This document shows, in pieces, positions 1 through 64,000 of a DNA stretch of 64,000 nt. Position 1 is the first letter of the stretch. Each line of letters starts with the position of its first letter. The notes beneath the pieces are model-generated. The model was not told the DNA's origin. It made no database searches and worked only from the letters and a program-made list of their open reading frames with translations. The translations under genes were made by a program, and so were the position numbers. The DNA comes from Methylobacter tundripaludum SV96 (GTDB taxonomy: Bacteria; Pseudomonadota; Gammaproteobacteria; Methylococcales; Methylomonadaceae): contig NZ_JH109152.1 in the NCBI RefSeq assembly GCF_000190755.2, positions 2,675,576 through 2,739,575 of the forward strand, written 5' to 3'.

Positions 1-607
1 CGCGGAAACCGCTTCCGGTTTGCTAAGTTCGTTTATCGGCGCAATCAGCGGCGGTAATTTGTATCGCAAATCGTCATTTTTGCTGGATGCATTGGATACC
101 CGAGTTTTTCCTGAATTTGTCCGTATCCATGAGCAGCCCTACCTCAAAGGCGCTTTGGGCAGTGGGGCGTATGACGGTGAAGGTGTCGCCACCCAAACTC
201 GCGATATCGTCAGCGACGGTATTTTGCGCGGCTATGTGTTGAGCACCTATTCCGCCCGCAAGCTGGGAATGCGCAGTACAGGCAATGCCGGTGGTGTACA
301 TAATTTAACGATTGATCCGGGCAAACTTGATTATCAGGGCCTGTTAAAAGAACTGAATACCGGTTTGTTGGTCACCGAACTGATGGGGCAGGGCGTCAAT
401 ATGGTAACCGGCGATTATTCGCGTGGCGCTGCCGGATTCTGGGTGGAAAACGGCGAAATCCAGTATCCGGTTGAGGAAATCACCATTGCCGGTAATTTGA
501 AAGACATGCTTAAAAACATCGTTGCCGTGGGCAATGACGTCGATTATCGCGGCAATATCCGTACCGGCTCCATACTGGTTGAGCGGATGTCGATTGCCGG
601 GGAATAA
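1..607 (+). CDS. pmbA: Metalloprotease PmbA/TldE, C-terminal part (gene starts before the window)
   Basis: The reading frame is open from the first codon of the window (position 2) to the stop at 605-607, so the N-terminal half is missing. About 200 residues remain and match the C-terminal half of the TldD/PmbA family, with the typical block around [16 protein letters not shown], the glycine-rich [11 protein letters not shown] region, [11 protein letters not shown] and a terminal [11 protein letters not shown]. In Enterobacteria PmbA works with TldD in peptide maturation and CcdA degradation. The gene is convergent with pyrD, and a strong inverted repeat lies between the two stops. The family call is secure; the substrate cannot be inferred here. 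Confidence 0.93.
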
Positions 608-617
608 GTGGATCAAT

Positions 618-678
618 TCACCGCGAAGACACGAAGCTCACCTTATTTTTCTTCGTGAACTTCGTGTCTTCGCGGTGA
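618..678. terminator. Inverted repeat (cacgaag family) between convergent pmbA and pyrD
   Basis: Two 19-bp arms (618-636 and 660-678) are exact reverse complements and contain the word CGCGAAGACACGAAG. They fill the gap between two convergent genes and could terminate both transcripts, although no clean T-run follows. The same word recurs near 20606 and 53021, so it is also a member of a dispersed repeat family. Confidence 0.7.
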
Positions 679-689
679 GATGTCTTATA

Positions 690-1703
690 TCATAAGCTTT
701 TAACAATATCTTCGATCAACTGCGGGCCGCGATAAATAAGCCCGCTGTATATCTGCACCAGACTCGCTCCGGCTGTTAATTTTTCCTGTGCATCGTTCGC
801 AGTTAAAATCCCGCCTGCCGCAATAATAGGAATCTTGCCATTCAGTTCCGCCGCCAATCCACGCACGACCAACGTAGACTTTTCCTTAACCGGCGCGCCG
901 CTCAATCCGCCAGCTTCATCGGCCAGCGGATGCCCGGCAATCAGGTCGCGGGCAATGGTGGTGTTGGTTGCAATCACGCCGTCAATTTCAAACTCCAGCA
1001 ACAGTTTGGCGATATGGATTATTTCATCGTCGGTCAGATCGGGCGCGATTTTCAGGGCTAAGGGCACGTATTTTCCGTGTTCCTGTTGCAGTTTCAGTTG
1101 TTCTTCTTTTAAGGCGGAAATCAGGCTTTTGATTTCATCGCCCTGCTGTAACTGGCGTAGATTATTGGTGTTCGGGGAGGAAATATTAATGGTGATGTAG
1201 CTGGCAGATGTATAGGCCTTGCGCAAACCGATCAAATAATCGTCCGCCGCATTCTCAATTGGTGTGTCGAAATTTTTGCCGATATTAATGCCCAGAATGC
1301 CGCAGTAACGGCTTTGTTTTACCTGAGTCAGCAGGTGGTCTATGCCCAGATTGTTAAAGCCCATGCGGTTGATGATCGCCTGATGCTCAGGCAGCCTGAA
1401 CAAGCGCGGTTTCGGGTTGCCCGGTTGCGGGCGCGGCGTTACCGTGCCTATTTCGACAAAGCCGAAACCCAGTGCGGCCAGCGCATTAATATAATCGCCG
1501 TTTTTATCCAGGCCGGCGGCAAGTCCGACCGGGTTTTTAAAATCCAGTCCCATGACGTTGACAGGTTTGCGGTCAATTTCCGGGTAGATGAGTTTGGACA
1601 AGCCCGAAATATAGGCCGCGTTCAGCAGTTTAAGCGTCACTTCGTGAGCGGTTTCCGGATCCAGGGAAAATAACAGGGGGCGTAGTAACGGATAAAGATT
1701 CAT
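690..1703 (-). CDS. pyrD: Dihydroorotate dehydrogenase (quinone), class 2
   Basis: This membrane-associated flavoenzyme oxidises dihydroorotate to orotate with quinone as acceptor, the fourth step of pyrimidine synthesis. The 337-residue length is that of the class 2 family. An amphipathic N-terminal segment ([18 protein letters not shown]) precedes the barrel, which is diagnostic for class 2. The FMN-binding region [10 protein letters not shown] lies near residues 60-70, and the NISSPNT motif places the catalytic serine at residue 175 as in E. coli. The C-terminal phosphate-binding stretch includes IIAAGGI and [13 protein letters not shown]. The gene is convergent with pmbA and shares its strand with thiO upstream. 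Confidence 0.97.
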
Positions 1704-1760
1704 AAATGTGGCTAATAGAAGTTCATGTAGTGGAGGCTACCGGCCGGCCGCCCATTAAAA

Positions 1761-2861
1761 TCAGTGTGTGCTGTTGAGTTGATAAGGCTCCGGCGCTACC
1801 TGTGTCGTGCGCTGCAAAACAAGATCGACCAGCAGTTGCGCCGATGCAGGCCCCATCGCCAAGCCGTTTCTAAAATGACCGGCATTAATGCATAAATTGT
1901 CGATTTCGGGATGTTTATCGATATACGGTATGCCGTGTTCAGTGCCCGGTCTTAATCCGGCCCAGTGTTTAATTAGCGGGCAGTCGTTAAGTGATGGTAA
2001 CAGGTTTAGTGCAAATGCATTCAGCCGGTCTCGGGCTTGTGTCGTAGTTGTCTTATTAAAGTCATCCTGTTCTACCGTGCTGCCCGCCAGAATCTTACCG
2101 TCACGTCGTGGAATAAGATATTGATCGCCATCCAGTACCATGTAACTCAGTGTTTCCGGTTGGGCATCAAATAACAGCATTTGTCCTTTAACGGGCGCTA
2201 TTTTCGGAGCATCGTCGATGGCTGCGGGAAAGCACTGCCGAAACAACTGACCGGTCCAGGCGCCCGCAGTGATAATCAACTGGTTGACCGCGAACTGACC
2301 GGATGAGGTTTGTATTGAGGTAATGCGGTTTTTAGTGAGGTTAATGGAGGTTAGCTCGCAATGTTCTAGTAGCGTAGCGCCTTTGTTAAGCAGGTCTTGT
2401 TTTAATGATTTAACCAGTCTTGGATTGCGCGCTTGGGCAATCTCGGGTAGCCAAAGCGGCTGGTCGGGGACTGTATTAAGCATGTTAAAAAAATCCGCAC
2501 CGGCGGGCCGATATGAAATAGCGTTAGCATCGCACCAATTAACAGCCGCAGTAAGGTCTGGATTTTTAACGATCAGTAAACCGCAGGGATTCCATTCCGG
2601 GTCTATCAGGGTTTCGTCAGTTAGTTGCGAGGCCAAGGCGGGATAGAGTTTCAGGCTTTGTAGCACCAGGCGAGTGATGGCATCCGATTGTCGCCACGGG
2701 TAGAGCGGCAGCAAAATGCCGCCGCCCGCCCAGGATGACTCCTGGCCCAGCTCGTTTTTTTCAATAATCGTGACGGTAGCGCCAGCTTTAATAAACTCGC
2801 GGGCAGTTAACAGGCCGATAATGCCGCCGCCAATGATGGTAATATCCGGGGTGTTGGTCAT
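1761..2861 (-). CDS. thiO: Glycine oxidase ThiO, FAD-dependent
   Basis: ThiO oxidises glycine to dehydroglycine (iminoacetate), which feeds the thiazole half of thiamine in organisms that lack ThiH. The 366-residue protein opens with a dinucleotide-binding fold (IIGGGIIG, residues 8-15) followed by the acidic end of the second strand (IIEKNELGQESSWAGGG). The C-terminal NAGHFRNGLAMGP segment is characteristic of ThiO rather than other D-amino-acid oxidases. thiC, with a TPP riboswitch, is 12 kb away, so thiamine genes are dispersed in this genome. pyrD follows on the same strand after about 57 bp. Confidence 0.9.
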   Translation of the reverse strand: MTNTPDITIIGGGIIGLLTAREFIKAGATVTIIEKNELGQESSWAGGGILLPLYPWRQSDAITRLVLQSLKLYPALASQLTDETLIDPEWNPCGLLIVKNPDLTAAVNWCDANAISYRPAGADFFNMLNTVPDQPLWLPEIAQARNPRLVKSLKQDLLNKGATLLEHCELTSINLTKNRITSIQTSSGQFAVNQLIITAGAWTGQLFRQCFPAAIDDAPKIAPVKGQMLLFDAQPETLSYMVLDGDQYLIPRRDGKILAGSTVEQDDFNKTTTTQARDRLNAFALNLLPSLNDCPLIKHWAGLRPGTEHGIPYIDKHPEIDNLCINAGHFRNGLAMGPASAQLLVDLVLQRTTQVAPEPYQLNSTH

Positions 2862-3094
2862 GTGTGTTGGTAAAAAATCAGTGCAAAAAATAAATATTCT
2901 TGTTGGTGGGTAGGGCTAAACAGTTAATTATAACTACCGCGACTATGGTTGGTTTGTTATTAGTAAGCCGCCTGTTTGCTAACATTCACATAAATTATTG
3001 AAACCAATATATATGGTATATGGTTTTGGCTTGGTGCGTGAGTGGTGATTAAAAAATCGTTTGAACCAAGCGGGTAAGTCGCATTTTCTTAGCT

Positions 3095-3109
3095 TGGCGC
3101 GAATGTTGC
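3095..3109 (+). promoter_or_regulatory. Candidate sigma-54 (RpoN) -24/-12 promoter
   Basis: TGGCGCGAATGTTGC matches the RpoN consensus TGGCACG-N4-TTGC closely, with the invariant GG and GC separated by exactly 10 bp. It would start transcription near 3121, giving a leader of almost 280 nt before the outer-membrane protein gene. rpoN itself is encoded in this window. Confidence 0.45.
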
Positions 3110-3298
3110 CCTATTGCTCGGCTGTAAAGTCGTTTTATTTTACCGTAAAGAAGCGAGAAGAATCTTTAACTGTTGTTTGAATATATGGGTTGGAGAAATT
3201 GTTGTTTTTTGCATACAAGTAGATGTTTCGAATTAGGAGTATCTTTATAGTCATTGATAAATAAGGATTAATTAATATTAAAAAAATGGCGTTAAAAC

Positions 3299-3327
3299 TT
3301 GTAGGGATTTAGTTTAGCTGCTACTAT
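3299..3327 (+). promoter_or_regulatory. Candidate sigma-70 promoter for the outer-membrane protein gene
   Basis: TTGTAG and TACTAT are separated by 17 bp, each matching its consensus at four of six positions. Transcription would start near 3334, about 65 nt before the ATG. This is a weak but well-spaced match. Confidence 0.35.
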
Positions 3328-3398
3328 TATCACCGGAAGATGGGCTTTGTTGTATTAGAGCAAATTTTTATAAAATAACAACCTCATGAGGGGGATAA

Positions 3399-4244
3399 AT
3401 GATCAATAAAACTAAACTAGCGCTGGGCATTGCGGCGGCAACATTAACAATGACCGGCGCATTGGTTTCTCCACAAGCGATGGCTGTCTCAAAAGCAGAT
3501 CGCGTTGCAGAAGCGGCAAATAATAAAGTGGACGCATTGGAAGCTCAAATGCAGGCAATGCAGGCTGAATTAAGCAGATTAAGAGCGGAAACGAGCCGTC
3601 CTCGTTCTAGCGCAGACGCTAGTAAAGTTCAGGAACTGGATCAGTGGATGAACTCGGTTAAGAGTGCGCCTGTGAAGGTAGCAGAAAAAGACCACTTATT
3701 CTCTGTTCGTGGCGGCTGGATGCATTTCAATGATAATCGCGATGGTAATTCTGCTACTTTAGGTAATACTGGTCCTAATGCCACTACCTTCAGTGCTGAT
3801 AGAGATGCCCATTATTATGGCGGCGCTATAGATTTCAATATGAACAATGATCTGTTCGGCTTGATGGATCATACCTCTTTCGGCATTGAATTCGGTGTTG
3901 AGTATGCGCAGTTAGGGCACAGTAAGCCTAATGGTTTGGGCGGACAGCAAGCTAATGTAAATCAGTTAAGAATTAATGCGTCACCCAAAATCAAATTTAT
4001 GCACGGTAACAAATTCAGGCCGTGGTTGATTCCTGCCGGTTTAGACATCAACATTATCAGTCCGCCATCTCAAGCGATTACCGTGCTGAGCACAGGTATG
4101 CAGTTCGGTACTGGTGCAGAGTATGAAATACTGAAAGGTATTGTGATCGGTGCTGACGGTCGTTACCATAAAGCCTTTAATAGCGTCGACGGCGTTGACA
4201 CTGACGGCTTTACATTGGGCGGTTCTGTCGGTTTCAAGTTCTAA
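3399..4244 (+). CDS. Outer-membrane beta-barrel protein with N-terminal coiled coil
   Basis: The 281-residue protein has a clear signal peptide (cleavage expected after QAMA, residue 29), then an Ala/Glu/Gln-rich segment at about residues 33-65 with coiled-coil character, then alternating polar/aromatic strands. It ends in GGSVGFKF, with a terminal phenylalanine typical of Bam substrates. This arrangement suggests a periplasmic stalk followed by an eight-strand or similar barrel. I do not recognise a named family and cannot assign a transported substrate. The ATG follows a strong GAGGGGG site, and a good rho-independent terminator follows the stop, so the gene is probably a monocistronic, well-expressed unit. 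Confidence 0.8.
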   Translation: MINKTKLALGIAAATLTMTGALVSPQAMAVSKADRVAEAANNKVDALEAQMQAMQAELSRLRAETSRPRSSADASKVQELDQWMNSVKSAPVKVAEKDHLFSVRGGWMHFNDNRDGNSATLGNTGPNATTFSADRDAHYYGGAIDFNMNNDLFGLMDHTSFGIEFGVEYAQLGHSKPNGLGGQQANVNQLRINASPKIKFMHGNKFRPWLIPAGLDINIISPPSQAITVLSTGMQFGTGAEYEILKGIVIGADGRYHKAFNSVDGVDTDGFTLGGSVGFKF

Positions 4245-4277
4245 GCTTAAATACTTAGAGACACCCGAAAAGGGTAT

Positions 4278-4309
4278 AAAGGGAGGGTTTCAAACCCCTC
4301 CCTTTTTTT
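4278..4309 (+). terminator. Rho-independent terminator after the outer-membrane protein gene
   Basis: A 10-bp G/C-rich stem (AAAGGGAGGG with CCCTCCCTTT) with an eight-base loop runs directly into seven T residues. It lies 33 bp after the stop codon. Confidence 0.9.
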
Positions 4310-4411
4310 ATGTTTGAAGAATTAAAAAGAGGTGCAAGGTAAGGGCTCAAGGTAAAATAGCATTTTTTCCGGTTCTTGCCTGGAAACAAATCAAATTTGA
4401 CGCTACAAACC

Positions 4412-5359
4412 ATGAAAACCCTTTATCCCGAAATTTTGCCTTATCAAACGTTTTTCCTGAAAACCGGCAGTAAACACGCTGTGTATGTGGAGCAAAGCGG
4501 CAACCCTGACGGCATTCCTGTTATTTTTCTGCACGGTGGACCGTGTTCCGGCACCAAGCCGGATCACCGGCGTTTTTTTAATCCCAAGCTTTATCGCATT
4601 ATTCTGTTCGATCAGCGCGGCTGCGGCTTGTCGTTGCCTTTTGGCGAGCTGGAAAACAATACCACCCAGGATTTAATCGATGATATGGAGCGTATCCGTA
4701 ATCAGCTGGTTATTGATCAATGGCTGGTATTTGGTGGTTCGTGGGGCGGAGCGCTGGCTTTATTGTATGCCCAGCAGCATAAAGATAAAGTAATGGGTTT
4801 GATTGTTCGCGCGGTATTTCTGGCGCGGCAGCAGGATTTGGACTGGTTTGCCAAGAATGGCGCAGGCAAGATTTATCCCGAGCAATGGCAGCGATTGATT
4901 GAAAGTATCCCGGAACAGGGGCGGGACAATCCGGTGCAAGGGCTGTGCGATGTATTATGGGGGGAAGACGAGATAGCGCAAAGACGGGCCGCCAAGGAGT
5001 GGATGACCTGGGGAGCGCAAGTATCATTAGGCAACGATTATCAGCCGAGTCCGAAAGACGCTCATGCGACGGAGAAAATGGTTAAACAGGTCTGTATGGA
5101 ATTGCATTACGCCAGGCAACATTATTTTATTGGGGAAAACCAGATACTGGATAACTGCAGCGGTTTGGATGAAATTTCAACGGTTATTATTCATGGACGC
5201 CATGATTTTGTCTGCCCGATGGAAGCCGGTTACAGTCTGCGTAAGGTATTGCCGAATGCCGAATATATCGTATTACCGAATGCCGGGCATGTTGCTCAGG
5301 GCAAAGAAATGATTAATGCGTTGGTTGCAGCAACCGACAAGTTTGCAGAACAGCAATGA
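4412..5359 (+). CDS. pip: Prolyl aminopeptidase (proline iminopeptidase), family S33
   Basis: This cytosolic alpha/beta hydrolase removes N-terminal proline from peptides. The oxyanion motif HGGP, the nucleophile elbow GGSWGG, the acid in GRHDFVCP and the histidine in NAGHVAQG are all in the expected order. I chose the ATG at 4412 (MKTLYPEI), giving 315 residues, because the family begins at this point. The frame is open upstream to a TTG at 4376, but those extra residues do not resemble the family. No good ribosome-binding site is seen for either start. The HGGPCSG sequence replaces the usual HGGPGGG, a small departure. Confidence 0.93.
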   Translation: MKTLYPEILPYQTFFLKTGSKHAVYVEQSGNPDGIPVIFLHGGPCSGTKPDHRRFFNPKLYRIILFDQRGCGLSLPFGELENNTTQDLIDDMERIRNQLVIDQWLVFGGSWGGALALLYAQQHKDKVMGLIVRAVFLARQQDLDWFAKNGAGKIYPEQWQRLIESIPEQGRDNPVQGLCDVLWGEDEIAQRRAAKEWMTWGAQVSLGNDYQPSPKDAHATEKMVKQVCMELHYARQHYFIGENQILDNCSGLDEISTVIIHGRHDFVCPMEAGYSLRKVLPNAEYIVLPNAGHVAQGKEMINALVAATDKFAEQQ

Positions 5360-5533
5360 CGATAATCAAAAATCGTCCTGAATTTGCATTCAGCTGCCCC
5401 ATAAAGCCATAAATGCTTTATCATTAATACAAATTAATAAGCCCTCCAGATTGCCGCAACTTATGGAAAACACGTTTGAAACGCCAAATCCATAATGCCT
5501 TGGACGACTGGAAGCACATTTTTATACCGATAA

Positions 5534-6511
5534 ATGAAATTACATGATGAAAAGCTCCGCAAACTGGGCTTAGCTGTTATTCAGGTGGAAACACAGGCGA
5601 TTGCCGCATTGGCCGACCGGATTAATGACGATTTTGTGTTTGCCTGTAAGTTGATGTTCAATTGTAACGGTCGTGTTGTGGTTACCGGCATGGGTAAATC
5701 AGGGCATATTGCCGGTAAAATTGCCGCGACCTTAGCCAGTACCGGAACGCCGGCTTTTTTTGTGCATTCGGGCGAAGCCAGTCATGGCGATTTGGGTATG
5801 ATTACCCGGCAGGATGTCGTGCTGGCTTTATCGAATTCCGGGGAAACCGAGGAAGTTTTAACGATATTGCCGATTATTAAGCGACTGGGCGTACCGTTAA
5901 TAGCCATGACCGGAAATCCGGCCTCAACGCTGGCCAAATTTGCCACCACCCATATCAACGTGGCTGTTGAGCAAGAAGCTTGCCCTCTGGGCCTTGCGCC
6001 TACCTCCAGTACCACGGCGGCCTTGGTGATGGGCGATGCGCTGGCGGTTTCCTTGCTTGAGGCGCGCGGCTTTACCCGCGATGATTTTGCCTTGTCTCAT
6101 CCCGGCGGCAGTTTGGGCAAACGGCTGTTATTGATGGTGGGTGATATTATGCATGCCGATGAGAAAGTGCCTATCGTTTCGGAGTCTGCGCTTATCAGTC
6201 ATGCCTTGCTGGAAATGACCGAAAAAAAGCTGGGCATGACGGCGATTGTCGACGCGGATAATCGCGTCGCTGGCATTTTTACCGACGGCGATTTGCGGCG
6301 GATGCTGAGCAGAAACCTTGATATACACAAGACCGCTATCACCGAAGTCATGACCCCTAATTGCGCGGTTATTTCTGCGGATATTCTGGCGGCCGAAGCC
6401 ATGCAAATTATGGAACGAAAAAAGATTAACGCGTTAATTGTTGTTGATGGGCAGCAAAGAGCGATAGGCGCTTTGAATATGCATGACCTGATTCGTGCAG
6501 GAATCGTGTGA
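5534..6511 (+). CDS. kdsD: Arabinose-5-phosphate isomerase
   Basis: KdsD converts ribulose 5-phosphate to arabinose 5-phosphate, the first step toward the LPS sugar Kdo. The 325-residue protein has an N-terminal SIS domain (GMGKSGHIAGK near residue 53, then SGEASHGDLGMI and SNSGETEE) and two C-terminal CBS repeats from about residue 205. It heads a tight operon: its TGA overlaps the kdsC ATG, and the Lpt genes follow. The length and domain order are standard. Confidence 0.96.
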   Translation: MKLHDEKLRKLGLAVIQVETQAIAALADRINDDFVFACKLMFNCNGRVVVTGMGKSGHIAGKIAATLASTGTPAFFVHSGEASHGDLGMITRQDVVLALSNSGETEEVLTILPIIKRLGVPLIAMTGNPASTLAKFATTHINVAVEQEACPLGLAPTSSTTAALVMGDALAVSLLEARGFTRDDFALSHPGGSLGKRLLLMVGDIMHADEKVPIVSESALISHALLEMTEKKLGMTAIVDADNRVAGIFTDGDLRRMLSRNLDIHKTAITEVMTPNCAVISADILAAEAMQIMERKKINALIVVDGQQRAIGALNMHDLIRAGIV

Positions 6512-7068
6512 TGACGGACATACAAAATAAGTTGGCTATTTTGGAAAAAGCCAAGAAGCTCAAATTGCTGATTCTCGACGTGGACGGCGTATTGACGGAC
6601 GGCAGGTTGTTTTTTGACGCTGAGGGCAACGAATACAAGTCGTTTCACGCGAGGGACGGTCACGGTATCAAGTTGCTGCGGCAGACCGGCGTCGAGGTCG
6701 CGGTTATTTCCGGGCGTAAATCAAGCTCGGTTGCGCTACGTATGAAAAACCTGGGCATTGAGCACGTGTATCAGGGCCATGAAAATAAAATCGCCGCGTT
6801 TAATGAGATTATTGAGCTTATGGGTATAACCCATGAACAGGCGGCCCACGTCGGCGATGATTTGCTGGATTTGCCGATAATGATCAGGGTGGGCCTGGCG
6901 ATTGCGGTTAATGATGCCAACTTTGCCGTTAAACAGCGCGCCGATTGGTGTACGACGTTGCCTGGAGGGCAGGGCGCAGTCAGGGAGGTCTGTGATTTTA
7001 TTATGCAGGCGCAAGGACGTTTTGATGAAATATTGAATGCTTACCTGACTCGCGAGAGCACGAAGTGA
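6511..7068 (+). CDS. kdsC: 3-deoxy-D-manno-octulosonate 8-phosphate phosphatase
   Basis: This HAD-superfamily phosphatase removes phosphate from Kdo-8-P to give Kdo. The catalytic LDVDGVLTDG motif (nucleophile D23, acid/base D25) is intact, as are the VAVISGRKS and VGDDLLDLPI motifs. It has 185 residues and no cap domain, as usual for C0-type HAD enzymes that form tetramers. The ATG at 6511 shares its A with the kdsD TGA, which indicates translational coupling. An in-frame GTG one codon upstream is less likely. Confidence 0.96.
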   Translation: MTDIQNKLAILEKAKKLKLLILDVDGVLTDGRLFFDAEGNEYKSFHARDGHGIKLLRQTGVEVAVISGRKSSSVALRMKNLGIEHVYQGHENKIAAFNEIIELMGITHEQAAHVGDDLLDLPIMIRVGLAIAVNDANFAVKQRADWCTTLPGGQGAVREVCDFIMQAQGRFDEILNAYLTRESTK

Positions 7069-7069
7069 C

Positions 7070-7639
7070 ATGACCCGGTTAAATGGAAATTATAGTTATC
7101 TGTATCTGGTCATTATCGCGGCAATGAGCTGGTGGCTGATTAAATTGACCGGTTCTGATGAGTTTGGTCGCATAGCGGTCCCGGCGCACAGTCCTGATTA
7201 TTTCAGCAACGGCTATACGAAATGGGAAATGGGCGAGCTTGGCAGGCCGAAAAGTAAATTGATTGCTGATGAAATGATTCATTACAGCGATGACAGCACC
7301 ACGCACATGGTAAAGCCATTAATGTTTTTTTATAACGAGAAAACGCCGCCGTGGATAATTAAGTCCGAAACCGGTGTTTTGTCTGCTGATGGTAAGGATT
7401 TGTTGCTAACCGGCAAGGTCTATGTTGACAGGGCTGCTGCGGTGGGCGTCAGGGAGCTTAAAATCTATACCTTCAACTTAAAAGTAAAGCCGGAAACCAG
7501 TTATGCAGAAACGGATGCGTGGGCAGAGTTGATCAGTTTGCCAAACTGGACTACAGGTGTCGGTATGAAGCTGACTTTTGCGGAACCGATCCATCTGGAA
7601 TTGCTCTCTAATGTAAAGGGTAACTATGAAACAAAATAA
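7070..7639 (+). CDS. lptC: LPS export protein LptC
   Basis: LptC is the single-pass inner-membrane protein that passes LPS from LptBFG to the periplasmic LptA bridge. The 189-residue protein has an N-terminal membrane anchor (YLYLVIIAAMSWWLI, about residues 10-24) and then a beta-jellyroll with the family pattern (KPLMFFYNE, GVLSADGKDLLLTGKVYV). The start lies one base after the kdsC stop, and the end overlaps lptA by 14 bp, which is the normal operon arrangement. Confidence 0.94.
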   Translation: MTRLNGNYSYLYLVIIAAMSWWLIKLTGSDEFGRIAVPAHSPDYFSNGYTKWEMGELGRPKSKLIADEMIHYSDDSTTHMVKPLMFFYNEKTPPWIIKSETGVLSADGKDLLLTGKVYVDRAAAVGVRELKIYTFNLKVKPETSYAETDAWAELISLPNWTTGVGMKLTFAEPIHLELLSNVKGNYETK

Positions 7640-8180
7640 AAACCTTCGCTGCCGCATGTTACGTGGGAGTGGCTGCTGTTTACTGTTATTGGCGCTTTAT
7701 AGCGCGGGTGCTTACGCCTTGGAAAGCGACGGCGATCAGCCGATCATTATCGATTCAAATACGGCGACTTATGATGATGTAAAAGCCACCAGCACTTATA
7801 CCGGTAATGTGATCTCAATTCAGGGCAGCATTCGGGTGAACTCGGATAAGCTGGTCGTTTATTTTATAGACGGTGAAGCTGATAAAATGGTGTTTACAGG
7901 CAATCTCGCCAAATTTAAACAAACGCCTAACGAGGGCGACCAGGATATAACCGGTGAAGCGTTAACAGGCGAGTATTATCCTAAAAAGAATTTGTTGATT
8001 TTGATTGATAAAGCCACCGTCTGGCAAGGCAGCGGCGCTTATTCCAGTGACTTGATTGAATACGATTTGAAAACCTCGCTGGTTAAAGCGGGAGAAAAAG
8101 AATCCGCCGGTAAACGCGTCCATGTCGTATTGCAGCCGAAAGCTAAAGAACAGCCGGCCGCGAAGGGCGATGGCAAATGA
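7626..8180 (+). CDS. lptA: LPS transport periplasmic protein LptA
   Basis: LptA forms the periplasmic bridge for LPS between LptC and LptD. It has 184 residues with a signal peptide (hydrophobic run CCLLLLALYSAG, cleavage after AYA at residue 31). The beta-jellyroll repeats include QPIIIDSNTATYDD and IQGSIRVNSDKLVVYF. The start overlaps lptC by 14 bp. The C-terminal tail is Lys/Ala-rich and probably unstructured. An odd 85-bp spacer with repeat-like sequence separates it from lptB. Confidence 0.95.
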   Translation: MKQNKNLRCRMLRGSGCCLLLLALYSAGAYALESDGDQPIIIDSNTATYDDVKATSTYTGNVISIQGSIRVNSDKLVVYFIDGEADKMVFTGNLAKFKQTPNEGDQDITGEALTGEYYPKKNLLILIDKATVWQGSGAYSSDLIEYDLKTSLVKAGEKESAGKRVHVVLQPKAKEQPAAKGDGK

Positions 8181-8265
8181 TGGGGCGCAGGGTTGAGGGT
8201 ATGACGTGCAGGGCGCAAGATACCAAACGATGTTCTTTTTATTTTTCACCTTTCACCCTTTAAAC

Positions 8266-8991
8266 ATGACCAGACTAGCCGCAAAACAGCTGATTAAGAG
8301 CTACAATAAACGCAATGTGGTTAACGGTGTTTCATTGCATGTCGATACCGGTGAAGTTGTTGGTTTACTGGGGCCTAACGGTGCAGGAAAAACTACCAGT
8401 TTTTACATGATGGTGGGCCTGATTAAAGCGGATGAAGGTGAAATTACCCTGGATTCGCAGGTCATTACCCATCATCCCATGCATTTGAGGGCGCAATTAG
8501 GGATAGGTTATTTGCCGCAGGAGCCCTCGGTTTTTCGAAAACTGAGTGTGGCGGACAACTTGCGTGCAGTTTTACAAATCCGTTCCGATTTAACGCAAGG
8601 ACAGGCGGAATTGGTGATTGAGGAATTGTTGCAGGAGTTTCATATCCTTCATCTGCGCGACCAAACTGCTTTGGGCTTGTCGGGCGGTGAAAGGCGGCGT
8701 GTCGAAATTGCCAGGGCATTGGCGACCAACCCTCAGTTTATATTGCTGGACGAGCCTTTTGCCGGTGTTGATCCGATATCGGTAGACGATATAAAAAAAA
8801 TCATCGAGCATTTGAAATATCGCGGCATTGGCGTATTAATTACCGAACATAATGTCAGGGAAACATTAGGCATTTGTGATCGTGCGTATATACTTAACGA
8901 CGGCAGGGTGATCGCCGAAGGCGGCGCGGAGGCTATCGTTGCCAATGAGGAAGTGCGTAAAGTTTATTTAGGTAATAACTTTAGTCTTTAA
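8266..8991 (+). CDS. lptB: LPS export ABC transporter ATP-binding protein
   Basis: LptB is the ATPase of the LptB2FG extractor. The Walker A ([10 protein letters not shown]), signature (LSGGERRR) and Walker B ([13 protein letters not shown]) motifs, and the H-loop (TEHNVRE), are intact. The ATG at 8266 gives 241 residues, the exact length of the E. coli protein. The frame extends upstream to a GTG at 8206, but that stretch is repeat-like spacer. No strong ribosome-binding site precedes the ATG. Its membrane partners lptF and lptG are encoded at the far end of the window. Confidence 0.96.
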
Positions 8992-9073
8992 TTTAGGGGG
9001 CAATCTCTTGCAGTTGTCCTAACCAAGAACAGAGTAACCACAGGGGACATCCCCTACTAAATTGTGTGACCGA

Positions 9074-10519
9074 ATGAAACAATCCTTACATCTTCGACTG
9101 GGTCAACAACTGGCTATGACGCCGCAATTGCAGCAGGCGATCAAGTTGTTGCAGATGTCGACATTAGAATTGCAGCAGGAAATTCAGCAGGCTCTTGAGT
9201 CTAATATGATGCTGGAAGTTAATGAGGAAGAAAACACCGTTCAGGAAGCCGAAATAACGCCGGAGAAAAAAGTTGATAATACCGATTTGCTGACCAGTCA
9301 AGGTTCGCAAACGGATATGCCGGATGAGTTGCCCATTGATTCTTCTTGGGATGATGTTTATGAATACGCCATGGAGTCGGGCGCCAATTCAGCTGAGACT
9401 GTTGAATTTGAAACGCAACGTAGTAAATCCTCAACCTTGCTGGATCATTTGCTATGGCAAGTGGAGTTGACCTCCTTTTCAGAGCGGGATCATGCCATTG
9501 CCATGGCTATTATTGATTCGATCAATGAAGACGGCTATCTGAGCAGTAGTCCCGAAGAAATTTTTCAGGGCTTGCAGAGCCAATTAGACGATCTGGATTT
9601 CGACGAAGTGAACGCGGTGCTGCACAGGGTACAAAATTTCGACCCGGCCGGCGTTGCAGCGATAGATTTAAAAGATTGTTTGAGATTACAAATACAGCAG
9701 TTGCCGGAGGGTGCGCCTTATAAAGAGGAGGCGCTGACTCTGGTTACCCGATATTTGGATTTGTTGGCTACGCATGAGCAGTCAAAACTCATGCGTAAGT
9801 TGGGCGTGACAGAGCGGCAGCTGGATGAGGTGGTGGCGTTAATCAGAACCCTGGATCCCAAGCCGGGCGCGCAGATACAAGATTCGGATTCCGAATATGT
9901 TATCCCCGATGTTTACGTGGTTAAACAAAACGATAAATGGCAAGTCAACCTGAATCCCGATATAGCGCCTAAATTGCGCATCAATCCCTTTTATTCAAGC
10001 ATGATAAAAAGGGCGGATAACAGCAAGGATAATACCTGTATGAAAGATCATTTGCAGGAAGCAAGATGGTTTATTAAAAGTCTCCATAGCCGTAACGATA
10101 CCTTATTACGTGTTGCCCGCTGTATCGTGGAAAAGCAAACCGGGTTTCTGGAACATGGCTCTATTGCCATGAAGTCCATGGTGTTAAGGGATATTGCCGA
10201 AGAACTGGAATTACACGAGTCGACTATATCCAGGGTGACAACGCAAAAATTTATGCATACCCCCAACGGTATTGTCGAGTTTAAGTATTTTTTTTCCAGT
10301 CATGTTTCAACAGAAGGAGGAGGGGAGTGCTCGTCTACGGCCATCAGGGCGTTTATTAAAGAGCTAATCAGCAATGAAAATCTGGCAAAACCGTTAAGTG
10401 ATAGTAAAATAGCCGAGCTATTAAAAGAAAAGGGCATTAATGTTGCTAGAAGGACAATTGCCAAGTATCGTGAAGCGATGCTCATTTCATCATCAAGCCA
10501 GCGTAAGCGCATTTTATAA
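9074..10519 (+). CDS. rpoN: RNA polymerase sigma-54 factor
   Basis: RpoN directs transcription from -24/-12 promoters with AAA+ activators. The 481-residue protein has the N-terminal glutamine-rich region I (LRLGQQLAMTPQLQQAIKLL), an acidic region II (about residues 55-115), the core-binding domain, a helix-turn-helix and the C-terminal RpoN box, here ARRTIAKYREAMLI. The ATG at 9074 gives the family N-terminus MKQSLHLRL; the upstream TTG at 9062 does not. It continues the kdsD-lptB operon and is followed by hpf. Confidence 0.97.
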   Translation: MKQSLHLRLGQQLAMTPQLQQAIKLLQMSTLELQQEIQQALESNMMLEVNEEENTVQEAEITPEKKVDNTDLLTSQGSQTDMPDELPIDSSWDDVYEYAMESGANSAETVEFETQRSKSSTLLDHLLWQVELTSFSERDHAIAMAIIDSINEDGYLSSSPEEIFQGLQSQLDDLDFDEVNAVLHRVQNFDPAGVAAIDLKDCLRLQIQQLPEGAPYKEEALTLVTRYLDLLATHEQSKLMRKLGVTERQLDEVVALIRTLDPKPGAQIQDSDSEYVIPDVYVVKQNDKWQVNLNPDIAPKLRINPFYSSMIKRADNSKDNTCMKDHLQEARWFIKSLHSRNDTLLRVARCIVEKQTGFLEHGSIAMKSMVLRDIAEELELHESTISRVTTQKFMHTPNGIVEFKYFFSSHVSTEGGGECSSTAIRAFIKELISNENLAKPLSDSKIAELLKEKGINVARRTIAKYREAMLISSSSQRKRIL

Positions 10520-10574
10520 CGCTATCTGGCACCCATAAAAAAACCAATCATTCACCATTAAAGGAGTTCATCTC

Positions 10575-10865
10575 ATGCAAGTCATCGTAACAGGCCATCA
10601 TCTTGAAGTAACCGACGCGTTAAAAGCCCACATCGACTCAAAATTTGAAAAATTAGCACGTCATTTTGATAATGTTACCGATGTACACGTCATTTTAAGC
10701 GTGGAAAAGTTAATTCAAAAGGCTGAAGCAACGCTGCAATTGAGCGGCGCTAAATTGTTCGCCGAAGATCATCAGGAAGATATGTATGCAGCCATTGATG
10801 CTATGGTGGATAAGTTAGATCGTCAAATTATCAAGCATAAAGAAAAAACCGGACAGCATAGATAA
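10575..10865 (+). CDS. hpf: Ribosome hibernation promoting factor, short form
   Basis: Short HPF binds the 30S decoding region and helps form inactive 100S ribosomes in stationary phase. The 96-residue protein has the complete beta-alpha-beta-beta-beta-alpha fold (VTGHHLEVTDALKAHI, LSGAKLFAEDHQEDMYAAID) and a basic C-terminus. A strong AAGGAG site lies seven bases before the ATG. Its position directly after rpoN is conserved. In Enterobacteria ptsN would follow, but here a repeat and then rapZ follow. Confidence 0.95.
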   Translation: MQVIVTGHHLEVTDALKAHIDSKFEKLARHFDNVTDVHVILSVEKLIQKAEATLQLSGAKLFAEDHQEDMYAAIDAMVDKLDRQIIKHKEKTGQHR

Positions 10866-10869
10866 GATA

Positions 10870-10936
10870 GGCAAAAGACGAAAGGCGAAGGGCTGAAAAA
10901 GCTTTCTTTGCCTTTCGCCCTTGGCCCTTCGCCTGA
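10870..10936. repeat. Imperfect inverted repeat (aggcgaaaggc family) between hpf and rapZ
   Basis: The two halves carry related words (GACGAAAGGCGAAGGGC and GCCTTTCGCCCTTGGCCC) in opposite orientation. A similar inverted repeat lies between pilB and valS at 47978-48033. This copy fills the place where ptsN would be in enteric bacteria. Confidence 0.6.
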
Positions 10937-10942
10937 TTTCTT

Positions 10943-11800
10943 ATGAAACTATTAATCGTCAGCGGTCTTTCCGGTTCCGGTAAAAGTATCGCCTTGGATA
11001 CGCTGGAAGATTGCGGCTATTACTGCATCGATAATCTACCCGTGACCTTGCTGGAAGACTTTATTAACCATGTCATGCTGGTGGATAAGCTTACCTATGC
11101 AAAAACGGCCATAGGCATTGATGCCAGGAATCAGAGCGAAAGCCTGGCCAATTTTTCCGAAAGCCTGGAGCTAATACGCAATAAGCAGATTGATTGCGAA
11201 ATCATCTTTATGCAGGCCGAAGAGTCTACCTTATTGAAACGCTATAGCGAAACCCGACGACGGCATCCGTTGACGGATTCGAATGTGCCGTTAAGAGAAG
11301 CGTTGAAAATTGAAAAGGAAATGTTGACGCAGGTTGCCAGGCACGCCAGCGTGGTCATCGATACCAGTCGAACGCATTACCACGAGTTACGTGAACTTAT
11401 CAGGGACCAGGTCGGCGAAAGGGATGTCAGGCATATTTCCTTGCAGTTTCAATCCTTCGGGTTCAAACATGGCGTTCCATTGGATGCCGATTTTGTATTT
11501 GATGCCCGCAGTTTGCCGAATCCTTATTGGATTCCGGAGTTGCGCGGATTAACAGGAAAAGATCAGCCGGTAATCGACTTTCTTAATGAACAAGAACTGG
11601 TTGCCGAGCTTTTTAAAGATATTACGGTTTTTCTTGAGCGCTGGATTCCCCGATTCGAGGCGGAAGGGCGCAGTTATTTGACGGTAGCGATAGGGTGTAC
11701 AGGCGGTCAGCATCGCTCGGTTTATCTGGTGGATGCATTCGCCAAGCAGTTTAAAGGCCCTTTCTTGAATGTAATTGTCCGCCACCGGGAATTGCAATAA
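10943..11800 (+). CDS. rapZ: RNase adapter protein RapZ
   Basis: RapZ is a nucleotide-binding protein that in E. coli delivers the sRNA GlmZ to RNase E and so controls amino-sugar synthesis for the envelope. The 285-residue protein opens with a P-loop (GLSGSGKS, residues 8-15). It contains the DNLP motif and the C-terminal domain with VAIGCTGGQHRSV and a final VIVRHREL. Length and motifs are standard. It ends the kdsD-rapZ gene string and is convergent with the min operon. Confidence 0.96.
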   Translation: MKLLIVSGLSGSGKSIALDTLEDCGYYCIDNLPVTLLEDFINHVMLVDKLTYAKTAIGIDARNQSESLANFSESLELIRNKQIDCEIIFMQAEESTLLKRYSETRRRHPLTDSNVPLREALKIEKEMLTQVARHASVVIDTSRTHYHELRELIRDQVGERDVRHISLQFQSFGFKHGVPLDADFVFDARSLPNPYWIPELRGLTGKDQPVIDFLNEQELVAELFKDITVFLERWIPRFEAEGRSYLTVAIGCTGGQHRSVYLVDAFAKQFKGPFLNVIVRHRELQ

Positions 11801-11837
11801 GTTTTTTGGAAGCTGTTTATCAAGTCAAAATAGTAGT

Positions 11838-11866
11838 GTAAAGACGTTGCAGTGCAACGTCTTTAC
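11838..11866. terminator. Perfect hairpin between rapZ and the min operon
   Basis: A perfect 13-bp stem (GTAAAGACGTTGC with its complement) has a three-base loop. It lies between two convergent transcripts and could stop both. The compact, highly symmetrical sequence also resembles a dispersed palindromic repeat. Confidence 0.6.
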
Positions 11867-11873
11867 AGCCGAT

Positions 11874-12071
11874 TTATTTCAACGATAGCGTTTCAGCTCG
11901 ACCTATCATCTCAATGGACAGCTTGTCTTCCTTACATAGCCAACCTATGGCGCGTTGAACATCATTTTTATTGATGCCTGTTTCAGTGGTAACTTTATTG
12001 ACACTGGAGGGTCCGTTATTATCCAGATATTTCCAGACTATTCCTGCTGCATCGCCGATTGTATTAGACAT
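11874..12071 (-). CDS. Small winged helix-turn-helix protein (DUF2582/PF10771-like)
   Basis: The 65-residue protein (from the ATG at 12071) is essentially one winged helix-turn-helix: a helix around GDAAGIVWKYLDNNG, the recognition unit VNKVTTETGINKNDVQRAIGWL, then a short wing DKLSIEMIGRAETLSL. I chose the ATG over the GTG at 12080 because an AAGGTG site lies six bases upstream of the ATG and overlaps the GTG. It follows minE by 29 bp on the same strand, so it is probably co-transcribed with minCDE. Its target is unknown; the family name is from memory of the fold. Confidence 0.7.
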   Translation of the reverse strand: MSNTIGDAAGIVWKYLDNNGPSSVNKVTTETGINKNDVQRAIGWLCKEDKLSIEMIGRAETLSLK

Positions 12072-12100
12072 AGTGGTCACCTTTAGCTTGGATTGTTGTG

Positions 12101-12367
12101 TTAAGAAATCTTGGTTTGATGTTCAGGCAGCACAATATTTAATTCCAGTGTCTCCTGAGTATCGTTTTGTTCAAAATTAACGGATATGGCATCTTGCTCT
12201 ACGTTAACGTATTTTCGAATAACTTCCAGCAATTCTTTTTGCAATTGAGGAAGGTAAGAGGGTTGGTTTCTGGAGCTGCGTTCGTGAGCAACCAGAATTT
12301 GCAGTCTTTCCTTGGCGAGTGATGCCGAGCTGGCTTTAGATTTCTTAAAATAATCCAGTAAACTCAT
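12101..12367 (-). CDS. minE: Cell division topological specificity factor MinE
   Basis: MinE stimulates the MinD ATPase and drives pole-to-pole oscillation that keeps the Z ring at midcell. The 88-residue protein has an amphipathic N-terminus (SLLDYFKK), the MinD-contact helix (SSASLAKERLQILVAHER) and the C-terminal dimerisation domain. Its ATG overlaps the minD TAA by one base, and a GGAGG site lies just upstream, which indicates translational coupling. Confidence 0.96.
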   Translation of the reverse strand: MSLLDYFKKSKASSASLAKERLQILVAHERSSRNQPSYLPQLQKELLEVIRKYVNVEQDAISVNFEQNDTQETLELNIVLPEHQTKIS

Positions 12368-13176
12368 TATTTGCCTCCGAAAAGCTTCCCAAACAGGCCT
12401 TTCTTTTCATCAATGAATCGATGTGGTCTATCTTCGCCCAAATAGCGAGCAACAATATCCGCGTAAGCTTGGCCTGCGTCACTTTTTTCGTCAAGAATAA
12501 CAGGTGTGCCGGAATTCGACGCATTGAGTACCGATTTTGATTCCGGGATAACGCCCAGCAAATGCAGCGATAAAATTTCCTGTACATCATCCACGCTTAA
12601 CATTTCACCTAATTTAACCCGGTCCGGCGAGTAGCGTGACAACAGCAGGTATTCCCTGATAGGTTCTTCGTTTTGTTCGGCCCGACGTGATTTGCTGGAT
12701 AAGATACCTAGCATACGATCAGAGTCCCTGACTGACGAGACTTCAGGGTTGGTTACAATAAACGCATCGTCGGCAAAATACATAGCCAAATGAGCGCCTT
12801 TTTCAATGCCGGCAGGGGAATCGCAGACTATGTATTTAAACTCTTTTTTGAGTTCGTCTAAAATTTTGCCTACACCTTCCTGGCTTAGGGCGTCCTTATC
12901 CCGAGTTTGCGAGGCAGGCAGAATGTAAAGCAGATTGCAGTTTTTATCGCGTATCAAGGCTTGGTTAAGACTTGCCTCGCCGTTGATGACGTTGACGAAA
13001 TCATAAACAACGCGGCGCTCGCAACCCATGATTAAATCGAGGTTACGCAAACCCACATCAAAATCGATGACCGCTGTTTTGTGACCTTTTTTTGCAAGCC
13101 CCATGGCTATAGCGGCGCTTGTGGTTGTTTTACCAACGCCACCTTTACCCGATGTTACGACTATGATTCGTGCCAC
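12367..13176 (-). CDS. minD: Septum site-determining ATPase MinD
   Basis: MinD is the membrane-bound ATPase that recruits MinC and is released by MinE. The deviant Walker A GKGGVGKT (residues 10-17) with its signature lysine is intact. The C-terminal membrane-targeting helix is present (KKGLFGKLFGG). I chose the GTG at 13176, giving 269 residues, because the product then begins ARIIVVTSGKGG as in E. coli, and a TGGAGGA ribosome-binding site lies eight bases upstream. The TTG at 13191 is part of that site. Confidence 0.96.
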   Translation of the reverse strand: MARIIVVTSGKGGVGKTTTSAAIAMGLAKKGHKTAVIDFDVGLRNLDLIMGCERRVVYDFVNVINGEASLNQALIRDKNCNLLYILPASQTRDKDALSQEGVGKILDELKKEFKYIVCDSPAGIEKGAHLAMYFADDAFIVTNPEVSSVRDSDRMLGILSSKSRRAEQNEEPIREYLLLSRYSPDRVKLGEMLSVDDVQEILSLHLLGVIPESKSVLNASNSGTPVILDEKSDAGQAYADIVARYLGEDRPHRFIDEKKGLFGKLFGGK

Positions 13177-13204
13177 AAATTTTTCCTCCAAAGAGCAATA
13201 TAAA

Positions 13205-13945
13205 TTAAATATCTTTAATAACTAAAGTATGGTTTTGTAAGTAGATCTGAACGGGCTGGTTGAGAACGGCGCCATTTAAATCTTCGCTGATCTTGTAATT
13301 TCCGGCAATCGAAATAAGCTCAGCTTGTAAATCGGAACAGAAAATACGCGCTTCCGTATTGCCTTGTACGCCCGCCAGAGCCCGGCCTCTTAACGAGCCG
13401 TAAACATGAATATTGCCTTCGGCCATGATTTCAGCCCCGGCACTGACCTGAGCTAAAATGATCAAATCACCTGAAGCATAAATGCGTTGGCCGGAACGGA
13501 CAGGATGGGTGATCAATGTAGCGGTTTCAGCAACGACTTGCGGTTCGGGTGTCGCTGCTTCAGGCTCAGGAGTTTGTTGTTTTTGCGTTCCGGAAGAGAC
13601 CGCGGTGCTGTGGCCGGAATGTACGGGAATTCCAAGCTCCAATGCCTGTTGATTCTGTTGTGCAGCGCCGCCGCGTATGCCTATCGGTAACAAGCCCAGC
13701 TTGCGGATGATGTTGATGAGTTCGGTAACATCAATGTCGAGATCGTGTTTATTCAGTTCCTGTAAGTCAAACACCAACGGCGAGTTTTTGAAAAACTCAG
13801 GCGCCAGATGGATTTTTCCTTGTAATTGTTGTTCGATAGTAATGGCATCATTACTGACTAAAACCAAAACAGGCACAGAAAAAGTGCTGCTTTTAAATTC
13901 CAGTACGGGTGAGTGATGATCGTTCTGTTGAGAGTCTGTTGACAT
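13205..13945 (-). CDS. minC: Septum site-determining protein MinC
   Basis: MinC inhibits FtsZ assembly away from midcell. The 246-residue protein has the N-terminal FtsZ-contact domain (residues 12-105), a Gln/Pro/Glu/Thr-rich linker at about residues 110-145, and the C-terminal beta-helix with RIYASGDLIILAQVSAGAEI and GSLRGRALAGVQGN, which binds MinD. It is the first gene of the minC-minD-minE set and is transcribed away from thiC. Confidence 0.95.
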   Translation of the reverse strand: MSTDSQQNDHHSPVLEFKSSTFSVPVLVLVSNDAITIEQQLQGKIHLAPEFFKNSPLVFDLQELNKHDLDIDVTELINIIRKLGLLPIGIRGGAAQQNQQALELGIPVHSGHSTAVSSGTQKQQTPEPEAATPEPQVVAETATLITHPVRSGQRIYASGDLIILAQVSAGAEIMAEGNIHVYGSLRGRALAGVQGNTEARIFCSDLQAELISIAGNYKISEDLNGAVLNQPVQIYLQNHTLVIKDI

Positions 13946-14285
13946 CCGTTAAATCTGGTTAGTCAGGGATTGTATTGATTCTAACATTGCTGGTAAAAAA
14001 AATCATTTTTACAGTGTTGATAGACAATTTCTTCTATAGGTCGGAGCGCTTCTGAGATAGGCGTTCGACCAAAAACCTTCCGCGTAATGCTATCCTCAGG
14101 ATATTTCAATGAACCGATATTTTATCTTAATGGCAGTAGAAGGGCTGATGTTGACTGTAAAGAAGGCTTTATAAATGGCTGCGGTTATCAAAACCATTTG
14201 TTTTATATGGTGTTTGTTGTTCCAGTGAAGCGGTCTTAGCTTGCAATCTTGGACATTATCCTTTAACTTAGGAAGACATCCGTAA
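13946..14285. other. Intergenic region between divergent minC and the thiC leader
   Basis: These 340 bp hold no convincing gene. An imperfect hairpin (GGTCGGAGCGC with GGCGTTCGACC) lies at 14039-14070. A 21-codon reading frame at 14109-14174 is too short to support. The promoters of minC and thiC must lie here, but I cannot place them with confidence. Confidence 0.5.
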
Positions 14286-16308
<2,023 letters not shown>

Positions 16309-16315
16309 GAATATG

Positions 16316-16343
16316 AAGCCCTTCTCTTAACAGGGAAGGGCTT
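16316..16343 (+). terminator. Terminator hairpin after thiC
   Basis: A perfect nine-bp stem (AAGCCCTTC with GAAGGGCTT) lies seven bases after the thiC stop and is followed by an AT-rich stretch without a strict T-run. Confidence 0.65.
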
Positions 16344-16494
16344 TGATCTATTTTATTCCTGTCATACAAGCTTCGCGTCACATTACTACATTGCTCTTGC
16401 GCCAGTTATTTGAAAAGAGTTTTTCCTTTGCCGCAGATAATAACTCTAATACACTTGCCCAAAATTAATAATGAGCGGAAATAAGGCAAACACA

Positions 16495-16938
16495 ATGGGC
16501 GCTTATCAGCATATTTTACTGGCGGTTGATTATTCCGGGCATAGCGGAGTGGTTGCCCAACGAGCAAAGGATTTGGCGGCAAAACATCTGGCCAAATTGA
16601 GCATTATTCATGTGCTGGATAATATCCCGATGCCCGATACTGGTTACGGCACAGTGATTTCGCTAACTGAAGATTCAGGCTACGCGCTGCTTGAAGCTGA
16701 GAAAGTCCGGTTGATACAGATCGGAGAGCAGTTGGGTGTAGCCCCGGCTAACCGCTGGATGATTTGGGGAACACCCAAACAGGAGATTGTCCGGCTTGCC
16801 GAGCAAGAGCAGATCGATTTAATCATTGTCGGTTCCCATGGTCGGCATGGTCTGTCGCTATTGTTGGGTTCAACGGCCAATAGCGTTCTGCATTATTCTA
16901 AGTGCGATGTGATGGCGATTCGATTGGCAAATGATTAG
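16495..16938 (+). CDS. Universal stress protein, UspA family
   Basis: This single-domain Usp protein has 147 residues with the nucleotide-binding signature G-x2-G-x9-GS near its end (GSHGRHGLSLLLGSTANSV), so it probably binds ATP. The N-terminal strand HILLAVDYSGHS and the hydrophobic core IIHVLDNI are typical. I prefer the ATG at 16495 because an AAGG lies upstream; an in-frame ATG at 16471 has no such site. It stands alone between thiC and the chemoreceptor gene, so its exact stress role is unknown. Confidence 0.88.
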   Translation: MGAYQHILLAVDYSGHSGVVAQRAKDLAAKHLAKLSIIHVLDNIPMPDTGYGTVISLTEDSGYALLEAEKVRLIQIGEQLGVAPANRWMIWGTPKQEIVRLAEQEQIDLIIVGSHGRHGLSLLLGSTANSVLHYSKCDVMAIRLAND

Positions 16939-17096
16939 CGCGGATTAGGTAGGGGCTGCCAAGCGGGCTGATTGGCCCAAAGATTATAAGAAGCATAGTG
17001 TGACCAGTAAATGTCACGAAAATATTATTCAAGGTTTACCGTCGTAGAATATTCGGTTACCGCCAACTTTAATAAACTCAGTTACAAAACTCTATT

Positions 17097-19730
17097 ATGT
17101 TTAATCATCTTACTATTAAAACCCGCTTGTTACTGATTGTGGCTTTTTCGGCCGTTCTCGTGATTACCTTGGGGGCGCTCGGTTTGATCGGCATGCAAAA
17201 AACCAATGCCGGTTTAAAAACCGTTTACCTTGATAGAGCCGTTCCTTTAGCAGATCTTTCCGAAATTAAGGCCAGACAACTCGATACCCGTCTGAAAATC
17301 GCCCATATCTTTGCTTTTCCTGATGAAAAGGATAGAAATCTAAAAATAATAAATGCTAATACCGCTGTTATTAACAATATATGGAACGAGTACATACAAA
17401 CTTACCTTACGGATGAAGAAAAAATATTGGTAGATAAATTTACTCTTATTAGAGATAAGTATTTTGCTGAGGGTTTGAATCCGGCTATTGAGTTGATCAA
17501 AGCAGGCGATAACGAAAAATTGGCGGCTCATATTCGCGAAACAATGCGCCCAATAAATCTTTCCGTTCTTGAAAATATTGACGCGTTAATAAAGTTACAA
17601 AAAGATATTGCCAAACAAGAATATGAAGCCGCACAAAGCCGTTATCAATTGCTGCTGAGTGTTGCAATAGCTATCGTTATTCTCGGTTTGATGACCCTGA
17701 GCTTGATTGGAATCATGTTGATTCGCGGCATTTCGGAGTCACTGAAATCGGCACAGCAGGCGGCCGCGGCTATTGCGGTCGGCGACCTGAACTCCGGCAT
17801 TGATGTCGATAAAAAAGATGAAATAGGTGAATTGTTGCGTTCGATGAAGCTTATGCAGGATTCGATTAATAATTTTGTCTTGGCTCAGGCCGACATGGCG
17901 CGCAAACATGCACAAGGCTGGATTCACCAACAGATGGATGCGGCCCAGTTCCCAGGCACTTACGGCAAAATGGCAAAAGAACTGAATGAGCTGGTAGCGA
18001 GTCACGTTGCGGTAAAAATGCAAGTCGTTGATGTTGTCGGTCAATATGCCAAGGGCGATTTTTCTCGAGATATGGACCGCTTGCCGGGCGATAAAGCTAA
18101 GGTGACAGCCGCTGTAGATGGCGTTAAAACAGCCCTGCTTGCGGTAAGCAGTGAAATTAAAGACATCGTAGACGCAGGGGTTCAAGGCAATTTCTCTCAC
18201 CGTGTTGACAGTGATAATTTCGAATTTATGTTTAAGGATATTTTAAATAACCTTAATAGACTAAGCGAAACCTGCGATTTAGGCTTTGGCGATGTCGAAC
18301 GTGTTGCCAAAGCTTTGGCCGAAGGCGATTTAACGCAGACTATCAGTAAAGACTATCCCGGTACTTTCGGCCAAGTTAAGGAAGCGGTTAATGTCACGGT
18401 GGAAAACCTCAGAGACATGCTTGGCAAAATCCAGGAAGCCTCTATTACCATCGGTACTGCGTCTAAAGAAATTGCGTCAGGCAACAATGATTTATCGCAC
18501 CGTACCGAAGAGCAAGCAGCCAGCCTGGAACAAACCGCCGCCAGTATGGAAGAGTTGACCTCTACCGTGCAGGCTAATAGCCAAAACGCCAAACATGCCA
18601 ATCAGCTTGCCGTCGGTGCAACGGATATTGCGGGTAAGGGCGTTAAAGTGGTTGGGGAGGTGGTATCGACCATGGAAGGCATTAATGAGTCTTCACGCAA
18701 GGTTGTGGATATCATTTCGGTGATAGACGGCATCGCTTTTCAAACTAATATTCTCGCGCTCAATGCCGCAGTAGAAGCGGCACGTGCGGGTGAGCAAGGC
18801 CGCGGGTTTGCCGTGGTGGCCGTCGAGGTGCGCAATCTCGCGCAACGCGCCGCCGCTGCCGCTGCGGAAATTAAAGGCTTGATTGGCGATTCGGTAGAAA
18901 AGGTTGAAGACGGCACCAAGCTGGTTGCCCAAGCGGGAAAAACCATGGAAGAAATCGTTGGCGCCATCCGTGGTGTGACGGTCATCATGTCCGAGATCAG
19001 CGCCGCCTCCATGGAGCAAACATCCGGTATTGAGCAGGTTAATCAGGCGATCGGTCAAATGGACGACGTGACCCAACAGAATGCCGCGTTGGTGGAGCAA
19101 GCGGCAGCGGCAGCGGAATCGCTGGAAGAGCAAACGCAAAACCTGGCTGTTACGGTGGGGCACTTTAAATTGGACGGCAATTCGCCCAGTTCTGCTGGGG
19201 CCGTTAATACTGAGCCGGTGCGTGCTGTTAGCCAAACCGGCGCAAAAAAGGTTCCTGCCAGGAAAGAGTCTTATCAAAATACGCCCGTGCCCAATAACGT
19301 CGGCATAGACTTGGATAAGGCGCTTGAGAAACATTCCGAGTGGAAGGTGAAGCTTCGTACCGCCATATCAAAACGCGAAGAAATGGATGCCGCAACGATT
19401 TCAAGAGACGATTGTTGCGATTTCGGTAAATGGCTGCACCACGGCGTCAAGTCTCACCTTGCCCATGAGCCGAGTTATGCTGATTGTGTGGCCAGACATG
19501 CAGCCTTTCATATCGAGGCCGGCAGAATAGCTAATATGATCAATGCAAAAAAATTCAGAGAGGCGGAAACACTGCTGGGTAACGGATCCGCGTTCGTTGC
19601 CGCGTCAACGGCAGTCGGGGTTGCAATTATGCGCTTGAAAAAAGATTTTAATACTTCGGCAAGTGCTCCTGTTGCCAAGTCAAAACCTCAAACCATGACA
19701 GCAAGTGCTGATGAGTGGGAAGAGTTTTAA
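17097..19730 (+). CDS. Methyl-accepting chemotaxis protein with tandem HAMP units, CZB domain and CheR tether
   Basis: The 877-residue receptor has two membrane helices (about 10-32 and 188-210) enclosing a four-helix-bundle-type periplasmic sensor, a HAMP domain, a long HAMP-like repeat region to about residue 440, and the signalling domain. The tip, [19 protein letters not shown], lies near residues 564-582. From about 741 to 837 there is a CZB (chemoreceptor zinc-binding) domain with the ordered His/Cys/His pattern ([17 protein letters not shown]). The last five residues, EWEEF, match the xWxxF pentapeptide that tethers CheR and CheB. No chemotaxis operon is nearby. The ligand is unknown; zinc or hypochlorous acid sensing is known for CZB receptors. 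Confidence 0.92.
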
Positions 19731-19740
19731 TCTATATGAG

Positions 19741-19767
19741 GGGCGACCCGTTGGCCGCCCCTTTTTC
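19741..19767 (+). terminator. Rho-independent terminator after the chemoreceptor gene
   Basis: GGGGCGACC pairs with GGCCGCCCC with one mismatch around a four-base loop, followed by five T residues. It ends six bases before the mazG stop on the other strand and may serve both convergent genes. Confidence 0.85.
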
Positions 19768-19772
19768 ATGAT

Positions 19773-20573
19773 CTATTTTTTGTTTAAAGCCTGTTTTGCC
19801 TGATTCCAGAAAGCATCCAATTCGGCCAGCTCGCAGTCTTTCAGGCTCAGGCCGGACGCTTTAACCTGTTGTTCTATGTGTTGAAAACGTCTGGAGAATT
19901 TTTTAGTGCTTTCCTTGAGCGCGACTTCGGCATTGACGTTTAAATGCCGGGCCAGATTGACCGCAACCAGTAATAAATCGCCGATTTCTTCCTGAATATG
20001 GGCCTGATCCCCGGATTGCCAAGCTTCTTTAACCTCATCCAGTTCTTCCAGTACCTTATCGAAAACCGGCAACGCGTCCGGCCAATCAAAGCCGTAGTTT
20101 GCGGCGCGATCCTGTATTTTTTCACACTCAATCAATGCCGGAAGATTACGGGCCACACCTGATAACACGCTGTCTTGCTCTTCCGTTTTGTTTTTTTTTC
20201 GGCGTTCGTCGGCTTTTGCCTGTTCCCAAGCCTGATGACGTTCTTCATCGGTGTTGAAAACGGCATCGGAAAAAACATGCGGATGGCGGCGGATCAGTTT
20301 GTCGCAAATGCCCGCTGAAACCTGTTCGAAGTTGAACAGTCCTTGTTCCTCGGCGATCTGGGAATGAAATACCACCTGCAACAGCAGGTCGCCCAGCTCA
20401 GAGCGCAAATCGTCCAGGTCATTGCGTTCAATCGCATCGACGACTTCGTAGGCTTCTTCGATCAGGTAAGGAATTAAACTGGTGAAGTCCTGTTTGACAT
20501 CCCACGCACAGCCCTGTTCCGGGTGGCGCAGGCGCGACATGATGTCTAGGAGATTTTGGGTGTGTTTTAGCAT
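19773..20573 (-). CDS. mazG: Nucleoside triphosphate pyrophosphohydrolase MazG
   Basis: MazG hydrolyses NTPs and dNTPs to monophosphates and pyrophosphate and cleans the pool of aberrant nucleotides. The 266-residue protein contains two MazG helical domains. The first (residues 20-100) holds the metal-binding EExxE...ExxD pattern in EEAYEVVDAIE and SELGDLLLQ; the second holds EELDEVKEAW and EEIGDLLLVAVN. Length and order fit the E. coli type. It is convergent with the chemoreceptor. Confidence 0.95.
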   Translation of the reverse strand: MLKHTQNLLDIMSRLRHPEQGCAWDVKQDFTSLIPYLIEEAYEVVDAIERNDLDDLRSELGDLLLQVVFHSQIAEEQGLFNFEQVSAGICDKLIRRHPHVFSDAVFNTDEERHQAWEQAKADERRKKNKTEEQDSVLSGVARNLPALIECEKIQDRAANYGFDWPDALPVFDKVLEELDEVKEAWQSGDQAHIQEEIGDLLLVAVNLARHLNVNAEVALKESTKKFSRRFQHIEQQVKASGLSLKDCELAELDAFWNQAKQALNKK

Positions 20574-20605
20574 GAAGTGCTTTTCATAAGTTTTTTAAAT
20601 CAAAT

Positions 20606-20769
20606 TCACCACGAAGACACGAAGGACACGAAGTTTTGTTTTTTTCTTCGTGCTCTTCGTGTCTCGGCAACTGCTCCTGCGTTGCTCTACCTCCTGCATG
20701 ACCCACAGGGATGTGGGAAATGCAGATATCGCAGGAGCAAATATCTGCCTATGCAGTCGTTCGTGGTGA
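20606..20769. repeat. Nested repeat: cacgaag inverted repeat interrupted by a 95-bp element
   Basis: The outer part is TCACCACGAAGACACGAAGG (from 20606) with an opposing arm CTTCGTGTCT (20655-20664) that resumes as TTCGTGGTGA at 20760-20769. Between these two pieces sits a 95-bp element (20665-20759) starting CGGCAACTGCTCCTGC and ending ATGCAGTCG. The same element occurs alone at 22666, 39275 and 57099, which shows that it is separable from the outer repeat. It fills the mazG-kinase gap. Confidence 0.8.
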
Positions 20770-20800
20770 TAAATGCTTTTTGGTGATAACTAATTAACGA

Positions 20801-21733
20801 TTAAAACGAAGAGCCGAAATTCTCGCGGTAGCGTTGCTTGAAGCTATCCATATCAAATGAATGATTCTGGGTGCCGTTATTTTCGATTTTAATCGCGCCC
20901 ATTAATGAGGCAACCCTGCCGGTCACTTCCCAGCCCAGGTCATTCATCAAGCCGTATAAAAGCCCTGCACGATAGGCATCGCCGCAACCCGTCGGATCGA
21001 GTATCGCTTTGGGTTTTGCAGCAGGAATGGTGATGCACTCGCCGTGGGTATAAATTTGAGAACCTTGGCCGCCCAAAGTAATGATCAGCGCTTCAACCCG
21101 CTCAGCCATTTGTTCCAGCGTCAAGCCGGTACGTTCCTGCATTAACTCGGATTCATAGTCATTCAATGTCACCCAGGTGGCCTGATCGATAAACTTGAGC
21201 AGTTCTTCGCCATTAAACATCGGCATGCCCTGACCCGGATCGAAAATAAACGGTATATCCAGTTCTGCAAACTGTTCGGCATGCAATTGCATGCCGTCCT
21301 TGCCATCGGGCGATACGATGCCGATGCTGATTTTCCGGTCAGTCGGCACTGAATTTAAATGCGAAAAGCTCATTGCGCCGGGATGGAATGCGGTAATCTG
21401 GTTAGCCTCTTCATCGGTGGTGATATAGGCTTGCCCGGTATAACTGTTGTCCATAATCTGAATAAACTCGCTGGATAACTGGTTTTGGGCCATCCATTGG
21501 GCATAGGGTTCAAAATCATGGCCGACCGTAGCCATGGTTAACGGCTCTTCGCCCAGTAATTTCAGGTTGTAGGAGATGTTGCCCGCGCAACCGCCGTATT
21601 CGCGCCGCATGACCGGCACCAGGAATGATACATTCAGGATATGGATTTTTTCCGGCAAAATGTGATGCTTAAATTTATCATGAAAAACCATGATGGTGTC
21701 GTAAGCCATAGACCCGCATATTAATGCACTCAT
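20801..21733 (-). CDS. PfkB-family carbohydrate kinase (adenosine kinase-like)
   Basis: This is a ribokinase-fold kinase of 310 residues. The N-terminal glycine-rich signature is YGGCAGNISYNL. The C-terminal signature LDPTGCGDAYRAGLLYG contains the catalytic aspartate and anion hole. LIITLGGQGSQIY lies between them. Its closest resemblance is to the family annotated as adenosine kinase in many Gammaproteobacteria, but sequence reading alone does not fix the substrate. It lies upstream of the repeat-filled gap to mazG, on the same strand as dgkA and gcvH. Confidence 0.85.
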   Translation of the reverse strand: MSALICGSMAYDTIMVFHDKFKHHILPEKIHILNVSFLVPVMRREYGGCAGNISYNLKLLGEEPLTMATVGHDFEPYAQWMAQNQLSSEFIQIMDNSYTGQAYITTDEEANQITAFHPGAMSFSHLNSVPTDRKISIGIVSPDGKDGMQLHAEQFAELDIPFIFDPGQGMPMFNGEELLKFIDQATWVTLNDYESELMQERTGLTLEQMAERVEALIITLGGQGSQIYTHGECITIPAAKPKAILDPTGCGDAYRAGLLYGLMNDLGWEVTGRVASLMGAIKIENNGTQNHSFDMDSFKQRYRENFGSSF

Positions 21734-21799
21734 TGTGTTGTGTTCCTCTTTATTGCCAGGGATGGTGTGTATGCCGCAGACTGCCGGTAGCCGTCGCGG

Positions 21800-22159
21800 T
21801 TAAAGTAAAATTAATGCCCAGGTTACCGCAGCCCAGGCCAGTGACATCATAACAGCAGCGGAGCCAATATCTTTGGCGCGCCCCGATAATTCATGATGTT
21901 CAAGTCCCACTCTATCGACTACAGCCTCAACCGCTGAATTTAATAATTCGACGAGCATGACTAAAACGATACTGCCGATCAACAGCAGTTTTTCGATATT
22001 GCTTTGCCCCAGCCAGATTGCCAGAGGGGTCGTTACCACAAACAGGACGACTTCCTGTCTGAATGCTTCTTCATGTGTCCAGGTTGCTTTAAAACCGGCA
22101 ACAGAAAAAAAGCACGCGTTAATCAGGCGCTTAACGCCTTTTGCATTTGGATTTGCCAT
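21800..22159 (-). CDS. dgkA: Diacylglycerol kinase
   Basis: DgkA recycles diacylglycerol released during membrane-derived oligosaccharide and LPS decoration, giving phosphatidic acid. The 119-residue protein has three transmembrane helices and the family signature ELLNSAVEAVVDRVG with GRAKDIGSAAV. The surface amphipathic N-terminal helix and the conserved EEAFRQE stretch are intact. Length matches the E. coli enzyme. Confidence 0.96.
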   Translation of the reverse strand: MANPNAKGVKRLINACFFSVAGFKATWTHEEAFRQEVVLFVVTTPLAIWLGQSNIEKLLLIGSIVLVMLVELLNSAVEAVVDRVGLEHHELSGRAKDIGSAAVMMSLAWAAVTWALILL

Positions 22160-22242
22160 TATTTGTTACGAATAGGTGTTATTGAAAAGATAAATATTAC
22201 ACAGATGTGTGTCAGTTTCGTTACAAGTAGGATAAATCCGGA

Positions 22243-22626
22243 TTATTGTTCGATCATCTGCTGATAAGCATCGGCATTCATTAATGCATCCAACTCAGAC
22301 GGGTCGTTCGCATTTATGCAAAACAGCCAAGTTCCATAAGCGTCATCATTGACCTGCTCAGGTTCATCTACCAGGGCTTCGTTGACAGCGACGACTTCTC
22401 CGCTAACCGGGCTAAACAAATCGGACGCGGTTTTAACCGATTCGACTACGGCGCACTGCTCCTGCGCCGTTACTTTGCGCCCCAGTTCAGGAAGTTCAAT
22501 ATAAACCAAATCGCCTAATTCTTCCTGCGCAAAATCAGTTATGCCGACGCGAATGATATTATCGTCTTCCATTTTCGCCCATTCGTGGGTTTTTGCGTAC
22601 TTTAAGTTATCCGGTACAGCGCTCAT
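22243..22626 (-). CDS. gcvH: Glycine cleavage system H protein
   Basis: GcvH carries the lipoyl arm between the P, T and L proteins of glycine cleavage. The 127-residue protein has the lipoylation motif VESVKTAS with the modified lysine at residue 65, followed by SPVSGEVVAVN. I chose the ATG at 22626 because it follows TTTGGAG; the TTG at 22638 is part of that site. gcvT and gcvP are not beside it, so the gene stands alone. A cluster of short repeats begins about 40 bp upstream of its start. Confidence 0.95.
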   Translation of the reverse strand: MSAVPDNLKYAKTHEWAKMEDDNIIRVGITDFAQEELGDLVYIELPELGRKVTAQEQCAVVESVKTASDLFSPVSGEVVAVNEALVDEPEQVNDDAYGTWLFCINANDPSELDALMNADAYQQMIEQ

Positions 22627-22665
22627 GATAATCTCCAAATAGTATAGTTAGTTGCTTTGTTTGCT

Positions 22666-22810
22666 CGGCAACTGCTCCTGCGTTGCTCTACCTCCTGCAT
22701 CCATGCAGTCGTCGGCAACTGCTCCTGCGTTGCTCTCGGCAATTGCTCCATGCATTGCTCTACCTCCTCCATCCATGGAGTCGTACCTCTTGTATCCATA
22801 CAGTCGAAGG
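22666..22810. repeat. Cluster of tandem 46-47 bp elements upstream of gcvH
   Basis: Four related units follow one another: a complete 46-bp copy (22666-22711), a truncated copy (22713-22735), a complete 47-bp variant (22737-22783) and a partial one (22784-22810). Each starts with, or is related to, CGGCAAYTGCTCC and ends GAGTCG or CAGTCG. The 47-bp variant differs by one base from the copy inside the formyltransferase gene at 57099. Confidence 0.85.
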
Positions 22811-22905
22811 ATAACGTGCAATTTTTTAAAAACAACAAAAAAATGCATTTAAGAAGGGAAATCTTATAACATGAACCCAGTCTATACACTCACTTTCCTG
22901 TCTAC

Positions 22906-23907
22906 ATGAATGCTCTTTTAATCGCCTGTTTTTTTATGCTCAGTGTCGCGCCCGTTATTGCGGATGATGACGATAAGCCGGTCGCCAACCTGCCGGTTTC
23001 CTCCGCAGGGCAAGGAACTATTTTCCTGGCCGCCAAAGCCCAATCTGTATCGGGCTTGCAGACAGTAACGCTGACTCCGGTCAGCGATCATCCTGAATTC
23101 ACGGCTTATGGAAAAGCGGTCAATATACAGCCGCTGATCGAGTTGCGACATCGGTATTTGGTCGCGTTAACCGAACGCAGCGGCGCTACGGCAAGGTTTA
23201 AGCAGGCCGAGCAGAGTATCAAGCGCCAGCAAGACTTGTATCGCGATGGCGCAACATCGAAACGTAACTTGCAAGTTCAGCAAGCGCAATGGCAAACCGA
23301 TAAAGCCCAGGTTGATGCCAGCGGCGTTCAAGGCAAAGCTATCATGGATGAAGCCCGAATCAACTGGGGTAACAAGCTGACCGAGTGGGCATTATCTACC
23401 GACGCCGAACCGCTGAACGGCTTTTTATCCGGCCAGAAAACGCTATTGCAAATTACCTTGCCGGTTAACAAACAGCTGGCGAACGAGATTCAGAGCATTT
23501 ACGTTGAAGCCTCGGGCAATCGCAGTGCGGCGACTAAAGCCGAGCTGATTTCAGCGGCCCCGCAAACAGATAATACCGCGCAAGGCGAAAGCTATTTTTT
23601 CCAGACCGAGGGGCGCCGTATCAGAACCGGCATGCGTGTTGCGGCGTGGATACCTGAACAAGGTGAAAACCGGTCCGGCGTCGTTATTCCGAAGTCCGCT
23701 TTAGTCTGGTACATGGATCAGGCTTTTGTTTACATTAAAACCGATGCCGAACAATTTACTCGCCGCACTATCGATCAGTATTCGGCAACGAACGGTGGCT
23801 ATTTCGTCGGTAGCGGCATCAGTGCCGGTGAACAACTGGTTGTCACTGGAGGGCAAATGCTGCTGTCGGAAGAATTCAGGGGACAAATCCCGGATGAGGA
23901 TGATTAA
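22906..23907 (+). CDS. Periplasmic adaptor (membrane fusion protein) of an RND-type efflux system
   Basis: The 333-residue protein has a signal peptide (cleavage after VIA, residue 19) and the HlyD/MFP layout. A beta-barrel start (QTVTLTPVSDHPEFTAYGKA) is followed by a helical hairpin (about residues 80-150, with RQQDLYRDGATSKRNLQ). The membrane-proximal domain follows, with GRRIRTGMRVAAWIP, GVVIPKSALVWYMDQAFVYI and GEQLVVTGGQMLLSEE. Such adaptors join an RND pump to an outer-membrane channel, yet neither partner gene is adjacent. A decayed copy of its 3' end appears to lie behind hsdS. No clear ribosome-binding site precedes the ATG. Confidence 0.85.
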   Translation: MNALLIACFFMLSVAPVIADDDDKPVANLPVSSAGQGTIFLAAKAQSVSGLQTVTLTPVSDHPEFTAYGKAVNIQPLIELRHRYLVALTERSGATARFKQAEQSIKRQQDLYRDGATSKRNLQVQQAQWQTDKAQVDASGVQGKAIMDEARINWGNKLTEWALSTDAEPLNGFLSGQKTLLQITLPVNKQLANEIQSIYVEASGNRSAATKAELISAAPQTDNTAQGESYFFQTEGRRIRTGMRVAAWIPEQGENRSGVVIPKSALVWYMDQAFVYIKTDAEQFTRRTIDQYSATNGGYFVGSGISAGEQLVVTGGQMLLSEEFRGQIPDEDD

Positions 23908-23926
23908 TCAGGAGAAGCGTTAGCGC

Positions 23927-23982
23927 GTAGGGCGTGCCATGCGCGCCTCTCCGGGAATTAAGGCGCGCATGGCACGCCCTAC
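23927..23982. repeat. Perfect 22-bp inverted repeat after the adaptor gene
   Basis: Arms 23927-23948 and 23961-23982 are exact reverse complements (GTAGGGCGTGCCATGCGCGC...) around a 12-base loop. A relative with changed but still pairing bases lies at 33908-33981. It separates two convergent genes and could terminate transcription, though no T-run is present. Confidence 0.85.
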
Positions 23983-23997
23983 TTGAAGGAGCCAACA

Positions 23998-24288
23998 TTA
24001 ATCCCAAGGCGGCGTATCGCCGTTATAGGCCACAAAATCTTTAACCGTTGCATGGGTTTTGACACCGGCGGCGGGCTTCCTGGATGAAGAACCGGTTTTT
24101 GCGGGTGAAGTCTTCAATCCAGACGATTGCACAGCACCGGATTCAGCTTGCCATCGGGCAAACAGCGCAATGTCCTTATCTGCCGGGACAAACCATTTTT
24201 TTGGGACTGCGTCCCATCTCGCGCCGAGCGCTTTCGCCTCATCCTTTTGGGCAAAAGGTACATTCAGATAAGTTTTCGATTCTGCCAT
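23998..24288 (-). CDS. DUF5710-domain protein
   Basis: The 96-residue protein (from the ATG at 24288, MAESKTYLNV) has the compact DUF5710 module KTYLNVPFAQKDEAKALGARWDA followed by KKWFVPADKD. This module is often found at the ends of DNA-processing proteins, but its function is not established. A Ser/Ala/Lys-rich linker and a conserved tail (FVAYNGDTPPWD) follow. The frame extends 20 codons further upstream, but those residues do not resemble the family. It lies between the adaptor gene and hsdR, and may belong to the same inserted block. Confidence 0.7.
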   Translation of the reverse strand: MAESKTYLNVPFAQKDEAKALGARWDAVPKKWFVPADKDIALFARWQAESGAVQSSGLKTSPAKTGSSSRKPAAGVKTHATVKDFVAYNGDTPPWD

Positions 24289-24473
24289 TTTGTAATAGAG
24301 GGGGGCGGGCTTGATGGGGTGAATTGCTGTATTATAAGGCATTGCCAACGTAACGGAATCGGATAATTAAGGTCGCCCCCAGCGTCCGATTTTTACCAAA
24401 AAACAATGCACCTGAAAGCGGCACACTGGAACGCCGCTTTACAACCCAATGCACACAAGGACATTCCCGCCCT

Positions 24474-26825
24474 ATGGCCGACAAGAAAAGTCTCTCCGAA
24501 CGCGACATCTGTACCAAGTACATCACCCCGGCCATCACTGGCGCGGGGTGGGATCTGCATAGCCAGATCCGGGAGGAAGTGAGCTTCACTAAAGGACGAA
24601 TCATCGTACGCGGCAAGCTGCATACCCGTGGCGAGCAAAAGCGTGCCGATTATATACTGTATTACAAGTCGAATATCCCGCTGGCAGTAATCGAAGCCAA
24701 GGAAAACGGCCATAGCGTAGGTGCCGGTATGCAGCAGGCGCTGAATTATGCGGAAACCCTGAGTGTGCCGTTTGTGTTCAGCTCCAATGGCGACGCTTTC
24801 CTGATGCATGACCGCACCGGGCTGGCCGACAAGATCGAGCAGGAGCTGGCGCTGGGCGACTTCCCGTCGCCCGCACAGTTGTGGCGGCGCTATTGCCAGT
24901 GGAAGGGACTGGAAACGTTAGAAGCACGCCATACCGTAGAAATGCCGTACTACGATGACGGCACAGGCCGTGCCCCGCGTTATTACCAAGCCAACGCCAT
25001 CAATAACACGGTGGAGGCGGTGGCGAAAGCCCAGCAGCGCATCCTGCTGGTCATGGCGACCGGCACCGGCAAGACCTACACCGCATTCCAGATCATATGG
25101 CGATTATGGAAGTCGGGCACCAAAAAACGCATCCTGTTTCTGGCCGACCGCAACATTCTGGTCGATCAAACCAAAAACAACGATTTCAAACCGTTTGGCG
25201 CGGCGATGACCAAGATCAGCAAGCGCCAGATCGACAAGAGCTACGAGATTTACCTGTCCTTATATCAGGCCGTCACCGGCAGCGAAGAAGAGCGGAACAT
25301 TTACAAGCAGTTCTCGCCGGATTTTTTCGACCTGATTGTGATCGACGAATGCCATCGCGGCAGCGCAGCGGAAGATTCCGCATGGCGCGATATTCTGGCC
25401 TATTTTTCCTCGGCCACGCATGTGGGCTTAACCGCCACGCCGAAAGAAACCAAGAACGTTTCCAGCATCTATTACTTTGGCGACCCGGTTTACAGCTACA
25501 CGCTGAAGCAAGGCATCGAAGACGGCTTTCTTGCGCCGTACAAAGTGGTGCGCATCGACATCGACAAAGACGTGCAAGGCTGGCGGCCCAGCAAAGGCCA
25601 GACCGACAAAACCGGCCAGTTGATTGAAGACCGCGTTTACAACCAGATCGATATGGATCGTACTCTGGTGCTGGAAAAGCGCACCGAGCTGGTCGCCAGG
25701 AAAATCACCGAATTTCTGGTGGCGACAGATCCTTACGCCAAAACCATCGTGTTCTGCGATGACATCGACCACGCCGAGCGCATGCGCCAGGCCTTGGTCA
25801 ACCTGAACCCCGAGCGGGTCAAGGAAAGCCGCAAATACATAATGCGCATAACCGGCGATGAACTCGAAGGCAAGGCCGAGCTGGATAACTTCATCAACCC
25901 CGAAGAGCGTTATCCGGTGATCGCCACCACCTCCAAACTGATGACGACAGGCGTAGATGCACAAACCTGCAAGCTGGTGGTCCTGGATCAGCACATCAAG
26001 TCGATGACCGAATTTAAGCAAATCATCGGGCGCGGCACACGCATCAACGAGGATTACGACAAATTCTGGTTCACCATCATGGATTTCAAAAAGGCGACCG
26101 AGCTGTTTGCCGACAAGGACTTTGATGGCGAACCGGTGATGATTTATGTGCCGGAAGGCGGGGAGTCGCCCGTACCGCCAGACGATGAGCCCGAAATCAT
26201 CCCCAATGAAAGCAACAGCCAGCCTCCCCCCTTTGAAAAAGGGGGGATTGAGGGGGGATTTTCCAAACGCATGAAATACATACTCGGCGATGTGACCGTG
26301 TATGTCGTTGCCGAGCGCGTCCAGTATTACGGGCCGGAAGGCAAACTGATTACCGAATCACTCAAGGATTACACCCGTCAAACGGTGCGAAAGGATTATT
26401 CCTCACTCGACGAATTCTTGCGCCGTTGGAGCAAAGCCGAACGCAAGGCTGCCATCCTGCAAGAGCTGCAAGAACACGGCCTGTTGCTGGAACCGCTGGC
26501 CGACGAAGTGGGCAAAGACTTCGACGCCTTCGACCTAATCTGCCACGTTGCCTTTGACCAACCGCCTCTAACCCGCCGCGAGCGTGCCGACCAGGTAAAA
26601 AAGCGCAACTATTTCGCCAAATACGGCGAGCAGGCGCGCAAAGTGCTCGAAACCCTGCTGGAAAAATACGCCGACACCGGCATAGAAAATATCGAAGACA
26701 TTAAAATTCTCACGCTGGACCCATTCAAAAATATGGGCACGGCCAGTGAGTTGGTGTCAGCTTTTGGCGGCAAGCCAGCCTATATGGCAGCACTGTATGA
26801 GTTGGAAGAAAACCTTTACGCATAA
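24474..26825 (+). CDS. hsdR: Type I restriction enzyme, R subunit (EcoEI/type IB-like)
   Basis: HsdR supplies the ATP-driven translocase and nuclease of a type I restriction system. The 783-residue protein has an N-terminal PD-(D/E)XK nuclease ([20 protein letters not shown], about residues 60-79), helicase motif [16 protein letters not shown] near 196, motif II DECHRGS near 292 and motif [17 protein letters not shown] near 517, then the EcoEI-type C-terminal domain. Residues 585-596 ([12 protein letters not shown]) are encoded by a dispersed palindromic repeat read in frame, between the helicase and C-terminal domains. It is first of the hsdR-hsdM-DUF559-hsdS order. Confidence 0.95.
26225..26260. 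repeat. C/G palindromic repeat, copy 1, in frame inside hsdR
   Basis: CCCCCCTTTGAAAAAGGGGG followed by GATTGAGGGGGGATT. Read in frame it gives [12 protein letters not shown]. It is the first of eight copies in 3.4 kb. Confidence 0.9.
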
Positions 26826-26857
26826 ATCCCCCCTGCCCCCCTTTTTCAAAGGGGGGG
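26825..26857. repeat. C/G palindromic repeat, copy 2, between hsdR and hsdM
   Basis: AATCCCCCCTGCCCCCC followed by TTTTTCAAAGGGGGGG, in the opposite orientation to copy 1. It begins at the hsdR stop codon and could form a hairpin there. Confidence 0.9.
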
Positions 26858-26902
26858 AATAAACTCTTACCGATAAATAATCAAACCAATATAATCAAAC
26901 CA

Positions 26903-28687
26903 ATGAGCATTTCCTCCACCATCAAATCTATCCAGGACATCATGCGCAAAGACGTCGGTGTCGATGGCGACGCCCAACGCTTGAGCCAGCTGGTCTGGAT
27001 GTTATTTTTGAAAATCTTTGACGACCGCGAAAGCGAATGGGAGATTTTGCAAGACAATTACCAATCGCCGTTGCCGGAGCAATACCGCTGGCGCAACTGG
27101 GCAGCCAATGCAGAAGGCATGACCGGCGATGCGCTCAAACAATTTCTCGACAATGACCTGTTTCCCGCCTTGCAGCAACTGGAAGCCAAAGGCGGCGACC
27201 AGCGTGCCTATGTGATCCGCTCGGTGTTTGAAGATGCCTACAACTACATGAAATCCGGCCAGTTGATTCGGCAGGTGATCAACAAGATTCAGGAAGGCGT
27301 CGATTTCAACAAGGCGCAAGAGCGCCACTTGTTCGGCGATATGTACGAGCAACTGCTGCGCGATTTGCAGTCGGCAGGCAATGCGGGCGAATTTTACACG
27401 CCGCGTGCCGTGACCGAATTCATGGTGCGTATGGTCAACCCGCGCCTCGGTGAAAAAGTGCTGGACCCGGCCTGCGGCACCGGCGGCTTCCTGTCCTGCT
27501 CGATAGAACATATCCGTAAGCAGGACGTCTTAACGGTAGATGATGAAGCGCGGTTGCAAGCGAGCATTTTCGGTATCGAGAAAAAGCCGATGCCGCATTT
27601 GCTCTGCACCACCAACATGATCCTGCACGGCATCGATGTGCCCAGCAATATCCGCCACGACAACACCCTGGCGCGTCCGCTGATCAGTTGGGGGCCGAAA
27701 GAGCGTGTCGATGTAGTCGTCACCAACCCGCCGTTCGGCGGCATGGAAGAAGACGGTATAGAAACCAACTTTCCGGCAACATTCCGCACCCGTGAAACGG
27801 CTGACCTGTTTCTGGTACTGATTATGCAGATGCTCAAAGCCGGTGGCCGCGCCGCGCTGGTTTTGCCGGATGGTTTCCTGTTCGGCGAAGGCATCAAAAC
27901 CCGCATCAAGGAAAAACTGCTGGAAGAATGCAACCTGCACACCATCGTGCGCCTACCCAACGGCGTGTTTGCGCCGTATACCGGCATCAAAACCAACCTG
28001 CTGTTTTTCAGCAAAGGCACGCCGACCCGGCACATCTGGTTTTACGAGCACCCGTACCCGCCCGGCGTAAAAAACTACAACAAAACCAAGCCGATGAAGA
28101 TTGCAGAGTTTGATGCGGAGGCGGCCTGGTGGGGCAAGGAAACCGACGGCTTCAAACAGCGCGTCGAAAACCAATACGCGTGGAAGGTCGGCATTGATGA
28201 CATCAAGGCGCGCAACTACAACCTCGATAGCAAAAATCCGCATATCGGCGAACAGGAAATTCACGATCCCGAGCTGCTGCTGGCGCAATATAACACTATG
28301 CAGAATGACATCGCCGCGCTACGCGGGCAGCTGAAAGATATTTTGGATGAAGCTTTGAAATCCCCTAAATCCCCCCCGGCCCCCCTTTTACAAAGGGGGG
28401 AGAATGAGGTGTCTCAAAAGTCTGCTCTTTTACAAAAGGAGGGGAATGAGGTATCTCAAAAGGCTGCTCTTTCACAAAAGGAGGGGAATGAGGTGTCTCA
28501 AAAGGCTGCTCTTTTACAAAAGGAGGGGAATGAGGTGTCTCAAAAGTTTGCTCTTTTACAAAAGGAGGAGAATGAGTTATCTCAAAGGCCTGCTCTTTCA
28601 CAAAAGGAGGGGAATGAGACATCTCAAAAGCTCATTCCTTCACAAGTGGGGAAAAAAAAGTCCCCCCCTTTGAAAAAGGGGGGCTAG
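26903..28687 (+). CDS. hsdM: Type I restriction-modification, M subunit with repeat-built C-terminal tail
   Basis: HsdM is the adenine-N6 methyltransferase subunit. The 594-residue protein has the N-terminal helical domain (to about 150), AdoMet motif I VLDPACGTGGFL near 187 and catalytic motif IV NPPF near 275. The normal domain ends near residue 487 (DILDEAL). The remaining 107 residues are foreign-looking: two palindromic-repeat copies enclose five and a half tandem 14-residue units of the type NEVSQKAALLQKEG. The stop codon itself lies in repeat copy 4. The catalytic part is intact, so methylation is expected to work if the tail does not interfere. Confidence 0.95.
   Translation: MSISSTIKSIQDIMRKDVGVDGDAQRLSQLVWMLFLKIFDDRESEWEILQDNYQSPLPEQYRWRNWAANAEGMTGDALKQFLDNDLFPALQQLEAKGGDQRAYVIRSVFEDAYNYMKSGQLIRQVINKIQEGVDFNKAQERHLFGDMYEQLLRDLQSAGNAGEFYTPRAVTEFMVRMVNPRLGEKVLDPACGTGGFLSCSIEHIRKQDVLTVDDEARLQASIFGIEKKPMPHLLCTTNMILHGIDVPSNIRHDNTLARPLISWGPKERVDVVVTNPPFGGMEEDGIETNFPATFRTRETADLFLVLIMQMLKAGGRAALVLPDGFLFGEGIKTRIKEKLLEECNLHTIVRLPNGVFAPYTGIKTNLLFFSKGTPTRHIWFYEHPYPPGVKNYNKTKPMKIAEFDAEAAWWGKETDGFKQRVENQYAWKVGIDDIKARNYNLDSKNPHIGEQEIHDPELLLAQYNTMQNDIAALRGQLKDILDEALKSPKSPPAPLLQRGENEVSQKSALLQKEGNEVSQKAALSQKEGNEVSQKAALLQKEGNEVSQKFALLQKEENELSQRPALSQKEGNETSQKLIPSQVGKKKSPPLKKGG
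28367..28400. repeat. C/G palindromic repeat, copy 3, in frame near the hsdM 3' end
   Basis: A C-rich arm beginning at 28367 pairs with GGGGGG at 28395-28400 around TTTTACAAA. It is read as PPAPLLQRGE and leads directly into the tandem array. Confidence 0.9.
28403..28651 (+). repeat. Tandem 42-bp (14-codon) repeat array in hsdM
   Basis: Five complete 42-bp units start at 28403, 28445, 28487, 28529 and 28571, and a sixth partial, diverged unit starts at 28613. Each unit begins AATGAG and contains CTTTTACAAAAGGAGGGG or a close variant, which looks like a decayed palindromic repeat. Because 42 is divisible by three, copy-number changes would not shift the frame. The minus strand is also open across the array. 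Confidence 0.95.
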
Positions 28688-28695
28688 GGGGGATT
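28661..28695. repeat. C/G palindromic repeat, copy 4, at the hsdM stop
   Basis: TCCCCCCCTTTGAAAAAGGG continues into GGGCTAGGGGGGATT. The TAG inside it is the hsdM stop codon, and the DUF559 ATG begins at 28696, immediately after. Confidence 0.9.
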
Positions 28696-29238
28696 ATGAA
28701 ACCGTACAATCCAGTCCTAAAACCATTTTCCCGTAACTTGCGTAGCGGCATGACCGATGCCGAACAGTTGCTTTGGTCAAAATTGCGCCGCAAGCAAATA
28801 TTGGGCTTGCAGTTTTATCGCCAAAAACCTTTGGCTAACTACATCGTCGATTTTTATTGCGCAGCAGCCAATCTCGTCATTGAACTCGATGGTTCGCAGC
28901 ATTTCGAACCGGATCACCAAGCTCGTGATGCAGAAAGAGATCGGGCGCTGGAGTCAATGGGCATAATGGTGTTGCGGTTTGATAACCGTCAGGTATTGAC
29001 AGAATTGGACGCAGTGATGAGTGTTGTTTTTAATGTAGTTGAAAAGCAAATCAAAATCCAAATCCCCCCCCCTTTTGCAAAGGGGGGAGTAATAGCGTCA
29101 ACATCAACATCTGGATTTGACAAAGGGCTGGATTCCACGGCAGTACAGACACAAACAACACCACAAACATCACAAACATCACCCCCCTTTGAAAAAGGGG
29201 GGCAGGGGGGATTTTCAAAAAAGGGCAATTCCGTATGA
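28696..29238 (+). CDS. DUF559 (Vsr-like) endonuclease-domain protein within the hsd operon
   Basis: Residues 1-118 form a DUF559 domain of the PD-(D/E)XK/very-short-patch-repair fold: LRSGMTDAEQLLWSKLR, then QFYRQKPLANYIVDFYC with the metal-binding aspartate, then LVIELDGSQH and RDRALESMGIMVLRF. The C-terminal 60 residues are not part of the family and contain two palindromic-repeat copies read as PPPFAKGG and [11 protein letters not shown]. The stop overlaps the hsdS ATG (ATGA), so the gene is translated with the hsd genes. Whether it has nuclease activity or a role in the restriction system is unknown. Confidence 0.85.
   Translation: MKPYNPVLKPFSRNLRSGMTDAEQLLWSKLRRKQILGLQFYRQKPLANYIVDFYCAAANLVIELDGSQHFEPDHQARDAERDRALESMGIMVLRFDNRQVLTELDAVMSVVFNVVEKQIKIQIPPPFAKGGVIASTSTSGFDKGLDSTAVQTQTTPQTSQTSPPFEKGGQGGFSKKGNSV
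29061..29088. repeat. C/G palindromic repeat, copy 5, in frame inside the DUF559 gene
   Basis: A C-run, then CTTTTGCAAAGGGGGGAG. It is read as IPPPFAKGG at about residues 122-130. Confidence 0.88.
29182..29213. repeat. C/G palindromic repeat, copy 6, in frame inside the DUF559 gene
   Basis: CCCCCCTTTGAAAAAGGGGG continues into GCAGGGGGGATT. It is read as [11 protein letters not shown] at about residues 163-173. Confidence 0.9.
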
Positions 29239-31082
29239 GCACCATTCAGACGTTACTGACCGATCACATCGACATCTGGACAGCCGCCGACACCGCGAAA
29301 AAGTCAGGCCGTGGCCGTAGCTCAAATAATGCCGCCAGCGTCTATGGCATCAAGAAACTGCGCGAGCTGATTCTGGAACTTGCCGTGCGCGGCAAGCTGG
29401 TGCCGCAAGATGCTAATGACGAACCGGCCAGTGAATTGCTCAAACGCATACAGGCTGAAAAAGCTAAGTTGATTGCCGAAGGCAAGATCAAGAGAAAATC
29501 CCCCCTAACCCCCCTTTTACAAAGGGGGGGATCAACCCCAATAGCAGCGACATCAAACTCAAACTCTCCCCCCTTTGTAAAAGGGGGGCCGGGGGGGATT
29601 TCTGTGGAAGAAAAACCGTTTGAGTTACCGAAAGGTTGGGAGTGGGTGCATTTGCCTGATGTAAGTGATTACAAGGTTGGGAAAACTCCGTCTACAAAAA
29701 GTAGTGTTTATTGGACAAATTCTGGCGATGGTTTTAATTGGGTTAGCATTGCGGATCTGAACCATGATGACAGCGTTTTTGAAACAAACAAGCAGATAAC
29801 AGATAAAGCTGTATCTGAAGTATTTAGGAGTGATCCTGCACCAGCAGGAACAATTCTTATGAGTTTCAAATTGACCTTGGGCAAGATTTCTATACTTGAT
29901 AAGCCTGCTTTCCATAATGAAGCAATTATTTCAATATATCCCAATCAAAGTGTTTTTAAGGATTTTTTGTTTAAGGTTTTACCTGCTCGCGCAATGGCTG
30001 GAAATTCCAAAAGTGCAATTAAAGGTAACACACTTAATTCGGAATCAATTGCGGCTTTGATGATCCCGCTGCCACCAATGGCAGAACAGCAGCGCATCGT
30101 CGCCAAAGTCGATGAACTGATGGCGCTGTGCGACCAACTGGAAACCCAGCACAGCAACGCCGCCGAAGCTCACGAAAAACTCGTGAGCCATCTGCTCGGC
30201 ACACTCACGCAATCGCAAAACGCCGATGATTTCAGCGCCAACTGGCAGCGCATCGCCGCGTATTTCGATATCCTGTTCACCACCGAAACCAGTATCGACG
30301 CCCTCAAGCAAACCCTGCTGCAACTGGCGGTGATGGGTAAGCTCGTGCCACAAGACCCGAACGACGAACCGGCCGGTGAATTGCTCAAGCGCATACAGAC
30401 TGAAAAAGCCAAGCTGATTGCCGAAGGCAAGATCAAGAAAGATAAACAGCTTCCGCCGATAACTGATGATGAAAAGCCGTTTGGTTTGCCGGAGGGATGG
30501 GAGTGGATTAAAGTTTCAGAAGTTGCTGAATTGATAACTTCAGGTTCGCGAGATTGGGCGCAATACTTATCTAATGAAGGCGCCAAGTTTGTCACAATGG
30601 GGAATCTTTCTAGGGGTAGTTACGAGCTCAGATTAGGAAATATGCGGCACGTAAATCCTCCTAAGGACGGAGAGGGTTCGCGCACTAAATTAGAGGCAAA
30701 TGATCTTTTAATCTCTATTACGGGGGACGTGGGAAACTTGGGCAGGATTCCAGAAGATTTTGGTGATGCGTACATTAACCAGCATACATGCCTTTTGAGG
30801 TTTGTTTCCCAGTGTCGGAATAGGTATTTTCCAGAGGTCATGAGATCGCCAATGGCAGCCATGCAGTTTAATGCGCCACAGCGAGGCATTAAGAATAGCT
30901 TTCGCTTAGGTGATTTGGATGAGATGGTTATTCCTTTGCCACCACTTGCCGAACAACACCGCATCGTCGCCAAAGTTGATGAACTAATGGCACTGTGCGA
31001 CCAACTAAAAACCCGCATCACCGAAGCCAATCAGTTACAGCAAAAACTGGCGGATGTGGTGGTTGAACGGGCAATATCGTAA
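29235..31082 (+). CDS. hsdS: Type I restriction-modification, specificity subunit
   Basis: HsdS contains two target recognition domains and sets the bipartite DNA sequence. The 615-residue protein is an internal duplication. Each half has a leading segment (LRELILELAVRGKLVPQD / LKQTLLQLAVMGKLVPQD), a recognition domain after PKGWEW / PEGWEW, and a conserved helical spacer (RIVAKVDELMALCDQL). The first linker carries two palindromic-repeat copies (residues 88-122) that the corresponding second linker lacks, so about 30 residues were inserted. The two recognition domains differ, as expected. The ATG overlaps the DUF559 stop. Confidence 0.95.
   Translation: MSTIQTLLTDHIDIWTAADTAKKSGRGRSSNNAASVYGIKKLRELILELAVRGKLVPQDANDEPASELLKRIQAEKAKLIAEGKIKRKSPLTPLLQRGGSTPIAATSNSNSPPFVKGGPGGISVEEKPFELPKGWEWVHLPDVSDYKVGKTPSTKSSVYWTNSGDGFNWVSIADLNHDDSVFETNKQITDKAVSEVFRSDPAPAGTILMSFKLTLGKISILDKPAFHNEAIISIYPNQSVFKDFLFKVLPARAMAGNSKSAIKGNTLNSESIAALMIPLPPMAEQQRIVAKVDELMALCDQLETQHSNAAEAHEKLVSHLLGTLTQSQNADDFSANWQRIAAYFDILFTTETSIDALKQTLLQLAVMGKLVPQDPNDEPAGELLKRIQTEKAKLIAEGKIKKDKQLPPITDDEKPFGLPEGWEWIKVSEVAELITSGSRDWAQYLSNEGAKFVTMGNLSRGSYELRLGNMRHVNPPKDGEGSRTKLEANDLLISITGDVGNLGRIPEDFGDAYINQHTCLLRFVSQCRNRYFPEVMRSPMAAMQFNAPQRGIKNSFRLGDLDEMVIPLPPLAEQHRIVAKVDELMALCDQLKTRITEANQLQQKLADVVVERAIS
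29498..29530. repeat. C/G palindromic repeat, copy 7, in frame inside hsdS
   Basis: AATCCCCCCTAACCCCCCTT continues into TTACAAAGGGGGGG. It is read as SPLTPLLQRGG at residues 89-99. Confidence 0.9.
29568..29600. repeat. C/G palindromic repeat, copy 8, in frame inside hsdS
   Basis: CCCCCCTTTGTAAAAGGGGG continues into GCCGGGGGGGATT. It is read as PPFVKGGPGGI at residues 113-123, in the opposite orientation to copy 7. Confidence 0.9.
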
Positions 31083-31092
31083 CGAACGAATT

Positions 31093-31173
31093 GAATAGCC
31101 TGGCGTCACTTTAGAAAGGTCAACGCTGTAAGGTGCGTTATTTGTGAGGAGAATTCCGAGTGAGGATGATTAA
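31093..31173 (+). pseudogene. Decayed copy of the 3' end of the periplasmic adaptor gene
   Basis: The last 21 bases (31153-31173) match the end of the adaptor gene (23887-23907) at 18 positions and encode IPSEDD-stop against IPDEDD-stop in the intact gene. In the same frame, about 80 bp of weaker similarity extend upstream (GAA..GTCACT matches the codons for E and VT, and a Phe aligns before the final block), but two stop codons interrupt it. It begins about 10 bp behind the hsdS stop. I read it as a gene-end remnant at the right edge of the restriction locus. Confidence 0.45.
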
Positions 31174-31194
31174 CTGGCTAATGGGGCTGGATGC

Positions 31195-31225
31195 GCGTGA
31201 GCAAGGTCAATCCGCTTGCTCACGC
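31195..31225. terminator. Hairpin between hsdS and the secreted Cys-rich gene
   Basis: A perfect 11-bp stem (GCGTGAGCAAG with CTTGCTCACGC) around a nine-base loop lies between two convergent genes. There is no T-run on either side, so termination is only a suggestion. Confidence 0.5.
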
Positions 31226-31233
31226 TACCACCA

Positions 31234-31596
31234 TTAACTTTTTCCAGGCAACATGCCGACCGAGCCGGGTTTGATGCGTTTGCAGGTAACAACCACATCT
31301 TCCATATGGCACTGATTTTTACCTTGATTAGCGCCGGTGCAGGGTGTGCAGGCCGCTTTGCCTTCATCTTTCACTTTCTCAACATGCCAGCCGTAACCTT
31401 GCGACTGACAGAATGTTTTGCTGTATCGGGTGATGTTGTAAGGCTTTGACGCGGTTGCAATGGCTTCGGATTCCACTTCACAGCCCGCCGAGGGTAGTGT
31501 GTTGGCCATAAGATCCCGATAAATATATTCTGTCGCCGACGCTGTTCCGGAAAACAAAGCTAACGCCGCGCAAAGGCATATCAAATTAAGTTTCAT
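31234..31596 (-). CDS. Secreted cysteine-rich protein of unknown function
   Basis: The 120-residue protein has a signal peptide (cleavage expected after ASA, residue 21). The mature part contains six cysteines (39, 63, 83, 86, 96, 105), enough for three disulfides, including a CTPC pair. It is therefore probably a small, disulfide-stabilised periplasmic or secreted protein. A strong AGGAGAGA site lies upstream of the ATG at 31596. I do not recognise the family. It is convergent with hsdS and lies just outside the proposed insertion. Confidence 0.75.
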   Translation of the reverse strand: MKLNLICLCAALALFSGTASATEYIYRDLMANTLPSAGCEVESEAIATASKPYNITRYSKTFCQSQGYGWHVEKVKDEGKAACTPCTGANQGKNQCHMEDVVVTCKRIKPGSVGMLPGKS

Positions 31597-31751
31597 AGTT
31601 CTCTCCTGATTATTATATTAAGTGGTGCATGGTCACGCTAAGGTCGACAAGAACTGCGGCTTATCCATAGGCAAGTGCGCGAGCTAATCAAAATCCGATG
31701 TAGCGGTTAAATAAAAACAACGCCTTGTCATGAAAATAATGGCCGGTAAGT

Positions 31752-31925
31752 TCAGTTCAACACACGGATATTCATCTGGGCCGTCTCCTCTTCCATTTGC
31801 TGTTTGATAGGCGCAAATTTTTCGCTCTCGCTTTGTTTGACCATGCCGATGACGACCAATAAAGTAATTACTGTGCAGCCGACATACAGCCAGAATTTGT
31901 CTTTTACTTGTGTTTCTTCGTTCAT
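31752..31925 (-). CDS. Small single-pass membrane protein (57 residues)
   Basis: A 57-codon frame runs from an ATG at 31925 to TGA at 31752-31754 with an AGAAGG site about nine bases upstream. The product has a polar start (MNEETQVKDK), one transmembrane helix (FWLYVGCTVITLLVVIGMV, residues 11-29) and a charged tail rich in Glu and Gln. This organisation and the ribosome-binding site support a real gene; a longer frame on the same strand (31684-32061) has neither. Function unknown. Confidence 0.6.
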   Translation of the reverse strand: MNEETQVKDKFWLYVGCTVITLLVVIGMVKQSESEKFAPIKQQMEEETAQMNIRVLN

Positions 31926-32364
31926 TTTTTATACCTTCTGTTGTTTTTAAATCATCAATGGATGCGGCAAGGTTTGATATGAAAATCATGGCTTTCATCA
32001 ACGCCGGGATTGATTCCTCCTGATAAACTACTTCACCTTGATATTTTTGAGCGATCAACAATTTCGTCTGCCAAGTTGTGGTGCATGTCGGTAGGCGCGT
32101 GACGCGTAAAATATTCTCTTTTGTGATAGTAGCGGATCAATACTATAAAAGAAGCTCAAGAATGCTGTCAACTAAATATCGATTCGATACAAGCGGTATA
32201 TGTCAAACAGTTTCACCGTCTTTGAATTTAAAAAACAAGCTCAGCGCTAAGGCGGTGCATCCAGAACTGCATCCTAAGGCAAATTCTGCGATAATAAGCG
32301 CAAGTTTTCTGCCTATTTGTGCCGGACCGATGTCGGCTATAACTATTTATTCAACAACGCATCT
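31926..32364. other. Intergenic region upstream of zwf
   Basis: These 439 bp between divergent genes hold no gene I can support. A plus-strand frame of 96 codons overlaps the zwf start and has no ribosome-binding site or recognisable domain. The zwf promoter should lie here, but no well-spaced match stands out. Confidence 0.5.
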
Positions 32365-33852
32365 ATGAACGAAAAAACAACATTTAAACCTTGTGACCTG
32401 GTTATCTTTGGCGCTTTGGGCGATTTATCCCGCCGCAAGTTGCTCATTTCCTTGTATCGACTTGAAAAAGCCAATTTGATTGAAGCCGATACCCGTATCA
32501 TCGGTATAGATCAACACGAGGGCGATAATTCAGGGTTTGTCGGGATTATTCATAACAGTTTGCAAGAGTTTTTGAATGAAGTCGTTGATGAACAAATATG
32601 GGCGCGGTTTTCGGCACGGTTTTCCTACCTGAAAATAGATTTAACGCAGATGGATCAATACCAGCTGTTGAATACCGTCATTAACGGACAATCCAGGGTT
32701 ATGGTGAATTATTTTGCCGTGTCGCCTTTTTTATTCACCAATATTTGTCAGGGACTGGCTAAGTGCGGGGTTTTGAATGAAGAATCGCGCATGGTGATGG
32801 AAAAACCGATAGGCCACGACCTTAAATCGTCACAAGAAATTAACGATGTCGTTGCCGAGGTGTTCAGCGAGAAACAGGTGTACCGCATCGATCATTATCT
32901 GGGCAAGGAAACGGTGCTCAATTTGCTGGCGTTGCGCTTTGCCAATTCCATTTTTACCACCAACTGGGATCACAATACCATCGATCATATTCAGATTACC
33001 GTTGCTGAAGAAGTCGGCATTGAAGGCCGTTGGGATTATTTCGACAAAACCGGGCAGCTGCGCGACATGCTGCAAAATCACCTGTTGCAGATTCTGACGT
33101 TTGTGGCAATGGAGCCGCCGGTCAACCTGGAAGCGCAAAGTATTCATAATGAAAAAATAAAAGTCCTGGCCGCGCTACGGCCGATCACCAAAGAGAATGT
33201 CGAACAAAAAACCGTCCGCGGACTGTACTCGGCGGGGGCGATCAAGGACAAGCCGGTGCCGGGCTATCTTGAAGAGGACGGAGCCAATACCGAAAGCACG
33301 ACGGAAAGCTTTGTCGCGGTGAAAGTGGCTATCGATAACTGGCGCTGGGCCGGTGTGCCGTTTTACTTGCGTACCGGCAAACGCATGAAATATAAGCGCA
33401 CTGAAATCGTCGTCAATTTCAAGCAACTGCCGCATAATATTTTTAAGGAAAGCTTCGAGGACCTGCCGTCGAACAAGCTGATCATTCATTTGCAGCCGAA
33501 TGAAGGCGTGGAAATTCAGATGCTCAACAAAATTCCGGGCATTGACGAAAACATTAAGCTGCAAAAAACCAAGCTGGATTTGAGTTTTTCCGACACCTTT
33601 AAAAACAGCAAGATTTTCGGCGGGTATGAGAAATTGGTGCTGGAAGCGATGCGCGGTAATCCCACTCTGTTCCTGAGCCGCGAGGAAATCGAGCAAGCCT
33701 GGACATGGATCGATTCGATACAGGATGCCTGGGCGCATACCAATGCCGCGCCGCAACCCTACCCGGCCGGGACTTGGGGTCCTGAGGCGGCTAATGATTT
33801 AATTGCCAGGGACGAAAGGGCTTGGGAAGATGAAGCCGATAAATCAATTTAA
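32365..33852 (+). CDS. zwf: Glucose-6-phosphate 1-dehydrogenase
   Basis: Zwf oxidises glucose 6-phosphate to 6-phosphogluconolactone, with NADP or NAD as acceptor. The 495-residue protein has the cofactor-binding motif GALGDLSRRKL near its start and the substrate-binding RIDHYLGKE motif near residue 174. I chose the ATG at 32365 (MNEKTTFKP) because the family begins here; the frame is open 16 codons further upstream. edd and eda follow, so it opens an Entner-Doudoroff set. The lactonase gene pgl is not in the cluster. Confidence 0.96.
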   Translation: MNEKTTFKPCDLVIFGALGDLSRRKLLISLYRLEKANLIEADTRIIGIDQHEGDNSGFVGIIHNSLQEFLNEVVDEQIWARFSARFSYLKIDLTQMDQYQLLNTVINGQSRVMVNYFAVSPFLFTNICQGLAKCGVLNEESRMVMEKPIGHDLKSSQEINDVVAEVFSEKQVYRIDHYLGKETVLNLLALRFANSIFTTNWDHNTIDHIQITVAEEVGIEGRWDYFDKTGQLRDMLQNHLLQILTFVAMEPPVNLEAQSIHNEKIKVLAALRPITKENVEQKTVRGLYSAGAIKDKPVPGYLEEDGANTESTTESFVAVKVAIDNWRWAGVPFYLRTGKRMKYKRTEIVVNFKQLPHNIFKESFEDLPSNKLIIHLQPNEGVEIQMLNKIPGIDENIKLQKTKLDLSFSDTFKNSKIFGGYEKLVLEAMRGNPTLFLSREEIEQAWTWIDSIQDAWAHTNAAPQPYPAGTWGPEAANDLIARDERAWEDEADKSI

Positions 33853-33907
33853 CTTGGCCCTGATTAACCGTCGATAGACTTTAAGCGGTCGATTTTCGGT
33901 TTTTTAG

Positions 33908-33981
33908 GCAGGGTACGCTGTGCGTACCTTTAGAAATTACCATAAAAGTCAACGCAAAAGGTACGCACAGCGTGCCCTACG
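33908..33981. repeat. Inverted repeat between zwf and edd, related to 23927-23982
   Basis: The arms CAGGGTACGCTGTGCGTACC and GGTACGCACAGCGTGCCCT pair almost perfectly around a loop of about 27 bases. Compared with the repeat at 23927 the sequence differs mostly by transitions that keep the arms complementary, as expected for a repeat conserved for structure. Confidence 0.75.
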
Positions 33982-34031
33982 GTGAATTGAAAAAGCCGAA
34001 AACTTGACCGCTCAAACTAGAAGGAACAATT

Positions 34032-35852
34032 ATGCATCCTGTATTAGAAAACGTAACTAATGAAATTATTGAACGCAGCCGCGAAACGCGCACTGCCTAT
34101 CTGGCGCGTATCAATGCGGCCGCTAAAAAAGAGCCGCATCGTGCCGAGCTGGCTTGCGGCAATCTGGCTCATGCTTTCGCCGCTTGCGGAGCCGGGGAAA
34201 AAAGCGATTTAACCGGACATCAAAAAGCCAATATCGCCATTATCTCTTCTTATAATGACATGCTGTCGGCGCATGAACCGTTTAAAGACGCGCCTGCTCT
34301 GATCAAGGCCGCCATTAAGGAAGCCGGGGGCGTTGCCCAGTTTGCCGGCGGCGTACCGGCGATGTGCGACGGCGTCACGCAAGGACGGCCCGGCATGGAG
34401 TTGTCGTTATTCAGCCGTGATGTGATTGCGATGGCCACGGCCATCGGTTTAAGCCACAACATGTTTGACGGCGCACTGTACTTGGGCGTCTGCGACAAGA
34501 TTGTGCCGGGATTGCTGATCGGCGCGTTGAGTTTCGGTCATTTGCCCGCCGTGTTCGTACCGGCAGGCCCCATGCCTAGCGGCCTGCCCAACAAGGAAAA
34601 AGTGCGTATCCGCCAGCTTTACGCCGAAGGTAAAATCGGCCGTAAAGAACTGCTGGAGTCCGAGTCCGCGTCCTATCACAGTGCGGGTACCTGTACGTTC
34701 TACGGTACCGCAAACAGCAACCAGATGATGGTTGAGATCATGGGCCTGCATCTGCCGGGCAGTTCGTTCATCAACCCTTATACGCCGTTACGCGATGAAC
34801 TGACCAAAGCCGCAGCCAGGCAGGTTTTAAAATTTACTGCGCTGGGCGATGATTTCCGTCCGATTGGACATGCGATCGACGAAAAAGCGATTGTGAACGC
34901 CATTGTCGGCTTATTGGCAACGGGCGGTTCCACCAACCACACGATCCATCTGGTCGCTATTGCGCGTGCCGCGGGCATCATTATCAATTGGGATGATTTT
35001 GATAAGCTGTCCAGAGCGGTGCCGTTGTTAACCCGTATTTATCCGAACGGCCAAGCGGACATCAACCACTTCCAAGCCGCAGGCGGCATGGGCGTATTGA
35101 TTGCCGAACTGCTAAAGAACGGCCTGTTGCATGAAGATATTCTGACCGTAGCAGACCAACGCGGCATGAATAATTATCATCAGGAACCCAAACTGGTTGA
35201 CGGTAAACTGGTCTGGGAGCCTTGCCCGGAAGCCTCTTTGGACGCGGAAGTTATCAGCACGGTCGCCAAGCCTTTTGCGGCCGGTGGCGGCTTGCATGTG
35301 ATGCACGGCAATTTGGGACGCGGGGTGTCCAAAGTTTCCGCGGTGGCGGAAAAACACCAGATCGTTGAAGCGCCTGCGATGGTGTTTGACGATCAGGACG
35401 ATGTGGTTGCGGCCTTCAGGCGCGGCGAAATGGAGAAAGATGTTATTGTGGTGCTGCGCTTTCAGGGGCCGAAATCCAACGGTATGCCCGAACTGCATAA
35501 ATTGACGCCGTCTTTGGGCGTGTTACAGGATAAAGGCTTCAAGGTTGGGCTGGTCACGGATGGACGGATGTCCGGCGCTTCGGGTAAAGTTCCCTCCGCT
35601 ATCCACATGTGCCCCGAGTGTGAAGAAGGCGGTCCGTTAACGAAAGTGCGCACCGGCGACATCATCCACCTGAACACCCAAACCGGCGAGGTCAATGTGT
35701 TGGTGGACGCGGATGAATTTAATGCCCGCATTCCGGCCGCCAACAGCGCCAAGGGTCACCATTTCGGTATGGGCCGCGAATTGTTCGGCGGTTTCCGTCT
35801 GGGGGCGTCCTCTGCTGAAACCGGCGCTTCCAACCTGTTTGTCGTCGATTAA
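34032..35852 (+). CDS. edd: Phosphogluconate dehydratase
   Basis: Edd converts 6-phosphogluconate to 2-keto-3-deoxy-6-phosphogluconate (KDPG). The 606-residue protein belongs to the IlvD/Edd [4Fe-4S] family. Visible signatures include the [20 protein letters not shown] block, the [15 protein letters not shown] block with a cluster cysteine, and [13 protein letters not shown] toward the end. An AGAAGGAA site precedes the ATG. eda follows after 24 bp, which makes the two genes an operon. Confidence 0.97.
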
Positions 35853-35876
35853 TAACTATAAAAATTTGGTAAAACA

Positions 35877-36527
35877 ATGACTAAAAATAACTGGAAAATT
35901 CAACCTAACATTATTTTAAACACTTGCCCGGTGATGCCTGTCATGGTCATCCAGGATTTGGAAGACGCCGTTCCTCTGGCGAAGGCCTTGGTCGCAGGCG
36001 GCATTAAGGTACTGGAAATTACGCTACGCACGCCCATCGCGCTTGATGCGATCAGGCTTATCAGCCGGGAAGTCGAAGACGCCATTGTCGGTGCAGGTAC
36101 TATTACTACGCCCGAGCAATTAAAAGCATCAGAAGATGCCGGTGCTGTTTTCGCCATTAGTCCCGGATTGACACCGAGGCTTTTAGCAGCCGCCAACGAG
36201 GGAAATATCGCATTGATACCCGGCATAGCGACGCTGTCGGAGCTGATGTTGGGCATGGAGTACGGGCTGGATCATTTCAAATTCTTCCCGGCCGAAGCGG
36301 CGGGCGGCATACCAATGTTAAAATCGATTGCAGGGCCTGTCCCTAACGTAACTTTTTGCCCGACAGGCGGCATTTCTCCGCAAAATTACAACAGTTATTT
36401 ACAGTTAAGCAATGTTGCCTGCGTTGGCGGATCATGGCTGGCACCTGTGGATGTGGTAAAATCAAAAAACTGGGCCAGAGTGACTGAATTGGCAAAACAG
36501 GCCATAGATAGCGCGGTTTCGGTTTAA
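35877..36527 (+). CDS. eda: KDPG/KHG aldolase
   Basis: Eda splits KDPG into pyruvate and glyceraldehyde 3-phosphate. The 216-residue protein is a class I aldolase. The Schiff-base lysine is K135 in [12 protein letters not shown], and the general-base glutamate lies in [18 protein letters not shown] and PTGGISPQN complete the phosphate-binding site. In methanotrophs this step also cleaves the product of formaldehyde fixation via the ribulose monophosphate cycle, which is known for the group but not shown here. Confidence 0.96.
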
Positions 36528-36654
36528 TAGCGCATTTTCTACGTCATCATTTATAGGGCTGCATGGCGCAGTTGTATGAATGAAAGATATTTTCCGGAGC
36601 TTGTTATTTTATAAGCAAATTTCTTTTAAAATACCAGTCAAGATTAATCACACT

Positions 36655-36701
36655 CAAAAGGCCGGCGAACTGCAAAACTTCGCAATTTAGCCGGCCTTTT
36701 G
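36655..36701. terminator. Inverted repeat between eda and gltA
   Basis: A perfect 12-bp stem (CAAAAGGCCGGC with GCCGGCCTTTTG) encloses 23 bases and ends in TTTTG. It lies 128 bp after eda and 39 bp before gltA, so it probably ends the edd-eda transcript. Confidence 0.65.
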
Positions 36702-36739
36702 ATGACGCTACAGACCCTGTTTCAAAACTGAGAAAAACC

Positions 36740-38038
36740 ATGACTAAATTGCGCAGTGTTACCTTAAATGAGAAAACTCAGTCTTTATGCGAGTTGCCTA
36801 TTTTATCTGGAACTACGGGTCCCGATGTAGTGGACATCCAATCTCTGTATCAACAGACCGGCATGTTTACCTATGATCCCGGATTTACTTCCACGGCCAG
36901 TTGCAGTTCATCGATAACGTATATCGATGGTGAAAAAGGGATATTGCTTTATCGCGGTTACCCCATTGAGCAACTTGCAGAACATTGTACTTTTTTGGAG
37001 GTTTGCTATCTGTTGCTGAATGGCGAATTGCCCAACACTGATGAAATGCAGCAGTTCGAAGGTACCATTACCATGCATACGATGGTACATGACCAACTGA
37101 CCAATTTTTTTAAAGGCTTTCGCCGAGACGCCCACCCGATGGCCATTATGGTCGCTGTCGTTGGCGCGTTGTCAGCGTTCTATCATGACGCGCTGGACAT
37201 TAAATCTAAAAGAGATCGTGACATAAGCGCCATCCGCCTGATCGCCAAAGTGCCGACCATTGTGGCGATGTGTCATAAATACAGTACCGGCTTGCCGTTT
37301 ATGTATCCGCAAAACAAGCTGAGTTACGTTGAAAACTTTATGCGGATGATGCTTGGCACGCCGTGTGACGACTTCGAGCCCAATCCTGTCTTGGTCAAAG
37401 CGCTGGACCGGATTTTGATCCTGCATGCCGATCATGAGCAAAATGCCTCGACGTCGACAGTGCGTTTAGCGGGTTCCAGTGGCGCCAACCCTTATGCTTG
37501 CATTACTGCCGGGATTGCCTGTCTTTGGGGAGCCGCTCATGGCGGTGCCAATGAAGCTGTTCTCAACATGCTTGAGGAGATTGGCGATGTCTCGAATATT
37601 GATAAATATATAAACAAGGCCAAGGATAAAAACGATCCGTTCAGGCTTATGGGCTTCGGCCATCGGGTTTATAAAAATTATGATCCGCGTGCCAAATTAA
37701 TGCGCGAAACCTGTCATGAAGTGCTGACGGAGCTCGGTCTGCATGACGACAAGATATTTAAATTGGCGCTGGAGCTGGAGCGTATTGCTCTTGAGGATGA
37801 GTATTTCATCGAGAAAAAACTTTACCCGAACGTCGATTATTATTCGGGCATCGTGTTGCACGCATTAGGCATCCCCAGCAACATGTTTACCGCCATGTTC
37901 GCGATGGGGCGAACCGTGGGCTGGATTGCCAATTGGGATGAAATGATAGCGGATCCGGATCAAAAGATAGGGCGGCCAAGACAGCTTTATACCGGGATAA
38001 CAAGACGCGATGTACCGCAGCATATTAAAAAGGGTTAG
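36740..38038 (+). CDS. gltA: Citrate synthase (type II)
   Basis: GltA condenses acetyl-CoA with oxaloacetate. The 432-residue length is that of the NADH-sensitive hexameric type II enzymes of Gram-negative bacteria. The catalytic histidine block [15 protein letters not shown] and the earlier [15 protein letters not shown] histidine are intact, and [13 protein letters not shown] lies near the end. It follows the Entner-Doudoroff genes on the same strand, separated by a terminator-like repeat, so independent transcription is likely. Confidence 0.97.
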
Positions 38039-38074
38039 ATCGCCCGCAAGATCAGAGCTGATTAAGGCTCAAGT

Positions 38075-38099
38075 CCCGGTAAGGGCAGTCTTTGCCGGG
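38075..38099. terminator. Possible hairpin after gltA
   Basis: CCCGGTAAGG and CTTTGCCGGG pair at eight of ten positions around a five-base loop. No T-run follows. It lies between convergent gltA and the esterase gene. Confidence 0.35.
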
Positions 38100-38137
38100 C
38101 GGTTGCAAGTAATGAATTTATCAAGCATGACTGTTCG

Positions 38138-38809
38138 TCATATAAAAATTGCATTCATAAACGCCGAAATATGTTCGATTTCTTCAACGCAAAGCCTATG
38201 TTCCATCAGGTAATCATGCCACTCAACGTTGTAGTCCATTGCTTTAAGCTTATCAAAGGCGGCTTTGCCGGATTCAACCGCTACAACGGGGTCTATGATG
38301 CCGTGAGCCATAAATATCGGTGTGCCATTATTGGCGGCTGAACGCTCGGTTTTCAGTTGATCGACGGTTGGTAAATAAGTCGACAGTGCGACGATTCCGG
38401 CCAGTTTATGCGGGTGCCTTAGGCCCGCATGAAGCGCAATGACGCCCCCTTGAGAAAACCCTGCCAATAAAATATTTTCCGATGGAATGCCCTTGTCAAT
38501 TTCCAGCTGGATCAGTGGTTCAATCAAACCGGCTGATTGATAAATGCCGTCAACATCGACTTTGCGTTCCAGCGACATCTCTAAAATATCGTACCAGGAG
38601 CGCATGGACATTCCGCCATTGACGGTAACGGGCTGGACAGGCGCATTGGGGAAGATAAAATGGATATTTGTTTCTGCGCTTAAATGCAGTTCGGGAACAA
38701 GTCCTTCGAAATCATGACCGTCCGCGCCTAATCCATGCAACCATATCACAGAGTATTTATGCGCTGCTTCAGGCTGTATTTCGATGGTGCTAAGTTGTTC
38801 GGAATTCAT
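38138..38809 (-). CDS. Carboxylesterase/phospholipase, EstB-like alpha/beta hydrolase
   Basis: The 223-residue cytosolic hydrolase has the oxyanion region WLHGLGADGHDFEGLVPEL, the nucleophile elbow GFSQGG (catalytic serine), the acid in HGIIDPVV and a late histidine in LMEHRL, in the order expected for the carboxylesterase/acyl-protein thioesterase family. It is convergent with gltA. The natural substrate is not predictable from sequence. Confidence 0.88.
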   Translation of the reverse strand: MNSEQLSTIEIQPEAAHKYSVIWLHGLGADGHDFEGLVPELHLSAETNIHFIFPNAPVQPVTVNGGMSMRSWYDILEMSLERKVDVDGIYQSAGLIEPLIQLEIDKGIPSENILLAGFSQGGVIALHAGLRHPHKLAGIVALSTYLPTVDQLKTERSAANNGTPIFMAHGIIDPVVAVESGKAAFDKLKAMDYNVEWHDYLMEHRLCVEEIEHISAFMNAIFI

Positions 38810-38848
38810 AAATTCTCCAGGATAAATAAAAATTGCAGGTAGCTTAAC

Positions 38849-39262
38849 TTAATGCCAGGGGTTGCCGTCAAATTTTGGTAAATCAGGGTTCATAGTGTCC
38901 CATGGCTGGGCATCTGCCACCCATATATCTTTTTGCGGCTGGAAAATGGCGGGATCATCAAGCGTTGCGGTGGCGACCGGCCTTATGTCGATAAAGGCGC
39001 TGTTCCTGCCGAACAGCGAGGTTCCGCATTTGGGGCAAAAAGCGCGGTAAACCGTGTGGCCGCTTGCCGCAATGGTTGCGTATTCTTTATAGTTTCCGGT
39101 TATGGCGAGGGCTGAGGCTGGAACGAACATGCCTGCAAAATAAGGCGCTCCAATCGCTTTTTGACAGGTTCGGCAATGGCAGTTGAAGCCGCCGATGGGT
39201 TTGGCCGAGATTTCATATCTGACTGCGCCGCAAAGGCAACCGCCGGTAATGGGAAGCTTCAT
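38849..39262 (-). CDS. GFA-family zinc protein (glutathione-dependent formaldehyde-activating/CENP-V fold)
   Basis: The 137-residue protein has the full set of zinc-binding motifs of the family: GGCLCGAVRYE, NCHCRTCQKAIG and FCPKCGTSLF. The prototype was proposed to join glutathione and formaldehyde, but most members have no proven activity. I chose the ATG at 39262 because AAGGAGAAC lies just upstream. The frame extends 29 codons further into a dispersed repeat, which should not be translated. Confidence 0.88.
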   Translation of the reverse strand: MKLPITGGCLCGAVRYEISAKPIGGFNCHCRTCQKAIGAPYFAGMFVPASALAITGNYKEYATIAASGHTVYRAFCPKCGTSLFGRNSAFIDIRPVATATLDDPAIFQPQKDIWVADAQPWDTMNPDLPKFDGNPWH

Positions 39263-39274
39263 GTTGTTCTCCTT

Positions 39275-39355
39275 CGACTGCGTGGGCAGGTATTTTTTCT
39301 CCATGCAAAATTTGCATTTACCACATCCCTGTGGGTTATGCAGGAGCAATTGCCG
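39275..39355. repeat. 81-bp copy of the dispersed 46-95 bp element upstream of the GFA gene
   Basis: On the minus strand it begins CGGCAATTGCTCCTGC, contains ACCCACAGGGATGTGG like the long copy at 20665, and ends CGCAGTCG. The ribosome-binding site of the GFA gene starts right at its end. Confidence 0.8.
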
Positions 39356-39432
39356 AGAAGATTTGTCGGCAAATCTTAGTACAATAGAACGGACACACCT
39401 AAACTCTGTTTAACAACACCAAATCATAAACA

Positions 39433-39747
39433 ATGCTGGATGATCTTATTTTAATAGCTTTATTGCTGGGCGCATACCTGTACTGGTTTAACGGGCAGCA
39501 GGTGAAGGAGGTTGCGCTTAAGGCAGTCAGGGCGAATTGCTTGAACCTGGAAGTCCAGATGCTGGATGAGTATGTTGCCCTAAACAGCATCCGGTTAAAA
39601 AGAGATCCAGCAGGAAAAATGCGGGTGCGACGGATATTTTTGTTTGAATTTTCTTCAACCGGAAATGAACGTTATAACGGTATTTGCATTATGCTGGGAC
39701 GACGGGTCGAGTCTATTCAGATGGAGCCATACCGGTTTGACGGTTGA
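39433..39747 (+). CDS. DUF3301 membrane-anchored protein
   Basis: The 104-residue protein has one N-terminal membrane helix (LDDLILIALLLGAYLYW) and a cytoplasmic domain matching DUF3301: QMLDEYVALNSIRLKRD, RRIFLFEFSSTGNERYNG and a final MEPYRF. The family is common in Gammaproteobacteria and its function is unknown. It lies upstream of the zinc-ribbon gene on the same strand. Confidence 0.85.
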   Translation: MLDDLILIALLLGAYLYWFNGQQVKEVALKAVRANCLNLEVQMLDEYVALNSIRLKRDPAGKMRVRRIFLFEFSSTGNERYNGICIMLGRRVESIQMEPYRFDG

Positions 39748-39858
39748 ATGGGGCTATATGTAATACCTGCATTGCCTATGCGGATGTAGGTAAGGGGTTA
39801 GGCAGGAGTAGCGGTGTGCCGAAGAATTCTGAAGAAATGGTTTTTTGTGGAGGATTAA

Positions 39859-40146
39859 ATGAATAAATGTTCAGTATGTGGTCATGAGCGTAATGACCGC
39901 GATATGAAATGTCCGGAATGCGGCAGTTTCTACTCAAAAATTGCCGAGATTATTGCCGAACAGGAAGCGCGGGAGGAAATGCAGACATTTCGTGGTCGAT
40001 GTAAAAAAATCCTAAACTCGGATGATGTTAAGCAGGAAGCGCTGTCCGAACTGAAGCTGATGTGGGCGGGGCTGACTAAAAAAGGCGTGTTTGCGCTTTT
40101 TGTGATTTTCGTCTTTGTCTTTGCCTTGGTCGTTTCTGTTTTGTAG
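39859..40146 (+). CDS. Zinc-ribbon protein with C-terminal membrane helix
   Basis: The 95-residue protein begins with a zinc ribbon (C4, C7, C18, C21; CSVCG and CPECG), continues as a charged helical segment and ends in one transmembrane helix (VFALFVIFVFVFALVVSVL). A strong GGAGG site precedes the ATG. It is probably a tail-anchored inner-membrane protein. No known family is recognised. Confidence 0.78.
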   Translation: MNKCSVCGHERNDRDMKCPECGSFYSKIAEIIAEQEAREEMQTFRGRCKKILNSDDVKQEALSELKLMWAGLTKKGVFALFVIFVFVFALVVSVL

Positions 40147-40250
40147 TCATCATTAAACAGGAGGGCGACCCGCTTAATCGGCGTGTGGGAGAGTGGCGGC
40201 CGTTTAGCGCCTGTTAGCCCGCGTGCCGGTTAAGCTGTTAGTTCTCAAAC

Positions 40251-40265
40251 AGCTTAACTTAAGGC
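40251..40265. repeat. 15-bp word shared with 44863-44877
   Basis: AGCTTAACTTAAGGC occurs here and upstream of pilD, with weak similarity (CTGA..TTGA) continuing on the right. A shorter relative lies at 38838 near the end of the GFA gene. Confidence 0.4.
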
Positions 40266-40293
40266 ATTGCGTCTGAAATTGACCGCGAAGGCG

Positions 40294-40617
40294 TTATCTT
40301 TCCAGCAGATCGAGCTTGCCTTCTTTACCATTCCACTCATCAGCCTCAGGTAAAGCCGGCTTTACATCCGTAATAACAGGCCATTGTTTGGCTAGTTCTG
40401 CATTTAATGCGATAAAAACTTCTTGTCCTTCCGGCAATTCATCTTCTGCAAAAATTGCGTTGGCAGGGCATTCAGGTTCGCATAACGTGCAATCAATACA
40501 TTCATCAGGATCAATAACCAGAAAGTTAGGGCCTTCATGAAAGCAATCTACAGGGCATACATCTACACAATCAGTAAATTTGCATTTAATACAGTTTTCG
40601 GTGACTACAAAAGTCAT
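40294..40617 (-). CDS. fdxA: Seven-iron ferredoxin (3Fe-4S + 4Fe-4S)
   Basis: The 107-residue ferredoxin has cysteines 9, 12, 17, 21 and 25 in the first half and 40, 43, 46 and 50 in the second. This matches the Azotobacter-type 7Fe ferredoxin, in which one motif holds a 3Fe-4S and the other a 4Fe-4S cluster. The long C-terminal tail is also typical. I chose the ATG at 40617 (MTFVVTENC), the family start; the frame extends four codons upstream. Confidence 0.95.
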
Positions 40618-40745
40618 AATTATTACCAAGAAAGTTGATTTTTAATTTAGGGCGTTATTCTAGCAGAAAGAATTGCACGATTGAATGCCAAGTTTGTTAA
40701 AGGCATCATTTAGCCGGGTTTGATGCGATTGTGAATCTATAAAGC

Positions 40746-41432
40746 TTACTTTGCGCTTGCCGAATTAAATACAGACAAAAATATGCTTTTTTCGCCGTTG
40801 ATTTTTCGTTTTTGAACGTTTTTTAAGGCGAGTCTTGCTTCGGTTTTAAGTTGATTGTCGGCATAAAGTTGTTCAGTACGGGCCGGAGCCGCGGTTGCCC
40901 TTTCAAAATAAAGGGCCGCCTCGTTGGGTTTGTTATGTAGCAACAAAAATTCGCCGTAAAAATAGTTGGCATCAATGCCGTCAGGATTGATCTTCAGCGC
41001 GGCTTCCAGCATTTGTTTGGCGGCGTCGTCATCGCCGAATGAGATAGGCCATTTGGGCACCATGTAATATAGCGTACCCAATGTTACATAAGCCGATCCG
41101 CCCATGGTTTTCGGGTTTATTTTGATGGCTTTGATTAGTAAATCACGGGCCTCATGGATGGCGCCAAGCGCAGAAAAAGCATCTTGTTGTTCGGCATAAG
41201 TCGCCTTTAGCACGGCCTGCCAGAAAATGGGTTCGGCGGCATTCGGATATTGCCGGGCCAAGGTCGCAGCCTTATCGAGCAGTTGAACATAAGCCGGCCC
41301 TTGTTTGCTTTTGGGCATGCTGTAGTAAACAGATGCCCATTCGGCTTCAATGTTTTTTAAAGAGTCTTTAAAGCTCTCCGCAAAACATTGAGTTGATAGT
41401 AGTAATAAAACAACAAAAACTAATTTTTTCAT
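40746..41432 (-). CDS. Secreted TPR-repeat protein
   Basis: From the ATG at 41432 the protein has 228 residues, with a signal peptide (KKLVFVVLLLLSTQCFA, cleavage near residue 18) and then helical pairs that look like tetratricopeptide repeats (ALGAIHEARDLLIKAIKINP, DDAAKQMLEAALKINPDGID, NEAALYFERATAAP). It is probably a periplasmic scaffold; partners are unknown. An upstream in-frame start at 41450 would place six residues before the signal peptide. Confidence 0.8.
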   Translation of the reverse strand: MKKLVFVVLLLLSTQCFAESFKDSLKNIEAEWASVYYSMPKSKQGPAYVQLLDKAATLARQYPNAAEPIFWQAVLKATYAEQQDAFSALGAIHEARDLLIKAIKINPKTMGGSAYVTLGTLYYMVPKWPISFGDDDAAKQMLEAALKINPDGIDANYFYGEFLLLHNKPNEAALYFERATAAPARTEQLYADNQLKTEARLALKNVQKRKINGEKSIFLSVFNSASAK

Positions 41433-41483
41433 GCGGAAAATATAGAACAAAACTCATAATATTTCAATATGTCTATGAAATAT

Positions 41484-41960
41484 TTAGTCTTCGCGCCATT
41501 CCGAGTAAGGATGTATCGCGAGATTGTTGTTGTAATAACGCAAATCTCCGGTGACTTCCAAGCCTAACCAGGGCGGTTTTGAAAAAGATTGTCCTGTTTC
41601 GTCCAGCTCAATTTCAGCGACTATCAAATCCTGATTATCACCTTCAAACTCATCTATTTCCCAAAGATTGGCATCATCAGTGACGAAATGACGGGTTTTT
41701 TCGATTAATGGTTTTCTGCAAAGATTATCTAATATCTCATTTGCATCAGTCATCGGAATTTCGTATTCGTATTCATGCCGGTGAGTGCCGATAGTAGCCG
41801 TTTTGATGTTCAACCAGGCATGGTCGTCGCTGATCCGAACCCTGATTGAGCTGGTTGCCTGAGAGCTTAAATAGCCCTGTCGATATTTTACCGAGTGGCT
41901 AACGTGCTTGCGCCAGTCATCGTTGGCGAGCAAAAATTTATGTTCTATTTCTATAGCCAT
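41484..41960 (-). CDS. CYTH-domain protein (triphosphate tunnel metalloenzyme)
   Basis: The 158-residue protein opens with the signature EIEHKFLL and has the ordered basic and acidic strands that line the CYTH tunnel (SSIRVRISDDHAWLNIK, YEYEIP, LWEIDEF, LIVAEIEL). Bacterial members of this size usually hydrolyse inorganic triphosphate. Start and length agree with the family. It is on the same strand as, but not clearly coupled to, the TPR gene. Confidence 0.88.
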   Translation of the reverse strand: MAIEIEHKFLLANDDWRKHVSHSVKYRQGYLSSQATSSIRVRISDDHAWLNIKTATIGTHRHEYEYEIPMTDANEILDNLCRKPLIEKTRHFVTDDANLWEIDEFEGDNQDLIVAEIELDETGQSFSKPPWLGLEVTGDLRYYNNNLAIHPYSEWRED

Positions 41961-42320
41961 GATTAGATTTCCTTATAGTGGTTGCCATAGGGCAGGTTTG
42001 GTATTTTGGTGTACGCGCATGGAAAAGGTATTCAGGTTTCTCCCGCGGTAACGTTGGCAGCAAGCGGGGTGTTAGTGTTGCTATGTCAATTGAAGGAAGG
42101 AGGACTATAAAATTACTTTGTAACGCAAGAATATTCAAGGGGCAGAGGCGTACAGCGTTGCAAAGCCAAACTTAAATATTGGGCATTTTTTAGATGAGCC
42201 CCGTCACGCCAGTCTTGTTTTGACCGGCAACCTGGGGCATTTGAAGTATAGGATTTGCAGTCGGGCGTATCTTGTCGTGCCGGTGGCGATGTTTCCACGG
42301 GATAAGGTAGGGCAGCCCGG
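41961..42320. other. Intergenic region between the CYTH gene and yacG
   Basis: These 360 bp show no supportable gene. A 65-codon plus-strand frame (41978-42175) lacks a ribosome-binding site and family resemblance. I see no hairpin with a T-run and no tRNA. Confidence 0.5.
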
Positions 42321-42527
42321 TTAATGAAAAAAAGTATCGTCCTCGCTATCGTCTTCCAATGACACTGATTGTCCGGGAATCCTCTTTTCTTCCATTGCCC
42401 ATTCTCCCAGGTCAATCAATTTACAACGTTCGGAGCAGAAGGGTTTGGATTGTTGTTCAGGAACCCAGGGTACAGAACATCCGCAGTTGGGGCATTTTAC
42501 AATGAGCGGTTTGCTGGATGACGACAT
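42321..42527 (-). CDS. yacG: DNA gyrase inhibitor YacG, zinc protein
   Basis: YacG is a small zinc protein that in E. coli binds GyrB and inhibits gyrase. The 68-residue protein has zinc ligands C12, C15, C31 and C35 (CPNC and CSERC) and the [16 protein letters not shown] segment. The acidic C-terminal tail is typical. Its ATG overlaps the zapD stop (TAATG). The order coaE-zapD-yacG is conserved in Gammaproteobacteria. Confidence 0.93.
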
Positions 42528-43303
42528 TAGAAAAGACAGCAGGTTAAGGAAAAAGGAATGTCATCAGGGCTTTGTGTCGGACGTTTGTTGTCGGACGACG
42601 GCGCCATGAACCGGATGGTGCAGCGGTGTTTGCCGCCGCTGATTTCTGCAAAGCAGTGTATGGATTTATCCAGGCTTATTTTAAGCAGTTGATGGGGTTG
42701 GTTGGTGTCCAGCAAAAATTGAAAGAAGCCTGCTTCAGCAACCTCTTGGGTAGGCGAGCTGCAATTACGGATAAAATTAAGGATCAAGTCAATTGCGGTA
42801 CGAATGTCGGCAAAGGGCTTGCTCCAGTGTTCCAGGTCTTTTAATCGAATGGCTTCATCCTGTTCCAGCCAATAATGGAATTCGGGTAAATCAAAAGAGC
42901 AGGTGCCGCCAGGGATGGAGCTGCGTTGAGCTATGCTCTGGAACAGATCGCTTTCCATGACGCGGGTACCGATCTTTCCGTTGGTGGCATAAAGCTTTTT
43001 GCTGGTTTCATTTAATTTGTTAAGCAGTTCTTCCAGTTTTTGGGTGTCGACGCTCTGGTTATGGGCAATTTTATTCAGCACATTGGCGTGGCGATCCAGC
43101 TCTTTCAGTATTTCCGATTTCAGGTCATTGCGTCTGAAAATTGTCATGATGTCGAGCAGCACATTAATCGCGGCGCGTTTATCGGCGACCGTCTCCCCCG
43201 TTAAGAAATGGCTGAATTGTTGGAAAAGTTGTTCTAACCGTATGAAAACCCGGATGCGTTCATTGAGTGGAAATTCATAGGTAATAGTGGTGTTCACAGA
43301 CAA
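42527..43303 (-). CDS. zapD: Cell division protein ZapD
   Basis: ZapD bundles FtsZ filaments and supports Z-ring formation. The 258-residue protein has the family start [19 protein letters not shown], a helical domain to about residue 115 and a C-terminal beta domain ending in FSLTCC. It begins one base after the coaE stop and overlaps yacG, so the genes form one transcription unit with pilD upstream. Confidence 0.94.
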
Positions 43304-43304
43304 G

Positions 43305-43907
43305 TTAATCCCGGCAAGCGCTTAATGAAAGATATAAATTGTGCAGTTTTTTTACCTGTTCTGCAAGTCTATAATCAGTCGTTGAGTTATCAATCAAATC
43401 ATCGGCTTTTGCTATTCTGTATGCGCGCGATACTTGATTGTCGATTATGGATTGTATTCTTTCAATAGTCAGGTTATCCCGGATTTTAACGCGTTCGATC
43501 TGTGTTTCAACCGGGCAGTCGATAACCAGTATCCGGTCAACAAGATGAATCATGTCGGTTTCGAATAATAATGGAATACTTATAATGCAGTAGGGAGCGA
43601 CCAGCGGTTCAAGTTCCGCTTGTAAGGTTTTATAGATTAAGGGATGGAGTATCGATTCAAGTTTCTGTTTTTGCTTAAGGTCGGAAAAAACTATTTCCCT
43701 GAGATGTCGTCTGTTCAGCGAACCGTCCGGGTTCAGGACGGAGGTGCCAAATTCCTGCTGTATTCGAGCCAGTGCGGGTTGGCCTTTTTCGACCAGGCTA
43801 TGGGCTATTTGGTCGGCATCAAGCACCGGGATATTCAAGTCGGCGAAAATTTCGGCAACAGTCGATTTTCCGCAGCCTATGCCGCCGGTGAGGCCGACTT
43901 TCAGCAT
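43305..43907 (-). CDS. coaE: Dephospho-CoA kinase
   Basis: CoaE phosphorylates dephospho-CoA in the last step of coenzyme A synthesis. The 200-residue P-loop kinase has Walker A GGIGCGKSTVAE near residue 8, the DADQIAHSLVE motif and the lid region QIERVKIRDNLT. It lies four bases behind the pilD stop. The pilD-coaE-zapD-yacG order is standard. Confidence 0.96.
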   Translation of the reverse strand: MLKVGLTGGIGCGKSTVAEIFADLNIPVLDADQIAHSLVEKGQPALARIQQEFGTSVLNPDGSLNRRHLREIVFSDLKQKQKLESILHPLIYKTLQAELEPLVAPYCIISIPLLFETDMIHLVDRILVIDCPVETQIERVKIRDNLTIERIQSIIDNQVSRAYRIAKADDLIDNSTTDYRLAEQVKKLHNLYLSLSACRD

Positions 43908-43911
43908 GACC

Positions 43912-44814
43912 TTACAGGCCTACGGTGGTCAAATAGAGGTGGTTGAGGTCATTTCCCCATAACAACGCGATCCATCCGGCGGCAGCTAAATAGGGGCCGA
44001 AGGGGATGGGGACGTTATGATCGTGTTTGACAAAAATGATCATGCCCACTCCAATAACCGCGCCGACCAGTGATGATAATAAAATGATAATCGGCAAGTA
44101 CTGCCAACCCAGCCAGGCACCGAATAAAGCCAATAATTTGAAATCGCCATAGCCCATGCCTTCTTTGCCGGTTGCCAGTTTAAACAGGTGAAAGACCGCC
44201 CAAAGAGCCGTATAGCCGGCAGCAGCGCCGATGATGCTGGCGTGGGCATCGGTATATACATTAAACAGGCTCAGGCACATCCCCAGCCAAAGTAAGGGGA
44301 GGGTGATGGAGTCGGGTAATAACTGGTGGTCGACATCAATAAAAATTAACGCAATCAACGACCAAGTCAGTATCAGGGCAAAAACGGCCTGGGGCGTATA
44401 GCCGAAATGCCAAGCCACTACGATTGAGGCTAGCGCCGTGAAAGCTTCTATGATCGGATAACGCATCGAAATGCGACAGCCGCATTTTGCACATTTGCCG
44501 CTTAAAAAAAGGTAGCTGATGACCGGAATGTTCTGGTAAGGCTTGATGGGCGTGTTGCAGCTGGGGCAGCGGGATAGGGGAAGAATCAGGTTGAAGGGTT
44601 CTTCTGCCGATCCTGCATTCAGGGCGTCGTCGGCTGGTGCTGTTTCCGGGCTGATTTGCAGATAGTCCAAACACTCCTTACGCCATCCTCGTTGCATCAT
44701 TATCGGTAATCGATAGATAACAACATTGAGAAAACTGCCGACAAGCAGGCCAATAACACCGGCCAGTACCGAAAAGAGAGTGGGTATATTTAAAAGCATA
44801 CTAAGCTGTTGCAT
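43912..44814 (-). CDS. pilD: Prepilin peptidase/N-methyltransferase
   Basis: PilD is an inner-membrane aspartic protease that cleaves and methylates type IV prepilins and type II secretion pseudopilins. The 300-residue protein has about eight membrane helices, a cytosolic loop with two CxxC pairs (CPSC, CAKC) and the two catalytic aspartate motifs FIDVDHQLLPD and GMGYGDFK. pilC and pilB lie upstream on the same strand. Confidence 0.96.
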   Translation of the reverse strand: MQQLSMLLNIPTLFSVLAGVIGLLVGSFLNVVIYRLPIMMQRGWRKECLDYLQISPETAPADDALNAGSAEEPFNLILPLSRCPSCNTPIKPYQNIPVISYLFLSGKCAKCGCRISMRYPIIEAFTALASIVVAWHFGYTPQAVFALILTWSLIALIFIDVDHQLLPDSITLPLLWLGMCLSLFNVYTDAHASIIGAAAGYTALWAVFHLFKLATGKEGMGYGDFKLLALFGAWLGWQYLPIIILLSSLVGAVIGVGMIIFVKHDHNVPIPFGPYLAAAGWIALLWGNDLNHLYLTTVGL

Positions 44815-44862
44815 CTGTGTTTTCTTGAGGGTTAGTGTTCTACGGTGGGCGCTTTTGCGAGT

Positions 44863-44877
44863 AGCTTAACTTAAGGC
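44863..44877. repeat. 15-bp word shared with 40251-40265
   Basis: AGCTTAACTTAAGGC lies in the 165-bp gap between pilC and pilD, in the same orientation as at 40251. The rest of this gap shows nothing recognisable. Confidence 0.4.
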
Positions 44878-44979
44878 TGTATCGACTGAGGTTGATAGCC
44901 GCTTCTACTGGAGCAATTTAAAAACAAGACGGATGGGCCGTTATGCTGTTTAATTTGCATTTCTTGGCAGGTGAGGCAA

Positions 44980-46200
44980 TTAGCCGACCGCGGCACCCAT
45001 TTTAAATATAGGCAAATACATGGCGACAACCAGTCCGCCGACTAAAGTGCCCAAAATCACCATAATAATTGGCTCCATTAAGCTGCTCAAATTATCAACA
45101 AGATTGTCGACTTCTTCATCAAAAAAATCGGCAACTTTCAACAGCATAGAATCCATAGAACCTGATTCTTCGCCGATGGCCACCATTTGTACCACCATAT
45201 GCGGCCAAAGACCTGCTTGCTGCATGGCGAATTGAAGTCTTTGTCCGGTTGCCACCTCTTCGCGCATTTTTAAAACGGCTTCGGTGTAGATAATGTTGCC
45301 GCAGGCGCCGGCAACGGACTCCAGTGCCTCTACCAAGGGTACCCCCGCTGCTGACATGGTTGCCAAGGTTCTGGCAAAACGCGCAACAGCGGACTTGTTT
45401 AAAATGAGGCCGACTATCGGCAGTTTTAGCAGGGTTTTATCCAGGAAATGATTAAATGCTCTGGATCGCTTTTTAAAATAACCGAATGTGTAAACGATGC
45501 CGACAACAACACCGACAACGATATACCACCATGCCTGCATCCATTCGGACATATGAACAACCATTTTGGTGAAGGCGGGCAAATCTGCGCCAAAGCTTTT
45601 GAACATGTCGGCAAAAACCGGTACCACGAAAATCAGCAGGATGGTGGTGACGACAAAAGCCACGACTATGACGGCGATCGGATAGGTCAGGGCCTTTTTG
45701 ATCTTTTTCTTCATAGACTCGGTTTTTTCTTTGTAGGTGGCGATCTTATCCAGCAGTGTTTCTAATACCCCCGCCTGTTCGCCTGCGGCAACCAAGTTAC
45801 AAAATAATTCATCAAAATACAGCGGCCTTTTGTTAAGGGCTTCGGCTAAGGTGTCACCGGCTTCAATGTCGGCTTTGATGCCCAGCAGCAGAATCTCCAT
45901 GCTGGCATTGTCGTGGCCTTTGCCGACAATATCGAATGACTGAACCAAAGGCACGCCCGCTTTTAGCATGGTGGCTAATTGTCTGGCAAAAATGGCTATA
46001 TCGCCCGGCGTGATAGCCTGGACTTTTGCGCTGAATAGCGGCTTGGGTTTTTTCTTGAATGTAATAACCCGATAGCCCTGCCGCCGCAACTCGGTTTTGG
46101 CAATAATTTCGGTTTTTGCAGAGATTATTCCTCCGGTTTTCTTTTTGTTTTTATCGGTTCCCGACCAGACGAAATCGATTTGTTCAGTTTGCTCTGCCAT
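44980..46200 (-). CDS. pilC: Type IV pilus inner-membrane platform protein
   Basis: PilC (GspF family) is the platform on which PilB and PilT act. The 406-residue protein has two repeated T2SSF domains, each with the pattern FARQLATMLKAGVPLVQSFD / FARTLATMSAAGVPLVEALE, and three membrane helices (near 175, 225 and 380). pilB precedes it with two bases between stop and start. The major pilin gene is not in the window. Confidence 0.96.
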   Translation of the reverse strand: MAEQTEQIDFVWSGTDKNKKKTGGIISAKTEIIAKTELRRQGYRVITFKKKPKPLFSAKVQAITPGDIAIFARQLATMLKAGVPLVQSFDIVGKGHDNASMEILLLGIKADIEAGDTLAEALNKRPLYFDELFCNLVAAGEQAGVLETLLDKIATYKEKTESMKKKIKKALTYPIAVIVVAFVVTTILLIFVVPVFADMFKSFGADLPAFTKMVVHMSEWMQAWWYIVVGVVVGIVYTFGYFKKRSRAFNHFLDKTLLKLPIVGLILNKSAVARFARTLATMSAAGVPLVEALESVAGACGNIIYTEAVLKMREEVATGQRLQFAMQQAGLWPHMVVQMVAIGEESGSMDSMLLKVADFFDEEVDNLVDNLSSLMEPIIMVILGTLVGGLVVAMYLPIFKMGAAVG

Positions 46201-46202
46201 GT

Positions 46203-47915
46203 TTATTCCTTGGTGATTCGATCAATTTCTTCCAGACTGGTCATGCCCATGCGCACTTTGTTTAATCCTGATCTGCGCAAGTCATTAAAGCCTTCCGCCA
46301 AGGCGCATTCCGCCAATTGATCGGTATTACCCCCGTTTAATATCAGTGAGCGCATTTTGTCAGTGAGCGTCAGGACTTGATAAACGCCGACCCGGCCTTT
46401 ATAGCCATTGGTGCAATGCTCGCAGCCCACCGCGCTGAATATTTTAAGGTCGCGCAACTCTTCTTGTTTAAAGCCTGCATCAAGGAGGACTTTATCAGGA
46501 AAATTGGCGGGGACTTTACAGTGTTCACAGAGTCGTCGACCCAAACGTTGAGCCATAATCAAGTTGACCGCAGCAACAATGTTGAAGGGCGGTATGCCCA
46601 TTTGCATGAGGCGATTCAAAGTTTGCGGCGCATCATTGGTGTGTAAGGTCGATAACACCAAATGCCCCGTTTGCGCGGCTTTAACGGCGATTTCGGCGGT
46701 TTCCAAATCACGAATTTCGCCGACCATGATGATGTCAGGATCCTGCCGTAAAAAAGCGCGTAAAGCGCTGGCGAAGGTCAGGCCTGCTTTAGGATTCATA
46801 TTGACCTGATTGATGCCTTCCACGGTAATTTCGACAGGGTCTTCGGCGGTGGAAATATTGCGCTCCATGGTGTTGAGGATATTCAACCCCGTATAGAGCG
46901 TAACCGTTTTACCGCTACCCGTTGGCCCTGTTACCAACACTAAGCCGTAGGGTTTATTGATAGCCTCAAGGAAAATCCGTTGTTGTTCCGGTTCAAAACC
47001 CAGTTTTTCGATACCCAGCTGGGCGCTGGTGGGATCCAAGATACGCAAAACGACTTTTTCGCCGAATAGGGTAGGGCAGGTATTTACCCGGAAATCAATT
47101 GCACGATTCTTGGACAAGGTCATTTTGATACGGCCGTCCTGTGGAACCCGGCGCTCAGCAATATCCATTTTAGACATGACCTTAAGGCGGGAGACAAGTC
47201 TGTTGGCGATGCTGGGAGGGGGGGAGGCAACCTGGCGGAGTATGCCGTCCGATCGATAGCGGATGCGGAAAGTTTTTTCGTAAGGTTCCATGTGTATATC
47301 GGATACTCCCTGTTTGATGGAGTCCAATAGTATCTTGTTGACGTAACGGACAATCGGCGCATCATCAATATCCGAGTTAACATCGGCTTTAGCGGTATCT
47401 TCTTCGCCTCCGGTGATGTCCAGATTATCAAGATCCTCATCAAGCATATCAGTCATCGAGGTATCGGCGGCCTCTAAGGAGGCTTCGATGGCTTTGATCA
47501 GTTTGTCTTCTTCAACCAGAATGGCTTCGGGGTTAAGGCGACTGTGAAACTTGATGTCATCCAGAGCGCGAAAGTCGGTCGGGTCCGATACGGCGACGAA
47601 TAGGGTTTTGCCTCTGGCGAACAGGGGCAGCGCATGGCATTTGCGGATCAGCTTTTCACTGACCAGATTGATAGGGAGCCTACGGAAGTCAATGGCATCC
47701 AGGTCAAAAAAAGGGACGCCGAATTCTTGCGAGGCTTGATGTGCCAAAGCTTTACTGTTAATCAGCTTATTGGTAACAAGGTAGCGTATTAGCGGGATCT
47801 GGTTTTTTTGTGCTTCCTGACTATGAATTTGCGCATCGCTCTCAGTTAGCAAGCCTTTTTCAATCAAGCACCGTGTAAGGCCACTAAATTGTAAATTTGT
47901 TGATGCGGTAGTCAT
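46203..47915 (-). CDS. pilB: Type IV pilus assembly ATPase
   Basis: PilB powers pilus extension. The 570-residue protein has an N-terminal MshEN/GspE-N domain, Walker [16 protein letters not shown] near residue 335, the Asp box, Walker [14 protein letters not shown] and the His box. The tetracysteine zinc motif (CEHC...CEHC) near residues 466-503 is typical of PilB/GspE extension ATPases and absent from PilT. It is the first gene of pilB-pilC. Confidence 0.96.
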
Positions 47916-47977
47916 AGGTATGATGATTGCTTTGTCGGTTGTTTAGACAAATATAGATGAAAAAGGGGGAGGGTACA

Positions 47978-48033
47978 AGGCGAAAGGCTAAGGGCTAAAG
48001 GAGGGATTTCCTTTGCCTTTAGCCTTTCGTCTG
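47978..48033. repeat. Inverted repeat between valS and pilB
   Basis: AGGCGAAAGGCTAAGGGC and GCCTTTAGCCTTTCGTCT face each other around a short loop, six bases downstream of the valS stop in valS's reading direction. It may terminate valS and belongs to the same family as 10870-10936. Confidence 0.65.
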
Positions 48034-48039
48034 CTTTTC

Positions 48040-50835
48040 TTATAAAGCCTGTATTTTGCGTTGCTGCTCTTCAAGGTTGTTAAGCATTGAACGCAAATCG
48101 GCCAGCTTGGCTTTTTCCTTATCGATCACTTCCGGCGGCGCTTTATCGACGAACGCCGGATTATTTAGTTTGCCTTCGACTCTGGGCAGGTCGTTGTTGA
48201 TTTTTTGGATTTCCTTTTCCAGTCGCGCCAGTTCCGCTTCTTTGTCAATCAGGCCTGCCATCGGGATCAGGATTTTCATCTCGCCAACTAAAGCAATTGC
48301 CGATTCCGGCGTACTTTCATTAGGCGTTAACCAGGTAATTGAATGCAGTCTGCCCAATTTTTGCAGATAAACCAGGTTGTTGTTTAAGCTTTGCTGATCA
48401 GCAAGAGAGCCGTTTTGCAAAAATATCGGCAGCGGTTTGCTGGGGGCGATATTCATTTCGCCGCGAATACGGCGCACACCCAGAATAAAATTCATCACCC
48501 AGTTGGTTTCGGCGATCGCATTGCTGTCGATGTGCGCTTCATCGGCAACCGGGTAAGGTTGCAACATGATGGTGTCAGCTTCAATACCTGCCAACGGCGC
48601 GACCCGCTGCCAGATTTCTTCGGTGATAAACGGCATGATCGGATGCGCCAAACGTAAAATCGACTCCAGAACCGTCAGCAGGGTTTTACGCGTGCCGCGT
48701 TGCAATGCCGCATCATTCGATTGCAGGGATATTTTTGCCAGCTCCAGATACCAGTCGCAGTACTCATTCCAGGTGAATTCATAAATGGCTTGGGCCGCGA
48801 GGTCAAAACGGTAATTGTCGATAGCGTTGCTGGTTACTGCCGTTACCTGATGCAGACGGGAAGTAATCCAGCGGTCCACCTGGCTGTATTGGCCAGGCGC
48901 ATCGGATAAGCCGTTGTCCTGCTCTTCTGTATTCATCAGCACGAAACGCGCCGCGTTCCACAGTTTGTTGCAGAAATTGCGGTAACCTTCGGTGCGGGCA
49001 AGGTCAAAGCGAATATCGCGACCGGTGGACGCTAATGAAGCAAAGGTAAAACGCAACGCATCGGTGCCGTAAGACTGGATGCCGTCAGGGAAATGTTTGC
49101 GCGTATCCTGCTCGATTTTTTTGGCCAAATGCGGCTGCATCATGCCGGAAATACGTTTTGTAACCAACGCTTCCAGTTCTATGCCGTCGATGATGTCAAT
49201 CGGGTCGAGCACGTTGCCTTTGGACTTGGACATCTTCTGTCCTTCGGCATCGCGTACCAAACCATGGATATAGACTTCCTTAAACGGTACTTTGCCCTGG
49301 AATTTCAGCCCCATCATGATCATCCGCGCCACCCAGAAGAAAATGATGTCGAAGCCGGTCACCAGTACGCTGGTTGGATAATGCTTGGCCAGTTCTTCGG
49401 TGTTTTCCGGCCAGCCCAGTGTGGAGAAAGGCCATAACGCTGATGAAAACCAGGTGTCCAGCACATCCTCATCCTGTTTAAGCGGGTAGTCGGCGGGCAG
49501 GTTATGCTTGGCGCGAACGGCCTGCTCGGAGTTGCCGACGTAAATATTGCCCAGTTCGTCGTACCAAGCGGGGATGCGATGCCCCCACCAGATTTGCCGG
49601 GAGATACACCAGTCCTGGATATTGCGCATCCATTCAAAATAAGTGTTTTTCCAATTGTCGGGTACAAACTTGATGTCGCCGTTTTCAACAGCGGCAATCG
49701 CAGGCTCGGCCAACGGAGCTACCTTGACATACCACTGATCGGTCAACAGCGGTTCGATAACGCTGTTAGTCCGGTCGCCGCGCGGTACCATCAATTTATG
49801 GTCGGCGATTTTTTCCAGTAAACCTGCCGCATCAAGATCGGCGACAATTTTCTTACGCGCTTCAAAGCGATCAAGGCCTTGATATTGAACAGGGACTAAC
49901 TCTTCGGCACAGATGCTCGCGTCGACAGTTAAAATATTAATCAAGCCGCCATGCGGCAAGTCCTGGATAGCTGACGTATGACGGTGGCGCGTCCAAACCT
50001 CGTAATCGTTAAAGTCATGGGCCGGGGTGATCTTGACGCAGCCGGTGCCGAATTCGGGATCGACATACTCATCGGCAATAATCGGAATACGGCGGCCGGT
50101 TAACGGCAGCTCCACGAATTCGCCGAGCAAATGCTTATAGCGCTCGTCATTCGGATGAATCGCTACCGCCGCGTCACCCAGCATGGTTTCAGGGCGTGTG
50201 GTTGCAACAATCAAATGTCCCTGACCATTGGATAGGGGATAACGCAAATGCCACATTGAGCCGTTTTCTTCTTCCGACAACACTTCCAGGTCGGAAACCG
50301 CAGTATGCAAAACGGGGTCCCAGTTAACCAAGCGCTTGCCGCGATAAATCAGGCCTTCTTCATAAAGCCGGATAAACACTTCCTGCACCGCATCGGACAT
50401 ACCGTCATCCATCGTGAAACGCTCTTTGTTCCAGTCCAGCGAAGAACCCATGCGCCGCAATTGGCGGGTAATCGTGCCGCCGGATTCCTCTTTCCATTCC
50501 CAGATTTTTTCGATGAACTTTTCACGCCCATAGTCATGGCGGGTCTTGTCTTCCGCATTGCATAAACGTTCCACCACCATTTGCGTGGCAATACCCGCAT
50601 GGTCGGTGCCCGGCTGCCATAAGGTGCTGAAGCCTTTCATGCGGTGGTAGCGGGTGAGCGCATCCATGATGGTGTCCTGAAACGCATGGCCCATGTGCAA
50701 ACTGCCGGTGACGTTGGGCGGCGGGATCATGATGCAATAGGATTCACCCTCCGATTTGGCCGCAAAATAGCCTTTTTCTTCCCAGGTTTGATACCAGCGT
50801 TGTTCGATTGAATGAGGGGCGTATGTTTTTTCCAT
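48040..50835 (-). CDS. valS: Valine-tRNA ligase
   Basis: ValS is the class I synthetase that charges tRNA-Val. The 931-residue protein has the HIGH motif as HMGH within [15 protein letters not shown], the KMSKS motif ([10 protein letters not shown] near residue 534), the editing domain in between, an anticodon-binding helical domain and a C-terminal coiled coil rich in Lys and Glu. It lies 50 bp behind holC, in the conserved pepA-holC-valS order. Confidence 0.98.
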
Positions 50836-50885
50836 GGATGGGCGCTCTTTTTTTGTAATAGTTGATGCGTATGATGATTTATTTG

Positions 50886-51368
50886 TTACCAGTCTTTATG
50901 CGTAGTAACCGGCATGCCTGACTGTTGGTACCGGCGATAACGGTTTCTGCCCGCTTCTTTGGTTGTTTCGCTATTATCCAGTATTTCAAGAATGCGCTCG
51001 GTTTGCGGCCCTACGTCAGGATAGCGCGAGGATAGGTTGAACAGGACTTTTTGCCAGTGCTCGGGCGCATCCAATGAGCCGATCAGGATGACTTTTTCCG
51101 TGGCCGCGCTCGCTCCCGGTGAGCCTGCGGCATACACACCATCCCTGGCGATATCAGGCGGCTCGCCGGTATATATCTGGTGCGGAATAAAACTGCCTGC
51201 CCTGAAAGTCCAGAGCAGGTCGTCTATGGTTCGGCTTTGTTCGGCAGAATCGGTCAGCACGTAACAAAAACTGCCGCTACGATAGGCTTTCTCGATCAGT
51301 TTGCAGGCAAACAGATACCTCTCTTCCAGCGATTCCGACGGCAGTATATAAAAGCTGACTTCAGCCAC
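50886..51368 (-). CDS. holC: DNA polymerase III chi subunit
   Basis: Chi links the clamp-loader complex to single-stranded DNA-binding protein. The 160-residue protein has the family core ([40 protein letters not shown]). A slightly extended loop around residues 75-90 and a basic C-terminal tail are present. It overlaps pepA by eight bases, as expected for the operon. Confidence 0.93.
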
Positions 51369-52866
51369 TTATATTCTGTGACGGTTGCGCACGGCTGATC
51401 AGATATTGGCTTAATAGCGGCACAGGACGGCCGGTTGCGCCTTTGGTTGGGCCGGTGCGCCAAGCCGTGGCGGCAATGTCCAGATGCGCCCAGCGGAATT
51501 TTTCGGCAAATCGCGCCAGGAAACAGGCGGCGGTAATGGTGCCGCCATCTTTGCCGCCGACATTGGCCATGTCGGCGAAATTGGATTTAAGTTGCTCCTG
51601 ATATTCTTCCCAGAGCGGTAAACGCCAGACACTGTCGTTGGCGATTTCACCGGCCGCCGTCAGTTCATTGCATAAGGCATCGTCATTGCCGAGCAGGCCG
51701 CTGGGCACTCGGCCTAAAGCCACTCCAACCGCGCCGGTCAGGGTGGCGATGTCTATCACCACATCGGGGTTGTAGCGTTCCGCATAAGTCAAGGTGTCGC
51801 ACAGCAGCAGACGACCCTCTGCGTCGGTATTTAACACTTCAATGGTTTTGCCGGACATGCTGGTCAAAATATCGCCCGGTTTGTTGGCGTCGCCGTCGGG
51901 CATGTTTTCCGATGAAGGGATCAGGCCGATAATATTCAGCGGCAGCTGCATTTGCGCTACGGCGAGCAAGGTACCCAGAACAGTCGCGCCGCCGCACATG
52001 TCGTATTTCATTTCATCCATGCCGGGGCCCGGTTTTAATGAAATGCCGCCCGCGTCAAAGGTGAGGCCTTTGCCGATCAGCACGATAGGCTTGGCGTTTT
52101 TCTCGCTGCCTTGATACTCCAGGGTAATCAACTTTGCGGGTTGACGACTGCCGCGCGAGACGGACAGGAAAGCGCCCATGCCCAGTGCCGCCATGTCGGA
52201 TTCTTCCAGTATCTTAACCGCCAGACTGGCGTATTTTCTGCCCAGTTCAAGCGCCTGTTCGGCAAGAAAGGTCGGTGTGCAGATGTTGCCCGGTAAATCG
52301 CCAAGATGCTTGGTTAAATTCATAGCTTCGGCAACAGCCTTGCCTTGCACTAATCCGGCGTGCGTCAAAGCCTGTTCAGTCTCCGTGGCGGTAATGGAGA
52401 TTTTTTCAATCTTGCTTTCGGTTTCTTTATCGGATTTTGTGTGGGTAAATTGATATGCGGCATCGTTAAAAACTTCGATGATTTGCTGAGATTTCCATTG
52501 CCGGTCGCGGTCTGTCACATCGCATTCCGCCAGGCAGCAGACCACCGATTTGATTTGCGGCTTTTTCAGGCTGTTGACAGCGGTCAGCAAGGCTTTTTTG
52601 TAGTTCTTGCCGGATAACGGCTTGTTCTCGCCTAGGCCGACCAGCAAAATGCGTTCAATCTTGCTGCCCGGAACCGCGTTGATTAACACGGTTTCGCCGT
52701 TTTTTCCGCTCAGGTCGCCACGGCTGACGATGTTGTTAATCAGCCCGTTGGTGCTGTTGTTAAGGGCGGTTGCCGATAGACTGAGTTGTTGGTCTTGATA
52801 AACGCCAACAATAACACAATCACATTGCAGCTCTTCTAGTGGCGCGGTTTCTATTGAATAGTCCAT
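51361..52866 (-). CDS. pepA: Leucyl aminopeptidase PepA
   Basis: PepA is a hexameric dizinc M17 aminopeptidase that also acts as a DNA-binding protein in E. coli (XerCD recombination, carAB control). The 501-residue protein has the metal/active-site motifs GKGLTFDAGGISLK and NTDAEGRLLL. In most Gammaproteobacteria it is divergent from lptF. Here 9.6 kb separate them, and a decayed copy of the first 13-16 codons of pepA lies beside lptF at 62279-62329. Confidence 0.97.
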   Translation of the reverse strand: MDYSIETAPLEELQCDCVIVGVYQDQQLSLSATALNNSTNGLINNIVSRGDLSGKNGETVLINAVPGSKIERILLVGLGENKPLSGKNYKKALLTAVNSLKKPQIKSVVCCLAECDVTDRDRQWKSQQIIEVFNDAAYQFTHTKSDKETESKIEKISITATETEQALTHAGLVQGKAVAEAMNLTKHLGDLPGNICTPTFLAEQALELGRKYASLAVKILEESDMAALGMGAFLSVSRGSRQPAKLITLEYQGSEKNAKPIVLIGKGLTFDAGGISLKPGPGMDEMKYDMCGGATVLGTLLAVAQMQLPLNIIGLIPSSENMPDGDANKPGDILTSMSGKTIEVLNTDAEGRLLLCDTLTYAERYNPDVVIDIATLTGAVGVALGRVPSGLLGNDDALCNELTAAGEIANDSVWRLPLWEEYQEQLKSNFADMANVGGKDGGTITAACFLARFAEKFRWAHLDIAATAWRTGPTKGATGRPVPLLSQYLISRAQPSQNISG

Positions 52867-53228
52867 GACTTAACTCGGTTATTTGTTGAATAGAGCATTA
52901 TCTTGAGCGGGCTGGAAAATAGCGCGTTACAAGATGGGCCGTTTAGCTGGGATTATACAACACAAATATCGGTTTTTGATTGGGGAGGTAGGGTTGGCGG
53001 TAAATTGGATTTTATAGATTCACCACGAACGACTGCATGGATGCAGGAGGTAGAGCAATGCAGGAGCGATTGCCGAGACACGAAGGACATGAAGTTTTTA
53101 CTCAAGCCCCTCTGAAAGTGTGTTGATTTTTTAAAGATAAAGCCACAGACTACAGCCAATGCAGAGCGGTCTTTGTTTGTCGACAGGAAATTGAAAATGG
53201 GATGGAGAAAATTGGAGAGAGCGATAGA
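52867..53228. other. Intergenic region between pepA and the DUF2971 gene
   Basis: These 362 bp hold no gene I can support. The middle (53021-53098) is a nested repeat, described separately. The pepA promoter should lie in the first 100 bp, but no clear match stands out. Confidence 0.6.
53021..53098. repeat. Nested repeat: cacgaag repeat interrupted by a 46-bp element
   Basis: CACCACGAA (53021-53029) is followed by a 46-bp element (53030-53075: CGACTGCATGGATGCAGGAG ... GATTGCCG), and the outer repeat resumes as AGACACGAAGGACATGAAG. The junctions are the same as in the nested copy at 20606-20769, which carries the longer 95-bp form of the element. Confidence 0.75.
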
Positions 53229-54029
53229 TTATATTTCTATTTTTGTTCGCACCAACTTGTATTCATCAGAGTGCATACTCATTTTGAAAAGTTTAAGATG
53301 CCTAAATTTTGGTCTATTAACAATTTCTTTGGCAATGATTTCGGTTGTCTCATGAACACGCAAGCCTAAGTAAATTTCTTTCACCGCATCTGCCGTAATG
53401 CCTATATAAAATCTGCCATCGGGGCTTTTCTTGTCCAAATCTATATAAACCCGTACCTCCTTTTCATAACTCCACTTCTCCTCTTTACGATGTAAGGCCT
53501 GCTTGATGTAAGGCTCATACAGAGGGATGTTTTCAGGATTTGCAAATACGGGGATTCTTGTGAGTTCATTTTTATATTCAATATCGAAGAGTTCCTCTGA
53601 TTTGGAGGTTAAAACTTTCTCGTCAATCCCAATTATAATACCCTTGTGATCGTCGGCGTAATGAGCCCACATTTGGATTATATCGAAATCTCTGGAAAAA
53701 CAAGCAACGCCGAGTTTATCATTCCATTCATTTCGAATAAGTTCGGCGACTCTTCTAAGGTCTGATATTTGGAAAGCGGCAACTTTTTGGATGATATCTT
53801 CAATAGAATCTTCTTGGAATGAGATTTTCTGTTCCCTCATAGTCACTTTCCAATCGGCCAAAAGATCAGGCCGCTCTTCAAAGTCTTTTTGAATATTCGC
53901 CTCGGCTGTTTTTATTTGAACACCAAGAGCCAATTCAAATGGGTCATTGAATTCAGAAATTTGAGAGGCTTTTAGCCTCAAATTAAGTGGAATATCAAAC
54001 CCAGCAGGTGTGCAATATCGATATATCAT
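53229..54029 (-). CDS. DUF2971-domain protein
   Basis: The 266-residue protein matches DUF2971, with SEFNDPFELALG near residue 27, CFSRDFDIIQMWAHYADDHK near 127 and YEKEVRVYIDL near 200. The family is widespread in accessory regions and has no established function. It is the outermost gene of the block inserted between pepA and lptF and is separated from the next gene by repeats. The codon use (AT-rich) differs from the neighbouring housekeeping genes. Confidence 0.85.
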   Translation of the reverse strand: MIYRYCTPAGFDIPLNLRLKASQISEFNDPFELALGVQIKTAEANIQKDFEERPDLLADWKVTMREQKISFQEDSIEDIIQKVAAFQISDLRRVAELIRNEWNDKLGVACFSRDFDIIQMWAHYADDHKGIIIGIDEKVLTSKSEELFDIEYKNELTRIPVFANPENIPLYEPYIKQALHRKEEKWSYEKEVRVYIDLDKKSPDGRFYIGITADAVKEIYLGLRVHETTEIIAKEIVNRPKFRHLKLFKMSMHSDEYKLVRTKIEI

Positions 54030-54077
54030 TTTCCTTTTCCTTATTTTCCGTGTCCGTATAACGTAAAGCTAAGTCAA

Positions 54078-54197
54078 GTAGGCCGGAATAAGGCCATCCA
54101 AGCGCGTAGCGCTAGGTGGCGTTTCCGGCGGATTCGCACGATGTTTGCCGGAAACACCTGTTTTCGCTATCGCTCAAACAGGCTTATTCCGGCCTAC
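54078..54197. repeat. 120-bp repeat with inverted ends (GTAGGCCGGAATAAGGC)
   Basis: The ends GTAGGCCGGAATAAGGC (54078) and GCTTATTCCGGCCTAC (to 54197) are complementary, and the interior contains further short palindromes. The same end word recurs at 54954-54977 at the arnD 3' end. Confidence 0.8.
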
Positions 54198-54298
54198 GGA
54201 GTTGGTAACGGGGATTGGGCATAGTACCAATTAACAGCTTATGAAGGCGTCTTCTTAAGTGTAATAAAGATATGGATAATAAACTTTGGGCTTTCAAA

Positions 54299-54769
54299 TC
54301 AATCAAACATAGCATAGAGCGTTGCGAGATAATTTGTAACTGAATCATCACCTTCGGCTGGGGCCCATGGCGCTTGCTCTTCAGCTTTAAGTGGGACAAA
54401 TGGCCCGGCTTTAGCTTCAAAGAACACGGTTCCATTTTTCAGTGCGAATACCGTGTGAAAAGTACCGTAAGGAATGTCAACTCCAACAGTCTCACTATCT
54501 GCTTCCAATGTTAGCTTTTGCTCAACGTTGCCTGTTGAGTCGAAAACTATTAAGCCCAGCTTGCCGGAAAGGCAAATTATAGTTTCCCCTTTGTTTGGGT
54601 CGTTATGCTTGTGTGGCATAACATATGAATTTGGCTCTATAGCATTTAATAATCGGTGCGTTTGAGCTTCACAATTTTCATGAAAATTGTGGTTCTTACG
54701 ACGGCGAGGCGATGCTATGGCCTCCATGCTAAGCTTTTTGAGCAGTTGCTGATTGATGGGAGTAATCAT
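54299..54769 (-). CDS. WbuC-family cupin protein
   Basis: The 156-residue protein has the cupin core with metal ligands in YVMPHKHNDPNKGETIICL, then GKLGLIVFD and VDIPYGTFHTVFALK. WbuC proteins are usually found in O-antigen and other surface-polysaccharide clusters, but their reaction is not established. Its location beside the arn operon fits an envelope role. Repeats lie on both sides. Confidence 0.82.
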   Translation of the reverse strand: MITPINQQLLKKLSMEAIASPRRRKNHNFHENCEAQTHRLLNAIEPNSYVMPHKHNDPNKGETIICLSGKLGLIVFDSTGNVEQKLTLEADSETVGVDIPYGTFHTVFALKNGTVFFEAKAGPFVPLKAEEQAPWAPAEGDDSVTNYLATLYAMFD

Positions 54770-54829
54770 ACGTTTTTGATCCTATCTTCCCCTGTGGATT
54801 CATTAAGATCCCAAAAGCGGGGCGGGGTT

Positions 54830-54978
54830 TGCAACCCCGTCCGGCTGTCGGTAATAGCGAAAACGGATTCGGAGGGCGTGCGCCGGAAAAGCTTCCGCTC
54901 CTGCTCACGCTCCTTACCTACATCCATGTAGGCAACGCTACCTCGCGCTACGCTTGGGTAGCCTTATTCCGGCCTACG
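54830..54978. repeat. Repeat-rich segment overlapping the arnD 3' end
   Basis: This segment contains GGGCGTGCGCCGGAAAAGC, several short palindromes and the end word GCCTTATTCCGGCCTACG shared with 54078-54197. The last nine or ten codons and the stop of arnD lie inside it. Confidence 0.65.
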
Positions 54979-55880
54979 TCAATCTTCGAACCTTGCACGG
55001 CCAATACGCCGGAACGCCCCTCAATTTCCGACATAACCAATTCATGGCATGGCAGTATAGCGGTATTGAGGTCGGCGACATATTCTGCCAACGTACCGAT
55101 GTCATCCTCGGCTTTTTGCCACAGTTGCAGCAGCTTTTCCATGACCGGCAGCAATTTCATGCCTTCCAGTTCCGCATGCAAGGTATACACATGACCTTCC
55201 GGCGCGGGCTTGCGGCTGGCGGCGAATACCGCTTCATGCACGTTGGCTTCGGTGATGCCGTTGCAACCGAGCAGTTCGTCCAAGGTCGGCAGGGTGGTGG
55301 GGATTTGCGGGCATTGAAACGTTTCGCCTTCCATATGCGGGATAAACGGTGACTGGCCGCGGCAGTCGCTGGCATAACGAAAGCCCAGTTGCTGCTCCAG
55401 TTGTAAGGTGTGTTTGTTCAGTTGCCAGCCGGCCGCGCCATGTACGGAAGGCTGGTGGCCGAATACTTCCTGAAATGAATCGATGGCCGCCTGCATTTCT
55501 TTTTGCGTCCACTCGGCATCGCGATTGGCGACAAAATCCTGCCAGTGGATGTGGTCGTAGCAATGCACACCGACTTCATGCCCGGCCTTCTCGACTTGGC
55601 GCATGATGTCGCGCCCCCTCCGGCCGATATGCGGGCCGGGGAGCAAGGTGCCGTAGAGCAGGGTTTTCAGTCCGTAGTGGCTGAGCACCGAGGTGCGCTG
55701 AACCTTGCTGAAAAATCCGGGCCTGAATATCCGGCGCAGCGCCCGACCGGTGTGGTCGGGGCCGAGGCTGAAAAGAAATGTGGCTTTTACGCCGTAGCGT
55801 TGGTACAAATCCAGCAACGCGGGTACGCCTTCCAGCGTGCCGCGCAGTGTATCCACATCGACTTTCAGTGCGATTTTCAT
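54948..55880 (-). CDS. arnD: 4-deoxy-4-formamido-L-arabinose-phosphoundecaprenol deformylase
   Basis: ArnD removes the formyl group from undecaprenyl-phosphate-linked Ara4N. It belongs to the NodB polysaccharide deacetylase family: KVDVDTLRGT contains the catalytic and metal aspartates, GHEVGVHCYDHIHW the metal histidines, and VYTLHAELEG the late histidine. The usual C-terminus (EGRSGVLAVQ) is followed by an odd tail, DVGRNKATQA, encoded by a dispersed repeat. It overlaps the dehydrogenase gene by four bases and ends the arn operon. Confidence 0.93.
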   Translation of the reverse strand: MKIALKVDVDTLRGTLEGVPALLDLYQRYGVKATFLFSLGPDHTGRALRRIFRPGFFSKVQRTSVLSHYGLKTLLYGTLLPGPHIGRRGRDIMRQVEKAGHEVGVHCYDHIHWQDFVANRDAEWTQKEMQAAIDSFQEVFGHQPSVHGAAGWQLNKHTLQLEQQLGFRYASDCRGQSPFIPHMEGETFQCPQIPTTLPTLDELLGCNGITEANVHEAVFAASRKPAPEGHVYTLHAELEGMKLLPVMEKLLQLWQKAEDDIGTLAEYVADLNTAILPCHELVMSEIEGRSGVLAVQGSKIDVGRNKATQA

Positions 55881-56932
55881 AGGGTTTGGTCTTGATCGAT
55901 CAGTTCCCTTGCGGCTGCAACCTCATGGCTGTAAGCGTCGAAAATTTTGCGCAAGGCATCTTCCACGGTGACTTCAGGCTTCCAGCTCAGGTCATCCATG
56001 GTATTGCCGATCCAGGGCACCCGGGTTTTGACGTCCTGATAGCCTTTGCCGTAGTAATCGTTGGCGCTGGTGTCGATCAGTTCGACTTTCGCGGCCAGAT
56101 CCTTGTATTCCGGATGTTCCTTGGCGATTTTCAGCATCAGTTCGGCAAGTTCCCTGATTGACAGGTCGTTGGCCGGATTGCCGATGTTATATATATTGCC
56201 GGTCGCCTTGCCGTTTTCATTTTTGATGATGCGCACCAAGGCGTCGATACCATCGCTGACAAAGGTAAAACTGCGGCGTTGCTGTCCGCCATCGACCAGC
56301 TTGATGGATTCGCCTCGGGCGATATGGCCCAGGAACTGGGTTACTACCCGTGAGCTGCCTTCTTTTGGCGTATGGATGCTGTCGAGGCCTGGGCCTATCC
56401 AGTTAAAAGGTCTGAACAGCGTGTAATCGAAACCTTGTTCCTGACCGTAAGCGCAGATAACCCGATCCAGCAATTGCTTGGAGCAGGAGTAAATCCAGCG
56501 CGGTTTGTTCAGCGGACCCAGGACCAGTTCGGACTCGTAAGGATGGAATTCATCATCCTTGCACATGCCGTAAACTTCCGAGGTCGAAGGGAACAGCACG
56601 CGTTTTCTGTATTTAACGCAGGCGCGGATAATCGGCAGGTTCGCCTCGAAATCCAGTTCGAATACCGCCAGCGGGTGGGTCACATAAGTGGCAGGCGTGG
56701 CGATGGCAACCAGCGGCAGAATCACGTCGCATTTTTTAATGTGATATTCCATCCACTCATGATTAATGGTGATGTCGCCTTCAAAAAAATGGAAGCGTTC
56801 ATGCTCGCGGAATGCTTCAACACGGTTGGATTGCATGTCCATACCGTAGACATGCCAATCGGTGGTTTCGAGTATGCGTTTCGAAAGATGATGGCCGATA
56901 AAGCCATTGACACCCAGTATGAGTACGTTCAT
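55877..56932 (-). CDS. arnA: UDP-glucuronate decarboxylase, ArnA C-terminal type, as a separate protein
   Basis: This 351-residue short-chain dehydrogenase equals the C-terminal half of E. coli ArnA, which oxidises and decarboxylates UDP-glucuronate to UDP-4-keto-pentose. Seen are the NAD motif GVNGFIGHH (residues 7-15), the catalytic STSEVYG, the YSCSK tyrosine-lysine pair and a late VKTRVPW segment that aligns with the catalytic arginine. It has its own AGGAA ribosome-binding site. The formyltransferase half is the next gene upstream, in the order of the fused protein. Confidence 0.92.
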   Translation of the reverse strand: MNVLILGVNGFIGHHLSKRILETTDWHVYGMDMQSNRVEAFREHERFHFFEGDITINHEWMEYHIKKCDVILPLVAIATPATYVTHPLAVFELDFEANLPIIRACVKYRKRVLFPSTSEVYGMCKDDEFHPYESELVLGPLNKPRWIYSCSKQLLDRVICAYGQEQGFDYTLFRPFNWIGPGLDSIHTPKEGSSRVVTQFLGHIARGESIKLVDGGQQRRSFTFVSDGIDALVRIIKNENGKATGNIYNIGNPANDLSIRELAELMLKIAKEHPEYKDLAAKVELIDTSANDYYGKGYQDVKTRVPWIGNTMDDLSWKPEVTVEDALRKIFDAYSHEVAAARELIDQDQTL

Positions 56933-56961
56933 AAGTTCCTAGTTGGTTAGATTAAAAATTG

Positions 56962-57939
56962 TTAGTCGTTTAGCGATAACGGTTCATCACCGGTCATGGC
57001 TTTGAAAGCGGAATGATCCAGCGCTATGCCGTCACAGCTAAGTTGTTCAATACGGAAGCGTTTGTTATCGGCGCAGTCGGCGTAAAAATGACCATCCTCG
57101 GCAATTGCTCCATGCATTGCTCTACCTCCTCCATCCGTGGAGTCGGCCCAATAGATGCAAACTTTGCCCGAATGCACTGCGGTTTCGCCGCTGTAATGAC
57201 TGCCGAGCAGGAAAAAACGCCTGCCGCTACTGTCGAAGAATGCGCCCGGATAAGGCGGCGCCACAGCTCTGACCAGATTATGGATCGTCCAGGCCGATTG
57301 ATTCCAGTCGATGCGGCCGTGTTCCGGCTTGCGGCCGCCGAAATAACTGCCTTGAGCAAGATCCAACGGTTTGGGTTCTATGTTTCCGGTCAGCAGCAAT
57401 GGCAAACAGCGATCCAGCAGCGTTTTTGCGGCCGGGGTAAGCTTCAAAAAAACATCGTGCGCCGTATCGTTGGGCAAAATGGCGACGGCTTGCTGGTCGA
57501 TCAGCGAACCGGCATCGGGCTTTTCCACCATTTGATGGAGGCTGACGCCGGTTGTCGCTTCGCCATGCAAAACCGCCCAATTGACAGGCGCACGGCCCCG
57601 GTATTTCGGCAGTAACGAACCGTGCAGGTTGTAAGCGCCTCGGGGCGGGATCGCCAGCAGCTCGGGACTTAACATGTGCCGGTAATAAAAGGAGAATAAC
57701 CATTGCGGTTGAAGGTCGGCAATCCGGTTGATTACTTCCGCCTGATTGGGATTGTCCGGCGTTATCACTGGAATCCGATGCCTGTTTGCCAGTTCGGCAA
57801 CGCTGCCGAACCAGATATTTTCATCGGGATCATCCTGGTGAGTGATCACCAGTTTAATTTCAACGCCGGCTTGCAATAGGCATTCGATGCCGGTAACGCC
57901 GATGTTGTGATAGGCAAAAACGACAGCTGAGGTCTTCAT
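56962..57939 (-). CDS. arnA: UDP-Ara4N formyltransferase, ArnA N-terminal type, with an in-frame repeat insertion
   Basis: This 325-residue protein equals the N-terminal half of ArnA, which formylates UDP-Ara4N with 10-formyl-tetrahydrofolate. The catalytic N104 and H106 lie in YNLHGSLLPKYRGRAP, and D142 in KPDAG. Residues 265-280 (DSTDGGGRAMHGAIAE) are encoded by a 47-bp dispersed repeat and interrupt the C-terminal OB-like domain. The ATG at 57939 overlaps the arnC stop (TGATG), which indicates coupling. The active site is far from the insertion, so activity may be kept. Confidence 0.92.
   Translation of the reverse strand: MKTSAVVFAYHNIGVTGIECLLQAGVEIKLVITHQDDPDENIWFGSVAELANRHRIPVITPDNPNQAEVINRIADLQPQWLFSFYYRHMLSPELLAIPPRGAYNLHGSLLPKYRGRAPVNWAVLHGEATTGVSLHQMVEKPDAGSLIDQQAVAILPNDTAHDVFLKLTPAAKTLLDRCLPLLLTGNIEPKPLDLAQGSYFGGRKPEHGRIDWNQSAWTIHNLVRAVAPPYPGAFFDSSGRRFFLLGSHYSGETAVHSGKVCIYWADSTDGGGRAMHGAIAEDGHFYADCADNKRFRIEQLSCDGIALDHSAFKAMTGDEPLSLND
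57099..57145. repeat. 47-bp element inserted in frame in the formyltransferase gene
   Basis: CGGCAATTGCTCCATGCATT begins the element and GGAGTCG ends it. It differs from the copy at 22737-22783 by one base. No stop is created in the reading frame of the host gene. Confidence 0.9.
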
Positions 57940-58901
57940 CAAGACTTGTCGCTCTTGGCATTATCCAGCACAGCCTTGATCAGATAACGGGGGCGCGACC
58001 GGGTCTGGGAATATATCCGGCCGATGTATTCGCCCAGCAGGCCGATACCGAACAACAGAAGACCGATCAAAAAGAACACAATGGCGAACAGCGTAAAAAC
58101 GCCCTCAGCTTCCGGTCCAACCGTCAGTCTGCGCCAGCCCAGATAAAATACAAAGAGCAGCGACAGTATGGAGACGCCGATGCCGAGCAAAGAAAATGCC
58201 TGCAAGGGGGCAATCGAGAATCCTGTCATCAAGTCGAAATTAAGATGGATCAGCTTGAACAGCGAATATTTCGATTCCCCGGCCGCGCGTTCTTCGTGGT
58301 CAATAACGATTTCAGTGGGATTTCCGGCATAAAGATAGGCCAGTGCCGGTATAAAGGTATTGGTTTCGGTGGTGGCCAAAACCGCATCGATAATGTCGCG
58401 GTGATAACCCCGCATCATACAGCCCTGATCGGTAATATGAATGCGGGTGATTTTTTCGCGTAAGCGATTCATCGCCAATGAGGCCCAATGCCGCCAGAGG
58501 CTATCTTTACGCTGCCGCCGGATAGTACCGACATAATCGTAACCGGCATCCATTTGCAGCAGCAGGTTGGGAATTTCTTCAGGGGGATTTTGCAGGTCGG
58601 CATCCAGGGTCAGGATATAGTTCCCTCTGGCGCGTTCAAAACCCGCAATCAGCGCCGCATGCTGTCCGGCGTTGGCGCGCAGAAAAACTACGCAGGTGGT
58701 ATTGGGGTAAAGTTGAAACTGCTTGCGGAGTAAGGCGGCCGATTGGTCGCGGCTACCGTCATCGACAAAAATGACTTCGTAGCGGTGTTTAAGGTTTTCC
58801 AGTACGGGGTAGAGCCTTTCAAACAGTAGCGATAAAACGGCTTCTTCGTTATAGACAGGGATAACGATGGATACTTCCGGGGTTTCAAAATTATTCGTCA
58901 T
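57939..58901 (-). CDS. arnC: Undecaprenyl-phosphate 4-deoxy-4-formamido-L-arabinose transferase
   Basis: ArnC moves formyl-Ara4N from UDP to undecaprenyl phosphate on the cytosolic side. The 320-residue family 2 glycosyltransferase has EVSIVIPVYNEE at the start, the metal motif LDADLQNP, and QGCMMRGYHRDI. Two C-terminal membrane helices lie at about 235-260 and 270-300. It is preceded by arnB and overlaps the formyltransferase gene. Confidence 0.94.
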   Translation of the reverse strand: MTNNFETPEVSIVIPVYNEEAVLSLLFERLYPVLENLKHRYEVIFVDDGSRDQSAALLRKQFQLYPNTTCVVFLRANAGQHAALIAGFERARGNYILTLDADLQNPPEEIPNLLLQMDAGYDYVGTIRRQRKDSLWRHWASLAMNRLREKITRIHITDQGCMMRGYHRDIIDAVLATTETNTFIPALAYLYAGNPTEIVIDHEERAAGESKYSLFKLIHLNFDLMTGFSIAPLQAFSLLGIGVSILSLLFVFYLGWRRLTVGPEAEGVFTLFAIVFFLIGLLLFGIGLLGEYIGRIYSQTRSRPRYLIKAVLDNAKSDKS

Positions 58902-58963
58902 TTAAATTTAGGAGTATGGTTTTAAATCGGTAAGGGCGCTGTAATTACGCTGCTCTTCATTAA

Positions 58964-60076
58964 TTAAGAGCCATTCAGTAATGAAATCACTGCCGAGCAG
59001 ACCCGGTCAACGTCATTCTCCTCCATGCCGGGAAATAGCGGGAGCGTTAAGGTTTGCGCGCCGATTCTTTCGGCATTGGGAAAATCGCCGGGCTTGTAGC
59101 CGTATTGACGATAAAGCGAGAACAGATGCATAGCCGGGTAATGGATGCCCGCAGTGATGGATTGCTGCTTGAGTACTTCGAGAGTCTGGTTGCGGTTCAG
59201 GCCTGTCTTTTCCCAATCGAGCAGGATACAGAACATATGCCAGCTGTGGCCTTCCGCATCGGCAGGCAACACCAATGCGTCATGGGCAGGAAGCTGCTGT
59301 AAATAGCGCTCAACCAGCGTCCGGCGTTTTCGGTTAAAGCCGTCCAGTTTGTTCAATTGCACCAAACCCAGCGCCGCACTCACATCCGGCATATTCATTT
59401 TGCCGCCCCATGCAGTCACATCCATGCCGCCCTGCGCGTCTCTTTCGATGCCGTGAAAACGAATGCCTTCGATTTTTTTCAGTAAAACGGGATCGTTGAT
59501 GGCAAGCGCGCCGCCTTCAATCGTGGTCATGTTCTTATTGGGATGAAAGCTGAAACAGACCGGATTACCCGAACTGCCGATCTGGCGGCCCTTATATTGA
59601 GTGCCGATTGCCTGGGCGGCGTCTTCAAGCACCAGTAGATCATGCTGTTCGGCCAGCTGATAAATCGGATCCATATCGACAGCGCGACCGGCAAAATGCA
59701 CCGGTATAACGGCCTTGGTGTTGGGCGTAATTGCCGCCGCAACCGCAGCAGCATCGATATTGCGGGAGACCAAATCGACATCGACAAATTTGGGCGTTGC
59801 GCCGCAGCGAACGATGATATTGGCGCTGGCGACAAAACTCATCGCAGGGACGATAACTTCGTCGCCCGGCCCAATTCCGTAAGCCAGCAACACGGCTTCC
59901 AGCGCGCTGGTGCCTGAATTGAACACCCGAAGCTGGACATCGCCGCCGATATAATCGGCCAATGCGGTTTCAAAAGCGGCAACCTTGGGGCCGGTTGCCA
60001 GCCATCCTGATTGCAGCACTTCTTTGATGGCTTCAAATTCTTCTGTATCGAGCGTGGGGCGAGTGAATGGCAGCAT
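58964..60076 (-). CDS. arnB: UDP-4-amino-4-deoxy-L-arabinose aminotransferase
   Basis: ArnB transfers an amino group from glutamate to the 4-keto-pentose with PLP. The 370-residue protein is of the DegT/DnrJ/EryC1 class: NSGTSALEA binds the cofactor phosphate, LVLEDAAQAIG holds the pyridine-contacting aspartate, and K181 in FHPNKNMTT is the Schiff-base lysine. The start is two bases after the small transporter gene. The neighbouring arn genes support the specific function. Confidence 0.93.
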   Translation of the reverse strand: MLPFTRPTLDTEEFEAIKEVLQSGWLATGPKVAAFETALADYIGGDVQLRVFNSGTSALEAVLLAYGIGPGDEVIVPAMSFVASANIIVRCGATPKFVDVDLVSRNIDAAAVAAAITPNTKAVIPVHFAGRAVDMDPIYQLAEQHDLLVLEDAAQAIGTQYKGRQIGSSGNPVCFSFHPNKNMTTIEGGALAINDPVLLKKIEGIRFHGIERDAQGGMDVTAWGGKMNMPDVSAALGLVQLNKLDGFNRKRRTLVERYLQQLPAHDALVLPADAEGHSWHMFCILLDWEKTGLNRNQTLEVLKQQSITAGIHYPAMHLFSLYRQYGYKPGDFPNAERIGAQTLTLPLFPGMEENDVDRVCSAVISLLNGS

Positions 60077-60077
60077 C

Positions 60078-60449
60078 TTAACTCCTTGCTAAAACGTAAA
60101 CGCCGAGAAGGACGATGCCCATCCCGATCAGGCGGGCAGGGTTCATGGATTCGCCGAACAACTGCCACGCGAAAAACGCATTGACGACATAGCCCATGGA
60201 CAGCATCGGATAGGCGATGCTGACATCGACTCTGGACAGCGCCAATATCCAGACGACGACGCTGATGCCGTAACAAACCAATCCTGCCCAGAGAAAAGGC
60301 TCGCAGGCCAGCCTCAAAAACGCCGTAGCGGATGAGGAAAAGTTTAGGCCGATAGCGCCCATTTCCCTGACGCTGGCTTTAAGCGCCAATTGCGCGACCG
60401 CATTCAGCAGGACGCCGGTCAGGATAATACAGAAACTAACAATATTCAT
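60078..60449 (-). CDS. Small EamA/SMR-type membrane protein, ArnE/ArnF-like
   Basis: The 123-residue protein has four transmembrane helices with the small-multidrug-resistance pattern (LNAVAQLALKAS, YGISVVVWILALSRVDVSIAYPM, FGESMNPARLIGMGIVLLGVYVLA). In E. coli ArnE and ArnF together flip undecaprenyl-phosphate-Ara4N. Here only one such gene is present, so it may act as a homodimer. It overlaps arnT by four bases and leads directly into arnB. Confidence 0.85.
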   Translation of the reverse strand: MNIVSFCIILTGVLLNAVAQLALKASVREMGAIGLNFSSSATAFLRLACEPFLWAGLVCYGISVVVWILALSRVDVSIAYPMLSMGYVVNAFFAWQLFGESMNPARLIGMGIVLLGVYVLARS

Positions 60450-62101
60450 CGGCGAGCCACTGCGATATAACGAGAATTTTCATAGATTAATTGCATGGGG
60501 ATTTGCTGTTGCTTCCATTGGTCGTAGGTCGTCTGAGTCAGTACGCTTATTGCCTGTTCTGAGTTTAGCCATAAAGGCAGAAAATCCGTCTCATTTAACC
60601 ATTTTTGCGGTTCCTGGTTGATCCCGAATTCAAGTTCGCCGGTAAAACTAACCAAGTTAATGGTTCTGCCCAAATAATAAGGCAACGATTGATCATAGCG
60701 CTTAACATCATAAATCTCCACGGTGTCTTTGCCGCTCTTGTTGATATAGGCTTGAATCGCTTCCGCCATCACTCTGCTGGAACGTAACTCGCTGATACTT
60801 TGATAACCCCATGAAAGCATTTGTATGCCAAGCAGGGCGCAGAGGGCGAAAATGGAGATAGCCAGATTTTTTTGGTGCCTTAGCAACAGCGTGGAAATAC
60901 CGGCCGCGCCTGTCAAGACAGCCGTTGCAATAATCCACGGCCGGAACAGTGTGAGGTGTGCCGCTAACCTGCCAAGCTTGGCGGTATTATCGGCTTGCCA
61001 GATAAAGAAAATGAATATAACGCTCGCAAGCACTATAGCCACAATGCCGTCGGCAATAAAATGCTTGCGCTTAGCCATGTTCTCGCCGACCAACAGCGCC
61101 AGTGCCGGAAACATCGGCAAAATATAGCCCGGTAACTTGGAGTGGGAGATTGAAAAAAAGAAAAATACAAAAATCGCATAAACCCAAAGCAATCTTGAGG
61201 CTTCAAATTTTCCGGCTTCGGCCCGCCATGAAAAAGGCGGTTTAATCAGGCCGTTTAATGACGAGAATAGCCAGGGCATCGCCCCTATTGCAAAGACCGC
61301 GAAGAAATACCAGTTGGACTTGGTGCGTCCGTGAACATCGCTGGTAAAACGTTCGAAATGCTCATGAATGAAAAAGAAATGCGGGAACTCGGGGTTTGCA
61401 TAACTAACGGCAACAAACCACGGTGCGGCTATCAATAAATAGACCAGTAAGCCTTTGCCCAGATGCAAATGACGCCACAAGGCCCAGTCGCGCTGCCAGA
61501 GGGTGTACAGAACCAGCGCGCCGCCGGGCAGCACCAGGCCGATCAGGCCTTTGCTGAGTGTGGCTCCGGCAAGCGCGGCCCAGGCCAACAGCATCCAGTT
61601 TCGTTCCTGTACCGGCAGATGGCGCACTGACTGAGCCAGCGCCAGCGCGCCGACAGCGATGATCAGCAGTGCGCTGACGCCCATATCCAGGCTGTTGGCG
61701 TGTCCCATCCCCGCATAAAGGACCGTGCTGATTGAAAATAGGAATGCGAAATAACCGGCACTTCGTCCATAAAGTCGGCTACCTACAAATCCAACCCATA
61801 AGGCGCCGATAAAGCCGAGTCCTGAACACCATACTCTAGCTGCCGCATTGGTTTCACCCAATAAGGCCATGCTGATCGCGGAGCCCCAATACTGCAAAGG
61901 CGGTTTTTCAAAATACTTGAATCCGTTGAGGCGTGGTGTAATCCAATTGCCGGAGTTCAACATTTCCCTGGCAATTTCGGCGTAGCGCCCCTCATCAGGC
62001 TCTATCAGGTCACGGTAACCCAGCAAAAAAAACCATATAAATCCGGCAACAACTGTTAATACTCCATTTATCCGGCATTGACGCAAAGATGCTGGTGTCA
62101 T
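60446..62101 (-). CDS. arnT: Lipid A 4-amino-4-deoxy-L-arabinosyltransferase
   Basis: ArnT transfers Ara4N from undecaprenyl phosphate to lipid A phosphates on the periplasmic face and gives resistance to cationic peptides such as polymyxin. The 551-residue GT39/PMT-type protein has about 12 membrane helices and the first-loop acidic motif EPDEGRYAEIAREML, followed by FEKPPLQYW and HSKLPGYILPMFPALALL. An AAAGGATC site precedes the ATG. It is the first gene of the operon, so the promoter should lie in 62102-62300. Confidence 0.93.
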   Translation of the reverse strand: MTPASLRQCRINGVLTVVAGFIWFFLLGYRDLIEPDEGRYAEIAREMLNSGNWITPRLNGFKYFEKPPLQYWGSAISMALLGETNAAARVWCSGLGFIGALWVGFVGSRLYGRSAGYFAFLFSISTVLYAGMGHANSLDMGVSALLIIAVGALALAQSVRHLPVQERNWMLLAWAALAGATLSKGLIGLVLPGGALVLYTLWQRDWALWRHLHLGKGLLVYLLIAAPWFVAVSYANPEFPHFFFIHEHFERFTSDVHGRTKSNWYFFAVFAIGAMPWLFSSLNGLIKPPFSWRAEAGKFEASRLLWVYAIFVFFFFSISHSKLPGYILPMFPALALLVGENMAKRKHFIADGIVAIVLASVIFIFFIWQADNTAKLGRLAAHLTLFRPWIIATAVLTGAAGISTLLLRHQKNLAISIFALCALLGIQMLSWGYQSISELRSSRVMAEAIQAYINKSGKDTVEIYDVKRYDQSLPYYLGRTINLVSFTGELEFGINQEPQKWLNETDFLPLWLNSEQAISVLTQTTYDQWKQQQIPMQLIYENSRYIAVARR

Positions 62102-62459
62102 GTTTTTGGTGATCCTTTAGAATTACTGGCCTTAGTAAAATGCTGGCAATGATAATACAATTCGGCATTCAACACATCTTTTATCAGGGTAATTGATTAA
62201 AAAACAAATAACAATCAATGTATTATGATTTTGTTTTGGCGGGTGTGTAATTTCTTTAAGATATGCGAAATGAGTGGCTCAACCATAATGAGCTACTTCC
62301 AATAGCGCGGTTTCTATAAAATAGTTCATAATTTACCGGCTCAAGGTAGCGGTCGATGCGCTTTCGACTTTGCGCCTTTTACTTTTGTTGTATAACAACG
62401 CACACACGTTTTTGATGGGGGAGACACGCTTGGAAGCGAATTGGACTAAAGGCTATAAA
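62102..62459. other. Intergenic region between divergent arnT and lptF
   Basis: This region of 358 bp is AT-rich near arnT. On the arnT side TTGTTT and GATAAA with a 16-bp spacer are a weak promoter candidate. No tandem PmrA-type hexamers are visible. The pepA remnant lies at 62279-62329, next to the lptF leader. Confidence 0.5.
62279..62329 (-). pseudogene. pepA: Remnant of the pepA 5' end beside lptF
   Basis: On the minus strand ATG at 62329 opens MNYFIETALLEVAHYG-stop, against MDYSIETAPLEELQCD in intact pepA. The 25 bases 62305-62329 match 52842-52866 at 22 positions, and similarity continues for about 13 bases with one gap. It has the orientation and position expected for the original pepA start beside lptF. 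Confidence 0.75.
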
Positions 62460-63566
62460 ATGGGGCGCCGTAAGTTAGTTACCGTCCTGGACAAAATGGT
62501 TGCTTTGGACTTGTTAAGGACGTTATTGGCGGTTTGGTCGGTGATTGTCGTCATTATTGTTAGTCGACAGTTCATCAGGATTCTTGACAGGGCTGTCGAA
62601 GGCCAGGTATCCAATCAAACCTTGATGACCGTGCTGGGCTTGAAAACGATTATTGCCAGCGCCGCCTTTTTGCCGGCAGCCTTGTTTATGGCGGTGTTGA
62701 TGGTCTTGGGCAGAATGTACAGGGATCAGGAAATGTCGGCGGTGGCTTCAGCCGGGGGCGGTGCAGGGACAGTCTATCGATCTATATTTCTGCTGGTTTT
62801 TCCTTTAAGCGTGCTGTCGGCAGGCTTGTCGTTTTACGTCTCGCCCTGGGCGGAAGCCATGATGGAGGAGCTGATGCATCAGGATAAGGAATCGGCCGAT
62901 CTCAGAGGTATTGCCGCCGGAAAATTTAGCGAATACAGTCAGGGTGATCTGGTTTTTTATGTGGAAAAGATCGATGACGATAAAACCATGCACGAGGTCT
63001 TTGTACAGCACCGGCAGGGAGACCGCTTGGCGATTATTAATGCCGAAGTGGGCAGGTTGAGGGATTTGCCTGACGGGCGCTATATCGTATTGGAAAACGG
63101 CGAGCGCATACAGGGACAGCCTGGAACCGTAAATTATGTGCTTGAACAGTTCACCGAATATGCAGTGAGAATGGAGACCAAAGAATCCGCCGCAAATTTC
63201 GGAAAGGAGTCGGTTGCCAGTGGTACTTTGGCGAGTTCCGGTCAAATAAACGATATTGCCGAATTACAGCGTCGGTTTTCTATACCGATGGGGATAGTGT
63301 TACTTAGTTTTATTGCCGTGCCTTTGGCGCAAATGTCGCCTCGAGGCGGTGTTTACGGGAACATGCTGGTTGGCTTTTTAATCTATTTCAGCTATGGAAA
63401 TTTTATTCGTGTCAGCCAGAGCTGGGTAATGAACCAAACTATTCCCGCATGGCTGGGTGTTTTTGGCGTCAATACCTTGTTGTTGTTGATAGGCGGAGTT
63501 TTATTGGCAAGATTGTACGGATGGCAATGGCTGGTTATGAAGGTTAGGGAAAAGGTGGGCAAGTGA
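62460..63566 (+). CDS. lptF: LPS export permease LptF
   Basis: LptF and LptG form the membrane part of the LptB2FG extractor. From the ATG at 62460 the protein has 368 residues, close to the 366 of E. coli. It has three N-terminal helices, a periplasmic beta-jellyroll (about 130-260) and three C-terminal helices (MGIVLLSFIAVPLAQMSPR, GNMLVGFLIYFSYGNF, LGVFGVNTLLLLIGGVLLA). An AAAGG lies upstream of this ATG; in-frame starts at 62415 and 62370 lack such a site. Confidence 0.94.
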   Translation: MGRRKLVTVLDKMVALDLLRTLLAVWSVIVVIIVSRQFIRILDRAVEGQVSNQTLMTVLGLKTIIASAAFLPAALFMAVLMVLGRMYRDQEMSAVASAGGGAGTVYRSIFLLVFPLSVLSAGLSFYVSPWAEAMMEELMHQDKESADLRGIAAGKFSEYSQGDLVFYVEKIDDDKTMHEVFVQHRQGDRLAIINAEVGRLRDLPDGRYIVLENGERIQGQPGTVNYVLEQFTEYAVRMETKESAANFGKESVASGTLASSGQINDIAELQRRFSIPMGIVLLSFIAVPLAQMSPRGGVYGNMLVGFLIYFSYGNFIRVSQSWVMNQTIPAWLGVFGVNTLLLLIGGVLLARLYGWQWLVMKVREKVGK

Positions 63567-64000
63567 ATGTATTAACAGGCTACATAGTCAGGGAAATATT
63601 AAAGGGTTCTTTAGTCGCTACTTTATTATTATTGACCTTATTCAATTTGTTTACCTTTAGCGATCAGCTAAAGGATCTGGGCAAAGGGCACTACGGCTTA
63701 ACAGAGATTTTTTATTATCTTGCGCTGACTTCGCCTTCCGTTTTTTATGAATTGATGCCTGCATCCGCCTTATTAGGCAGTCTGTTTATATTGGGTGCGA
63801 TGGGTAATAACCGCGAGCTTATTGCCATGCGAGCTGCCGGTTTATCCATTTTGGGCATTATTAGGGCGGTTATGCTGGCAGGCCTGATTTTGGTCGTGGT
63901 TTCAATATTGGTCGGTGAATTTGTCGCGCCGGTAGCCGAGCGGGCGGCGCAGATGATTAAGGTCAACGCCGTGGATGAAGGGCGGGTGGTTATGAATGTC
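63563..64000 (+). CDS. lptG: LPS export permease LptG, N-terminal part (runs off the window)
   Basis: A frame starting with GTG at 63563, overlapping the lptF TGA (GTGA), stays open for 146 codons to the window edge. The product begins VNVLTGYIVREILKGSLVA, followed by LLLLTLFNLFTFSDQLKDLG, YYLALTSPSVFYELMPASAL and RELIAMRAAGLSI, all typical of LptG. AAAAGG lies eight bases upstream. The lptF-lptG pair is standard. Confidence 0.93.
   Translation, partial: MNVLTGYIVREILKGSLVATLLLLTLFNLFTFSDQLKDLGKGHYGLTEIFYYLALTSPSVFYELMPASALLGSLFILGAMGNNRELIAMRAAGLSILGIIRAVMLAGLILVVVSILVGEFVAPVAERAAQMIKVNAVDEGRVVMNV

Follow-up and report, generated by a model that had tools for sequence, protein, structure and literature searches.

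DUF559 proteins are putative cognate enzymes of bacterial intrastrand-triplex repeats

Genes of the DUF559 nuclease family are bracketed by potential intrastrand-triplex repeats in about 20 named phyla. The association between the gene and the repeats is strong, and a concentration of such units is a general feature of DUF559 genes. Judged from sequence and by analogy to RAYT and REP, DUF559 is probably the cognate enzyme of the repeats, an assessment that includes the mechanism proposed below. Because the family is bracketed by such repeats in many phyla, the nuclease may be the partner that the repeats have so far lacked, one responsible for their spread or handling. The tripartite anatomy of the repeats, their close nesting at DUF559 genes, the matching of repeat class to enzyme clade, presence and absence at orthologous sites, and the fold of the protein support this reading.

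The window, a 64,000-nucleotide stretch of the Methylobacter tundripaludum SV96 genome, contains eight copies of the repeat CCCCCCTTTNNNAAAGGGGGG, which start at positions 26226, 26836, 28380, 28663, 29067, 29182, 29509, and 29568. The original prediction placed eight C6/G6 palindromes in 3.4 kb of an hsd locus and none elsewhere in the window, and the scans agree with it. A search with one 20-base form, allowing three mismatches, produced 17 matches, all at the eight known places, and no matches in 100 shuffled controls. When the entire window was scanned independently for triplex motifs, the identical eight units were found and no others. In the 4.85 Mb genome, the pattern C5TTTN3AAAG5 occurs at 22 exact sites, or 30 with at most one mismatch. 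Eight of the 22 exact sites fall in the 3.4-kb hsd stretch (binomial probability about 1e-15), which refutes a uniform genome-wide density. An Rfam scan of positions 26000-30000 returned nothing credible, and its weak matches on the unit were miRNA models far below the cut-offs. One of the repeat strings occurs in 46 open-licence PMC papers, and the matches in the 20 listed look like chance, judging by title; no paper was found there for the peptide PPFEKGG.

Each copy is composed of a hairpin and a third arm, which is a mirror of the purine strand under the reverse-Hoogsteen rule. The third arm, GGGGGGATT or a shorter form, is present in every copy in the window. The copies are thus not bare palindromes, and the unit is 25-36 bp long once the third arm is counted. 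According to Holder et al. 2015 (PMC4666352), the Y stem, R stem, and third strand of a triplex motif each comprise 6-15 nt and the loops 1-6 nt, with one mismatch permitted if larger than 7. All eight window copies fall within this definition, with 7-10 triads, loops of 3 and 1-3 nt, and no mismatches, and their sequences identify them as potential intrastrand triplex motifs of the PIT/TM kind. The mirror code, which accepts T or A opposite A, fits 0.826 of the third-arm positions (permuted mean 0.703; 0.682 for a strict mirror), whereas a direct repeat fits only 0.646 (permuted mean 0.581). DNA folding of one unit gave the hairpin only (z -0.96), with no triplex in the structure displayed. 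The window units belong to class I, of the CCCCCCTTT type, and do not match the TMECO pattern CCCTCNCCC...GGGNGAGGG...GGGNGAGGG. Class II units at DUF559 loci match the TMECO pattern CCCTCNCCCN3-6GGGNGAGGGN3GGGNGAGGG.

The host operon is formed of hsdR (24474..26825, + strand; Pfam ResIII and EcoEI_R_C), hsdM (26903..28687, +; N6_Mtase, a methyltransferase of the N6 type), and hsdS (29235..31082, +; Methylase_S). The nested DUF559 gene (PF04480; 28696..29238, +) has its core at 28696-29055, with the EDxHD, Vsr-like variant of the PD-(D/E)XK fold found in Vsr and I-Bth0305I. In Pfam, its product matches PF04480 and weaker nuclease families but not Y1_Tnp. Directly upstream of the DUF559 ATG is a unit (28663..28695, +, nine triads, no mismatches) whose TAG is the stop codon of hsdM. 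It forms an inverted pair, with the third arms outward, with its left partner, which is in frame in hsdM (28368..28400, -, nine triads). Directly 3' of the core is a translated unit (29061..29085, -, seven triads, no mismatches), the right partner of which is in frame in the DUF559 tail (29182..29213, +, nine triads); this right-hand inverted pair encodes the C-terminal tail of the DUF559 protein. The third arms of the two units next to the core, 28663-28695 and 29061-29085, face the DUF559 gene. Another inverted pair is in frame in the HsdS linker, with its left half at 29497..29529 (-, nine triads) and its right half at 29568..29600 (+, nine triads). One unit is in frame in the HsdR linker (26225..26260, +, ten triads), and one is intergenic between hsdR and hsdM (26825..26856, -, nine triads); the latter is present in locus L089, imperfect in L094, and absent from L091 and L092. 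A 42-bp tandem array in the hsdM tail (28378..28671, +) looks repeat-derived from its sequence. The clustering and the translation described by the original prediction (six copies read in frame, one ending hsdM, and one intergenic) are confirmed by the sequence, but the units center on DUF559 at 28696-29238.

At least one inward-pointing unit lies within 150 bp at 132 of 162 DUF559 loci, and inward units are present on both sides at 64 (34 + 30); the remaining 30 have none in range. The 162 loci leave out the window itself (L017), a duplicate (L180), and a row without a tblastn match (L179). The density of units within 100 bp of DUF559 is 46-87 times that more than 1 kb away. The median distance from the conserved core is 21.5 bp upstream and 19 bp downstream, which would suit ordinary transcription signals of the DUF559 gene, such as terminators or operators. 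That function is very improbable: both flanks carry the identical unit type in mirror orientation, the downstream hairpins, judged by eye, are generally not followed by a T-run, scattered copies sit inside coding genes, and Holder et al. cite PIT elements as lacking promoter or terminator activity (PMC4666352).

No unit lies within 150 bp of any of the 58 Y1-transposase loci from the same order. The first Y1 control comprised the best-scoring matches only and may under-sample RAYT-type genes, for which reason a second was added. Among the best-scoring 30 N6-methylase domains from 151 related genomes, none has a unit within 150 bp, measured from the domain ends so that this interval is partly intragenic. 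No unit occurs out to about 1 kb of these domains and only two in total within 1.5 kb; none of the 30 loci has a DUF559 match. These controls bear on the explanation, offered by the original prediction, that the hsd genes came from a repeat-rich genome or tolerate the repeat unusually well. The hsd locus, including the HsdR repeat, is common to Methylobacter and Nitrosomonas at about 80-85% DNA identity, indicating that it has probably moved, and hsd-like genes lie within 1.5 kb of 21 of 82 DUF559 genes versus 0 of 30 Y1 loci. However, no hsd match accompanies 131 of the 162 DUF559 loci within the stretch compared, and the N6-methylase loci lack nearby units. The focus of the cluster is the DUF559 gene and not hsd, and an origin of the clustering in the hsd genes is hardly to be believed.

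The two motif classes part with a single change on the DUF559 tree, and the class label agrees with the enzyme clade in 110 of 110 labelled loci (70 + 40). The tree has 159 rows, after three short ones were removed, of which 49 carry no class I or II label and stand outside this count. Each repeat class is commoner in genomes with a DUF559 of the matching class, where the window's class I DUF559 was added to G000 by hand and unlabelled proteins took the class of the nearest labelled one. Class II sites occur in 47 of 108 genomes without a class II DUF559, and class I sites in 35 of 126 without a class I DUF559. With strict patterns, no exact class I site was found in 8 of 25 genomes with a class I DUF559, and no class II site in 4 of 43 with a class II DUF559. 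Repeat load correlates with Y1 transposase counts (Spearman 0.46) nearly as well as with DUF559 counts (0.49), indicating that general mobile load and phylogeny contribute; the relation of DUF559 count to repeat load alone is not specific.

These data also bear on the explanation that another enzyme spreads the repeats and DUF559 genes home into existing copies by recombination, using them as landing sites. Consistent with it are the Y1 correlation, the homing-nuclease fold, the class II repeat-rich genomes G075 (109 sites) and G015 (81), neither of which yielded a DUF559, and the triplex pairs of G153, which ride within another MITE with CACTGCCATTAAGTTAAG ends. Random landing does not fit the strict matching of class and clade or genome G052, whose only exact class I sites sit at a DUF559 gene, and Y1 loci have no units nearby; homing into pre-existing repeats is thus improbable. 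Somewhat less unlikely is that DUF559 is a structure-specific repair or clean-up nuclease, which resolves hairpin or triplex DNA and controls the repeats but does not spread them, the linkage reflecting selection for co-inheritance. The Vsr-like fold agrees with such a role, and the excerpted text of PMC12907096 describes that the Caulobacter DUF559 protein VsrA causes an SOS response in a methylase mutant. Among the loci compared, no genome contains a near-identical DUF559 pair, so the gene itself is not seen multiplying. Nevertheless, a repair enzyme that acts in trans would have no need of the flanking substrate copies found in about 20 phyla, or of agreement with the repeat class at every labelled locus, and the repeats are more, not fewer, where DUF559 is present.

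In the preferred reading, DUF559 as cognate enzyme, the gene would be nested between inverted copies of the motif that its product recognises. In single-stranded DNA, the pyrimidine and purine arms would form a hairpin, and the third arm would fold back onto the purine strand. DUF559 would bind the folded structure and cut at or near its foot, and the released or broken ends would enable the inverted pair, or in rare cases the entire DUF559 block, to be copied to a new place by strand transfer or break repair. Scattered inverted pairs in genomes would be non-autonomous copies, and many copies may persist in genes because the unit can be read through in some frames. We infer that cells contain the folded triplex, that it is cut by DUF559, and that the cutting drives the spread, which DUF559 would thereby catalyse. 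The chances are about even that DUF559 proteins are the mobilising enzymes of bacterial intrastrand-triplex repeats and form minimal mobile systems in about 20 named phyla, with E. coli PIT/TMECO among the non-autonomous copies. Each system would then consist of one Vsr/homing-type nuclease and terminal DNA triplexes, and conserved genes would receive its copies in frame.

Intrastrand triplex motifs (PIT; TM/TMECO) were reportedly described by Hoyne et al. in 2000. The window units share their three-strand anatomy, and inverted pairs of two units occur in both; the class II units of many DUF559 genes conform to TMECO, whereas class I (CCCCCCTTT) has another sequence. Holder et al. 2015 counted 988,588 potential triplex sequences in 5,246 genomes and plasmids versus 276,270 in scrambled ones, and 3,610 TMECO copies in 262 genomes, without assigning a specific function to triplex motifs or linking them to mobile elements or gene classes (PMC4666352). 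The TMECO triplex has been demonstrated in vitro, but in vivo footprints do not support a stable triplex (PMC4666352). The main text of that paper contains neither "DUF" nor "endonuclease". The link of triplex motifs to DUF559 is new here, both halves being already known separately; no paper joining them was found in open-licence PMC, a scope outside which subscription papers and preprints fall. REP/RAYT systems have REPIN-like scattered inverted pairs, as do the triplex repeats. The excerpted text on REPtrons (PMC8266576) describes an enzyme gene (RAYT, TnpA-REP) nested among palindromes and co-variation of enzyme clade and repeat class, and the inward units at DUF559 loci correspond to the bracketing by inverted repeat copies. 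Unlike the HUH Y1 transposase, DUF559 is a PD-(D/E)XK enzyme, and its linked unit is a triplex-capable hairpin with a third arm. In contrast to I-Bth0305I and Vsr, the DUF559 here is a catalytic domain alone, about 115 residues long and nested between triplex units, and no intron, intein, or dcm partner is seen in the window operon. Very short patch repair by Vsr involves the nicking of T:G mismatches in a dcm-type site. If correct, this would be a second solution to the REP/RAYT problem, unrelated in enzyme chemistry, and would provide a possible natural reader of triplex DNA and a role for DUF559/YcjD.

With one nuclease family and a class that follows the clade, the origin of triplex motifs becomes directly testable, including in E. 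coli K-12. In E. coli, the DUF559 gene ycjD accompanies a high TMECO copy number, and up to 15 TMECO-like places are still present in rows that lack ycjD. The units flanking ycjD are degenerate: none of at least seven triads lies beside it in L182 or L183, and K-12 has one of six triads nearby. A clean empty ycjD site was not obtained, as other genes follow sapF in the two ycjD-less strains inspected.

DUF559 blocks are absent at orthologous sites in relatives, and repeat pairs are present or absent at orthologous sites. The aminotransferase site in the window's genome has the ends AAATC...GATTT, without a clear target-site duplication against empty relatives. Eight near-copies in G153 were discarded as evidence on unit ends because a different MITE carries the triplex pair there. 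In the window, the in-frame repeat peptides are SPPAPLLQRGE in HsdM, IPPPFAKGG and a second one in DUF559, SPLTPLLQRGG and SPPFVKGGPGGI in HsdS, and one in HsdR. Alignment with homologues supports the proposed insertion in HsdS, where 28 residues are missing from 21 of the 26 homologous segments aligned, some of which represent a single locus twice. It does not support a simple insertion into HsdR, where the linker length varies and L222, a homologue with 88% identity, has no such peptide in a linker of comparable length (four residues longer). The HsdR peptide is common to Methylobacter and Nitrosomonas homologues, so the same peptide does occur at the same site in other genomes, which the original prediction would have counted against itself, though within one hsd lineage. 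Selfish palindromes surviving in frame in conserved genes resemble the Rickettsia palindromic elements, as excerpted accounts describe them, although those have an unrelated sequence, and the unit here is shorter and has a candidate enzyme. We know of no enzyme for the Rickettsia element. Mobilisation by DUF559 would give a reason for peptides such as PPFEKGGxGGF inside conserved proteins. The aminotransferase and holB-type genes contain imperfect copies, and the six-triad scan detects no unit there. In the same genome, the repeat is also read through in genes whose Pfam domains are those of an aminotransferase, DNA polymerase III delta', a laccase-like protein, an acetyl-CoA carboxylase subunit, a Nuo-type subunit, and a glutamine amidotransferase; in-frame copies are not peculiar to hsd genes.

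The eight repeats of the hsd locus, whose clustering was the original prediction, proved real and clustered in scans of the window and of its own genome. In the triplex scan all eight share one three-part form: a pyrimidine arm (CCCCCCTTT) followed by three loose bases, a purine arm (AAAGGGGGG) followed by one to three loose bases, and a third arm (GGGGGGATT), which the copy at 29061 has in a shorter form. Read as a mirror image of the purine arm, this third arm places G against G and either A or T against A, as in the code of antiparallel purine-motif triplexes. The units are positioned at 26225 (+), 26825 (-), 28368 (-), and 28663 (+), followed by the DUF559 gene and units at 29061 (-), 29182 (+), 29497 (-), and 29568 (+). 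This order and strandedness place the DUF559 core between two inverted unit pairs, and the third arms of the nearest units face the gene. The ATG of DUF559 lies directly 3' of the upstream unit, and the downstream pair encodes the C-terminal tail of the protein. The tail of hsdM (28378-28671) contains a 42-bp tandem array of EVSQKAALLQKEGN repeats, which keeps the reading frame and apparently grew from a unit copy.

The duo of DUF559 gene and flanking units recurs in other genomes. Two sets of loci were compared: the best 80 of at least 565 relatives (among at least 585 matched stretches) found with the repeat-free DUF559 core, and 82 further loci from 151 genomes of the window's order. In the triplex scan, unit density within 100 bp of DUF559 is 8.6 and 7.1 per kb in the two sets, respectively; farther than 1 kb from the gene it drops to 0.10 and 0.15 per kb. 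A unit pointing its third arm at the gene occurs within 150 bp at 66 of the best 80 and 66 of the 82 loci, and on both sides at 34 and 30 of them; within this distance, 204 units of both sets point inward and 84 outward. The 66 positive loci of the 80-locus set span about 20 named phyla, mostly as metagenome-assembled genomes. Within the window's order, 72 of the 82 DUF559 genes have a unit within 150 bp, compared with none of the 30 Y1 transposase domains and none of the 30 N6-methylase domains that score best. Because the best-scoring Y1 matches may under-sample RAYT-type genes, 28 more Y1 loci, lower scores included, were taken from eight genomes picked mostly for many repeats; none has a unit within 150 bp, and three units lie within 500 bp, whereas eight of nine DUF559 loci in these genomes have one within 150 bp. 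In a Janthinobacterium metagenome-assembled genome (L101, 5001-5358), DUF559 is frameshifted and accompanied by two inverted unit pairs; the match to the window is limited to the element and does not include hsd.

At many DUF559 genes the window's class I unit is replaced by a class II unit, CCCTCTCCC-N-GGGAGAGGG-NNN-GGGTGAGGG, which agrees with the published TMECO pattern (PMC4666352). Against A, the third arm carries A in 243 cases, T in 274, G in 24, and C in 3, as counted in 308 hairpins alone from 151 loci, with the register set from G positions only and kinship of sequences ignored. Repeat class and enzyme co-vary. On the DUF559 tree (FastTree), class I (70 rows) and class II (40 rows) are separated by one change with a branch support of 88, whereas shuffled labels need about 33, and the nearest other labelled protein is of the same class in 110/110 labelled rows. 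Among the 151 genomes, phylogeny being ignored, class I repeats occur in 17/25 genomes with class I DUF559 and 35/126 without (p 3e-4), and class II repeats in 39/43 with class II DUF559 and 47/108 without (p 5e-8). Across classes, in the same genomes and again ignoring phylogeny, class I repeats are not commoner where class II DUF559 occurs (p 0.13), nor are class II repeats where class I DUF559 occurs (p 0.27; rank test 0.03). However, repeat load is also tracked by the number of Y1 transposases, which counts against the class-enzyme link.

It is fairly probable that DUF559 is the cognate enzyme of the triplex repeats. Our confidence is slightly reduced because DUF559 has no match in some repeat-rich genomes, namely G075 (109 class II sites) and G015 (81); they may have lost the gene, have a draft gap, or use another enzyme. 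The proposed working of DUF559 is drawn by analogy with REP/RAYT, where an enzyme gene likewise lies among palindromes (PMC8266576). The single-stranded unit would fold, the nuclease would recognise its own unit class and cut, and inverted unit pairs would be copied to other places.

Two E. coli records, met in a protein search of a plasmid collection, carry DUF559 as ycjD, which in K-12 lies between sapF and fabI and is present in 3364/5426 genomes at no less than 80% query coverage. In 60 rows evenly spaced down one search's ranking, TMECO-like places number 13-31 (median 18.5) in the 38 with ycjD, one of them partial, and 1-15 (median 4) in the 22 without. The absence of ycjD is probably lineage-bound, and the comparison therefore counts as a single correlated contrast and not as 60 independent observations. 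The units adjoining ycjD itself are degenerate. In two strains without ycjD (L187, L188), MFS and outer-membrane efflux genes lie 3' of sapF.

Unit pairs appear to move, and their sites are polymorphic between relatives. A palindrome pair lies in frame within an aminotransferase gene of the window's genome; among nine relatives, of 22 from a genus search, seven have an empty site, with four bases against 112, and two have different, shorter unit sequences. Other in-frame copies were identified, by domain, in polymerase III delta' (presumably holB), acetyl-CoA carboxylase (which we take to be accD), a laccase-like protein, a Nuo-type subunit, and a glutamine amidotransferase. The aminotransferase and holB copies are imperfect in the triplex scan. 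In HsdS, the unit pair at 29497-29600 inserts 28 residues in frame, which 21/26 aligned homologous segments lack; a distant HsdS (L072, genome G036) has a similar insertion in the same linker.

Among relatives, a whole DUF559 block at an hsdR/hsdM junction is present in four genomes and absent from four, and a block at a type III mod-like/res-like junction, named by eye, is absent from G157. Restriction operons seem a preferred place for DUF559, because 21/82 DUF559 genes, several of one lineage, have hsd-like genes no more than 1.5 kb away, compared with 0/30 Y1 loci. Blocks in or beside DNA-modification genes were seen at hsdR/hsdM (L021), at type III mod/res-like genes (L086), and, on a Synechocystis plasmid, at a DUF1156 gene (L184).

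Near 2546232 on C1 of the window's genome (L008), a repeat stands alone between flanks that enclose about 1.1 kb in relatives such as G054, which would make this unit the site of a deletion or of the loss of a gene. Genome G153 carries a MITE with the end CACTGCCATTAAGTTAAG at eight places (L289-L296), with a class II triplex pair inside, and the copies are identical by eye over the printed stretch.
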